Shown here: positions 1 to 64,000 of the stretch, in pieces
Numbering within the stretch: position 1 is the first letter of the stretch
Layout: the number at the start of each line of letters is the position of its first letter
Assembly (NCBI RefSeq): GCF_021134715.1
Contig: NC_060025.1
Location: forward strand, 186,001 to 250,000
Source of the DNA: Daphnia pulex
Taxonomy: Eukaryota; Arthropoda; Branchiopoda; Diplostraca; Daphniidae
Direction of reading: 5' to 3'
Length of the DNA stretch: 64,000 nt
Position numbers and translations under genes: made by a program
Notes under the pieces: generated by a model
The model's database searches: none
What the model was told of the DNA's origin: nothing
Seen by the model: only the letters and a program-made list of their open reading frames with translations

Positions 1-698
1 TGTAAAAAAAAATGTTTTACATAAATGAAAATATAAAAATGAATAAAGCATATCAATCTTTACCTTTTCTAAGAAGCACACTGAAAAGTTCATGATGACA
101 AAACCGTGAAAATGGAATTCACAGCAACCAACAGCATTACTCCACATGTTGAGATAAATTTCCTGATGCTAAAGAAAGTGTCATGAAGTATTGCAGTAGC
201 GTGGTGATAGGTGGTTCACTTCACACTCTTCATGTCACTGAAACTCTAAGGGGAAATGGGACAAGGAAATTCTCTACGTTATTTACAAATTAACACAAAT
301 TTACCTGTAAGAAATTTAACTCTACCTATCTCTTAGCTGGGTTGTCTTCTAAACCAAAGTAAAATCAGCGGAAACAACAAACATGCTGTTGCAGCATCTA
401 ATGGATGGAAATTGACTGAGCACTAAGTCAAGTAGTCAACTTGTTGGAATGACTGACAGTATGCATCTAGAATTTGAAGAAATAAGTTGGTACAATATAA
501 AAATAAGAAAAATAGGTAAAGATAAACCTACATAAGATACGAAGTAAAATTTGGTATTTGAAATCACAGGAATAAGTATAAATTAGCAACAATTTGTTTC
601 GCTCATTTCGCCTCGTTTCACCATGAAAGAACAACATCGACGACACTGGCGACATCTAGTACGAGTTTTGAATAATGCACAGTTAGTCACAGACAGAC

Positions 699-1024
699 AT
701 GGAAGACAGTCGTTCTTTTCAGAGCCTGATTGAAGTGATTGACGAATTTGGTAAATTGGTCCACCCATCAATGTGTGAAGTTCCCTTGATGGATTTAGTC
801 GTAATAATTAAAAAAACAAAATTGTTTTTGTTGTAGGCACCATGTTTTTGGCTGAGACACGAATTTTGATGCTGAAAGACTTGGAAACCATACTGTCGAC
901 CACGTCGAGAAGCTGAGTAACATTGTGCTTTTACAAAGGTAAAATTAACAATTAAACTGATTGAAATATATGTGGATCATAACATTTGTAATGTTTGAAT
1001 GCAGGCACCTCTTAATTAAAGGAA
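699..1024 (+). pseudogene. Possible small gene or gene fragment, unrecognised
   Basis: An ATG at 699 opens a frame starting MEDSRSFQSLIEVIDEF and running about 35 codons to a possible donor (GTC then GTAATA). A pyrimidine-rich tract ending TTGTAG precedes 837. Further on, a frame ending DHVEKLSNIVLLQ joins in phase across a typical 60-base intron (GTAAAA to TGCAG, about 943-1003) to a short end HLLIKGT and a stop. The first putative intron would be only about 36 bases, shorter than the 58-84 bp introns of TMEM26, and the middle segment has a stop in the frame needed to link both halves. I recognise no family. It may be a decayed copy or a chance assembly of ORFs. Confidence 0.18.
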
Positions 1025-1790
1025 CTTAAGCCATCCAATATAGGACTTCCATCAAATCGTGTAGGCTGCATGGAAGTCACATTTACCTTTGCTGTGAACA
1101 TCATGAACACATACACTATTTGAAGGTGACAATCTTATCCAGTTATAGATTTTAATTAAAATGTGATTAAGCTTTGCATTCATTGGTTAGTTTTAACATT
1201 TTGGGATTTCGTCAAGTCAACAGCTTCCTTCAGGGTTGTTTTCTGTTATGGATTATTTAAGGGGAGTTTGTTATATGCAAGAAAGGCAGATTCTGAAAGA
1301 AGTTTTGTTTATTTGTTCCACTGTAGAGTATCCTTTAAAGTTTAAATGAATTTGTATTTAAATCAGTCATCTAGTTTCATGTAAATTTATTAATTCAAGT
1401 TTCCACGATAGGTATAAGATAAAGTTGCCATATAATATTTGGGTTGAATATTTGAAGTGATATGTAGCATATTTTTTTAAAATTTCATACAGCATTTCCA
1501 ATGAAACTGAAGATTAATTTTACTTTGGTTATAGGTTCATGTTTACGTAGCAGTGGTGTTGCTGTCCAATGTGGCGTGTTGTTGCAGCCTATGGTGGTGA
1601 AAGATATCTACATCAAGTTGCTGTTCCTTGTGCATCCAAGGTGCTGGTTTTGTGCTACAGAAGTGACATCCAATATTGTCTTTGATTGCTATTTGTGTCT
1701 TTGCAGTTTACCTTTACATATTGAGAAGGAACAAAAAAAATAGTAATACGGGGAGGTTTATGTCAAACAAATAATAAACATGTCCAGCAT

Positions 1791-1819
1791 GGGGGAATGA
1801 GGAGGAAGTTGGGGTGGGG
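1791..1819 (+). other. G-rich block with possible G-quadruplex
   Basis: The plus strand has G runs of 5, 2, 2, 4 and 4 within 29 bases. A G-poor, C-rich stretch of about 140 bases on the same strand starts about 100 bases downstream (about 1900-2045). Formation of a quadruplex is inference. Confidence 0.3.
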
Positions 1820-2177
1820 TATTTGGTTATGATTTACTAAAAGAAGTGAGGTATATTTTTAATGAATATGCAGTACTTGGTGATAAAATCTGTTGTTAAC
1901 CTATACCTTCCTGTCATCCTATACCTTCCTCACTTACATATCCATCCCTCAAACCCCATAAGCACCAGCATCAAATCCCACATCCACTTACATCCATTCC
2001 TAAAACCTCACAATCTACAACATCAAATTCACACAATTGTTGTGTATCCATTATCAAATTTATATGTAAATAAATAAAATGCCATTGTATAAAATTGTGT
2101 AAACTATTTTAATTCCGGAACACATGCAAAATAAACAATTTATTAAACAGAGCGTCCGGTTCAAGACTATTTTTTTT

Positions 2178-2684
2178 GTGCGAGGCTTTTTAGTAAGCAA
2201 TCCGCCACACAATTTGACAAAAAGTGATAGTTTGTTTTCACAGAAATTGCGTCAGACGGTAAAAAAATTTCTAGTTCAAAAATCTCATGTAAAAATTAGC
2301 ATCTGGTCTACTGGTGCAAATTCCGGTTCATTAAGCTTGATTAATTTAGGTGATTGTGGGTAGCTAAAAAATTGAACTAATCCACTTTTTCTGAATATTT
2401 TGGTTTTAGATCACTTTGTTATTTTTGGATTTTCTTGTGATCTCTCTTCAAACTATTCTGAAAAAGCGAATTAGTTAAATTTTTTAGCTACCCACAATAG
2501 CTTTTAACACATCATCTAAATTAATCAAGCTTAATGAACCGGAATTTGCACCAGTAGACCAGATGCTAATTTTTACATGAGATTTTTGAACTAGAAATTT
2601 TTTTACCGTCTGACGCAATTTCTGTGAAAACAAACAATCACTTTTTGTCAAATTGGGTGGCGGATTGCTTGCTAAAACTCGCAC
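2178..2684. mobile_element. Foldback element with long imperfect inverted repeats
   Basis: The left arm (2178-2390) and right arm (about 2461-2684) are inverted copies of each other around a 70-base spacer. Both outer ends carry GTGCGAG, and both arms contain the same run through AAGCAATCCGCCAC and the AATTTGACAAAAAGTGAT motif. The arms differ by scattered substitutions and by about 14 bases present near 2504-2518 and absent from the left arm. Both strands therefore show a similar frame of 60-70 codons. I read this as a consequence of the inverted repeat, not as two genes. No transposase is visible and no target duplication could be assigned, so the superfamily is unknown. Confidence 0.7.
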
Positions 2685-2703
2685 ATGCAGTGTCGGCGTA
2701 GAT

Positions 2704-2807
2704 CCAGGGAGATTACCTGGAAATGGAAGAGGAGAGAAGAGTGCGAGGCAAGTTTTACTGGGGAGCGATTAGTCATACTAGGCTTCCGGGTTAGACTCAT
2801 GACCCTC
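2704..2807 (+). repeat. Copy 1 of a protein-derived repeat (GDYL module)
   Basis: This segment starts CCAGGGAGATTACCTGG and ends GACTCATGACCCTC. It matches the minus strand of 22142-22229. In one frame both copies encode GDYL-(E/D)-(M/I)-EEERRVRG-(K/Q)-FYW. Of six codon differences over that block, three are silent, which suggests descent from a coding sequence. The copy starts about 20 bases after the foldback element, and here the module runs on the plus strand although the neighbouring family unit (3000-4620) appears to run on the minus strand. Confidence 0.55.
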
Positions 2808-2999
2808 AGATCATGCGCCTTCCAAGTCCCCGTTCGACCAGAGCCCTCCCCTCCTCCTGGTTTCACAGCGGGTGAGTGACCACCGGCGGGCGTTGGTTAG
2901 TGGTTAGTTAGGGAAACGGGGCCACAGAAAAGAAGGGAGCCCAGAAATACTGTACACTTGTAATTTAATCTAACTACGCAATTTATCAGTCTTGGATTA

Positions 3000-4620
3000 C
3001 AGCATTCTCTCGTCGGTTTTCAGTTTCACGGAGTCCATGATCAGTAGTGAAGGATTACCCTGTAAGCAGAACCAACATTTAATCTGGATGACAATAATTT
3101 TCAATAAGACTGTAGCGACAAAAAGCAATACCTCAAATCAAGAGGGACTATGTAAGGAGCTTATTAGGGAGATTCAAGGGTAGCAGCCATTAGGTTAGCA
3201 AACTAGGGACCTTGACACCTTGTTGACTTTTCTGAAAGAACATAACTTTTCATAAAGTCTGTCATGCAAATTTAGGAACCTGAAGGTGAGAACCTGTAAA
3301 TAAAAAAATAAAAAAATGTTTTAAAAATAAGTAAAAGAATAATTAAACAGTTTTAAGTATATACTCACGCAATATTTTTCTCGCCAAAATCACCATCTCG
3401 TCCAAGGAAACGCCATCACACATCGCGAACATCCAAAAATCTAAAGGGTAAAACTCCGTGCTATGTTAACAGCAGGGTAGTAGAAGCAGATTGGGTAGTC
3501 GAATGATGCTTAAAAGATGTTCATGTAGGCCGCATCTTCTCGGTCATTACCTAAATGCTTAAATCAAGAAACAAAATGTAAACAAAATTTAAATTTAGTG
3601 ACATGACAATGAAGTTACACAGGTAACACCAATCAGCTTTCCTAAGCAATCCAGAAGATGGAATGAGTCAAGTTCGATGACAGAACGAATGATCCGCGTT
3701 CAACGTGTGGTAATTGCCTTGTTTTGGAGTGACAACAAGACATTTGGTCTTATAGACCATATCTAAATAAGAAACAAAACAATCGTTAAAATTGCTATTA
3801 GTATGACAATTTCTCTAAATTCAATGTAAACATAACTTATAATGATGATAGCATGATCACAATATTTAACCTCTTTTTTGTTGTTGACAAATAGGGAGAT
3901 TCAAGGGTAGCAGCCAATAACGGGTTAGCAAACAAGGAATCTTGTTGACTGTGAGTCCTTTATCTTGAAAGGAAATAACTTCTCATAAAGTCAGTCATGC
4001 CAATTTAGAAACCTGTAAATAAAACAAAAATTCATATTAGACTGCAATTAATAAAGTTCAGTAACATGACAAGTGAACTTACACATCAAACCACCAATCA
4101 GTTATCAAAGATTCTCTAGAAGACGGAATGAGAGTCCATGTTGGGGTCGGTGATCTAGCAAGTTCAATATAAACAGCCAATATAATTAAGATTAATCCTA
4201 ATGAAACATGAGAACAATATATGTTTTAGCATGAAATAAAGCTAGTGTTGGTTTTTACCTGTATCATTTCGATGACACATTCAGTAGAATACAATGAGTT
4301 TGAACAGAATAGTTGACGGTGGCTACACGACTTTCACGTTTCCTCTGACTGTAAGTTGATGAAAAACATTAAGGTTATCCAATAACATATACACGGAATA
4401 GATTAATAGAGCACATCACCGACAAGTTGCACACGAAATCACTCGAGTTTACCTATGAATTCAATGGTAATTTTCGAAGCTAGCTTAACGTTGACTGTTG
4501 ACTCCTCTTCTCACGTTCTGCTGACGATCGAATAAGCAAAGAAAATTTCGCGTTTTGGTGGCAAGAAAAGGTAATTTTTGCATGTAGTTCCATATTTGAC
4601 CGCTAGATGGCGTTGCGGTG
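3000..4620 (-). pseudogene. Tandem, decayed unit of an unrecognised multicopy family (locus A)
   Basis: Several blocks recur here and at 22745-23760. A block around 3365-3560 shares ACTCCGTGCTATGTTAACAG-like sequence and TTGGGTAGTCGAATGATGCT with 22800-22900. Blocks beginning GATTCAAGGGTAGCAGCC occur at about 3171 and 3897 and match 23128. Blocks at 3600-3668 and 4062-4138 (CCAATCAG, then GGAATGAG) repeat each other. On the minus strand the 3365 block ends in a GTGAGTAT donor, as does its relative at 22757, so these look like exons of a minus-strand gene. I found no long open frame and no known domain. The arrangement suggests about one and a half tandem copies. Confidence 0.45.
4600..4614 (+). 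promoter_or_regulatory. CTCF-like motif
   Basis: CCGCTAGATGGCGTT matches 13 of 15 positions of the general animal CTCF core (CCASYAGRKGGCRSY). It lies at the presumed upstream end of the locus A unit. A weaker GGCGGCGCTGCC stands at the equivalent place of locus B, near 23730-23745. Short motifs arise by chance, so this is only a candidate. Confidence 0.25.
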
Positions 4621-5738
4621 GAACTTTTTTTGTTTTGTTTTGAAACTTTTTTTTGTTATGGATTCGGCGTGCCAGTGTTTTATCTACCAGGGTATCTGGA
4701 AAAGAATAATAATTGCGGCTTTTTCAAAAATGATGCAAATTTTGTAATGACCTTTAAATTTTAAAGTAATCATTTGCTTGTTTAACCCTACCTATTGACA
4801 TCACAGTCTATGTGAGGGCAAAAATTGAAAGATGTTAATGAAATCGCCATTATTAAGATTACAATTATGGTTAACAATTTTATTGAAACAGTGACATCAT
4901 ACAAAATTAGTAACAGATTTATAGCAACGCTTGATGATAAATAAAACTGGACAAGAAAACGACTCCACTTATTAACGGGGTTAATATAATTAACAGAAAG
5001 TAAGCTAAAGCAACTATTGCGAACGCATCGTTGATCATAACCTAAAATTTAAAATGAGATCATTCCATTGAAATAACTTTTATTTTTTGAAACCCAGACG
5101 ATCGAGCTCAGCTTGAAAGAGGATGGACCAATTAAATTGTTAATAAAATAATTTTATTCGTTTGGAGTCAGACGTGAACCAAGGATTGAAGAGCCAAGCT
5201 AAACACTAATTAGTTTCTACACCCACAATAAACTTTCAAATGTTAAACGAGGAATACAATCTCATCCTGCGAGCGTATCAAGTTTGTCTAGTTCACTAAA
5301 TGAAACAAATCCGTCTTGGAGACAAAACTAAATATCAGAAATATCCGCTTTAAACATTATTTTCAACAGTAATCCAGATTTCCAGCAGTTCAATTTAATC
5401 TAATACTGATTAGTTTCCACCAATAAATGCTCAACTTTGAACGAGGAAATCTTATTGCTGGTTCGGGTTTCTTAATTTTCACTACATCAGTGCCTGCCTT
5501 TAAATCATTCCAGTGTAATGGATGAAATAGTTATCTTATCTCAATTGAAAAAATATACAAGAAAAAAGGGGGAATTTGACATTACCTGATTACACAAGAC
5601 CTGTGGTTTTGCTCCTTATGGGAGCAAGTTGGGTGACGGGAAGATGATCAAGAGAAATATAAAGTCAGTTAACTATCGGGGGTTATTATTTAGTTTAGCG
5701 TTCAGTCTGAGTGAAAATCTAAGTCGTCTAATAAAATG
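4621..5738. other. AT-rich spacer downstream of TMEM26
   Basis: No gene is visible. A direct repeat of about 60 bases is present: CTAATTAGTTTCTACACCCA with AATAAACTTTCAAATG near 5207-5242 resembles CTGATTAGTTTCCACCAATA near 5405-5440. No canonical minus-strand AATAAA was found just beyond 5739. Confidence 0.4.
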
Positions 5739-6263
5739 TTAGGGGCGAGTGTTGACTTTGATAATGGATGTCCCGTAAGACTTGTAATTATACAAGATGG
5801 CGTTTTCGTCGTACTGAGGAATGTCACGAGATTTGGGCGTGGTCGTGCTCGTCCTGGTGAATTTGGGTTTGAACGTTGTGCTAGCGAAGGCAGACTTAGT
5901 TATTGGTTGCATATGAAAGGCTTTAGTGGACTCGTTCGCCACCTTGATTCTCACTCTCTTGACCCAGTCGACAATCGTGTCTCCTTCCGGAATATCGCGG
6001 GTCGGTGGGCTCTCCGTTTCGGCCAAACGGATCCACCAAGGATCGATTGGAGCCACGGTGACGCCCGGTGGGCCTCGGCTGGGTTTGTGGCTAGCGTTGC
6101 GTCCCACGACTGTCGGACTAGTTGGGACACGAGTGTTCATGAGAGTGGCTTGACTGAAAATGACCAGTCCATCCGGATGGATGGCCGCGTACATAAACAA
6201 AATCGAAAAGCAAAGAATGACTAGGAAAACAAACATGAGGACCATGATGGCGAACAAGCGGCG
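5739..6263 (-). CDS. 174-codon in-frame extension of TMEM26 after a TGA-C stop, or a separate membrane-protein ORF
   Basis: Immediately after the predicted TMEM26 stop (TGA at 6266-6264, next base C) the same frame stays open for 174 codons to a stop at 5739-5741. It starts with two arginines, then a strongly hydrophobic segment (LFAIMVLMFVFLVILCFSI), followed by about 140 polar residues. These include two N-glycosylation sequons (NAS and NES) and Ser/Thr/Pro-rich stretches. The positive residues before the helix fit an inside-to-outside anchor. An ATG inside the helix (AIM-VLMF) could instead start an independent ORF of about 171 codons. A 162-codon frame on the plus strand is its antisense shadow. 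Which explanation holds cannot be decided from sequence alone. Confidence 0.5.
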   Translation of the reverse strand, partial: RRLFAIMVLMFVFLVILCFSILFMYAAIHPDGLVIFSQATLMNTRVPTSPTVVGRNASHKPSRGPPGVTVAPIDPWWIRLAETESPPTRDIPEGDTIVDWVKRVRIKVANESTKAFHMQPITKSAFASTTFKPKFTRTSTTTPKSRDIPQYDENAILYNYKSYGTSIIKVNTRP

Positions 6264-9200
6264 TCACGTCTGCCTGGAAACGGCTTCCAAATGGAATTCA
6301 TCCTCTCTCTCATCTTCACCGCCTAAACTGCAATTGTCCTGCCCGCCTTCGTCGTAGTCAACCGACGGCTCACGTCTACCTTTCCGATATTTAAATACAA
6401 CAACAAAGGTAATAAATAAAACAAAATCGGTTAGTGCCAACGACGCGTGTTCAATCAGCACCAGTTGCGTTGGATATGAAATATAACATGTGAGATGGGC
6501 ACGATGTGATGAATGGGTGATGGACGATTTCGAGTCAATTTTAATTCAATGACTCACTGACCTGCTGCTGCTACCACTGTTGGATTTGCGACTGGGACGA
6601 TTCGATTTGCTGGAACTGCGACTGACTCGCGTGGGACTGCTCAGCTCGCAAAGTTCAAGTTCCTGGAGATTGGATCCTTTGGAAGAACCTGGGATTGGTC
6701 GCCCTAGATCCCTTGGTCGGGCCGCTCCTCTTCGGCTCTCTTGGTCACGGCCATCTCGGCTAGGAGTCATGGCCCGTCCCGGCACCTGAATTTTTTTTCA
6801 ACTGTTTAATCATTCTTTAATTAAATTGCAATTAGTTAATTACTCGTTTCCCGTTGCCTTGCGATTCTCGAGCAGAAGCAGAGGAACCGGTAGAGTATCC
6901 GGTATCCTGGCGTGTCGTGCGCTTTTTGTCTTTCCTATTAATATTACAAAATAACAATTTTTGTAGGTGCACATGTTGAGTGTCTATTTCCTTACGATTG
7001 ATTGGTTGAACATCGACTGGACACTGAACGGTTGGTAGGTGATCTATTGAGTGGCTGCATGGGTACAGCTGCCTTGCGGGGCATTGGAACTGGGCGCCCT
7101 TGACTGGTTCCAGCTCTTGGTTTCGGTGACGGGATGGATCTCACTTCATCGACTGTGCCATAGCGACTGAAATGCGATACAATATAAGAAGATGATTCAA
7201 TAAGATTCATAGGTGAACATTGATACCTGTTGCCTCTTCGCTTTCTGTCTGCATTGAAAGCAGTTGTGGCCTTCTCCCTGGAATATTCCAGTTCGGGGGA
7301 ACTCTGCGATTCGACGTCATCGTTGACCTCTTCATTGTCGTTATCCTCTTCTTCTAAATTGCTGAGCCTTTCGGCTTCGAAATCCGACTCGATGTCGCCG
7401 ACCTCATCGCAACCTCCTCCCAAGTCGGCACTGAAACACGTCGACCGATCCGGACTGGAATCGATTTCCACCGACATTTCCGCCGTCACACTCAAATCGC
7501 CTGTCGATAATGACCGTCGTCTTCCCTGTGACAATACAAGAAAGTTCAATAACCCCAGATTTGATTTAAAAAGATGTTAATATTATTATTCTACCCTGGA
7601 ATATTGTCTCCATGACGTGTCGTTTTCGGTGTGAAGGAGAAAAGCGCCACTGTGGGCGGGACTTGGATAGACGGCGGCTCCATCGTCCTCGGAAGCCGTG
7701 CGCACTAATTTAGCCACGGCCCGTTTCGGCGGCAATTTCGAACCGCGGCTACCGCCGCTAACAGAACCGGGATTAACTTTGACGATCCTAGTACCGCGCA
7801 GATTTCGAGTCGAATCAACTCCGCCACCACCTGGAGAAGTGCCTCGCTTCTTGCTGGCATTGCTCGACAGTTGTTTGCCCGTCATCATTTCCCCTTGCTT
7901 GCTCGATTTGAATCCTTTGCGCTTTTCGGCGTGGACGACAATCAGCCGGTAGAACTGAAGAGTAATGACCAAGGTATTCTGTCAATAAGCCAAACGGTAT
8001 GTGATTATAAATTGCAGATCATTATTATATTGATGAAACGTATATACCTTGCAAGTGAAAAAAATGTTGGTTTCGCTGATAATTTTGTAGTGCAGAATCA
8101 GCAACAATCGAAAGATGAAAAAAGGGGCATCTTGCAAAATGATATTGATGAGGATGGACCAGACGTCGACGGAACAACAGACGTTTTTGGCCGTGTGGCA
8201 ACAGTTGTGTTTCTTTTCTTTCACCCGGACTTTGGCTTTCTTGGTTTTAGTCGGACTGGCCGTCAAGACCATGGTAAACTGAAGCAAACTCCACGACCAA
8301 ATGGCTAGGATAATGATACACAACACACGATTGCTGGCCACTTTATCGTCCTGCACGAGAGAAAAGATTCAATTATATTACCATTAGAATTCATTTTAAA
8401 ATAGAGAATCAACCTTGAACGAGTCGAAAAACTCGATAATGTCCGCTGCCGTTCCAATGTAAACCAACAGTAGCTGAGATAGTTGATCCCTTGTCAGATC
8501 ACCTTTTGGTAACAGCCACCGCCCAATGATGAGGATGAGCATCAGAAGCTGCTGGATGACGGTGGCCCATCTTTCTGCCGACAATGCTAAAGGAATCTTG
8601 ACACCCTGAAAAATAATGGCATGTGTAACATCACTAATAATGTGGCGGGTGTCAAACTCTACTGAAAATATACTTACAGCAATATCCGTGGAATTTGAAA
8701 GCTCCTCCGTGGTGCCATTCAACACCGACACCGATACATTAAGCCCTTCACGTTCTTCGAGTCGTTTGTCTAATTTGTCGAACTCGAGAAGCCAAATGGA
8801 CGGCACAACACTCGACAAGTAAAGAAAAACACTCGGGCAAAACCTTGAAAATAAATATTAACTTTTAAATAATAATGAACACTTGCATTTCCAATGTTAT
8901 CAGCAGTTCGTTTCGTTTGTAATCTTAAACTTCGTGGTTTCCTTTTGTAAAACTAAACGAAAGCAGACGACATTCTAACGTGCTTAAAAGTAATCCGATA
9001 GAAACAATTAAAAATCGACTAAGTTCTAAACCGCTTAAAAGTGGTTATGTTGGATGAATAAAATTTCTTTTGCGCTAGCTACTTAAACTTAGTCTGGGAA
9101 AGTGCGCTGACCAAATAAAACATGCGGAATAAATCTAAGTTAGATGAGCAGCAGCCTAGACGTCGTCTGCGCTTCCTTAATGAGTGCGACTTTCTTGGCC

Positions 9201-11841
9201 AAATCTCTTTTGCACTGAATGCTGTATAGTTGATTTTTCTCTAGGCAGTAGTACTATATAACAGCCAATATAAGCCATGCATCCAATTCCTATAATTTAT
9301 GGCCTCGCGTAATGTAATGACATAAATTCGGAGGAGAGCCGGAAATGGGCACGGCGAAGCTTGTTGGTTGGCGGTCGTCAGAAATGGGAAACTAGCGACA
9401 AGATCGATTCGCCTTTTTTGACGATCGACTGAATGACAGATAACGGCAAGTCACTCAGCCAAGTAAAGGAGAGAAAGCGCCGCATATCCGCGATGCTGAT
9501 TCAGTCTGAAAAATCTCGCAAACTCGGCAAAACTCAGCCAATGCTCTTGTCAAGCCTTGTTGTGCGGCTTCTTCGGGAGGGTGACAATACAGTCTGTGTA
9601 CAATAAGCATTACATGATCCCCGTAAAAAGGAAAAACAACTACACCAGATAAAGAAGATGAACGTCAACAACAGCAACAAAACATGTCCAACATTTTAGT
9701 AATATTAATTTACTATCGACGACGTGAATTTCAATCAAAACATGAACCGGAATAAATTAAACTATTATACATGTTACTATCAAAATAAAACTTGTCTTCG
9801 TAGGCCAACAGCTGTTTTTAAAATTCAATTTGTGAAATTTACAATAAAAGACCCTGAATATCATTTCGTCGTTCCAACATTTGCCAAGTAACCACACAAG
9901 ACGCTTTCTAAATGCATGGGTAGGCTCTACTACTTTAACACGGATCCTTTTTACGTCTTCTGTATATGTAATCGATACCTATAGTTTGCGGATTAGTTTC
10001 CTTGTTTACATTAGACCCAAAAAACGCGCAGTTTGGAACTGAATAACACAAAACAAACAACAGTGGAATATTTCGGGATTATTGATCCCGATTCAAAAGA
10101 GAATATCTGTAAAAGTATTAAGTTTGAAACTTGCAAAAATACTCTTTGACATTGTGGATGACAATAACAACGGAGCAGCCCCAAACCACTAAGAAAATAG
10201 AATCTTGATCAAGTGCCTTTATCGACTGAGAGATGCCGAAGTCGTAAAAAAGAAAACAGGAAAAATGATAAGAGCCGCCACGCGCCATTCAAGTTGATGG
10301 ACCTTATTCAATGGCGGGTATATACTACGCCAGCACAGCTCTGCTGCTGCTGCGAATGAAAAATAATCGAATGTTTTTCTTTATTTTTTTCTGATCGCTC
10401 TATATAGCACCACTCCCGTATATAACGTCTTGGGAGGAAACTCGTCCTACATAGAGCTGTTCGTTACTCTAAGTGGTGGCTTTCAGTTGTAGTTATATCA
10501 AGTTACTCTGCGATAAATTGTCTCCTGCAGACCTTTACACTGAAATCAATTTCTATTTAGTACTACTACTTTAGTCGATTGTATTTTACTTTGTCGACTT
10601 TTAGTATAAGCGGTTGACGACGTTGATCATTTGTTTGTTTCATCACGTTCAATGGCGGAATACGTCAAATCTTTAATTAGATGCGCCGTGGAAACTGGAA
10701 TGCAAATTCGCAAATTCAAAATTATTTCCTTTTCAAAGCTTCTTAAATACGTCTCAATTTTAATTGAAGAAAGTGGACCGAAAACAAAGTAATGAAATGC
10801 TAAATAAAATGAAATAACAGCCACACAAAATGAAATCAAGCAAATTGGATTGCCGCTAAGGTACGTATATCCCGTCAATAAAGATTGGGAGAGAATAAGA
10901 CGACGATGTTACGGCAACTTGGCTTTTCCCTCCTATAGGCTTGGATGACAGATAAACAATGATCATATATTATATCGCTAGCTCAAAGAATGTTTTTATT
11001 TTCCAACAGCGACTACGCGCGGTGGAACACTATAAAAGATTGCATTTCCCTCCAATTGGACATCATTCCTGCATATATAAAGATGGAGGGAATCTATACA
11101 CAAGACGAGCTAGTACATGTCTATGATGGATTGATGTGTGACGCCTCTAACGCCGCCCACGCCACCGCCCAAGTCAGTACATCTATAACTCTATTCAAGG
11201 TATCATATTCAAGACTATCTCTATTTTTGGCAAGCGAAATTCGATCTAGTCTTCTTGTTTTCCCCCTCATTTGACAGGAGGTATTTGGAGGCGCATTCCT
11301 GCCCGAAGCTAGACTCATAATCAACACTGACAGATGACCCGGATAAAAGCTGAGAGACTGGAACGACGACGAGCCAAAAGGGTTGACTTTGCTCATCGCA
11401 TTCCTGCGATGTTTATAGTTGTTGACGCGATGGAACGCCAATTGAAATGCTTATTATTATCAAAATACGAAACTGCAGAGTTCACAAAGTGTCTAGCTCG
11501 TTATCAAATCCAAGAGGAATGTGGTAACAAACCAATGAGATAATATATAAATTGAATACGCACCATCTCCATTCCTGGTTGGCTTTGATAGTCAGTGTGA
11601 ATATTCCCTCGAAGGCGAGTACCAGCAGCGAGATCGACAGGTACCAATAGGCAGGATCTTCCTTGATGGTCGTCACTCTCCATATTGCTGCGAACGCAAA
11701 AGAAATAAGAGAACAAACAATATCAAGACGGAGAATTTGATTTAGAAATGATCCGCGATATTAATACTAACCTATAAATCCGTGGCCAGCAAAAATGAGA
11801 CGTGTCAAAATAGCTTTGAGAACGTCCACAACTTTGCCCAT
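6264..11841 (-). CDS. Tmem26: TMEM26 family multi-pass membrane protein, 11 coding exons
   Basis: Coding exons (high to low): 11841-11772, 11687-11564, 8843-8678, 8605-8414, 8350-8048, 7978-7595, 7525-7227, 7166-6996, 6934-6844, 6785-6562, 6375-6264. All junctions are GT-AG and keep phase, giving about 711 residues. The first 300 residues align by eye with vertebrate TMEM26: MGKVVDVLKAILTRL at the start, VPSIWLLEF, IIGRWLLP followed by TRDQLSQLLL, GTAADIIEF, IWSWSLLQF, ILQDAPFF and LQFYRLIVVHAEK. A loop at residues 98-118 has sequons NVS, NGT and NST, as expected for an exposed loop. The remaining 410 residues form a cytoplasmic-looking tail with an acidic patch, a proline motif RPVPMPRK and a Ser/Arg-rich end; human TMEM26 is only about 370 residues in all. 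The family's biochemical role is not established. Reading through the last intron instead ends the protein at SVSH (stop 6546-6548). A 5' UTR acceptor (TTTTTTAG) lies at 11896. Confidence 0.92.
8944..9045 (+). repeat. Dispersed repeat, copy 1 (inside TMEM26 intron 2)
   Basis: Carries AACGAAAGCAGACGACATTC, then ATTAAAAATCGACTAAG, then TAAACCGCTTAAAAGTG. The same ordered blocks occur at 18361-18495 and 47715-47830, all on the plus strand. No inverted ends or coding frame are visible, so the class is unknown. Confidence 0.6.
9046..11563. other. Large second intron of TMEM26 (8844-11563)
   Basis: This 2.7 kb intron is far longer than the other TMEM26 introns (58-186 bases). Apart from the repeat at 8944-9045 I see no RNA gene or nested coding gene. 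A minus-strand frame at 10627-10878 is hydrophobic but resembles no known protein. Confidence 0.5.
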
Positions 11842-14800
11842 GTCTGTCGATCAAAACTTCACTTGAATCCAAATGATTTGGCGGGCAGAGTTTCACTAAA
11901 AAACAAATCAATTATGTAACATTTATTGGGCGATGTCGGACGCACCCAATGAGCAGCGTATCGTCAATCAAGCTTTCATTTTGTCTGGAACACACTTGTC
12001 ACTGGGCGTCACTTGTTAGCGGCCATCAGGAAACGTGAATTTCCCCGAAAAAAGTAAGTCTATACGGCCGTCCGTTGTGAATTGCACACTGGGAACAACT
12101 CGCACGGTGGAAAATGAGACTCGAAAAAATCCTTTGCTGCTACTCAAGTGGTTTTGCAGCCGCCGATTGAAAAGGGCCAAGTCTGAGGAATCAGGGAAAA
12201 AGAAAACAAGCCAAAAGCGGCCGCAAAAGCTCGGCACGTATCCGCGGAGGAGCTTCCGCGCCGCCGCACCAGTCTGGCAGAATGCCGAAGAAGCCGAGAT
12301 GCTCAAGACGTCACGCTGGAACCTTCAGATGCGGGGAGGGAGGGTCATCATCGGAAATGTTGCCGAAAGAAATCAAACAACAACAACAGTCCCGGCCATA
12401 TCATTAGACTGGCTTCCGTATATACGACGTACGACGTTGTTGAAATGCGTTTCCGCAATCCGCCTTGTTATAATACCGCGACCCGTCCAACGGGGACCAC
12501 CACCACATAGACAAGATGACGCAAAGTTATGAACGACTGAAATGTCCACGTACCCAGCGCTAGACTTTGGCTAATAAAAGACTATATAACTCGTTCACTT
12601 TTGTTTAATAAACTCTGAATCTATTATCTACAGCAGAATTTAAAGTTGATGACGACGCATCGTGTTAGGTAGATGATGATCAATCGACTTGTAAAAAAAT
12701 ACGACGAGGTTTTATGATTATTTTTTTAAGGGGTGGGGCTGTTGCATAATGCAAAGAGTAGATTTTTGATTTGGTTTTTAAATTCGTGACATTGTCCTGA
12801 AAATGAATTTTGGAAATGTTTTCGGCCTATAGATGATGGGCAGCAACATGCGGGGAGGAAAAAACGCGAGCGCAGTGATGTATGAGGAGGTCCAATAGAC
12901 GACACACTCGTTTCTTTTTTCGTTTTGTTGTTTTTTTGGTTGTTGTTGTTCGGGGCGGACGGGGGAGGGACCGAGGATGTCGACAGATTTTTGATAAATG
13001 CAACGGCACGAGGCTTTTTGGCAGCTAATCACAGACTGTGAGGGATCCGTCGGGCTCATGAAGGTGCATCTCCTGCTCTTTGTGTTTGGCTACTGCCAAT
13101 GCCAACCAAAACAATCAAAAGGCTATCCTATAACGACTATACCAGCCAGCAGATATCCTACACAAATAAACAAAGTGTGACTCCCCAGACAAAATATTCA
13201 ATTCTTTCTTTGTTTTTTCCGCCAAACAAACACGCTACGTATAGCCCAACTAATTGGTCTTTTCGAGCGCTTAATGTGCAAGGACTTGATCCAATGTTTC
13301 TACGTAACACTAATCTCAACGCTGGTAATATACTCTGAATTGAATTGGAACTTTCAATAACAATAAGGGACCCTGCCAAAACCATCGTCATGTCTTCCTG
13401 TTGTGCAAATATTCTCGACCAAACAAGCCTACAAAGACGTATGCCAAAATAAACCAATAATGATTCCCCCTTTTCCTTCTATTTATAAGCGGAAGGGATG
13501 AAGGACAAATTTGTTATTGTCACTTGTCACTGATTTCAGCTGGACGGCTGGTACACTATACTTGACGTTTAGAATTCGATTTCATTCGAAAAAGAATTTG
13601 TGATTTGGCAACCGCCAAAGAGCCATTTGAAAACTGCGTGGTCAAATGCAAATAAAAACGACGACTGCGGAAGTGATTTTCTTGGCTCTGGAAATCGTTT
13701 CACACAATCGCCCCGCTCAAAGACTCCTGTCCATGTCAAACTGCCAAACATCTTTCCAGCTCCTATATATGGGATATATTTTTATATTTCCAATGTCAAT
13801 GTCGTTTGGTGATCCAAAATTTAGTTTTAGATTTAGTAAGAACGCCCATTTGGTTCACGCGTGTGTTATAAAAGAATTCATTTTATAGATTCCATCAGTT
13901 GAACTTTGCCTAGTCTGTTTTTCCCAGCTCTCAAAAGAGTCCCGGCCATCTCAACTTCACAACGCAGGCAGACTGCGTGTGTGTATGATTAATGACACGC
14001 CAGCTGCCAGGGCGATTGGCAACGTTTCTTCTCGGGGCGCATTATTGATTATCCAGTTGAAAACATTATGTTGTAGGCTAAATATTGCATTATCTGCATT
14101 CGTTTCGACGAGAGCTACACTATATACACACTCACTCGATCTGTCTATAAGCTATACGGGTGTAGATGTAGACTGAATCCGGCGTTTCCGTTTCCGCCCG
14201 CGCTTCCGGACCGCGTGCGCCAAAGGATCCTGCGATACATTGCTGCTGGCCAATAGATGCGATAACCCTATATGTACAAGATTCATTTCCTTTCGCTCGG
14301 TAGCTGTAAAACGTTTCAATCTTTTCCTCTCACCTCAATAAAAAGAATGGGCTGTCGTGCTACTCTTTATTAATTCAGAATGTTTAATTGTTCAAGGTTG
14401 ATTTTTTCTTAGTTTAGGCCTCACCTTTTGGGCTGGTCAGACACTCTGCAAGTTGCAAAAGAAATTTTCTAAAAATATCGACAGAATTTAAATCGCCGTC
14501 ACGCAAACATTTTGAATTATTTATCGCCAATCGTTTGGTAAATATTGAAAAGTTTCCCGCCACCAACCATGTTTAAAAAGATCCATGGAGTTGCCAAGAA
14601 GCGACTTCAATCCGACCAACCTTCTCAATCACTCCACCCACCAAGTATTTAATCAATCAATCACTGAGAGCACCCTCATGTTCAAAACAAATATTCAAAA
14701 TCGATCGAAGGAGCGCCGAGTTGCCGTGAAAGATATGACAAGCTGGTGGTTTCTTAAAACACCAAATAAGTGCTGAAAGTTTTACCACTTTTATATCGGT

Positions 14801-17800
14801 AAATTTCGCTTTTCTCGCAAAAATCCAAACAGAAAAACCGCCTGCCTAAACTTATATTTCTTCAAATAGCTGGGCTCTTTATGGGAACGAATAACAACAA
14901 ATATTAGGGCAGTTAAATGGCCTAGAGTTATTAAGGTGTCCAGGCTAGTGAGACACTTAATGATGGGCCGACATCAGAGCGATCCTTCAGCGAAAAACGA
15001 GATAAAACGTCTAAAAATGGGAAATATAAGTATAGTAAATAATCCAGCAGAGACGAGGAACACGGATGCGAAGAGACCAACAGCAGGAGGAGGTTGTCTT
15101 GGCTCGGGTCCCAACAATCCAGAAAATGTTACACCAACATTTATTTCTTTTCTCTCGTTTCTCCCTGTATAGTTCTAGACTATACTTTTGGTTCGTCTTA
15201 GTTTTTGGGCTTGGTCTTGTTATTTTTTATATCTCTCCTTTCGGGAAAAGGGCCGGACATTTCTTAGCACTTGGCACGACTTTCGATATCTACACTCGTC
15301 CGTGAGCTAGCAGCAGAGCTATAGGGCGGCGAAATCTCTCCCAGTCTGCCGTCTCTCGACCGGACAAATGGCTGCGAAATTCAATCAAATTCTCGTTACT
15401 TCCGTTCGACAGTCAGATATAATAGGGAGTCAAACCGCTCAAATCTTTCAGCTCACTGGTTCTTTCGCATTTGTTTGCAGTTTCTCTTTTTTCTCTTCTT
15501 CAAAATAATCATCATTTCCTTTTGTTTCTTTTTACTTCCCCTTCTCTTTAGTCCCTTGGGTTCCTCGTCTTCCGTTTCCTAGCCGTTGCCGATGCCGCAA
15601 AAGGTGCCAAATAAGACCAGAATGAGGCACAGACGGGAGCAGTTATACAACTACCTAAATATTCAATCGCTGCTATTTCAAAAAATTGATACCAGGCTAT
15701 GAATTAAGCCTTCATACTTGATACGGAATGATGCCAGCGGCATTCAAGAGTTGTCAAAACATTTAAAAAAGTCGTTGGCTGTTTGGCTATTCAAATGTTA
15801 TTCTTTCCTTTCCGTCAGCCTAGCCAGCATATTTCTTGATAACATAAATAGAACCATAATAAAAGAATATATTGATAAAGCCGGCAGCTGCTGTAGGCCT
15901 ATAAATATGATATCAAATCCGACGTACCATCAAGAATCAAACAAGTTATTAACTCGTCTATATTTCACCAAGAAAAGAAAAGAATAATTCCAAAGATGGA
16001 AAAAGAAGAAAGTTCTATGCTCTTTTTTCCTGTAATCTTATCTTTTATACCAAGAAGGAATTGAAAGATTTCTAACATCAATGTGTGAAGTTGGCTGCTC
16101 GAATCCGCCCTATCCTCCTCCCACATAGTGATTGAAAAATCAATACCACCTCTGTTCTCCCTTTAGATCTTCATTGCTACCGAGTATACGTACCTATATC
16201 TACTGGGATACACCGGATACTTGAACTACACTGGCTGAATCCTTTGACAAACGAAAGAAACTGCTGCAATACATTAATGCCATGCATGCCTAATTCATGT
16301 CTACGCGATTCTGTACTAAACCAAAACCAAAACCCAATAAAATGATGAACAAAAGTTACATTTCACGCACGTAATATTGACAAAATCGCCAATTTAAGTG
16401 ATGGCTTAAACTGATTGGAGTCCATTTTCGTATAGAGTGGCTGTTTCCCGTGTATACCCCTTCACATTTGATTAGCGGTGAAAAAAGACACTCTAGTGAA
16501 TTGACACCGGATAAGCGTGCGTGATTGTTAACGGCCGTTCTTCTCCTCCTTTTGTGTCGACTTACAACTTGATGAAAAATTCCAACGCGGTCGTAGACTA
16601 AATGTTGCAGCCAACTTTTGTCTGTTCTAGCCTGCTAGCCCTTCCTCTTGTACAAAATGACAAAAATAGATCTCGTTTGAAAAATTAATGAACACGTTGT
16701 CTACCTCAAGCATTACTTTGCATTCTCAATAGAAATCATATCCCTTTCAACAGGAAAAGAGATGAAGAAACGAAACAAATCCTAGGCTATGGGAATGGGA
16801 CTGAATTATGAACGCCCATAATAAAGTCCCTGCACGACAATAGATGGCACGATTTTTAAAATAAAGGGCCGAAGAAATAATAATTTGAGGAGACAACCTA
16901 TTATTTTATCGATTAAAAATCTGATAGCTTAAAAGATAGACCTTAAATGTCGACGCAAAAAGAATAAGAGTCAAATAATGAAATGGAACAGAAGCAAGAC
17001 GATCTGTAGATCTCAAAAAGTCAAGAGTCAATTACTGATTCGCACATCCATCAGGCACTTGAATGTACTCGAGCGCGGTCGAGCCGTCAAAGATTGGGAT
17101 CCGTTATCACGCGCTGAAGGCTAGCCGGAAGTGGCTATCTTGAGCGCTGTCTTTGACTTAACTCACCCTAACTTCAAGTGCATCATTGATTACGTGGACG
17201 GTTAAAAGGAGAAAAATACGCCGAGGGTCGTTATCAAAATGATTTGAATTTTGGAAATAAGAGGTGAAGAGTTTAAAGTTAAAATCTGTTTGAATTTGAT
17301 TGTTTACCCATAGACAAAGTTGTGAACCGAGCCCAATCTATAGAGTCGTTCGACAAATGAATTATTTAATGAACCTTTACTGAGCAAACGAAACTTTAGG
17401 GAAAAGAGCCATCAGTCAACCCGCCCAGCTCGTACTACGTAACGATTTATAATTAAAGCCATCAAATAATCAAAAAGGAAGAATATAAATACATTTTCTC
17501 CTACCTTTTAGCCTGGGAAATACGGCCAGGCATCCACAAGTGCTCCATCCATCCACAGAAAAGTTGAATTACGCCAAGCAGGATAGGGATAAGGGGTTCT
17601 CGTGAATACACCCACACTCACATGGACGTACACGAGGATATTAACAGAAAGGGGAAGAAGAAATACGTAACTCGAACGACATCGGTTGTTTCTCCAACGG
17701 TATGGTGTTTATCTAAATAAAAAATACAAAATAGGTTTACGAAAAAATATTAACAGAAACAGCAAGTAAGGAAAAGTTTAAAATGAGACAGTGGATAAAC

Positions 17801-18360
17801 CTTAACTTATAATAAAGGGGAGAATTTGAAAATTTCCATGTGGAATTTCAAATGCAAGTTGTGCATCATTAAAATATATAGCAAATCCCAGGAATAAAAA
17901 TAACGAAAAATCATTACCTAGACAAAGATCCTGAGATTGTTGCTGCTGACAGGTCTACATCAGCACACGCAGAACTTGCATACCATATTGTGAAGCTGGC
18001 TGGCTCAAGCTTCAAATCTGCACAAATTAGAAGGTAACATCACAGGTTAATACAGTGCAAACAAACTGGCATATGTATGGCTTACGTGATAAATGCTACT
18101 CAGGAACTAGCATTTCACAAATTTGGAACTGGTTTCTATTCTATTTAAGCTCCCATATAATCAATTCATTTTTATTCTTCGTTTTAATGAGATGCCATTT
18201 CATTTACCTGCCAAACAACATGGAGAGCCACGACACCAGAGTTCACACGACCATCACATTTTAGTCATTTTAATTGTTGCCTTGTTGGGCAGTTGGGCTG
18301 TTTTAGTGCAGCACGTACGTTTCCCTCCAAAAGTGATCCATTTTCTTTCTTTGTTTCTTT
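11842..18360. other. Intergenic region upstream of TMEM26
   Basis: This stretch should contain the TMEM26 5' UTR exon and promoter. The 5' UTR acceptor sits at 11896, but no unambiguous upstream donor or TATA element was identified. The longest open frame (12035-12532, plus) has no recognisable domain, codes only basic low-complexity sequence at its start, and probably arises from the GC-rich promoter-side sequence. No tRNA-like B box or known microRNA seed was seen. Confidence 0.45.
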
Positions 18361-18495
18361 CCTGAAACTTTTAAACGAAGCAGACGACATTTAAATTTCC
18401 AATTAATCATACTTAAGATAAGATATCGATTGAAAATTAAAAATCGACCTCTCACTAAATCCAAACCGCTCAACAACAAAAAGTGATTTTCGTAC
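18361..18495 (+). repeat. Dispersed repeat, copy 2 (upstream of CNMa)
   Basis: Contains AAACGAAGCAGACGACATTT, ATTAAAAATCGACC, CTAAATCCAAACCGCTC and AAAAAGTGATTTTC in the same order and orientation as copies 1 and 3. It is the most complete copy seen. Confidence 0.6.
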
Positions 18496-19740
18496 CCGTT
18501 ACGCAGCTATGTATCTATGGTGTACAGGACTGCAGGTGGAACTATCCTTATAATAAAAATGAAAAGTATGGCTGTTAGTCTGTTATCGAAGGATTTTGGT
18601 AACCTACAACTTATTCAAAATTATTCAAACTTCAGTGCTGCATCTTATAAAGTTGAATGTTTCACGCCGTAAGTCTTGCATATAGTTGTCAAAGCTTCCC
18701 TTTTACACATCGTATTCACGTCGTATTCACAAAAAAGGTGTTATTTATTTTCCCCCGCGGTTTATTTCCTCGGAAAACCAACTGTGTTTACCAATTGAAC
18801 TACACCTACGAGGTTGTGTTCAATGTTTTCTTTTTGAACTTTTTTATTGCGTTTTCTTTAACTTTGAAACTGTGAACTTGTTGGCAAACATTTCTCTTTC
18901 ATAAAAAACATGGCATTCATCTAGAAAATTCTATGAAATAAATCTCATTTTTCAAAGACGGTCGTCACATCAGTGCTACTGCTGATGCTTTCATAGCAGT
19001 CAAATAGCCTTTTCGACATACGGTATCCATTTGACTGTGGCGGAGAACTTTTAGTTTTCTGAAAAGATGCTATAAAAAGGCTAATGTGTCCAAGGGCAGG
19101 AACACAAATGTTTGCAACTATTTGTAGTTTGGCTCTTGATTACATTAAATCGAAAACAACCCTATACAGGCCTATATTGCACTTTTTATGAGTTAATCAC
19201 GTAGCCTACGTTGTGACACTGGCACACAACATAACGTTACATAGGACAGGCTGAACGCACTTTTTAAGCGGTGATGACGGTGACCGTTCAATACATATTA
19301 AACAAGGGGGGAGGGTATTTGGGTTAACTACCATAGCGTTAATAGTGTATACATGGACCTGAATACCGGATAAATTCTTAGTTAGTCAAGAGTATATACT
19401 CCCACTCTGTCTGTAATGTAATCTGCTGCAACCTGTTCAGTACTGCGCCAGCCAGCCAACTATTTATCTACCACCAGTACTATACCGAGCAGTTACGGGT
19501 CTGTGCGGCTATTTATAAAACTGTACGTGACGGAGAAGAACTTTCCTACAGCAAGAGTCAAACTTTGTTCTTTACTTTGTTTTTAAAACAGACAGAGCGG
19601 AGGTGTGCAATCTGATTTGAAAGTAGCTGCTACATGTCGATTGGCTATGGCGGCAGTGATGCTGCGAAGCCAATGCCCAGCCCAATGCAGGAATCGTCAA
19701 GTTTCCATTTGTTCTGCGCCTGATCCAGCAAGGGAAACGG

Positions 19741-19748
19741 TATAAATA
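19741..19748 (+). promoter_or_regulatory. TATA box of the CNMa gene
   Basis: TATAAATA lies about 250 bases upstream of the CNMa start codon. A transcript starting about 30 bases further on would include the 5' UTR intron at 19890-19985 (GTAAGT to CACAG). A second strong TATAAAAAG stands near 19072-19080 with no gene clearly attached. Confidence 0.5.
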
Positions 19749-19990
19749 CCGACACGACAAACCGATGGGAAACTGTCGAACAGAGCGCAGTAGTTTATTA
19801 GGCCTTGGCTTATGGTACCCGAAGTTTTCGTAGTCAAGTTTTAGTCAATCAATCGGCATCTATAGGCCTATACAGCGCACGTACAAATAGTAAGTAGTTT
19901 CAACCGATTTATATCAGAGCAAATTTCTCGATTATCCGTTGTAATAGTATTCACTTATCATACTGGCTCGTTTGTTGCATCACAGTTGAC

Positions 19991-20763
19991 ATGTTGGCGT
20001 TTTTAATTGCTGGGCTGCTCTTGTCAGCGGTGCCCAATATCAGAACCCAGCCGTCTCTGAATGAAATATTAGATACACCCCCGCCAACTGGAAACCCATT
20101 GAGCTGGGCTCGTCAGCATTCCAACACGGACGAAATGCTGCCGTTTGAAAGATTAAATCCTCGCTTTTGGCTCGGCCCGGAATACCGCCAAGCATTGAGA
20201 CAGATTGCCCAAATGCGTGAAGAAGATCCCCTAATCTATAATGGACTCAACGTTTATCGGGTATGTATGCATCACATGCAATCTAAATAATCTGCTATCG
20301 GTTTTGACTGATTACATCATCATTAAGGGAATTATGACGTTTTGATTGTAGGCAGCAGATGGTTTCATTGCACAAGGGTCAAATGCGATGGACAGAACCG
20401 ATATTGGTGTCCGTCTCTCTCCGGCGAGAGAACGGTATACAAAATTGCATTAAAGAATGTCCTAATAATTGTACAATTAATGTTTTTGTTTTCTTTCAAT
20501 GGTCTGAAACTTGATTTTACAGGTTACAAGTAGCTAATCCTGACGCTCAGTCCAATATGGGAAAACGAGACAGTTGTAAGTACAAGTAGACAGGACTGTA
20601 AAACAAAACAAATCCAATGTATTTGTACTGATGCGTTCTATTCAATTGCCTTTCAGACTTATCAATGTGTCACTTCAAGCTTTGCAATCTAGGAAGAAAA
20701 CGTCGAATTTCTCAAGGAGGACATACAGATCTTGTTACAAGTGATCTGAACGCTGAGAAATAA
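19991..20763 (+). CDS. CNMa: CNMamide neuropeptide precursor, 4 coding exons
   Basis: Coding exons are 19991-20260, 20352-20434, 20523-20575 and 20657-20763, joined by GT-AG introns of 88-91 bases with consistent phase, giving 170 residues. Residues 1-19 form a signal peptide (MLAFLIAGLLLSAVPNIRT). Near the C-terminus a dibasic KR (132-133) precedes DSYLSMCHFKLCNL, then the amidation glycine 148 and RKRR (149-152). The C-H-F-K-x-C-N core with two cysteines four residues apart, a C-terminal Gly-Arg-Lys-Arg signal and a short tail peptide are the hallmarks of the arthropod CNMamide hormone, which acts through a G-protein-coupled receptor after secretion. The mature peptide should be disulfide-bridged (C140-C145) and amidated. 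It ends in Leu where the insect peptide I recall ends in Met. Residues 20-131 hold no other clear dibasic-bounded amidated peptide. Confidence 0.9.
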
Positions 20764-22141
20764 AAGTCGATGAAAAAAAAAGAAATGTTCCCGAAAGACT
20801 CTGACGAAACTCACGTAACGCTAATTTATAATACACGAGACATTCGAATGTAATATGCCGCATACCAGACGTGTGGGGAAAAGAAAATACATTTGTAAAT
20901 TATTCCGCGTATACAAAATTATTTTGACTACTACATATCTTCATCAAAGTATTAGGACTATAATGTGTGGCCGTTCGTCAATGACGCAATTTGTTACGAC
21001 ACAAAAGGGCTTAATTATTCAATGTTTCCAACCAACATCCATCCCTATATTTAAAAACAACAAAACAGCAATTTGGTTTGTTTGTTTGTCATAAGTCATA
21101 GCGTGTATCGCCGTTGTTGCAAGGGCTTATAATCAGTGAAGAGAAAAACTTGTAGCTTTTCTCCTTTTTTTCAAGTGATTATTTTAAAGGGACGACGGTC
21201 CAGAGACTTGCTCTTGATCTTAACTTGTAACGGATGTAGCTATGAGGGGTCCCCAAACAACCTATACAAAAACCCGCTAAAAACACGAATTAACCAAAAG
21301 AGAAAGAATATTTCACACTGAAGCCTAGCCTCTTACACGAAGTTCAACACGGGGAATCGAATGGAAAACAAATTAATGAACAAAATCAAAACCCTGACCG
21401 CAGGAACACTCCCTAATAATGGGGTAAAATAAATAGCTTGAGCCTTGAGGCCAGGTACCCGTCATTAAATCTCCTAATTTCCTTCAATATTTTCAATGAA
21501 AAACCTCAAAACCCTCTAATAGCCTTCAATGGATAATCTTTCAGGGACAAATAATTTAAGTTACAAGAGTAAGCATGGCTTTTCAATTTCGTAATTAAGC
21601 AATTTTTGTGTACAAGTTTTGGACAACACTCTATTACAGACCGAATATTTACAATATTCAAGAGTAAGTATGGCGAATCTGAAGTGAGTGAGTCCCAATA
21701 GCTTTCAAAAGTGGAGCCACACATCAAAAGTAATTTTACTTTGGATTTGATCGTGTATGTTTGAATCTGCGTAGATTTTAAGCTCTCGTGAGTTCTCAAG
21801 AGCCATTAAAGATACAAGGTCCATGTCTGAACATCCAACTGTCTCTTCGATACGTAATACCGTAACTGAAAGGCACAATGAATATGTTAACCTAAAGTCA
21901 CCAAGTGCTTTTATAAGGTGTCATAGGACAAAGCATAGACAATTTGGGGTGATATTAGACTGTAAGTGTTCTAGCAATAAAGCTCACTCATTAGATTTGT
22001 GATAACGTGCTTTTCGTCTACGCCCGGTTTCTAAATCAATTAATAATTCAATAAGTTTTCACGCGCACTAAAATTCGTAAAACTTCTTAAATTTGAGGTC
22101 GAAATCTTGGGTCAGTAAAAAAAACTTTAAAAAAACTTTTA
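20764..22141. other. Downstream flank of CNMa, no confident gene
   Basis: AT-rich sequence. A minus-strand frame at 21506-21799 (97 codons) has leucine-rich stretches but no ATG-supported or recognisable product. An AATAAA overlaps the CNMa stop codon region; no better poly(A) signal was singled out. Confidence 0.4.
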
Positions 22142-22229
22142 GAGGGTCATGAGTCTAACCCGGAATCCCACCAGTAAAACTGGCCTCTGACTCTTCTCTC
22201 TTCTTCAATGTCCAGGTAATCTCCCTGGG
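22142..22229 (-). repeat. Copy 2 of the protein-derived GDYL module
   Basis: On the minus strand this reads GDYLDIEEERRVRGQFYW and continues into GGGTTAGACTCATGACCCTC, matching 2704-2807. Upstream in the same frame is TGGNSALIDCAQ, which weakly recalls the start of an ankyrin repeat, and an acceptor-like AAGACAG precedes it. It could be the last exon of the minus-strand relic at 22745-23760. Confidence 0.5.
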
Positions 22230-22336
22230 CACAGTCAATCAAGGCAGAGTTTCCCCCTGTCTTGATAACTGGTTATGGAATTCAAGAACGGTGTGTTAGT
22301 TTAAATAATCTGGGAAGAAAATGAGTAACTTTGGGA

Positions 22337-22516
22337 CGGTGTAAATCTCTTCAATCGTTAGATCTTGAGTATAAAACAGGGGTTATAAAGATAGGTTTAA
22401 AAGTGGCGCTCGAAAACATGCCTGCTTTAACAATTCTAGACCATGACGCAACTTTAGAAGTGTTAACCGAAATCGCACAAAATCCTTTGAATCAAACACC
22501 CTCGGGTCCTCCATAA
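22337..22516 (+). pseudogene. Leucine-rich-repeat-like fragment
   Basis: A frame of about 60 codons reads LGRCKSLQSLDLEYKTG and later ALENMPALTILDHDATLEVL before a stop. The spacing of leucines and asparagine/aspartate suggests one or two LRR units of an F-box/LRR type protein. Stops lie directly upstream in frame and no flanking exons were found, so it is probably a relic. It overlaps no other gene. Confidence 0.25.
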
Positions 22517-22744
22517 TTTGTCAGTAACTTTCATTAAAACCTTTACAAGCTTTTGTGCAAAATAAAAGTAACTGAAGCCTATGCTTTTGACAGCCGAAAA
22601 CGATTTAAGGCCATGCTATAGCCATCTAGCGTTAAAAATAAGAAATGTTTAAAACAAAAACGTCCCTGCTCTAGCTCATCGACACTGAATTGAAATGAAA
22701 TAAAAATAACAAACCACAATTTAAAAAAAAAGCAAAAAAAAAAA

Positions 22745-23760
22745 CTCGATACTCACAACATCGTCGTCCTCAAAACCGCCATCCGATCAAAAGATGATCA
22801 AAACTCCATGCTGTGTTGAGAGCAGGGGTCGTAGGAGTCAGTGAAGAGGGTGAGTTGACCCTCCAGGCCGTCGGTTGGGTAGTCGAATAATGCTGGCCAC
22901 GTAGCTGGAGCAGGCACTACTGCCACATGCTTTGGGGCGACGGAAGGGTGGCACGCAATGACAGAAGGTCGTCACTGATCTCTCGTCAGTTTCCACCAAT
23001 AGATTCCGTCCATGGAATAATGGCGCAAGATCAACCTGAAATGAGAATGGAGGTGACTTTATGTAAGATGGTAACGAAAGCAAGCAATACCTCAAAATAA
23101 GAGGTAGGCCCATTCTTAGAAACTAAGGTTCAAGGGTGGCAGCCAACGGGTTAACAAACAAAGAACTTCATTATCCATGTTGGCGGTGTTGGCCATTTCT
23201 TTTTCTTTGGATGGACAACTAGATGTTTCTCATTCAGCCTAATGTAAAATCCAAAGCAAAACCTAAATTAGAAATAAACAAAAAACAAAAGTTTTGTGGA
23301 ATTTTAAATTACCCTGTTGATATCATCTGTTGATAATTTACTTAATCCCAATTCCCAAACTAGAAGGGTCCTGACTCACGATTGTTTATTAGCGTCTAGG
23401 ATAGCAAACAACAACACCAATGGTTTCTTTTTTAACATTAGCTGATTACTTAATGTTTTTTATTGAGTTTTCAGCAACTTACCTGTTCAGACAACGAAAA
23501 ATCCGAATTTTGGGATGCTTCTAAATTCTTGATTTGACTTCTCATCCACGTGTAAAGTTGACAACCCAGGTTACGACGTTTGGGCAATGAAGAAACAAAT
23601 CAATAAAAGTGCTGAAACTTTTTTGCACATGCTGAAATCCTCATTTACTCTTCCATCTTAACGACCAACGAGAAATCCGTGTTTAAGTTTAACCGTCAAC
23701 CAGCAGCAGACGTACTTTTTTGAAACTGACAGGCGGCGCTGCCAATTTATGCAAACTCGA
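22745..23760 (-). pseudogene. Second locus of the unrecognised multicopy family (locus B)
   Basis: The blocks shared with 3000-4620 occur here once and in order: the exon-like block at 22757-22900 with a minus-strand GTGAGTAT donor, AGCAATACCTCAAAATAAGAGG at about 23087, TTCAAGGGTGGCAGCC at about 23131, and a further minus-strand donor (GAACAG then GTAAGT) near 23482. An ATG GCG GTT TTG start-like frame is open to the donor at 22757, but stop codons lie in the preceding sequence. A frame on the minus strand from 23100 to 22838 contains Cys-rich text with no known domain. Protein function is unknown. Confidence 0.4.
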
Positions 23761-26700
23761 CCGCCTAATGCGAGTAATCTAAGGAAAGAGAAAGACAAGG
23801 TTAACGAACACGGGTTAACACGAAAATGATTGCTTTAGATTTTAAATTATGATTAGCTTCTGTAGGGTGAGATACTTGACTGGATTCGAAGCAGGTATTT
23901 TACAAGAGATTTCCCGTTGTAATTCCGTCTGTTGCAGCTAGATGTCTCTTCCATCGCGATAGTTTATTTTAAAAAATAGTTAGTGTCAAAGCGCGAATTT
24001 TTCAACGATTCATTCAATTGATGTAGTATGCATAGCTTTCACAAGTTTAAAACTGATGATAATTGAACAGCCTGTCAGATTGCTCGCTGAGGACTGTCTC
24101 GAGAGTGAAAATCGAGTTATACAACCATAATCGTAACTCCGTGTTAGAGTCGAGTGTTGTCGAACCACAAGAGAGGCGCCAGAATGCCGTGCCCGTATAA
24201 ATCAAGAGCTACACCGCGCATTCCAGGCACGCAACACTAATGATGACAGCACGGGCGGCAGTAAAATTTCATCGACATCATCAAGATCTGGCCCATCAAG
24301 TAATCAAGAAATGGCCACCATTGAACATGCTGTATACTTGCGATAGTCGAATAAACGGTCATGTGAAGACTCTTTTATCTACATGGGAAAGGAAAACAGA
24401 AAATTAGTGAAATGAAAATTAAATATTTAACAAAGTTGCTGTTTTTCGTGACGTTATTTACATTATCTTTCCTTTCATAGAGAGAAAATAGTGAAAGCCA
24501 TTTAAGTTTTCCTTCATTGAAAACGGCATATTCTGTATTCTTACCTTTATTACACGCTACTTGCTAATTTCAAATGTTTTATTTTATACTGTTTGGCTGT
24601 CTTTTTTTTTTAAATAACGGTTTATCGCCTACCCCGTTAATTAGGATTGCGTGTTCCTGAGCTCGTAGCATTTACATAACTATTCGCGATAAAGAATGAC
24701 TCTGTTCTATGTTTGATGGCTCTATTCTTCTTACACGTCGAAATTTTTCCTATTGCGACTAGAAAAGGGGCAAGTCGTTCGATAGAGATTTATTGGGGGG
24801 AAACTACTACTGCGTGATTTGTGCACCATCAGATAATGAATAATCGAATCCCACCTTGATTACTTCTAGATGACTTTATCGATTTATTATACCTAGTCAC
24901 TTTTATTAATGCCCCGGGTGTTGAGGTGGACGAAAACAATCAGTTGGAAAAACAATAAACCGACGACAAAAAGTTCTTGTGTCATTCGACACTCGCAATT
25001 ATACTTGGTCTCGCCAATCTCTTTTGTTTCGATTGGGTTTCGATGCGACGACATGCCCACTACTACCCACCAACTCGCTTCTTTTTCTCCCCCAGTCTAA
25101 TCTATTGAAAGATGCACGATGCTTTCTAGACTATTGGTCGCACTACTATTCGTATAACCTACGGTACTTTTCACCCCCAACAAAACCTTTAGTAGACGAG
25201 TAGAAAGCTGAGTGGTCTGTTCGGGTCGGGTTTGTTACTTATGCAACCCATAAGTAAGCCCCCCCATCGGAGCTATAGCAGAGTGAGAATACGGCAGTAG
25301 TGCTGCTACTACTCCTATCGTCTTGGCAGTCGGTCGCAATTCATTTTCCTTTCTGCTCTCACTAATTAACCAGCGGCGGTGGTGCTGGGCAAAAGGGCTG
25401 GCGTCGGCTTTTCTTCTTTCTTCGTTGCTCCGGTAATCTTCACACACGAGTTCTTCGCCGCCGTTAGACTTCACAACTGACTTGTTCCAGTTAACGACGA
25501 AATGGCGCTCAACTGTTATATTATAGTGGCGTGGTAGTGGGGAGGGCTTGTTCTCCCTGTTGGCTGGCAGCCAACGGCCGACTTTCCCCTCCAACATCTC
25601 CGCCCTTTCTTCGTCGTCGTGTTCGGAAATGCAATCGAATCAAAAGCCTGGAAATGGGGGGAAGAAATGAAAAGTTTCAACTTTTGTTTGGATTTTGTTA
25701 TATGCTTTTAAAGTTGGTACGACATGTCGGTCGCTACTTCTATAATGTGATGAGAATATGCAGTGAAAATGGGATAGACATTTTAGTTAAATCATTTGAC
25801 ATTTAAAAAGGTATAAAAACAGTCTGAAAGTTAAAAAAAAAAATAGTTTGAAAGCCACGATGGGAACCTAACACGCATGAATACGTTTTTTAAAAGTATC
25901 TGGTCGAAGAGCAAATCTATACATCAGCAGCATGGCCAAGCCGCTCAATATTTCAGTTTAAGTGGTCGAATAAATTATAGAGAGGAAATCTACGAGCGCC
26001 GTGCTGTCGTTTCCACCGAAACCGAATACAGTGAGCAGAGGACCAGGCTGCTGGATGGGCTCTAGCTGGCCCGGTTATACATGTTGCATTGATATCGCAC
26101 TCACCTTAGACACAACAAGAGAAGAAGAAAGAATCTACGAGGCTTGAAACAGTTTTGTGTGTCTGTTGGGTTGTTCTTTTGTCGTTGCCACGAGTTTGGA
26201 AACCTCCGTGGTGTCCCCTCGTCACTCTGCCGCTGCTGCCCTATATAGAATAATAATAGATGCGCAGCACATATGGCTAGGATCCCAGCAGCAGCAGCTT
26301 TCACTCGTTCCTACATATCTAGAATGTATGTACTGTATTTATTTACATTTTGCATCAGCATCTACCTATACATCTCCAGCGCTCCGGCGTATCATACAAT
26401 ATCTACGAGTTGGATGCTCCTGTTGCAGACACCCGTCACTATAGGAATGCATACTGCATTTCTCTGACAACACACACAAAAGGCTGTACACAGCTGCTGC
26501 ATAGATACCCCAGCGTTATCTGGAATCGGAATAATCACAAAACTCGAGAGACTATGCACGACGACAGACCACACGACGCCGCTACGTTTGCTGCATAGGC
26601 GTTGCAGCAGGAAAAAAAGAAAGAAAGAAAATGGGATCCAGTTGGGGATGGAAATTGTCCATGTCGACGATTCTATACACACACACTCTTCTGCTTTGCC

Positions 26701-27259
26701 ATATATAGTTACGGTCTGGTTGTACACGACAAGTTGATTACATGCCTTCCGAGTATGTGCCAGTTCAGAGAAGCAGAGAAAGAGAGCCCTGAATAATCAG
26801 CTAGACTAGGAGCTGCCAGCAGGAGGAGGATTAGGAGCTGAGCAGATTGCCGGTCACGCAGTCCGTCCATCCTTTTACGTGCTTGCACGCGCCCACAGCA
26901 CGCGGTTGTACTGATGTAGTCGTGCGGTGCAGTGGCTCCTAGCGCCAAACTGAGCAGCTCCTGACTGACGCATCTCCTAGAGAAAAAGACAACAAAAGAC
27001 AAGGGTGGCAGAAGGGAAAAGTGTCCCCATCGATTAGCCTCATGTCGACTCTTATCCTTGTAGCTACTACCAACTGATTAGATGGTGCGGCTTTTCTTTT
27101 ATAAAAAGGTACCAGGAAATGTATATAATATCCATGTTGCGCGCTTGCTGTTAATAAATGACGACGGTGGTCGGGTCGCACTAAATGCTCGACAGATCCC
27201 CAAAGAGCTTATATTCCCCTTTTTCCTTTATTTCTTATCTTTATTATTATTATTTCTAG
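23761..27259. other. Intergenic region, no confident gene
   Basis: Holds one weak open frame (24137-24346). The sequence becomes richer in CTG/CAG runs and TATATA-like motifs from about 26 kb onward. TATAAAAAG at 27099-27107 could be a promoter element for the exon at 27260, but no coding first exon was found. Confidence 0.4.
24137..24346 (+). other. Uncertain 69-codon open frame
   Basis: Open from after a TAA at 24134 to a TAG at 24344, with INQELHRAFQARNTNDD followed by a Ser/Gly-rich stretch. It has no ATG near its start, an acceptor-like GTGTTAG at its 5' end, and an AATAAA at 24350. It could be a terminal exon, but no family is recognised. Confidence 0.13.
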
Positions 27260-27396
27260 ACTTGCCTGATGGAACAGATGCGTGTGGCACAGACGAACTG
27301 ATGACGGCGTGTACCAGCTCCCCTCACTGTAGTTGGTCTGCCATTTCTTTGGACGGACTATCGATCACAGGATGCCAAATCCGATGTTCGAGTTAA
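27260..27396 (+). CDS. Candidate terminal exon of a cysteine-rich protein
   Basis: A strong acceptor (a long T-rich tract ending TATTTCTAG) precedes a frame of 45 codons reading DLPDGTDACGTDELMTAC, then TSSPHCSW, and ending GCQIRCSS at a TAA. Five cysteines in about 37 residues suggest a secreted or extracellular domain, loosely like a PSI-type knot. An AATAAA follows about 80 bases after the stop. The exon would enter in phase 1. Upstream coding exons were not found in the window with confidence, so the gene is unidentified. Confidence 0.35.
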
Positions 27397-27474
27397 TCAA
27401 TCCTATTAGATATACAGCAGTACTATGTCCTTCGTTCACTTCATCGTCCACCCTTTCCCTATACGTAAAAAGAG

Positions 27475-27480
27475 AATAAA
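27475..27480 (+). terminator. Poly(A) signal for the candidate exon at 27260
   Basis: Canonical AATAAA 79 bases after the TAA at 27394-27396. Confidence 0.35.
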
Positions 27481-27538
27481 ACATGGGTTAGTTCAGTAAT
27501 CACTGTGGGTACGATGGAGAACCGATTCTTGACTGGGG

Positions 27539-28251
27539 ATGGTGAGCTGCAGTTTGATGAGCTTACCCAATAACCTATATAGTACTCTCATTCTTTTGGG
27601 TGGGTTTGACTACCCTTATTATTTGTATCGGGTGGTATTCCATCGAGTCACTCAAATCAAGAAAATTTCGGCAGAGATTGGGTTGGCCTTATTATATCTA
27701 TACGAAAAGTTAAAGATTCAGACATGGATAAAGTGTTATAATTTGACAAATGATTGTTATCCATCAGTAACTCTGAACAATGCAGGGCTGATTGAGAAAT
27801 TACAAGGCTCACAAATGGCTTCATTCCTGGCTGGGGGTTTCTTTGACGGTGCAATTCAGTTAATGATCTCTACATTTATAAAAACTGCTGAGCCCAGCTT
27901 CGCAATCATCAAATTCCCAAAATACAAAAGACTACACCCAGTTGTTACACGAGTCCATGAAAAAGAGGCAAGTGTCAGTTTAATAGAACAAGTCCCTTAA
28001 ACTATAGCTGAGCTCACGAACCACTTGAACGATATTTCGGACATTTTATTGGTGAAATTGGTGGGCAACACGAAAAACAAACAGTGACAGACTTAGAAGA
28101 TAAAATGACTCAATTGTTACCGAACAGGTTGTGAGAAATCGAAGCTGGTAAGATGTTACTCGATATATGAGGACGCAGCTGTGAAATAAGAGTCGAGAAG
28201 AGGCCTGCACCCGAATCAATTAAAGATCTGACAAAGACTATCTTTTTGGGT
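27539..28251 (+). pseudogene. Decayed coding sequence, unrecognised
   Basis: An ATG-started frame of 153 codons runs to 28000, with mixed hydrophobic and charged text such as YEKLKIQTWIKCYNL. After it, a different frame shows protein-like text (GHFIGEIGGQHEKQTVTDLE) broken by at least two stops before 28251. The pattern of a long frame followed by frameshifted, stop-broken coding text suggests an old gene or transposon relic. No domain was recognised. Confidence 0.3.
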
Positions 28252-31200
28252 CTTCACTGACAGCCGCCAATAATTGTCCACCATGTTTGATGTTTGCCAA
28301 ATTTCAATAATTCACTTACCAACATTTGATATTGAATTTTTAAAAAATACCTATTAAATCTTAATGGAATTATTTGATTTCTAAAATAAAAGTAGAATTA
28401 TGCGTGTACACGGTATAGTTTCCTAGCCGCATTAGCCCATAATAGCTAATATCATTTGGACGTCGCCAATAAGTTAATGAACTTGGATTACGACTGCTGC
28501 TAATTCATTGCTGGACTCTGAGCTGGACAAGAGGTTTTGGGGTCTGAACTGACGTTTGACGGAACATGAATCAACGTGAGTCGATGGACGCCTTTCTCTT
28601 CTGTATAGGACTCGTAAACCAAATTAACTGTCCTCTTATTTATATGCAGTCACGAAATAAATGTTTTATAGTCGGGCGAATTCGAGTTCAGCGACGGTAC
28701 AAATATGCGATAAACTACAACTACAACAACAACAACATTATACAGGATATCCTCTCTACAAAAGAAAGTTGTTTTTCGTTTATTTATTGATATAACCTGA
28801 TATGATATTATGAGCATTGTGAGCGGGAAAAGCGGGGGGCGTGATTGATCCATCGTGATGCCAAGCCTTTTTTATTATCCTCGTCGGAGAGTCTCCCAAT
28901 ATAAATATTATGAATAGGAGCCAGAGCTTATATATATTCTTATTTTTATCGGCGTCTAGGCTTATTATATAAAGTTGTTTGCATGTTATATAATAATGAC
29001 GCATCGGGGTCTAAGCCTATAGTAGATGTGTGTAGACGGACCTAATAAACAAATTGCCTGCGGTGCTTGTACATTTTTATGTATACAAATGTTTTATTCA
29101 TCAAAATGATTTATTATAAGGCTGGAGGTGCAACGGCTGGAAATGGATGATTCGCCCGGCTGTCAACCGGACATGAATGCTGTTGAGACTATTATTATTT
29201 AGCTATGGCTCCGGCCATAAATGTGCGCCAAAATAAATTGATGGGGATCCGCCAGTAGTCCTTACCAAACAACACTAATTGACGTAAATGTAATTAACAG
29301 GCGTGAAAAGAATATGATCGCTCATAAGTCTTAAAAAACTATACAAAAGGAAAGTAGACAAAAAGGAGATTGTCGGATTTATTCGAGCATCTAATTGGTT
29401 CTAGCCGAAATAACACGCGGAAAAAAAAACAAAATTTGAAATGTTAATAATGCGGATTCCAAGTAATAATATAAGCTTCTATTTCATCAAATGGGGAAGC
29501 TGCTGAGAGTCTGCTGGTAGCTAAAAGGTCCGCATATAAGAGCATTAGCTGCCTCAATAATAAATCTCAAACCCACACGCACGTTTAAAATAGAAACTAT
29601 ACTTGGAGATAAATGGCAAGCGGGTAAAATCTAAGCGGATGAACGACACAACTTTTGATAAGATGACGCAGCTCATATTCGCGTTCAACTTGTTTTCCAA
29701 CCGAATTAGGAATAATGCCATCAAATAAGAAAATACCATCAATGAAAATGTCAAGTCCCGCCTCCTTCCCCTGTTGATGTACACAGAAGATGATGTAATA
29801 AATCTTTTGGCATCATATTACGTTATCCTTCGTGTGTCTCACACTGTTATCCGACTACCCTTTGCTCTATAGAGCGTTGGAAAGAAGAGTTTTATCGGGT
29901 GGGAGAAGATCGATAATCACGAGTCGGTGTTGTGCCTCACCGAGCCCCGTGTCTAAAATAGTAGAGAACTCGGTCGGGTATTATATCGGATAGATAGAGC
30001 GGACGGACATTGCAAGTTCCACCTTCCCTAGGCCTATGTATACGCCGGCTCCCCTTTTGTATACATTTCCAGCTCCTATAAGGAGCTGTGAGAGTCTTGC
30101 ACACACTGAACTGGTAATCGATGCGCATCTCAAAGGGGAGGCGGTCGACTTGAAAGTCTTTCTCTCCTATTTCTCTTTTATTTCTTTCTTTTTTCCCAGC
30201 ATTTCTTTATATTTCGCTTCTTCTTCTCGAAAGATATTGTCGTGCTGGACTGCTGGAAAAAAAGAGACTGGGCAGCAGTAGCCATTCCGGCAGCAGCTCA
30301 CCGATAGCCGCGAAACTCGTTCACGCGTCATCAACAGACAACGCCGTTCGTTTGAGATGCGCTGCTGCCACTCACCGTTAACGTCAGTCGTCTGTGTGTG
30401 CATCCGCTGGCAGCTGCAAAGGCCATTTGGACAACATCATTTGATGGGTAATGATGATGATGGTATGGCGAAATAAAGATGGACCAACTATCAGTTGATA
30501 GCACGTAAGAGAGCGGGCGCGACAAAATAGAATAACTCGACATTTAAGCAATTGTCGGCTGCTCTCGGCGTGAATGTCTAAATGGGCCCAGGGGAACGCG
30601 ACGCCCGTGGGTGCACTTGTGTCGGCCAATTACGACACACAAGAAACAACAAATGTTGAGCAGCTGTGCAGCCGCAATTGAAAAGTGCCCAGCTGTCCAG
30701 CATCCCCACCACCAACGTTGTGATTCGATTGTCATCACGTGAAGGCGCCTGATCATAATGACGTCAACAGTTCGTCAAACGCTAGACCGCGGGAGAGAAT
30801 AAAATAAAAAGAAAACGGCACAGACGGGCGGCGGTGCTGCTGTGTTAATTGTTCCGTAGCTAAACGGATGTATTTCATGTGCGTGTGTGTTACGAAAGCG
30901 AAACAAGATCCCCTGGACCGCGTCTAACGTGATTACACGTCCTCGTGAGCATAGCACACATCCATACACACCCTCGCGAGATACTACTTCTGGCTGATCA
31001 TTCATGATGCGACCAGGGTGTAGTACGCACACACGTCCACGTACGGCTCTTATAATCGGATACCAACGGAATAGATGTGTTATATAGCCAGTGGATCGAT
31101 CGATATATCGTCTTGTAGGGGGGAGAAATAGCAGCCGATTCCCGACGACGACACTCACAAGAGAGATGGACCCTTTTTGTTGGGTATAGAAGCGACAACA

Positions 31201-31526
31201 TTTGTATTTCATTAGCTCCGAATAAATATTGCGCTATAGGATAATTGTGTTGATTATTTCTTTTGAGTAGCAAAGTTATCTTATTCATGTAGACAATGTA
31301 CACAGAGCAGCAGTACACTTTGAGTTTAATTACTGGGTATTCATATCGTCCTCTATATTCTTCACACTGGCCCAGTCACGATTCGTTTCATTATTGACGG
31401 GTGACCGTTCGACACTTGCACGTGCGACACGATTCTAGACGGGCTCAATCAATAATGATTCTCATTCAGTATGTACATGTACACACAACCTGGTCACAGG
31501 CCAGGCCAGCCAAACATTCATTCGAG
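28252..31526. other. Intergenic region downstream of TMTC1
   Basis: No gene recognised. Several open frames of 60-145 codons on the minus strand (30167-31318) overlap each other in different frames and contain no TPR-like or other domain text. No further TMTC1 exons could be found here. Confidence 0.45.
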
Positions 31527-31532
31527 TTTATT
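31527..31532 (-). terminator. Poly(A) signal of the TMTC1-like gene
   Basis: The plus strand TTTATT reads AATAAA on the minus strand, about 95 bases beyond the TMTC1 stop codon at 31627-31629. Confidence 0.5.
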
Positions 31533-31626
31533 ATGTGTGAGGTGGTTTGAGTTGATGAGGAATTGGCAATAAAAATCCTCAATCGTCTCCGATATCATCA
31601 AATTCGGGAGGGAATTTTGGTTTTTG

Positions 31627-34600
31627 TCAGTTTTTGGCCGTTTTGTTCCAACGGTAGTTGGAGGAGGAGGTGGTGCCACTCCGGTGCTGCTGCTGCTGGC
31701 GAGACTCCTCCCGCTGCGTCGGCTGCAATCGATTGGCCGTGATCCAGTGGCCGGCGGCCGAAGGCGGCAGTGCTGCTGGGCTGGCAGCAGTCGTTGGCGG
31801 ATGATGAACTGCTGCTGATGGTAACGATCCAATCGCTGCACTGCTGCTGCTGCTCTCTGCAACAGCACTATTCCGATAATGGTTGATGCTGGGAAAAGGC
31901 CGGCCATGATTAGCCAGGCCGTCGACTGCTGCCGCCACCACCTCGTCGCTCTTCTTCTTAGTCTGCGCTTGGAGCCAATGCATCAAATTCAAGGCCTCCC
32001 GATGGTGCGAATTGAGGGCCAACACCCGGCCCAGCAGATGGAGCGCCTGTTCCGTCTCGTTCCGTTGCCTGTCCGTCATCATCCCAGCCAACAGAGAGAG
32101 AAAGAGTTAATAAAGAAACATTAGCTACGTCAATCACGCTGCAACCTCACTCGTAAAAACACATTCCCCCTTCTACCACCACCGTGTCAATCTGTCATCG
32201 TCTGACTAATTCCAAAATGAACATGGCATAGCTTAAATACACCATCTCGGTTAATTACTACATTCCTAATCCGTCAGCCCGCGGCCAAATTGCTGGACAG
32301 GCATCAGTCGACCACCCGCCAACGTCTTTTTGTACACATGTACTATATTAGCATATGTAAAATCAATTGAAATATTTTCCTGGTATCATTTCGACTATTA
32401 GCTCGTCCTATAATATGAATACTAATTACATGTAGAAAACCCTTCATCTTGTGCAACTCTAATGAACGACGCCTACGTGAAAGTGGGTCTCTCTATAAAT
32501 GAAAGGTCCACTTGATTCAGATGGGCGGTAACAATTTTTCTTATTTTGATTACTTTTTCCAGCGTGGAATAACTTACAGATAGAGAACGGCGAGATTGTA
32601 GTGGGCGTGAGCGTGATGCGGATGCGAACGAATGGCGTCGTGGAAGCGCAGCTCGGCCTCTCTGACGGCCAACTCTTTGCGTCCATCGCTGTCGTCCAGG
32701 TCGTCAGCCCTGGCCAGCAAAACGGTCCCCAAATTGTTGAGAGCGCTGGCGTAGTTGGGCCACAATCTGCAAAACAAAACAAAACAAATCAATTGTTAGT
32801 CGTCACTAAAATGTGCCGTGACTAAAATGAACGCACATTGCATCATCCTATTCCGGCTGTATACAAGTTTCAATTTATTTGGCGAACCAGTTTTCGTGAT
32901 ACAATTCAATAAACAACAAATTCGCAAGGATTTAGAGGTTGACACGACTGCCGTATTATACAGTTCAGTCGCTGTTTTGTTTTGTTTGGCGGAGCTTATA
33001 TGTAGCTCTATAGTGTGTGTTTGGCTATGCATCGGGCGCATCCGGCCAACCAGCCTCTGCTGTCCTACATGTACACAATGGGCATTGGTGTCGATAATCT
33101 GATTCAACCGAATGATGGTGAGGGGGTGTCAAATATATAAGGAACAAGACGCGTGTGTAGAGTGCAGCTGGGCCCAGCCAAAATGTTTACTACTCTCAAT
33201 CATCGTTGTATGGGGCATCAGAGAAAACTTGTTTCTCCTTTTCAAATGCTGCCTGCAAGCCTGCGGTATAGATTTTTTCTCTTTCTTTTTTTCCTTGGAC
33301 GACTGATGTGCATTTGTTGGCCATGTACAGTTGTGGCCTGCAGCCAGAACATTTGCCCGGTAGCAAAAGGGGGCCCGGTCTCTAAAGTGCGCTGGAGAAG
33401 TATAGAGGCGGATGTAGAAAGGGAGGAGAAACGGAATAGGTTAAAGAAGAAAAAGTCGACGATATCCACACAGAGAGAGAGAAAGAGACACACAAAGAAT
33501 ATTGAAATGGAGAACGTGGAAAAAAAGAAGAGCGCAACGTACAGCTGGGGGAACAACGCACACACCAAATTGGTGAGCTGCTTGGGAAGAAGGAAGATCT
33601 CTCGACTTTGAATGCTGCTGCACATGAATAATTTCCTAGTTTTGCATAATGACGCGACTCGTCAAGTCTCTTCAGTGCTGGCTGCAGTCTTACACATTAT
33701 CTCTTCTATATAGACTCTTGTACAGTACAGTGCAGATGTAATACAAGTTGGGCCGGCCCATAGATATATCGACAGTATGCCAGTAAGCCCCGTGGAGTCC
33801 AAAAGTTTTGTGTCGGGGAACTGCTGCTGCTGCTGCCTGTAAAACTTTGGCTGTAGGAGAACAGACCGACAGTGGCAGCAGCCAAAGAAACTATTTTCAA
33901 AATGGAAATGAAAATAACCAATACTCTCCAATATCGACTTTTCATTTGCATTTGGCCAGCCATACACATTGCTGCGCTGGTGGGGTAAAAGGCCATTCGA
34001 GCCATTCGAGGCTGACGGGCCTTTTTCGCATTGAGACAAGCATTCACATGACTCAATTTCGCCTCCAATTTCAGCCATTGACTTTGTAGCTGCTCTGCAT
34101 TTTATTTCAGAAAAGAGCGCCGAGATTTCAGATTCGACTCTCGGCAATTGTTTTTTTCCAGGAATCCAAAGAAAAGATGGCCGGGCTCTCGTAGAGAACA
34201 TGTCAACAGTTTGCCCGTCATTCTTCTTCCTACGCCCGTTTTTTGTTGGGTATGCTGGGAGAAGGAAATGTGCGAGACTGGCTAGACACTTGAAAGCAAT
34301 TATAGACGGCCTGGAAGAAGAAGAAGAAGAAACTTTGTTCAACTCTCCTTCTCTCTGCTAGACTCTGTCGAGTCTCTTTTCCAACATTTGTCTCTCCGGC
34401 CGGCCGGCAGACTCGACAGTTTTGTCTTTACTCTCTCGTAAAACTTGTTTGTGTTTTATTCTCTGCATTGCCCGTAATGCGATAGCATGTCTCTCTCTGT
34501 GTGTCTTTTCTAAATGGCCGACTGTATAGGAGACGGCATCCCAAACGGCCTATAGGGTCCCCCTTTCCTTCCCTTTCTAATAATATACGACGCGTACATA

Positions 34601-37600
34601 AATCATGCAAAAGATATCAAACAACAACCAACAACATCTCTCTCCTTTGTGTGTCTACTACTACTACTACCCCAGGATGTTTGTTGCTTTTGTTTGTTTG
34701 TCTAAAGAAAATAAAAATGGAGCTGGGGTGGGGAAACTTACTCGATGGCTGTCCGGTAATGATCGATGGCCGTTTCCCAGCGGCCGTCATCTTTCTGAAC
34801 GTTGGCGTAATTGTAGTGCATCTTGGCGTTGTTGGGGAGCGTCCGCAATCCAGACCTGCTGGGCAAATAGAGAAAGAAAAAGAATCGTGTAAGAATTATT
34901 ATTGCCCGGATGAAAGAAAAATATGAAAAATGCGATATCGATCCGGACTTGCAATCGATATCGCATTCATCCAGTGTGTGTGTGGCGTTTCGGCACATTT
35001 TGAAAGGCCCGTTTAAAAATAGAAACAGAAAACAAAATAAAATCGAGACGCCAAAGAGCTGAGGTACTACACGCACAATGTGATGAATACAAAAGGAGAA
35101 AAATCAGAATGAAAAGGGCGTCAAAGGGCAAAAAAGAATGTCGAGGGCGCCAATCCAATGGACTATAGGTCTGCTGGTATGCCCGGCACGTGCCATCGGC
35201 AATTCACGACTCGGCATATTCCACCGAGTGCCAGCCTGGGTCTCTACATGTCCAAATAATGTACAAGCAAAAAGAGAAGAGAGAGAAATCAAGCAAATGG
35301 ATCGAGTCATTTCCGCCTTTGACTGGTGAGAAACGGCCGGGAATTTTGGCGACACTCTGTGTAGACGCAATCAAGAGTTTGTTGGAGACGCTAAACAAAC
35401 TAGACGATTGAATCAAAAGAACTTGCTCGAAAAGTGTCCGCCGGTCGGCCCAGTCCAAGTTGCGGGTCCAAGTTTTCGTGGCAAAGGTGACGGCCAGTAG
35501 GACGGCGCCGACTAAGAAAAGGCAATGGACCACCAACATTCCAGCACCACGACCCGCTGGCATCATCCACCAGCAGCCGGAAGACGATGACGTCAAATAA
35601 GAAGAGGAAGAAGATGACGACGATGAGCGACGGCGACGTAATGAGGAGCCGTAGGATCCAGTCGTCGCTCCTTGATGGCACAGCAGCCGGCGGCCGGCCC
35701 AGGATCGTGTCGAGCGGAAGACGATCCGCAAACCGAGAGCCACGATCACGCAATAACCCAGACTTTTGAAAATACAAAAGAGAAATAAAAGTAAATGTCA
35801 TCACAGTATCAGTTGTCTACATCTTTTACATTGCCAACAACGCACAGCACAAGTTATATTTATTTATCGAATCCCCCCCAGTCTTTCTTGGAGATATTAG
35901 ACCGTCTGGATCAGCTTCCGTCTGGGCCATTTTCTTCTTCTTTTTATACAATCACATCCGCTTTTGGTACACACACACATAGAACGGGCTTGGTTATTTA
36001 TTGTCGTCTCATTTCTTGATAGTCGCATCGATTTCTTGTCGTTTACCAGCCAGACATCCAAGTCGACAAGAAACAATAATCATACAAGCCAAAACAACAA
36101 CTGTACATACACGTTCTATTCATCAAGACTCGTCGTCCCATATAACCCTGCCCACCATCCGCCCGGAAGGAAAAAGAAAAAAGCGAAGGGGGGGATTATA
36201 TGTTGAAGTATACAAGACACACACACGGCAAATGCTGCTATTGCTGTACACGTGCCATTAGACGTAATTGCGTAGTGTAGACCCCCGTTGTTTCGGCAAT
36301 TACAGGCGCGTGTGTGTCTATTGCAACGGCCGTCGGACGGAGAAAAAGGGAGGGAGCGGGAGGGACGGGCTTAATTTGAACCATCGTTAGACCGTCAAAG
36401 CATCCAGCGATGCTCTCCAACTGGCGTCCGACATGTATACATGTAATCCAGCAACTATAGTAGTACCGTCATCCGGCTGATGACGATCCCCCCTCTACTA
36501 CACGTCGAGTCTCAAACTCGTTTTTTGAACAGTTTCTTCATTTGTTTCCCTTTGTTCTTTTCCCGTTTGCCTTTTGTCGGCCTTCATTTTCTACCGACGT
36601 GGACATTTGAAAGAGAAAAACGAACGAACGGGAGAGTGAGCAATCACGACGAGCCTACAGCCACATCAAGATTTCGACGGAAATGGAGATAAAAAGAGTC
36701 GGAAATGATGAAAAGGACGCGCGGCGTCTGCGACTGCCAAAGATCTTGCCGCCAATCAGGGAAATTGATTTTCCCCCCAGTATAGACATAGTATAGTTTA
36801 TAGCGATGACGTCATAGCCATTAATGATATGTGGAGATAAGAGACTTACCTCGGGAGGTAGAGAAGACGCTCGGCAACGACGAATCCGCACGGATAAAAC
36901 AAGTTGGAAGCGGGTAACATGGGCAACACCATCACGGCCGCGCTCCACAAAATCACCTTCTGCACAAATCAGACGACAACAACAATTTCATTAAATTTAA
37001 TCCAAGTCTAAAAAACTGCTGTAAAATGTCATCTTTTATTAAATGGGATGGGGTTGTCACGTCATCCCTTGGCAAATGAAAAGAAAAGGACTCGAATATA
37101 ACAACCGGAGCAATAATAATAATAATAGGACAAACGAATCGAAATCTCCGCCATCAATCAAAAATGTTTGAATTGGCTGTTTGTTTTTGTTTCTTTTCTG
37201 GGGATTTCAAATGGCTGGGCTGGCGAACCCTTTTTCACGGTTGACTGACCCCACCGTCTTCCGTGAACCTTTTTGTTTTGATGTTTTTGCACCGACTTGA
37301 TTGGCGAAGCAAACAAAGCGGATATCAGGGGGCTATAGCGCCAACTGTTTTTTCTTTTTTCGATTGATTTTTCAACCCCTTTTTCTCAAAAGGTTATCAA
37401 ACATCAAAAGAGAAAGTTAAGCGTATATAGAGTAGACAAGGAAACTCGGGATTTTTTCTTCCCATTCCGTCACGATCAAATAAACAAACGACGCAGACGA
37501 GAGCTGAAAATATAGGAGCCCGTTTGCAGCAACATTGTTTATAGACACACGTTGCGGCGTTATTAGAGAGTCTGCTGACTCTGCCAAATGCAAAAGTAGA

Positions 37601-40600
37601 TGAAGATTGAATCACCCGGGAATTAGGCAGCAGCAAAACTATATAGGAAAAAAGTACACATGGCAAACTCTTGTTGACATTTCTCATTTCAACACTCTCT
37701 GCTGGCAACGGCGTTTCGGGCTCAAAAAGGGCGTGGGCACATCAACGTGTGTGGGTGGTGGTACATGGGCACAAACTTGGCAATGCAGTGCAGTGCAGAG
37801 ACGTGGGATTTTCAATTTGATTTTCCCTTTTTTATTTTCCAGCCTCTTTTGTATTCCTTTTGATTATTTCACGTCTCTTTCTCTCTACACTACAGACTCA
37901 GCGAGTTTTGCAGTGCATGCAGACAACTTTTGGCATTCGAGTCTGGAGATGCAGAGAATATCTTACGGCCCAGCTGCTAATAGGAAGAAGAAAACTCAGG
38001 TCGAATTATCCTTCGAAAGAAAAGCGAAACAATTGTGACAGAAGGTCAGGCAGCACGCACGTCTCTCACAAGATTATTTTTTGGCCTTTTTTCGTGAGTT
38101 TGTCGCTTCTCGATTTTGGCCAATCCTCTTGATGCGCGCCTTTCCGCCATCCAACGTAAAGGGAAGCCGGGCAGCCGGGCAGCAGCAGCCCCGATGCGAT
38201 TAAAGTTGCCAGACTTTTTTCTCTCTCTTTAAGACTTGGAGCCTCTTGTGCATATTATGCAGCAGCAGCCAGTCTCTCTAAACTCTTAACTCCCCAACAG
38301 CAGCAGCGAAAAAGGGAAGACAAGGGTTCTATCTGAGCTTAGATACGCCGGGCCGACTTTAAGCCCCAGCCCGGCTGAGACGCTACTGGAGCGACAGAAT
38401 CGCTTTGGACGGTTCTGCCAGCCCAGCCAGCGACTGAAAAGAGCTTTGCTGCAAAGAGCTCCTGCTGCTGTTATAGGAGAAAAGAAAAAAACGGGACTAG
38501 AAGAAATGAGGAGCGAGCGAGACACGAGTGAATATAAGGCGATGGAGAAATAAGACAAGAAGTGCTACTCTCAGAGGGCCATCAAGCGCCTTGTCTTATT
38601 TCGGCTCCTGCTGCTGCTGATGTCAGACTAGCGCACGATTCGACGATGAGTGCTCGCCTGCCGAGAACGTTATGAAACGGACGACGTCTATAACGGCCAG
38701 CTGGCCAGGGCCAGAAAAAGTCAAAGGGTGACGAGAGAGAGATGGAAGCATAATGTGCTGGTTTTCTAGCAAATGGAGCAAGCACTAAATAAGTGTTTTT
38801 GCAAGAGACTCACTTTGCGGTTGATCCACGAATAGACGAGAGCGGCGGCCAGTGACGTGTAGAAGACGAGCGTTGCCACATTACGCCAGTCGCGCCAATC
38901 CTCCACTAATGGAATTGAGCCGTTCTGCCAGTCGTAACTCAGCAACACTGCCCGGCAGCAGACCATGTGGTGGTGTTTTTTTATTTCAGCGTTATTACAT
39001 AGAAAAAGAGAAATAAAAGAAAGTTTGGGTTAGTTATGTCAATCATATTTCATGTTTTTACTTTTACATTAAATTTTTAACCAGTTTGGTCTGCGATAAC
39101 ATTTGACTAGTGGCACTCCCAAGAAGATTTAAAATGACAAATTGTGATACATTTTCAATATCAAACTGTTGACAATATACGACAATTAATACTGCAACAA
39201 GAAAACATAGTGAGAAACAAATAGTTGTTTATGACGTTTTCTAATATCAAACGATTATTGTTTCCCACATAAACTTGTCATTTTCCTGCTGATTTGCAAC
39301 AATTTGCTGACAAAGTTTGTTTCACAACCTATTCAATCGAGTTTCATTGTTTTAAACTTTGATTTCTAAAATCAATTTAGGCACAATTTTCTTTTTAACC
39401 AAGTTTGTTGATGTGATTTCACAAATTAAATTGATTACTTTCCAGATTAACTTTGCCAATACATTTCATCATCTCAAATTTTTCATTCAGCTGAATTCCG
39501 AATGTCGTTTTTCAAAACAAAACTAAGAAACTGCAGCAGACGAAGGCACTTTCTTAAGAAATCGATAGTAGATCGCTACTTTTAAAAAATAGCGGATCTC
39601 TCGTCCGCATTCACGCCGGAATAATTCGTCTCTCAACAAGTTAGACAAAAATTGCACGAAACCCACACAAGACACTACAGGACCCTCTTGACTTTCAAGG
39701 GGCAACGCAAGAATTTGTTAAAGGTCAGTTTCAACATCTGACGTCAAACTCGAGTAGAGTAGAGTTATAGAAAACCAGTATTAAAGAAGCACTCACCTGG
39801 GGCGAGTAAGAGTCCCATGTTGAAGGCTGGCAGATAGAGCAAGGTGAGTATCCTGGCGAATAGAAAGAAAAATAGGCAAACGAATAAGAACGACCTCGTA
39901 TAAAGTCTAATCTAAAAAGACTCGAGCCAACATGCAATGTCCATTACACTCTATCGGATCATATGGGGGACGCAATCACTTCCCATATTCCTCCAGTTGC
40001 AATGTACCGGTACTGTACAGGTATATACCCAGGAAACTATAATAACACCACAATAAGCCCGGCCTATGACGATATAAAAGAGGCTGGCTTTATTTCGTTT
40101 TGATTACATCTCGTTATCCTTGGCGTACGTGGGGCATACATGTACATATACTCTTAGCTCTTAATCTGTGTGCCTTTGAATCATGTGAGTTGTACACCGC
40201 ACACATCACGGGCTTATATACATTCAATCCTATATACCAGCAGGGCCGAGTCTATATATAAAAGACGAGAGAGTGAACTCGTATCGCGAATGACACTGAA
40301 CCAGAGTCGCTTTTTATGCTGCTGCTGCTGTAATCATATAATGCGTCTCTCTCAGGCATCTGCATACGTATAGAATAGAGATAGTATGTATGTATGTATA
40401 CCTGGCTTTGCGGCTGGATGCGAACGCGGCTGGATTGTCTTGCTCGGAAAAGAGTGGGAGCTGGCCCTGTTGCAGAGCGATCCTGGCTCCTAGCAGCACC
40501 ACCGTCTATATTTTTCATGATATGGAGAAACGTCAAAATAATAAAAATTCAATACTTTGCTGCATCACAGTTGCTTGGATGCCTTTCAAGGCGAATCGAT

Positions 40601-43600
40601 ATAGAGAAAAGAAAATCATTTCTTATTCTGTACCGTGGCGACGGGTAAAAGGATAGGCCAGCTCCTGGATGCGACCCTCAGCCACTGCCAGCAGGATCGG
40701 CCGCAACCACTCCTAGGTTTTCCAGTCAGTCTATATATACAATACACACAATGCGAGGGTTTATAATAGATGCATCCAAATATATATAATCCAGCCTTCC
40801 GGGTCAGTTTTAATAAGTGCGGTCGATTCAAATATTCAAAGCCCCAAAATAAAAAGTTTTCTCCAAATCGATGCTCATTTCTTATTCATTCAGAGAATCA
40901 ACCACCCAATTTATTTAAATACGTACAGGCGAGGTGTACTGCTAAACTTGAAATTCCCACATCTATCGTGTGTGTCTATATAGCGGCACTCTAAAAGTTG
41001 TCGAACCCATTGATTATTTAAAAACGGTTGGCTTAAAAATTGGCTCGACTTATCCAACGCGTAATAATACTGTAATCACATTGATGGGCTGAACCAAACG
41101 AGGATGTCGGCTGCATATCTAAACGTTGCATGCATCTAGAACAATGACGGACATATTACTTGCTGCTGGAAGTTTTGGATCGAGTCCTCCCGCTCCTGTC
41201 GTCGTGATGCCACGTCGATTGCTGATGGAGTCGAATCATGTCCCAGCTGATGGCGATGGGTAGAGCAGCGATGCCGTTCTCTTTGGCGGCCAGGGCCAGC
41301 AGGGCAGACAGCAAACTGGCCACCCTCAGCACGACAGCGCTGACGCAGGTACTACTAGTGCCGGAATGCAGGCGACGAGGTAATCCGCTCGGCCGTGAAT
41401 AATCCATCGTTGTGGCCCTGTAAAAAATTTAAAAGAAAAGGATCGTTACCATTGGTCGACTACATGTACGAGGGATCTTTTTTCGAGTTGTCAAAGTTTC
41501 ACTTGTGTAACGTATCAAGTTGGTCGTTGTCGTCGGACTGAATAACAAGTCTGTTTTGTAGAGTATAGGAGACGCCATGACAACCGGTTTCCCATGTACC
41601 CCGTAACTGCGGTTGTATGCAAATATGCGTAGTAGTAGTAGTAGCTGGGATATCCAGTCTCTATCCACTCGGCAGCCGATACAATGTTAATCATTCAGTG
41701 GCCAGCAGCAAGAAAAGGTAAAGCATTGTTGGTTGTATATGTATCTCTAAGCTCTTGTGTGTACTACTAATGCACAGCAGCAATTGTGTGGCCATTGATA
41801 GGCAAATGGCGTGGGTTTCGGTCGGCTGCCCTTTGAATCATTCAAAGGGAGAAGCCGAGGGAAATCAAGTATACCAACAGTTGGTGGATATAGCCAGAAC
41901 ATATTTCGCAGGTCTACAGCACAAAAGCTAATAATAAAACGTCGGTGGCCGTTGTGACAACATTTTGAATAAGTCACAACAGCATTGCAGGTTTTATATG
42001 GATAAACTCTTGGATGTATAGAATTAGGGTTTATCAGAGCGCGCTCAATTCATATTTTAATACAATTCTATTATAAGGGCAGCCCAGCAACAGAACGGAC
42101 CAGTTGATTGACATTTTCTCTTCAATTCTCAACGAGTTGACCTGTGCTAGAGAAGCCTGCCGGTTCATTTTAAAAATTAAACCTCACATCTATTTGTGTA
42201 CTGTGTGTTGGGCTTTTGATGTGCGGTAAGAGTTGAGTAAGGAGCCAGAAAATGTGAAAATCCGCAAGAGAAAAAGAACGAAATCCATTACAAGAAATAT
42301 CCCCCCTTCTTTATTATGCATTCCCATCACAGTCATTCATTCCTAATCTCTCAATGACTCGTCGACTATGCTGTTCACTCGTCAATAATAATTCTGCTGC
42401 ATCCGCGTCCGTGATTTCTCGTTAAATATTTGCCCGACTACACCACAAATGCAATCCAATCTATTCATTTCCAATGGATTGAACGACAACCAAAGACTAG
42501 CAACAATGTGCATAGACCCGATAGAACTTTTCCCATTATAATACCGGCGAAACTTGCGCTATAGCTGCTGTATAAGTATAGAGACTAGTGCTGGCCGCTT
42601 ATTACATTGATCAGGCGGAAACACTTTTGCCATTTGTGTAAATAGCGCCGATGTTGTTACGTGTGCTGAAAGTTGTCTCTGCTCTTAATTGCTTTTCCAC
42701 CATATTTGTCCCATAGATAGACTCGCACCAGCAGACTTTTTAGACTGTCTGGAAATTACTTGCCGATTGACGCCGGCCAGGAGGAATATATACCGGAATA
42801 GACTTACGTGCCGACTATTGTGTTGGGCTTGATTATCCTGACCGAACCATCTGCAGCAGCCGCCGAAATGGATTGCCAACTGATTGGTGTTTTGCCTATC
42901 TTTGTCGGTACGGCCTTGGGGAAAAAGCTTTGAATATGTCAAGAAAAGGTGGTCGAAATAGTCAAGTCTTTGTTGTTGTTGTTTAAAGTTAAACGCTTGA
43001 ATGGAGCTTATAATAGTCCTATCCTATTTATCCTCTATATAGTCCCTTGGATAATAGCTTCAGATAGAATCTAACGGTATATATGTATCGTACACCCAAC
43101 TTGCCAAAGTCCTTCCCCCCAAGCCATTCACTTGACATTCTGACCCTTATTCATTGAAGTTGGCCCCAAGTTTTTACCATCAGCCCACGCCAAACCCCCC
43201 TCCCGCGTTTCTATGTAGTCTCAGCTTCCGCACTCTCAATACACATACGACTTTTCTTTTCTTTTTTTAGCCTGGGAAAAAATCGTAAGTTCCAGGAATC
43301 GGATAAGAGACTTTGGCCACAGCAGATGGGACTCGGTGGTGCTGATTTAAGAGGCCCGGGTAACAGCAGCAGCAGCGACTACTACTACGACGTCGTTCAT
43401 CTTCTTTTTGCGTTTTCTACTTAATTCTTTTCTTCTTTTCAATTTTTTCAAAAGAAAAAAGAGGCGAAGGAATAACATTTTGAAAGTTGAGAAGTTTGGC
43501 GGGCGCGGAATAATAATGGGCCCAACTTTAAGGGGAAAACTGTTTGGGACGAGTCATATTAGCGCGTGTGGTAGGCAAACATTTCCAGTGAAATATTAAC

Positions 43601-46600
43601 GAGCAGAAGCCGGTTGCCGCGCTTCATTCCCGCTATATCATTCCTCTTAGAGTCATAATAACGACAGTCTGAAGCCTAGTAACGTAACCATGTCGCGGAT
43701 ATTACAGACCTACTACAAGTTTTCTCTTGCCATTAAACTCTAATGGGACTGATGAAAGGTGCATTCTTACCTGTCGTGACTGATGAATGACAAGAGGAAA
43801 AACAAGGTCGTGAGGATGTCGGCTCTGCCCACGATACCCGAAACCTGAATAGCAAAAATGTACAACAAAACAAATTGAAAATATAAATATAAGATAAAAT
43901 AGAAAGGAAAACCAAAACAACAAAAGCAATTTCGAACAACACACACAAGTTATTCCGAGTCTATATCTATTGAATTGTCGGGGAAATCAAACAATCGCAG
44001 CGCGCGGGCAATTCAATAGCTGTCATGTCAATATGTTGCAAATAAAAAAAAAGATGAAGAGATCCGACGACGACGACGACTAGATGAATTCTTTTGTCTG
44101 CATCAGAGTTTCGTGTATCGCAGCTGTTGGCGTTCAGATGTTGCAGCACAGCACCCAAAAGGAGGGGGAAAATAAATCTGAATAATCTCATTTCTTTTTT
44201 CTTCTTTTCATCATTTTTGTTGTTCCAGTTTACTCGAATTCCATTTCTTTTGCGCAATTTCGGTATTTTTGATGTTTAAAAACGACATTTCCCCCTTTCC
44301 ACTCGTTTGTTTTGGATGACGCAAACCAGTCGCAATCCCTATCAGGTTGAATCAATACTGTTGGAGGGGGGTATATGCATGCGTCAGCGACTCTGGAGTA
44401 TACTATATATGTATTTGCCTGATGCCGAAGATCCGGGCCGGAAGCTGCTGCAACAACAACAACAGTTCAGCGGACGCGACTGATTTAATAGTTGCGACTG
44501 CTGCTGCTGGCCCAGGGGCTATATATATATATCCAGTCAAATACACACAACTTGTATTCCGTCATCTTGAGAGAAAATCTATCGAGAATCTAAAAAGCTG
44601 ATCCGGAATTCGTGACTGTAGCCTGGCGAAAGAAAATCAAAAAACCTGAACGGGAATCTCGACATTGTTTGCATTTCCTCTCGTCTAGATTCGCTGCTGT
44701 TATTTGTTTTTGACTCTTTTTTGATTATTTCCCTCCCAGTCGTCTTCTTTTAGCAGATGGGAAAAGGGAAAAAAAAATATCTACGCAGAGAGAAAAGTTC
44801 AATGACGAGTTCATCCGGAAGAAATGGAAAACGTCAGCAGCTTGTCTTGACACACATTGAGGCCCGCATGTGCGAGCTATTTCTTTTATCCTAGTGTCCC
44901 TGGAAAACAAAAACCCGGCTAGTTGCTATTTTCAGATTTCATTTTCTTTTACCATCCGGGCGCATTTGTTTTTTAATTGAAAGGGGAGGACTGCGCATTG
45001 ATTCGAGTTGCCATTCTCCGACGACGATAACACTTTATCTCTCTACTACTATCCCCTTTTGTCTCAAAAGGCTCTTTTTCAGACAATCAAGAGTATAGTA
45101 GTATTGAAAGTGCCACCACTGGAAACCCCTCAAGTCATTTCAATTGTTGGATTCGTTTAAAGTGCTAAGCCTACACACGAGTCTCACCGTTTGAGGAGGA
45201 ATCTAATAATCTTGTTGACGGGTTGAGAAAAAGTTTCAAGCAAATTGATTTGCGACTTTGGATGCCGTTAAGTCCATTAGACGAGACTCGCACCCAACCC
45301 AAAAATATATCGGCGCACGCCAAAAGTATTGGAATCTTATAGACTATGCAGTATGGAAAATGGCGAGTTGTTACCGCTTCCGTGTGAATGGGATGGATGG
45401 CGAAGAGGGAGGCGGTCAATAGCGACGACAACTTGGAGAGGCCGAGGCAGTTGCGACAGAGCCACGCAAACAGGGCGCTGACCGCGGCGTGGAGCATCAC
45501 GTTGACCGCGTGATAGCTCCAAGGGTTGAGTCCGCTCAAGGCGTAGTTCCACCTATAATAATACAGAGTAAAAATATAAATAAGTCACCGCATACACACG
45601 TCAAACCAACAACAACCCAAAAAGCCCAGCTGATACATCCAGACACGATTTTAAAAATACAAACGAATGCCAAGCTGATGGATCTTGGCCATTTTCTGTA
45701 CATTACAACCCCCTTTTATATACTCGGCGATTGCTGGTGCTATAGAGAGTCAAACAAGGTAAAGTGCGTGTGTGTGTGTGTATACATAATGGTTGTAGGA
45801 AGGCTTGTTTCGACTTGCGATCCACTCCAAGTGTGCACTTCTTTTATCGAGCGGCCTTTCTGCTCGCCCGGATTCTTGGCTTCTAGTTCTAGTTTCCTGC
45901 AGGATCGACTTTACTTTGCAACAGCAGCAGCAGGATATAGAGAGATGAATAGTGGCAGGAATGAAGGAGAAAGAGACATCAACAGTGATAGAGCGGACCA
46001 TGTGAGAATCGCAGAGATCCGATAATGGCCGTGGTGGTAGAAAGAAGAAGGATACATCCACGTATATATGCCCAGCACAAAGATATATTATGGTGGTGCA
46101 GCACGTAGACAAAGACGTCAATATATACTCTTTGAGAGCATTGCCAGCAAGGAAACGGAACTGCTGCTCTATATAATACTCGAAGGGGTCGACATTCCTT
46201 TTTCATTCTCATCCAGTCTCGGCTGATCGCCCAGGAGCTAGCTCTTCTCTTTATTGTATTATTCCGGTTCTTTTCCATCTCTTTCTGTTATTCTCATGTC
46301 CTCCTTTTGGCTTTGCTCTTGTTATATTTCATCACCCCCCATGTCCACACGGCATTGATCACCCATGTCTTTTGTCCATCACGAATTATAAACGCAAACC
46401 CGCGGCCATCCAGCAGCTAATAATTCCCAGTCATACTCTCCTTACACAATAGGGTTTACTGTTGACTGCCAGTGTTCTTGTATAAACCTCAGAGCTCTAC
46501 ACTATCGTAAATGAGTCCATCTCGAGTGATGAATGGCCGTCCCCAAACTGACGCTGTCAAAGATCAACCCCAAGAAAAAAAGGCTCAGTGTAAACACCCA

Positions 46601-47085
46601 AAAAATTGGGCCTTTTCAAAGTAAAAGGGAAGCCATAAATATTTTTAAAGAAAACAAACGCCGAGTGTATGATAGGCTTACTTGAAAGTGAGAATGGTGA
46701 GCGGCCGATATGATTTATGACTGGCCGGGTCGAGCAGTGAAGTGCCCCAGAAATCGTTGTAGAGGAAATCCCAGGTGCCGGCCGTCGGGTCGGTGATGTC
46801 TCGGTTGCCGGTGATGGCACTGAGGTCGTCGTGGACGAAATCGCCACCCAACGAGTTGGTGTAGACACCCACGGCCAGGGCCGGCGGAATCAGACACGGC
46901 AGCCATTCGCTCAATGCTGTCACTTGGTTCAAGATTGCTGGACGTTCGGCAGCAGCACTGGGTTTGCCACTTTTCCAACAGCAACAACCCACTCGCTGTT
47001 GTTGTTGTTTGAGAAACTTCATTGATTCACACTCGATCCCGGCGCCCCAGCAGCACGGACGACTCGTCCTCTTCTCGGCACCCAT
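31627..47085 (-). CDS. Tmtc1: TMTC1-like ER O-mannosyltransferase with TPR repeats, 13 coding exons
   Basis: Coding exons (high to low): 47085-46682, 45552-45375, 43844-43771, 41417-41160, 40712-40634, 40505-40402, 39852-39797, 38947-38814, 36959-36850, 35762-35427, 34855-34742, 32766-32578, 32068-31627. Phases agree throughout, giving 825 residues. TMTC proteins transfer O-mannose to cadherin-type domains in the ER. Family landmarks: DFVHDDLSAI at 82-91 (acidic pair of GT-C enzymes), NDFWGTSLLD, SHKSYRPLTILTFK, GLNPWSYHAVNVMLHA, HPIHTEA then VSGIVGRADIL, LLGARI with SEQDNPAAF (DUF1736), SYDWQNGSIPLVEDWRD, PASNLF and FVVAERLLYLP. About three TPR units follow (LPNNAKMHYNYANVQKDDGR; ALNNLGTVLL; HYNLAVLYL), then a Ser/Ala/Gln-rich tail of about 115 residues. 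TMTC1 of vertebrates carries many more TPRs. The intron after exon 10 uses a GC donor (GA|GCAAGT). An acceptor at 47107 implies at least one upstream exon. Confidence 0.93.
33821..33836 (+). repeat. (CTG)n microsatellite
   Basis: About five CTG units in the last large TMTC1 intron. Runs of three to five CTG/CAG units recur all through 26-63 kb. Confidence 0.7.
34929..34967. repeat. Perfect 14-base hairpin
   Basis: AATGCGATATCGAT at 34929-34942 and its exact reverse complement at 34954-34967, separated by 11 bases, in a TMTC1 intron. Each arm itself contains the palindrome GATATC/ATCGAT. Function unknown. Confidence 0.7.
45767..45782 (+). repeat. (GT)n microsatellite
   Basis: Dinucleotide run in the first coding-region intron of TMTC1. 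Confidence 0.8.
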
Positions 47086-47714
47086 CACTTTTTCATGGTC
47101 CACAATCTGCAAAATAAACAAATATAAAAGTTGCAGCTTGATTTTCTTAAACAATCAAGTGAAAAAGTTATTCAATTATCTAAACGGTGGAATACAGGCT
47201 GCTGTTGGCACATTGCTGTTTCTCCAAGCAGAACGTTTAAAATTACGACACATTTGAAAAGTCAAATTGTTGAAACTAAAATGATTAAAGAACTATGCAG
47301 GAAACAGCTCTGTAAAGAAATGGAAATTTGCTGTCGACCATGTTTTCTACAAAACCAACACGATTGTTTTTTACAGTTCTGGTTTCCCTGCAGCAACAAC
47401 ATTGGATATTTGCCCACCGACAACAAATGTTTGTTTTACAATTATGTTGAATGAGTTGGAAATCCCCAAAAAGTTTCTTACTTTGCTTTTTCTGGGTATG
47501 CTTTCAAGTTACTTTCATCTCCAGCAGGAAAAACTCAACTATAGAAAATGTAGGGCCTTTCCACCACTTTTTCTCGTAACAACGCAATTGTTTTCCATTG
47601 TAAAAATACTTTTACATTCTACTATCTCATCATTTCCAACTGTATTTTACCTTTAGCTGAATTTAGAATGTCATCATTCCGATTTATTTGCAGGAGCTTA
47701 CTGCTTAGTGGTCT

Positions 47715-47830
47715 CATTTTTGAAACTTGTAACGAAATGCAGACGACATTCTAATCGACCATGCTTTGTTATTAATCGATAGATTAATAGAAACTATTAA
47801 AAATCGACACAACTAAATTCAATCAGATAA
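47715..47830 (+). repeat. Dispersed repeat, copy 3 (upstream of TMTC1)
   Basis: Contains TAACGAAATGCAGACGACAT, ATTAAAAATCGACAC and AACTAAATTCAATCAG in the order of copies 1 and 2. A possible fourth, very diverged copy lies near 39527-39600 in a TMTC1 intron. Confidence 0.55.
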
Positions 47831-48796
47831 AATAAATAGTAAATCAACAGTTCATTCCCCTAATTTTTTTAAAAAGTAATTTTCAGAATGCAGAAGCCAA
47901 GCTAATAAAATTGTTGGGTCCGAAAATTCGTTTAAAGACTCGGCCACTTGGTGAAGTAAGTCCACACACAACAGTCGGAGTAGCTAAAGGTATTAAAATG
48001 TCCTCACGAAAATATAATCACATGTACACACGTATTGGGTGAGTAGGGAGGGGGGGGGATGAGCTCGATCTTGCGTTGCGTGACACGCGGTGACGTTCTA
48101 CACGCTCCGGTACATTGTTATTTAAGAGGCCTGGGCATCACAGCTGCTGGGGCGGTTGTCCAGGCCAACGATATCCGTGTATCTATAGTATCTACCTTTT
48201 CGACGACACGATAATATCTCGGCTGTGTAACTCACCCCACATGAACCCATAAAGATAATACAATTTGGGTGTATAGGGTAAGGGGGGCTATAGTTGTGAC
48301 ACTGGGCCGCTAATCAGGTTTGAAAAAAGTTCCTAGCTGCGATCTATATAATATGGAGAACGGGATGGAGACACAGAAAACTTTTAGATCCATGTATATA
48401 TTCCTGGGCCTATAATATATAAGTCTGAGGGAAATGAAATAAAAGCTCAGCGCACGATCATCTATAAAAATGTGGCGGTTAGGAGCCACGGCACAATTCC
48501 CTGGACTCGTTTGTGTGCCACCGCCTTCGCCGCGTGTCAAAGAGAAGTGAACATTAGCGTGTGTGTCTTTTTTGTGCTTCTGGTGGTGGTGGCGCCATTG
48601 GCATCATCGTCAGATGGGCAGACACACACAAAAGCGGCGGCCATGGGGGAATATAATAATACCCAGGCGACAATAACATCAAGGGGGGAAAACCCGAACG
48701 GAAATCAAAGAAGAAGAAAAGTCTCCAGCACATCAACGATATGACAACATTCAGCCGGAAGAGAAAGACGGAAACGAATCAAAACCAGTGAAAGAG

Positions 48797-48820
48797 ATAA
48801 TAATAATAATAATAATAATA
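48797..48820 (+). repeat. (ATA)n microsatellite
   Basis: About eight ATA/TAA units. Confidence 0.8.
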
Positions 48821-49653
48821 GAATAATACCAAAGGCGACAATTAAAAGAAGAAACCCCGGCCAAATTAAAGTATAGTGTGTCGTTCAGCCGTTTTGATTG
48901 CATGGGTCCTTATGACCTTTTTCTTATTTTCTCTTTTTGTGAAATACAATTCTCAGCGTGAGGGTCTTCTTCTTCTATATATATTGTCTATATAAAAGGT
49001 TTTATAGTTGCCACTGTCTTCCATTTCATTAGCCAGCACCTTGATCTTTAATCTTCTTTTTCTTTTATTTCTTATACAATCGTGAATCGTCTTGATTGAC
49101 TTGATCTCTCGCCTCTGCTGCTGCTCGGCTGCTGCTCTAATTCCTTTTCTACTTTGATTTGGAAGAAGAAATAAAAGTTTCCTTAGATATTTGTTCTTTT
49201 ATTATTGTTGCTGCTGGGCTGGGCCGGCATCAGGATAGGATTTGCCACTAATTACAGACCTATATTATTATAGGACTGGCCTCGTTCGAAAAGTCGCGCT
49301 GTATATAAGCCATTACTTTGCTGGATGGAGAAGAGCAGCAATAAGGGCCAGCCGGCCAGCCGGGCATAGCTTTCGATATTGAACAGCGCCTGATTCATGG
49401 ACAACACACAGCATGTGACTATGTAGACACTTTGGCCCAGCAGCAGCAGACGGGACTAATCACCTTGAACAATATATCCTACCAACAAAAATAAATAAAG
49501 GACTGGCCCTTTTTTCACCCGATTTTATTGTATGGGAAAATGAGCCCATCCAAATCTGTTTAATTCTTTAAAAAATGTTTCAATGTAAATTGAACTGATG
49601 GCGAGATGGCCGTTTGGGTGATGGAGAAAAGTCAGTCGATTGCTTAGACTTAC

Positions 49654-49715
49654 GTCATGGATAACGTGTGTGCTGGCCCTTTTGGCTGTTATCCGCCAGC
49701 CGGCTGCTCCTCCTG
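49654..49715 (-). other. Candidate upstream exon of TMTC1
   Basis: On the minus strand a strong donor (CATGAC then GTAAGTCT) ends a segment whose frame, ending THVIHD, would join in phase to the first known coding exon (IVDHEKV, then the start codon). Acceptor-like GGCAG and TGCAG stand near 49705-49715. The segment has no in-frame ATG, so it could be 5' UTR or part of a longer N-terminus. Confidence 0.28.
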
Positions 49716-49942
49716 CAGCTGCCAATCTTCATGTAAAAAAGCAGAGCGCAGCCTTATTATTTCTTGTATCTTTGCTAGACGCTGGAAGTTTGTTTGTTGT
49801 CGACACATACACACAAGCTGTCGGACTGTTTGTGTCAATATTGCCAGGCCAGCAGAGAAGAAAGACAAACCCCCCCCAACACGTACACTGTTTCTCTCTC
49901 CTTTTTCTACAGCCGTCGGGAGAAATGAATCACACTGCCTGG

Positions 49943-49963
49943 ACACACACACACACACACACA
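49943..49963 (+). repeat. (CA)n microsatellite
   Basis: About ten CA units. Confidence 0.85.
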
Positions 49964-52289
49964 AAACGCGGTCCGTCCGTCCGGTTGACTGCTGCTTTAG
50001 CAACTAAAGTGACTGGCCTGGACTGTTGGCAATTTTATAGGCCCAGCACATCATCAGCCCGTCGTTGCTGCTGCTGCTATACAAGACACGCACATGCTCT
50101 CGGTCCCTCTGACTCCCTGGCACTGGTATGTGCTGATACAAGAGCACGTGAAGAGCCTGGACGGGGTCGACAGTCGGGGAAATCAGAGTGATATAGAAAA
50201 TGCTGCCGGACGCATGCGCCTCTATAGTCTGCTGTGATGCTCTAAAGTTGTCTCTGCTGCGTGAATGATGGCTGGACTTGGCGCAGCATCGGCAGTGCTC
50301 GCTATAGACGACACCATTGAGGTGTCTAATACACAAGTGCGGCTGAAATGAGATATACTTTACTACTAAGACTTGTGTGTAGAGAGAGGTGCTGGTCAGC
50401 AGCAGCCCAAGATGTTACACCATCAGCAGCAACTATTAGATATATAGGGTAGAAACTATAGACGGAATAGACGGTACATTTCACTCTCTCTCTGTGTCTA
50501 TTATTTTACAAAAGAAACAAGTGAGAAGAAGAAGAAGTTGCGGGAACTTTGTCTGCCCGGCTGCCCGGTTGATGCCGCATCTGCAATTCAATTTCAAGTG
50601 TTGCCGTGGGTGAGAGGGGAGAAAGTATATAGGAGGTGGAGGGTGGACTGTACAACATCTAAAAAGTCTTGATATGAGACGAGAGAGGAGGAGGAAGGAT
50701 CAGCGGGATCTGCACCACCACCAGTCACGACTTTCATCACGCGGGGCCAGCACATTCTTGATAATGACGACTATGTATATATAACCCCCGCACACGCCCA
50801 GCATTTCCGCTATATAGCCACTCGGCTCTCCCATCTCGACACTTTCTATAGAAATGATGGGACAATCAAAACGTGGAAATAGTCAGAAAAATAAAGGGAA
50901 AAACGGACGCACAATAATTCAAACGAAAGTATAAGAAAAAAGGAACTTTGGGTTGACTTTTGATTTCAGCAGTTTTGAATTTCGCGGGTTAATTGTTATT
51001 ATTATCTATTTTCGATTTCAAATTGGTAGAATGGAGAACGTCGGCCGTGTCGGGTGCAAAGCAAAACTGATTTCCGTGCAAAGGACCATCATCAAAAGTT
51101 TGTCTTTTCAACTTGCAACTCTCGCGTCTATTATAGAGACATTCCCGTGACTAATAATAAGGCCGTCAGTTTCACTCACGAAAACAGCAGCCGTAGACGA
51201 GATTGGATATATATCCGCGCGCGGAATTCGATGAAACAGCAGAGAGCGGATGAGTCTCTTTTGACATCAACTTTACTCCGCCAGCTGATGCTAGCACAGC
51301 TCTCTGACATTTCCCAACTTGTATACGGAAAATGTCTAAATAGAAAAGCCTATAGAAAGGGAAATGTACGTATGCGATTCCATCCAATTGCTGATATAAT
51401 GATGAGTCGTTTATGGATCAACAAAAATAGGAAGAGCAACTTTTTTTTCTTCCCGCTCAACCCGCCGTTTTATTTTTATTTTGGGTTCGTGAAATTTAAT
51501 GACAAATTGACGAGGCGGGAAATTTGAAATATCCGGTGATTTCCTATTAGATAGCCTAATAACAACGGAAGGGGGGAAAAATGATTACTCGCATCTCCTG
51601 CGTGATGATGCCTAAATTTTTATTGCTCTTTATTTTGTTATTGGTTGTGAGAGACCAGTAGCAGCCGACCATGTCAGTCCCGCGTCTATATAGAAATGAT
51701 TGATGTAATCGACGAAAGATGACCCCCGGCCTGATGGGGAGGGGGAAGATAAATATAGAGACGGGCAGCATCAAAGGGTACGTGCCAACAAACGACCCTA
51801 ATTGCCTATGCTCCTAAAATATCCTTGATGCACCAGTCAAACTTGTATGGCAGCTCTTCTCTCCCCCCTTTTTATGCACATGCAGAGCCGAGACTTTGAC
51901 ATCAACAATTTAATTATAGACACACACGGCGCAACATTATATCCGTAGGTATACACATAATACGGTGTACGTGTGTACAAGAACACAAATCGGTGTCACT
52001 CTTTAATAACTGCCCTGTGTGCTGTGCCCGGCGAACTCTGCTGTTCAAAGTGTTTGGCTCAGATGTATGCCGACCAGCAATATAACCAAAGTTGATGGGG
52101 TGAACCCAAAAAGAGACGTCAAAGTATTATTATTATTATATCAAAAGAGAATATATACCATATCTAATCTAATAGAACAAGTGTTGGGCGATTCTTATGT
52201 GTGATGGCTAGATAGATGCAGTTATATAGTCGGAAAAAGATTTTGGTGGGTGACCGATGGTCGACATTTGTCGGGATTCGGCCGACGCC

Positions 52290-52308
52290 CTTCTTCTTCT
52301 TCTTCTTC
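52290..52308 (+). repeat. (TTC)n microsatellite
   Basis: About six TTC units; similar runs occur near 56513-56533 and 57892-57908. Confidence 0.8.
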
Positions 52309-53197
52309 CGCCAACTTTTTAAAAATCCAGGGGAGAATTGTTACACGTATATATAGAAGAATGAAGGGGCAACGACAACGACACACTTTTGAGGCTTTTC
52401 CATCAACTGCATGTTGTGCTGTGTATAATATTCCTTTCTCTCGTATCGTCTCTTGTGTTGTTATTTTACATCATAGAAAACTCCGGTCGGCCATCAGCGG
52501 CAGCTCCTCCCATAGACGACGTTCAAATACATACAGCATTATACAGGACGACTGCTTTACTTTCCATCTATAATAGAAACACGTAATACGAAATATATAG
52601 TAGATGGGAAATCGGCTGGAAAATGACAATAATCGTAACTCTGTGAATCAAAGTTGATTCCTATTATATACGCCTCTTTTGTTGTTATTGAAATGGTATA
52701 CTACGTAGGCCTTATATTATTATTATTATTATAAATCTATATAGATGGAGAGAAATGGAAGAGACCCGCCCACACTTGTGTCGTCGTCGTATATACATTA
52801 TTCCGTGTCGTGTTCGCCAGTCAGTGTGAAACCCGACGAGTATCACAACAGCAATCGCCTCCATGTTGACATACGAGTTCATATCATTATAATACTATAG
52901 CGACGACGACTATACCCAGCATACCCAGCACACGACGGTTGTATAGATGCGCACCAGATTAAATGTTGTAGTATACTATATTCTCAGCATATAGTAGTAG
53001 TAGTGTATTTGATATAGATCTACTCGCACAGCACTTGTACACGAACGTATATCTATAATACAGTACTGTATAGTAGTCCAATACACAACAACCCCCACAC
53101 ATCAGCTGAGATTGCAAGTGTGGGTGGTATGCTGGAGGGGCTGGGGTAGGATATGCCAATATCTATTGTCACATGCCATGGCCATCCGAGTTGATAG

Positions 53198-53216
53198 TCG
53201 TCGTCGTCGTCGTCGT
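53198..53216 (+). repeat. (TCG)n microsatellite
   Basis: About six TCG units; it makes all plus-strand frames here read as Arg, Ser or Val runs. Confidence 0.8.
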
Positions 53217-55095
53217 GGAGAAGGAGAGTCTATGTGCCATTCCTTTTGTTTCCGATCTCTGCTTGCTGCTGCTGCTTCTGTGTTTTGTTCTTTGTGCAGT
53301 GCTGGACTCATCGGGATGAAGGGGGAGGGAGGGGGAAATATCCCGAACCGGAAAGATCACGACGAGGAAAAGGAAAAGGAAATCAGAGACGACGACAAAT
53401 GACAGGAGGAGAAGAAATAAAGAAATAAAGGGAAAGAAAGATAAAGAAAAAGGGAAGGAAGGAAATGAAAGAATGGCTGGAACGGAACGGAACGGAACCC
53501 GAAAAGCGGCAAATGGAAAACAAGACAATCCGCCGACGAAAACCGGACGGATGGACGGACGGACGAGGGGGTGACCCAGCATCACTGGGCGGCGGCGGTG
53601 CGTCTTATTTCTCTCTTTCTCTCTTTGGTATTAAAAGAAGAAGAAGAAGAAGGAAATGTAAAAGGAGCTGGCCAGGAGTGTATAGTAGTTGTATAGTAGT
53701 ATAAGATGACAGTTGGCATTGACAGATGGGTTATAGGAGAGTATAAAAGCCTCACGCGATATTATATCAACATGGATGAGTGGATGAAGCCGGGAAACCA
53801 ACAGCAGCAGCAAATCACACAAAACAGACAAAAGAAAAGAAGAAAGAAAAGAAAAGATTGCTGATGCTCCGCTTCGTGCTGCTGGTTGGACATTTCAATC
53901 GATTTAATAAAAATATAATAACAGCAGTGGCGGTGGGGGGTCTTTTATTTTCTTGGTTCTTTTTGTTTTTGATTTTCCCCCACCAATTTTCTTAATTTAA
54001 CGAGAGACAAGACCAGCAGGCGATTCATCACAGCCTGTCAATTAGTATCCGACCACCCACCCACAATCAGAATTTTTTCGTTTGCCATTCACCACCACCA
54101 ACAATTGGTCTTATTATCGCCGAATATATAATAAAGGATGAGGAATCGTATATATGTACACCCAAGTTGCAGATATAATATTAGTCGATGACGCTCTCGT
54201 CGTCGTCGGGTATATGTGTGTGGGAGTCTATAGGTGAATCGTGACCGAAACAACAGCCAAAGTCTCATCATCATCAGCGATCGTCGTTGAATGACAGACG
54301 ACACTGTCGTCCTTTGAACCCTCCCCCATCCCAGCACAGTGTCCCCTATATAGTTGGACATGTCGAAAAGAAAAGCTCTTTTGTCTTTTGTGTACGTACA
54401 TCGTCATGTTGTGCACAGCAATTCAAACGGTTTTTATTGAACGCGCTCGCATCAGGATGATTCCAATGTTGCTGTTGTTGTACAACTGCCAGCAAGTTGG
54501 AATTTCTTTCGGGTTCCACTTTGAGACGTTTGGAGAAAATTGGTGCAGCAGGGTCTTGTTTTTCCCTGTTTGTTTTTATATGGACGACTTCCATTGGCCG
54601 TGTGGGTTTTAACGAGGACTGGAAAAACGCTGTCGCATCCAACAAACTTTGATGGACGACTGCTGCTGCTGATGTTTTGTCGTCGTTCAACTTTGAAAAT
54701 GTTCTTTTAGCGTGCGATGTTGTGCTGCTCCTGCCATCGACACGACAGCAGCGCAATCAAACATCACTGCTGCGGCCGTATAGGTAGGCTATATGTAGAT
54801 ATATAGACATGGCCAAGTTTGAATGATAATATTTCTTCCATCCAGTTCCAGTCCCAAAAAATAGTAAAATGAGTCGCATATAGACTTTGTGCAGTTCCAA
54901 TTGAGACGTGAGCGAATCAGAAGAAGAAGAAGAAATCGATTGAAAAAGACTCGACCTGCATCAGCGGTGCGATCATCTCCGCATCTTCTGCTGCTGCTGC
55001 TCCTGCTGGATGTCGCTGGATGCTGTATGCATAACCAATCCGGTGCGCACGCGTCTTCCCAAGCATATATATCTCAGTTTCCCCTTTTTCTTATA

Positions 55096-55120
55096 AAAGA
55101 AAGAAAGAAAGAAAGAAAAA
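55096..55120 (+). repeat. (AAAG)n microsatellite
   Basis: About six AAAG units. Confidence 0.8.
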
Positions 55121-56712
55121 AGGGAAATTCTGATGCCGAGTGATTGACTATTGAATCATTCAAAAAAGAGAGATCAAGGGTCGTGCTGTCCTCTCTCCTT
55201 TTTGTTATTACATAGAAATTCCATGGCAATTGCTGCAACAGAGGAAGAAGAAAAAGACTCGTCTCTCTCTCTACCTCATCATCCACATTAGACCGGGGAA
55301 TAATACGCCATTGCCATTTTCTCTCTCTTTATGACGATGCAGAAAAAGTCTGAATCTATTGCCTTGTGTAGGCTAATACATTCGTCTATTATATAATACA
55401 ACCAAACATGGGTATAGGAGCACCAGTGAATGGTATAGATTCACCGGGCATCATCGCATCATCTGATTGGAAACATGCTGTGCTGCATCCAAGTGAGCGC
55501 TCGCCTCATTCCACCTTGTATTTATTTATTGTATCCGGAATGATGAAATGCTGCCGCTGGAAAATACAATTGGGGGCGGTGGGGTTGCAGACCCCGTTTG
55601 ATCCATTGAAATTCCCCTTTTCTTTCAATCGTCGTACCGCTGGATAGAAGGAAACCAGGCGGACTGCTCTTGGGTTATATCAGTGTATACAGCGGGGACA
55701 TTGGCCCGGATCTGTAGAGAGAGACGCGGAATAAAAAGATATCCATTTAAAGAAGGGAGAGAAAGAACCCCTATGTAAAAAGAGAACTGGTGCGGATGCT
55801 GGATATGCGCAGAGTCAAACTGGAAAATAAAATAAAATACAAAAGTTGGCGGGTACACATATAGAAGATGTTTGGAGTGCGGACCACGTCGTATTACAAG
55901 TGTTGAAACGTCGCTCTCTCTCGCTCCTGCTGCTGCTGGAATACCCGCAGCAACAAACAGAATCTTTTGAGACATTTCATATGTGTGTGTGCGTATAGAG
56001 AGTCGTTTGCAGCACTCGCCAGTCCAGTCCAGTCCATCACCGCTTTTATCGCACCTCTTTCTTTTCCATTTCAAAGGGAAAAAGCGGATGCTGCTGCTGG
56101 ATACCGTGGCCATCTTTTCAACTTTTTAGACCCGTTTTGCCAACATCATTTCACTTTGCCATTTCTAGTTGGAATCAATTTCGATCGAAAGGATTGCCCA
56201 ATCTTGTGATATTATAACGCCGATATAATAAATCGCCTAAAAGGTGAAAGCTCAGACGTTATAACTGCAAATGAAGGCGCTGATACCAGCATCACATGCT
56301 AAAACTCTTATATTATTTTAGGCATTTTTCGTCGCCTTTGGTTTTCATTTCCCCCAAGGGATGAGATCCAACCCCCCCAAAAAAGAAACGGCTTATATTA
56401 TACAAGAGCAGCACGATATCTATGACCTAATTCAATCGCCCAGCTATAACCTTTGCCCATATATTACCACCAGGCAGCACCTTATTCCAGATATCTTTCG
56501 TGACACGCTTTATTCTTTCTTCTTCTTCTTCTTCAAAGGTTTGGCGTTTAACAAGAAAAACTGACACACCAAATGCAATTTCCCCTCCTCCTCAGCAGGA
56601 AGAAGAAGAAAACGGAGATGAGGGGAAACGGAAATGGCGTATCAAAATATCGCCCCCAGCAGACGACACCTATTATATACTAGCCCAGCCTTGTATAGCT
56701 TTTGATATTCTA

Positions 56713-57654
56713 CAGTGGGTACCTAAAGTATCCGTACGGCTGAGAGGAGCAGTACGGAAAACGCGTTTTTCAAAACGCTCCCATAAATTGAATTCTCGTT
56801 GGAATGCAATAACATTTTTTTGTAAGGTTAAGATTAGGGTGGGGTTTCATCTGATTTTTTTTGGGAATTTTTCAACAACGCGATATGTGGTTTTTATCGC
56901 GTTGCGAAAGTATCCGTACGGCCGAGAGGCCTAGTAGGGAAATGGGCTTACTTTGGAGGCCTCTTATTCGGTAAATAAGTAACATTAAAGGGTGGGAAAG
57001 TTCTTAAAAAAAAGAGCTGCATTAGCTCTATATGTGGTCATAAGATCACATTTTTTAAGTTTCATTTATAGTAATGAAATCAAAAATGAAAACACGAATT
57101 ATAAGTTTTCCGTTTTCTTCCCCTCGATTCCCCATCACCAGTGTTGCCATATCAAAAAATATTTACCCTTTCTCTTTCTCCCTCTTCCGTCCAAGGGAAG
57201 AAAGAGATTTTGGGATATGGCAACACTGGTGATGGGGAATCGAGGGGAAGAAAACGGAAAACTTATAATTCGTGTTTTCATTTTTGATTTCATTACTATA
57301 AATGAAACTTAAAAAATGTGATCTTATGACCACATATAGAGCTAATGCAGCTCTTTTTTTTAAGAACTTTCCCACCCTTTAATGTTACTTATTTACCGAA
57401 TAAGAGGCCTCCAAAGTAAGCCCATTTCCCTACTAGGCCTCTCGGCCGTACGGATACTTTCGCAACGCGATAAAAACCACATATCGCGTTGTTGAAAAAT
57501 TCCCAAAAAAAATCAGATGAAACCCCACCCTAATCTTAACCTTACAAAAAAATTTTATTGCATTCCAACGAGAATTCAATTTATGGGAGCGTTTTGAAAA
57601 ACGCGTTTTCCGTACTGCTCCTCTCAGCCGTACGGATACTTTAGGTACCCACTG
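56713..57654. mobile_element. Non-autonomous Tc1/mariner-like foldback transposon with IR/DR ends
   Basis: The element is a near-perfect inverted repeat of 942 bases: arms of about 448 bases around a loop of about 46 bases (57161-57206). The ends are CAGTGGGTACC and its complement, flanked on both sides by TA, the target duplication of Tc1/mariner elements. Each arm holds two copies of AAAGTATCCGTACGG followed by (C/T)GAGAGG: outer at 56725-56747 and 57620-57642, inner at 56907-56929 and 57438-57460, exactly mirrored. Two spaced direct repeats per arm is the IR/DR layout that binds transposase twice. Only isolated mismatches separate the arms (for example near 56813 against 57554), so the copy is young or homogenised. 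Frames of 70-106 codons on both strands are mirror images and not genes. No transposase is present. Confidence 0.88.
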
Positions 57655-60600
57655 TATATCAGCATGTTTGTGTGTTTATATGTAGAGCAGCAGCAAAAAT
57701 ATATATAGAGTAAGTCTATATCCTATATTATCTAAAGCGGGTGGGTGGTCCCCCCTCCAATCCCGGGCTCGTCTGCTTAATGCGATGGAAGCCATTTGAT
57801 GAGATTTCCCCTCTCTCTCTCTATATTATTAGACACACACTCTGACGATATGCGCTCGACATGGCACACGAGAGAGAGAAAAAACACACTCTCTTCTTCT
57901 TCTTCTTTTGGATCCAACAAGGTTTTAAAACTGTTTCAAATATTATTTTAGATAGTTGTAGGCCTTGGCTATATTTTTCTATATAGTGCTGCCAGTTTGT
58001 TATATAAAGCGGCGATCGATAATCAATTTCTAATTGGATTCACTTGGTCGCCCTCACAGCAATTGATGGCCCGTGTGCAAATGTTTTTCGGCAACAGCTT
58101 TTCGATTGGATGGCAATTTTTTTCCAATCAACCCGCGACCAAATTCGACATTTTTCTAGACAATTTTCACTTGACTGGGCGTCGCCCGCTTTGTATAAAA
58201 TACGACGACGACGGAGAGGTGGGCGGCCGGTCATACATGTGCTATATGCTATGTATGCTGCTGCTGTGTATTATATGTATAGGCTTGCTGCTGCTGCTGC
58301 AGCTGGGGAAAACTCATCATCTTTATGACTTGCCATCTGCTGCTGCTGCTCGTCTTCTTTTTTCTTCTATACGTATAGGCTACATATACCCCGACCAGCA
58401 GCAGCTATATTATAGTAGGCTACCCGTGCAGACTCACTAATAAGTAATAACTTACATTGTTGCTGCTGCCTGTGATGTAGAAATGTATAGAGAACTTTTC
58501 CCTCCTATTATTTATTCTCAGAATTTTCTTCTTCTTTCTTTCTTTTTTGGGTTATGTGCTGCTGTGCTGTACACATTGAAACATGTAAATTTCTGATTAG
58601 ACTTAACCGGAGAGCCACATATATTCTCTATACTACCTACCTGTATCAATACTGGATTGTAAAACTAAATCGATAAACTGGCGAATAATAGAAAAGATCA
58701 GCTTTTCTTTGCCTAAATATAGTTTAGAGATCGGATATAGAGCATGGAATAAAGGTGGATGAACTCTTTATACATAATAAGACCACATCGTGATTGTTTA
58801 AAAGCAAAAGTCTATAAAGGCCAAAAATCACGCACCGCGCACGTTATTTTTATACATTTCACTTATATAAATAAAACGCGACGAGTCCCGATGGGAAATT
58901 GGCCTGGTGCTGCTGCGATCCTGTTGGGGGACATTCATTCATCACCAAAAGAGAATTGATGGCTTATATAGCCTACTTTTTTATTTCTTTTTTCTAAAAT
59001 GCCATCACAACCATGGCCTGGCATGGCTGCATGGCTGTGGAATAGAGTAAGGCCTATATCTCTGCTCCAGCACATCATCATCCCAGCACTTTCTATTTCC
59101 TTTTTCTTCTTTTTTTAAATTTATATTCCTGTGCTGCTCAGACTGGGTTTTTATAGATATAGAGGACCGGCATTCTTCTTCTCTCAGCAGTTCTTTTTTC
59201 TCCTGCTCTTGTATGTACCTCAGGCTTTTAGACAAATTGGATGCGATGCGCCAGTCTCTTTTTCTCTATCCGGCTTCTTTTCAGCTTCATCTTCTTCTCT
59301 TTCTTTGCAGTTCAACAATCGGCAAAGTAGCAAGTTGTGCTGCCTGCTGTCGAAAATAATAAAAAGGGAAGAAGAAGAAAAGAAGCCACACCTCTTTCCC
59401 CCAGCACCTTTTCACGTTCAACCTGCTGATGGTTAAATGGGCCGTAGGTACATCATCTAATAATTGGCCATCGAAATAAGTCGAAAGTCGGACCATCAGT
59501 CCAATCGTGTTTTCTATATTAAGCTCCAATTTATGTATTTCGTCATTTCCCGATCTTACATCTTATATAACAAAGTTCAAATATATAAGTGATCACGACC
59601 GTGAACTCTTAAACTTTTGTATATAGCCAGTCCAGCATTAGTCAACATCATGTAAAAACATTTAGTACAGCAGGCGCGATGCTGGTGGCGGTGGAAGTTA
59701 TTTTGGCTGGCCTTTTGGGTCCTTCTTTCTCACTGTTGTAGATATTTGGCCAGCAACGCAGTCCCTGTGGTCTTGTCGAGTTGCTCTGATGCCCGTCGCT
59801 TCTATATGCCTGTGTGGTGCTGCTGGGCGTGTATACAAGGCTACGTGAGCGGCCACACAGCCGCAAAAGTCGAGGATTATTTTGTGATGATGAATAGATT
59901 CAGCGTTGCCATCAGAGCTAAAAATGTAGCCGGGTCGTAACTTTCTCTCTACTGTGCCAGGGGGGCTTTCGGCGGATGCTGGATGTGAAAAAGAAAAGAA
60001 AAAGTTATATAGTCCGGATGGATGGCATCAAGAAAGAGCGGAGGATCCGCATCCAGCATCCAGCAGCAGGGACTGTGAGATGAAGATGAAAGCGGAGCGC
60101 CAATAATAATAAAAAGATGGAGCCAGCACGGAATAAGATGATGATGATGTCATAGACTTTATACTTTTGCTGGCCTGATTATTGCAGTGCAGGCTGGCCA
60201 AGTTATGATGTCCGTCTGTCCGTCCGTATCAGAAACGAATTTACAACCGGACACATCATGTGCATCAGCAGCCACATATCCAGCTACAGCAGACTGTCTC
60301 CATCTAGAGACCAGACGGTTAAGCGGCGGGCCAGCAGAATAATATATAAAATCTCTGAGCTGCTGCTGCTGCATTAGAGAGAGAGAGAGGATCAGTATAA
60401 AGATCCGGCCGGAGCGGAGGCTTTTATTTATACCCGCGGCTCGGAATAAATATCAGCTGGACGGCCGTTATATTACCTTTCACTTCCGTCTTATTCAAGG
60501 TCCATCAGCAGCAGCATCGGATGGCGGCCATGTGCTGAATCTATTGATGCTATTATCCATTCCGCTCCAGATAAATGTAATATTATTCTTGGTTGGCTGG

Positions 60601-63141
60601 TCTTATACTGTACACCGTAGTATCTACACACTTGCGAAAATAGCAGACGGGCCAACTTATATAATCAAATAAATATAAGAAGAAGAAGCATCTCAAACGG
60701 AGCCCTGGATTGTAAGGATCTTGTGTCTATAAATGGAGCGCTCCTTACATCAGCAGAAGGAATAAGGAGCCAGTCTCACGTTTGACGCAGTCCTGAGAGA
60801 TAAACAAGTACTAAAGTCGTGAGTTGAGAGAGGACGGCCGCGGTGCATAGGAGCCGAACGACACGTCATTTCGTTCTGTCCCGCTGGCCAGCAGCAGCAG
60901 CAAAACTCTCGACGCGACGAGCTGGAAAAATAAAAAAAAGAGCTCACACAATGAGAGCAGGTTCACACAGGATCTACAGCTATAGCTGCTCCTCTGCTAT
61001 ATAGCTCCTAATGTGTATAGGGATGTGATAGGACAACACTGGGAGAATATAAATACACAAGAAATATAAGAAAGCTATATCAGGAAAGAGAGAGAGATAG
61101 AAATAGGTTCTCTTTCATGTCTGCTGCTGTGATGGCGTGCTATAGAGAAAATGATGAAAGCCAACAAAAGGAAAGAAAATGAGAATAACATATAGATAGC
61201 CTATTCTCTAGCTGCTGCTGCTCTTATTCATCCCTATATAGCTTAGACTTCTTCTTCTTTTTGGGGGGCCTTTTTCGACTATTAAACACAAGAATTCAAC
61301 CCCGACCAAATTTTAAAAGGAGCAAGGAATAGATACAGGATCGATCTAACGAGCTGCTTATAATAATAAAAGGCCAAAGGCGAATATAATAATAATAAAT
61401 ATCGCCACAATAGGAGAAGCCAGCACAAACGCACCCGCATATTTTTATATTCTTCTCCTTATTCTTTTATATGGGCCAGCGCGGTGCTGGATCAGCGTGG
61501 GCTGCTGCCGGAAATGTCCTCCTATGGAAGTACTGTACATCATCGATCCTGAATAATAGACTCTTAACCTTTTGTGATGCTGTGTACGTATTTATCATGT
61601 GGTTAGGCTACTATTGCGGGATGTGTAGGCCTATATAACGCGTGCGTCATTCTTCTTCTCCTTTTCATCCGCCGTGGTACTGGATCAGCATGCGCCGTTT
61701 TTCCTTGATGGATAACATATCAAATTCCTGTATGTCCCCCTATGAAATAGAGACACACAGTCTCACCACGTATCTTCATTGACGCGTCTATAGGATGATT
61801 ACGCAACAGCAGCAAAGCGAAGAGACTGCTGTGAAATTGGCCTTGATTGATGATGAAAGCCCCGATGATCATTTCTCGCCTTGAATATTATAGCGCTTCA
61901 TCATCATCTTCTTTCTTTCTTTTATTATTCACTCGGCATTTTGACTTTGATATTCTCTTTTTCGAGATGATATAAAACGTCGTCCGCTGATGGCGAATTT
62001 CATCTATCCAAAAATGTCGCCTTTTTCTTTCATCTTCTTCTTCTTAGACTTTCAATTCTCTCGGCGGTTATTATTCATTAGATTCACCAAGATTCCGCAA
62101 TCTCCAAGAAGCCCCGTTAGGCTACACACAGCAGGAGGATTGTCCTGCTGCTGCCTGGAATATGGATGATGTAACGCTCGCACACAGCAGCAAACGATCC
62201 ATCGTGATGCCGCGGAACAATGGCCGTCCATCAGTTGAGTCTATATATCCAAAACCTTGATGATGATGAGTCTCTATATCATTTCTTTTCTTTCTTTTCT
62301 AATAGATAGATATAGCCGACGACGTTATTTATTATAGATTATTCTTTGACATCATCAGATATTAAACGGGGAAGATGGACCATTTTTAGAGTTTCGTTCA
62401 AAAAGATGATCCAAACTCCCAGCAACGATCCTTTTCCATCCATCCAGCATCAATATGAGCTAGCTGCTGGCCGCGATATAGGATGGTGGCATCTCTATAG
62501 AATTGCACGGCGCCTTTAGTAAAAGAAAATAAGTCACAAAGAATCTATAATAGAGAGACACGAGCAAGTCTATAACTAATGGAATGAACCCATCATGGCG
62601 AAAAAGGTCCATCTCGTCTATTATAAAGAAGAAGAAGAAGAAAAGACATTTTCAACTTTTTATTGATAGTTTCCACATCGCCTTTTGTTATTCTTCTCCT
62701 TGCCCAGAAATCATGTGTCCAAGAGACAGTCGAAATCCGGCTCAGCCATCAATGCTCATTCATCCTGGCCATCACTTTTCTTTGAGAGTCTATTATATTT
62801 ATAAGACGGACTAGATATATAGAAGTGCCTATTTTGTGCTGTGTCTAATGGAAAAGGAATGTTGTTCCTTTCTTTTTTCAAAAAAGGATTTCGACCCTGT
62901 TTTCCCATCAATCTAGAAATATGTGTGTAAAAATAACACTTGCAACACTCGCCTAATGGCATGTCCCACCGCATCAGAGAATATAAATAGGTCATCTGGG
63001 CCGGCCAATATATAGTAGTATACTAGCTCATCCTTTTTCTTTTAATATTTATAGAGAACTTTGAAGTGTGTTGTGTGTGTGCTGTTGGGTGATGGGTCCA
63101 CTTGTGTATTTAAGAGCCGGCCATCATCTCGGCCAGTTGTA

Positions 63142-63159
63142 GACACACACACACACACA
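63142..63159 (+). repeat. (CA)n microsatellite
   Basis: About nine CA units. Confidence 0.8.
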
Positions 63160-63562
63160 TCAATGACGATGATGAAGAGGCACTGCGCTTATAAAAATAG
63201 ACAGGATTTATATATCAAGTAAACGACACACGGCAAAAGCTCTATATACTATAAAAGCTTTATATATAGCTGTATAGAGAGTAATAGTCTATATTTCTCT
63301 CTCTGTGCAGCTTACATTTTTCTCTCCAAATGACAGCAGCGGATGATGGATGAATATAAATGCCATCACATCCGCCGAAAAGAGATGATGGTCTGAGAGG
63401 TCAATTCCTCCAAGTAATAGCTCACACACAGCATACACGGCCGCAAACTTAAATATCGACGCCACCGGGATTTATATAACCCGCCACTGACTTTTTTTGG
63501 GCGTTGCCTTTTATCTTACATTGGCAGACCACCTCCCCACTGGAATAAGAAAAAAAGAGTTG

Positions 63563-63601
63563 ATTTTCACACGTCGGCGAATATAACCAACGTGTGAAAA
63601 T
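63563..63601. repeat. Perfect 12-base hairpin
   Basis: ATTTTCACACGT and its exact reverse complement ACGTGTGAAAAT, separated by 15 bases. A second, shorter inverted repeat (CGGGATT with AATCCCG) follows at about 63686-63709. Confidence 0.65.
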
Positions 63602-64000
63602 AATTGGAGGCCAAACGATTCCACATCCATTAGAACAAATCCCCCCACCGTCGCCACCGCCACCGCCTATTGTCAAAACTTTTATCGGGATTTAAAAAAA
63701 AATAATCCCGACGTGTTGTGACGTGCACAGCCAATGCGACGAACGACAAACGGGTTCATCACACGTTTCATTGTGCCCCCTCCTTGTGTTGGTTTCTTTA
63801 TTTCCCAGTCGACTATATTATATGGATGTGAATTGGTACATATAAAAGAAAAGATAAGAAATAGACAAGGGAAATATAATGCTGATGGGGTCGGTGCATC
63901 AGGGGTTTGCATAATAATGGGCGACGACGACACTTTTTGATTTTTTGAGTATTGATGTAAGCGCCGTCGCTGCGTCTCTATATGCCCGCGGGACTTGACA

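Follow-up and report, generated by a model that had tools for sequence, protein, structure and literature searches.

Does the TMEM26 protein of Daphnia pulex end at its first stop codon? The question arises because this stop is a TGA followed by C, and because the same reading frame stays open well beyond it. It is addressed here in a 64,000-nucleotide stretch of the genome (the window; RefSeq assembly GCF_021134715.1, contig NC_060025.1, positions 186,001 to 250,000). The reading that best accommodates the comparison with related proteins, at a probability of roughly 0.72, is functional translational readthrough of the UGA-C stop in Daphnia TMEM26, which would generate a minor isoform carrying an extra membrane helix and a glycosylatable ectodomain.

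The gene is encoded on the minus strand (the initial annotation had given no strand). Its model, assembled exon by exon, has GT-AG at every junction and keeps its frame throughout:

5739..11841, minus strand: TMEM26 gene, 11 coding exons, the last one holding the TGA and the extension
11841-11772, 11687-11564, 8843-8678 and 8605-8414, minus strand: TMEM26 exons 1-4
8350-8048, 7978-7595, 7525-7227 and 7166-6996, minus strand: TMEM26 exons 5-8
6934-6844, 6785-6562 and 6375-5739, minus strand: TMEM26 exons 9-11

The first ORF consists of 711 codons specifying a TMEM26 protein with a long charged tail; codon 712 is the TGA. The 711-residue product is identical to isoform X2 of D. pulicaria LOC124349488 at 710 of 711 positions. 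Its residues 5-296 match the TMEM26 family, PF09772, with an E value of 4.7e-103 and a score of 345 bits (the curated cut-off is 22.2) and cover nearly the whole family profile (positions 2-285 of 285). In contrast, the extension of the window gene has no Pfam match at E 0.001, and in this respect the gene is unlike its family. Both Tmem26 matches in the whole genome fall at this locus. A search of solved structures with D. pulicaria TMEM26 gave no matching chain at E 1.

Elsewhere in the window, a near-perfect inverted repeat at 2188-2677, with 167-nt arms (2188-2354 and 2511-2677, 98% complementary) and a second, inner pair (2353-2414 and 2437-2498, 84%), looks like a palindromic mobile element. 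Diverged direct repeats at 3233-4132 (3233-3282 with 3966-4015, 88%; 3627-3667 with 4092-4132, 73%) suggest an old local duplication.

The stop codon, and the frame that continues behind it in the last exon, are laid out as follows:

6264..6266 (read 6266-6264), minus strand: first stop codon, TGA, then C (TGA CGC)
5742..6263, minus strand: in-frame extension after the TGA, 174 codons, defined by its frame and by protein matches
6243..6245, minus strand: first in-frame ATG after the TGA, 18 nt downstream of it
5739..5741, minus strand: second stop codon, TAA

Ahead of the TGA the exon sequence reads ...GGEDEREDEFHLEAVSRQT, and the extension begins with RRLFAIMVLMFVFLVILCFSILFMYAAI. The initial annotation, which had proposed readthrough here, described the sequence correctly in every item checked: C comes directly after the TGA that ends TMEM26, another 174 open codons lead to the TAA at 5741-5739, and the extension opens with Arg-Arg and a hydrophobic helix, behind which come two N-glycosylation sequons (NAS and NES). 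Chance alone leaves the extension free of in-frame stops in 97 of 20,000 dinucleotide shuffles (0.5%), and, among the window's 6098 runs from stop to stop, 7 have a length of 174 codons or more; it is on account of its conservation that the extension amounts to far more than chance. Scored by a codon usage measure trained on the first ORF, the extension reaches 0.103 in its own frame, with the other five frames ranging from -0.112 to 0.026 and the first ORF on itself reaching 0.169. The opposite strand has a 169-codon open frame of its own (stop to stop, 5715-6224, plus strand) overlapping the extension; it is probably a by-product of the minus-strand coding sequence.

Used as a query, the extension matches 15 database proteins, and a profile search recovers the same 15 and 8 more. 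The most distant of these 23 is 32% identical. They include proteins of D. pulex itself (P0002, DAPPUDRAFT_323051), D. magna (P0004, OUZ56_015219) and D. galeata (P0009). P0002 is 99% identical to the extension in the window; this older D. pulex model differs from positions 5742-6263 by one extra codon (IPDGRDT in place of IPEGDT) that leaves the frame intact. In the whole genome the extension has one match.

Comparison of D. pulex with D. magna places the strongest conservation at the start of the extension. Over the extension as a whole, 118 of 165 aligned residues are identical; over its residues 7-33, which begin at the first Met and make up the helix stretch, all 27 of 27 are. The corresponding figures for the first ORF are 283/296 in the TMEM26 domain and 307/363 in the middle of the tail, and in the last 38 residues ahead of the stop 22 of 31 residues are identical. 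Thus, the start of the extension is better kept than the undisputed coding sequence directly upstream of the stop (27/27 as against 22/31). The persistence of the downstream frame in close relatives, on which the initial annotation had staked its proposal, is borne out in D. magna, D. galeata and others (a search of this type reveals species that have kept the frame and cannot reveal species that have lost it). Judged at the protein level, the ORF downstream of the stop appears to be under selection as a protein.

The stop is shared as well. A search that took the full protein as its query but scored the C-terminal part, covering 7392 candidates under length limits that a fused protein would have satisfied, yields two full-length matches: isoform X2 of D. 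pulicaria LOC124349488 (713 aa) and isoform X1 of D. magna LOC116926122 (700 aa). Both models end at the TGA codon of the window (P0017, D. pulicaria, with ...EAVSRQT; P0018, D. magna, with ...EATARQT), and the extension is absent from both. The first stop accordingly occupies the same position in D. pulex, D. pulicaria and D. magna (what is known for D. magna is a stop, the codon being taken from the protein model only). So the stop and the frame downstream of it both outlived the separation of the pulex and magna lineages. Because both models end at this codon, a sequencing error, or a mutation private to this assembly, is unlikely; an error or polymorphism at the TGA was one of the alternatives that the initial annotation had listed.

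Some relatives bear on the link between the extension and TMEM26. Three of the 23 database proteins (P0005, P0020 and P0026) cross the stop site in one open frame, and all three have Trp there. In P0005, which is 67% identical, the whole TMEM26 tail encoded by the last exon is aligned with one single-residue gap, and the sequence across the site is SRQT-W-RRWFAIMVLM (the window has SRQT-stop-RRLFAIMVLM). P0020 (43-48% identical) has five residues ahead of the site, MARQA-W-RRRFAIIVLM. P0026 (31-32%) has 34, of which only the last few line up: SPQS-W-RRGLAVVVLI. Tail and extension are clearly joined in one protein in P0005, as far as its database sequence tells, and likely so in P0020 and P0026. 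The six codons that separate the TGA from the next ATG, RRLFAI in the window, provide a further measure: 5 of 6 residues are equal in P0005 (RRWFAI), 5 of 6 in P0020 (RRRFAI) and 3 of 6 in P0026 (RRGLAV), a comparison of six codons and of protein sequences only. That these residues are largely kept is hard to explain if they are not translated.

The Trp of the relatives can be read in two ways. The plain reading is an ancestral TGG, one base away from TGA; the other is a TGA translated with a genetic code in which this codon means Trp. One such code, code 4, is sometimes applied when genes are called on metagenome contigs. If the relatives carry a TGA that was translated in this way, the TGA would be conserved over a wider range, and this would support readthrough even more. 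Outside the D. magna/D. pulex/D. galeata clade the tree has 15 proteins; 3 of these extend across the site and the other 12 begin beyond it, which fits either reading (the start point of the 12 says little about a stop upstream). Scans of viral contigs (7 stretches matching the pattern) and of genome contigs (85) with the extension profile gave no DNA of the relatives.

In the tree, one branch (96/94; 98% of bootstrap trees) splits the two stop-labelled rows, D. pulex and D. magna, from the three Trp rows; 98 and 110 of 500 label shuffles (about a fifth) do equally well, the root is a midpoint root, and long branches meet in the tree. Such a one-branch division of stop from Trp would fit a single change at the base of Daphnia. 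It is possible, with the odds somewhat against it, that the ancestral Daphnia TMEM26 was continuous, with Trp (TGG) at the site, that a single change to TGA became fixed at the root of Daphnia, and that this TGA persisted through the pulex-magna split as a translational switch deciding, molecule by molecule, on the presence of the outer domain. Decoding of the UGA would then restore the Trp.

The shared stop, the conserved extension and the frame continuity of P0005 (weaker in P0020 and P0026) together support the proposal of stop-codon readthrough at the TMEM26 TGA, and we infer that readthrough occurs, at a rate that would leave its product in the minority. Most ribosomes would halt at the UGA, and the multi-pass protein that they release would have 711 residues, its long tail lying in the cytoplasm. 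Some would accept a near-cognate tRNA at the UGA and then translate 174 further codons; to judge by the relatives, the residue inserted would most likely be Trp. According to the available part of Jungreis et al. (2016, PMC5100048), readthrough candidates in flies and mosquitoes typically have TGA followed by C, and D. pulex is among the species in which readthrough is abundant. Section 12 of the same source lists an 8-mer, CAGCAGCA, as enriched around fly readthrough stops. It has a counterpart in the TMEM26 message:

6563..6570, minus strand: CAGCAGCA, 118 nt upstream of the TGA after splicing, found nowhere else in the coding sequence

This single copy is a weak pointer to readthrough. The RNA after the stop shows no notable folding (z -0.60), and thus none that would mark structure-stimulated readthrough. 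By titles and the openings of abstracts, searches of the literature on TMEM26 in arthropods or together with readthrough, and on the gene labels of the locus, found no report of TMEM26 readthrough, and a search on stop codon readthrough and Daphnia matched papers on insect selenoproteins and annelid neuropeptides only; among the matches listed for Daphnia and ribosome profiling, none is by title a Daphnia profiling study.

Readthrough has to be weighed against other ways of accounting for an open frame behind a stop. The extension might be an independent protein that starts at the ATG at 6245, made either from a shorter transcript of its own or, after reinitiation, from a dicistronic TMEM26 message. 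That Met lies 18 nt past the TGA, its surroundings favour initiation (A at -3, G at +4), a separate protein begins there in the published models P0002 (D. pulex) and P0004 (D. magna), and a small single-pass signal-anchor protein could conceivably stand alone. On the other hand, these start points are choices made by gene predictors and may mark nothing more than the first Met after a stop. P0005 runs in frame from the TMEM26 tail across the site, as P0020 and P0026 also cross it, and reinitiation leaves unexplained why RRLFAI, ahead of the ATG, is largely kept (as RRWFAI and RRRFAI, less so as RRGLAV). Reinitiation after an ORF of 711 codons is, moreover, inefficient in animals. An independent protein is on these grounds unlikely. 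The P0005 sequence also bears on alternative splicing that would remove the TGA and join tail to extension, since P0005 retains as protein what would have to be intron. The best-looking site for such an event is an acceptor within the codons for the helix (tttgttttcctag, 15 of 19 pyrimidines, exon start 6220). The partner that suits it best, a weak donor at 6319, shares its frame and would define a 99-nt intron. A loose filter passes 88 in-frame donor/acceptor pairs that remove the TGA, most of them with poor sites, and the acceptor at 6220 is the only one with at least 13 of 19 pyrimidines. However, this acceptor and the exon-10 donor differ in phase (1 versus 2) and would not join in frame, the 6319/6220 intron would truncate the helix, and neither full-length match (D. 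pulicaria, D. magna) has the extension. Splicing around the stop is accordingly very improbable.

The remaining explanations concern the TGA itself. A-to-I editing of the RNA would convert UGA to UGI, to be read as Trp, which is exactly the residue found in the three relatives. Folding predicts a hairpin with an outer stem of 10 bp, in which the A of the UGA is matched with a U lying 26 nt downstream; the probability of this pair is 0.96, 0.39 and 0.83 in three folded stretches. (The predicted hairpin is located at 6229-6273 on the minus strand, and its outer stem takes in the TGA itself.) The hairpin keeps editing alive, but only weakly: it is short, the region's folding energy is unremarkable (z -0.65; -0.62, 0.81, 1.48), and ADAR enzymes disfavour G on the 5' side. 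The chance that editing accounts for the locus is slighter still than that of splicing. A nonsense mutation, a polymorphism or a sequencing error in a formerly continuous gene, with no functional readthrough, would agree with the Trp of the relatives, which fits a single change of TGG to TGA. Against this, the models of D. pulicaria and D. magna end at this very codon, and yet the extension has stayed conserved from D. pulex to D. magna; a relic that is not translated would have decayed. A gene broken in this way ranks a little below even editing. As to selenocysteine, an in-frame UGA with a conserved continuation is what a selenoprotein gene would present, but the three relatives have Trp, not Cys, at the site, and Rfam models find no SECIS family match in 4600-6600, which reaches up to 1.1 kb past the second stop. 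The likelihood that this UGA codes for selenocysteine is negligible.

Readthrough, the preferred explanation, would change what the TMEM26 tail leads to. The features of the added part are these:

6180..6260, minus strand: membrane helix, extension residues 2-28, from the AlphaFold2 helix and from hydropathy
6090..6098, minus strand: N-glycosylation sequon NAS
5928..5936, minus strand: N-glycosylation sequon NES

AlphaFold2 predicts the helix with mean pLDDT values of 88, 93 and 77 in the first three blocks of ten residues of the extension; nearly everything past the helix is of low confidence, and mean pLDDT is 46.1. The hydropathy peak of the helix, 3.15, is the highest of the whole protein (computed with Trp at the stop). 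A sequon is found at about the place of NES in 20 of 24 sequences, a count that includes the window's own sequence and several near-copies; P0019, P0021, P0023 and P0026 have none at that place. The C-terminus of the extension has a conserved YNY motif. The added part would place Arg-Arg on the cytoplasmic side, cross the membrane once and end, on the outer or luminal side, in an N-glycosylatable domain that is, by the structure prediction, probably disordered. Readthrough had been proposed to turn a soluble tail into a membrane-anchored ectodomain. A further helix and an outside domain would indeed be added to a cytoplasmic tail, but the host is not soluble, since TMEM26 is itself a multi-pass protein. 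The outer domain may be an anchoring or binding tail carried by a fraction of TMEM26 only.

The conserved readthrough genes of Pancrustacea (Drosophila, Anopheles), as far as the available part of Jungreis et al. (2016, PMC5100048) describes them, resemble Daphnia TMEM26 in having TGA followed by C, a conserved stop with a conserved downstream frame, and a long first ORF. TMEM26 differs from them in its Trp (or TGA written as Trp) in three relatives, in showing no conserved stem-loop, and in its long extension, which is very conserved at the start; according to section 13 of that source, readthrough extensions usually diverge faster than first ORFs, and the TMEM26 extension runs counter to this at its start. 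In Drosophila, ribosome profiling identified eight readthrough extensions with a predicted transmembrane domain, CG33523 among them (Dunn et al. 2013, PMC3840789, in its available part). As in those extensions, readthrough would add a membrane helix to TMEM26, so the kind of effect is already known from flies; the host, unlike theirs, is multi-pass, and the present case is built entirely on comparison, theirs on ribosome profiling. TMEM26 is a strong new candidate for readthrough, an event of a kind already known.

The claim that readthrough is abundant in crustaceans goes back, in the same part of Jungreis et al. (2016, PMC5100048), to a genome-wide estimate for D. pulex, the only crustacean tested. 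TMEM26 would give this estimate a concrete gene, as a single case that is strong, long and open to testing and that concerns both a membrane helix and a glycosylatable domain. If the relatives really carry TGG, it would also show how a readthrough switch can originate within a continuous protein instead of in what was once a 3' UTR.
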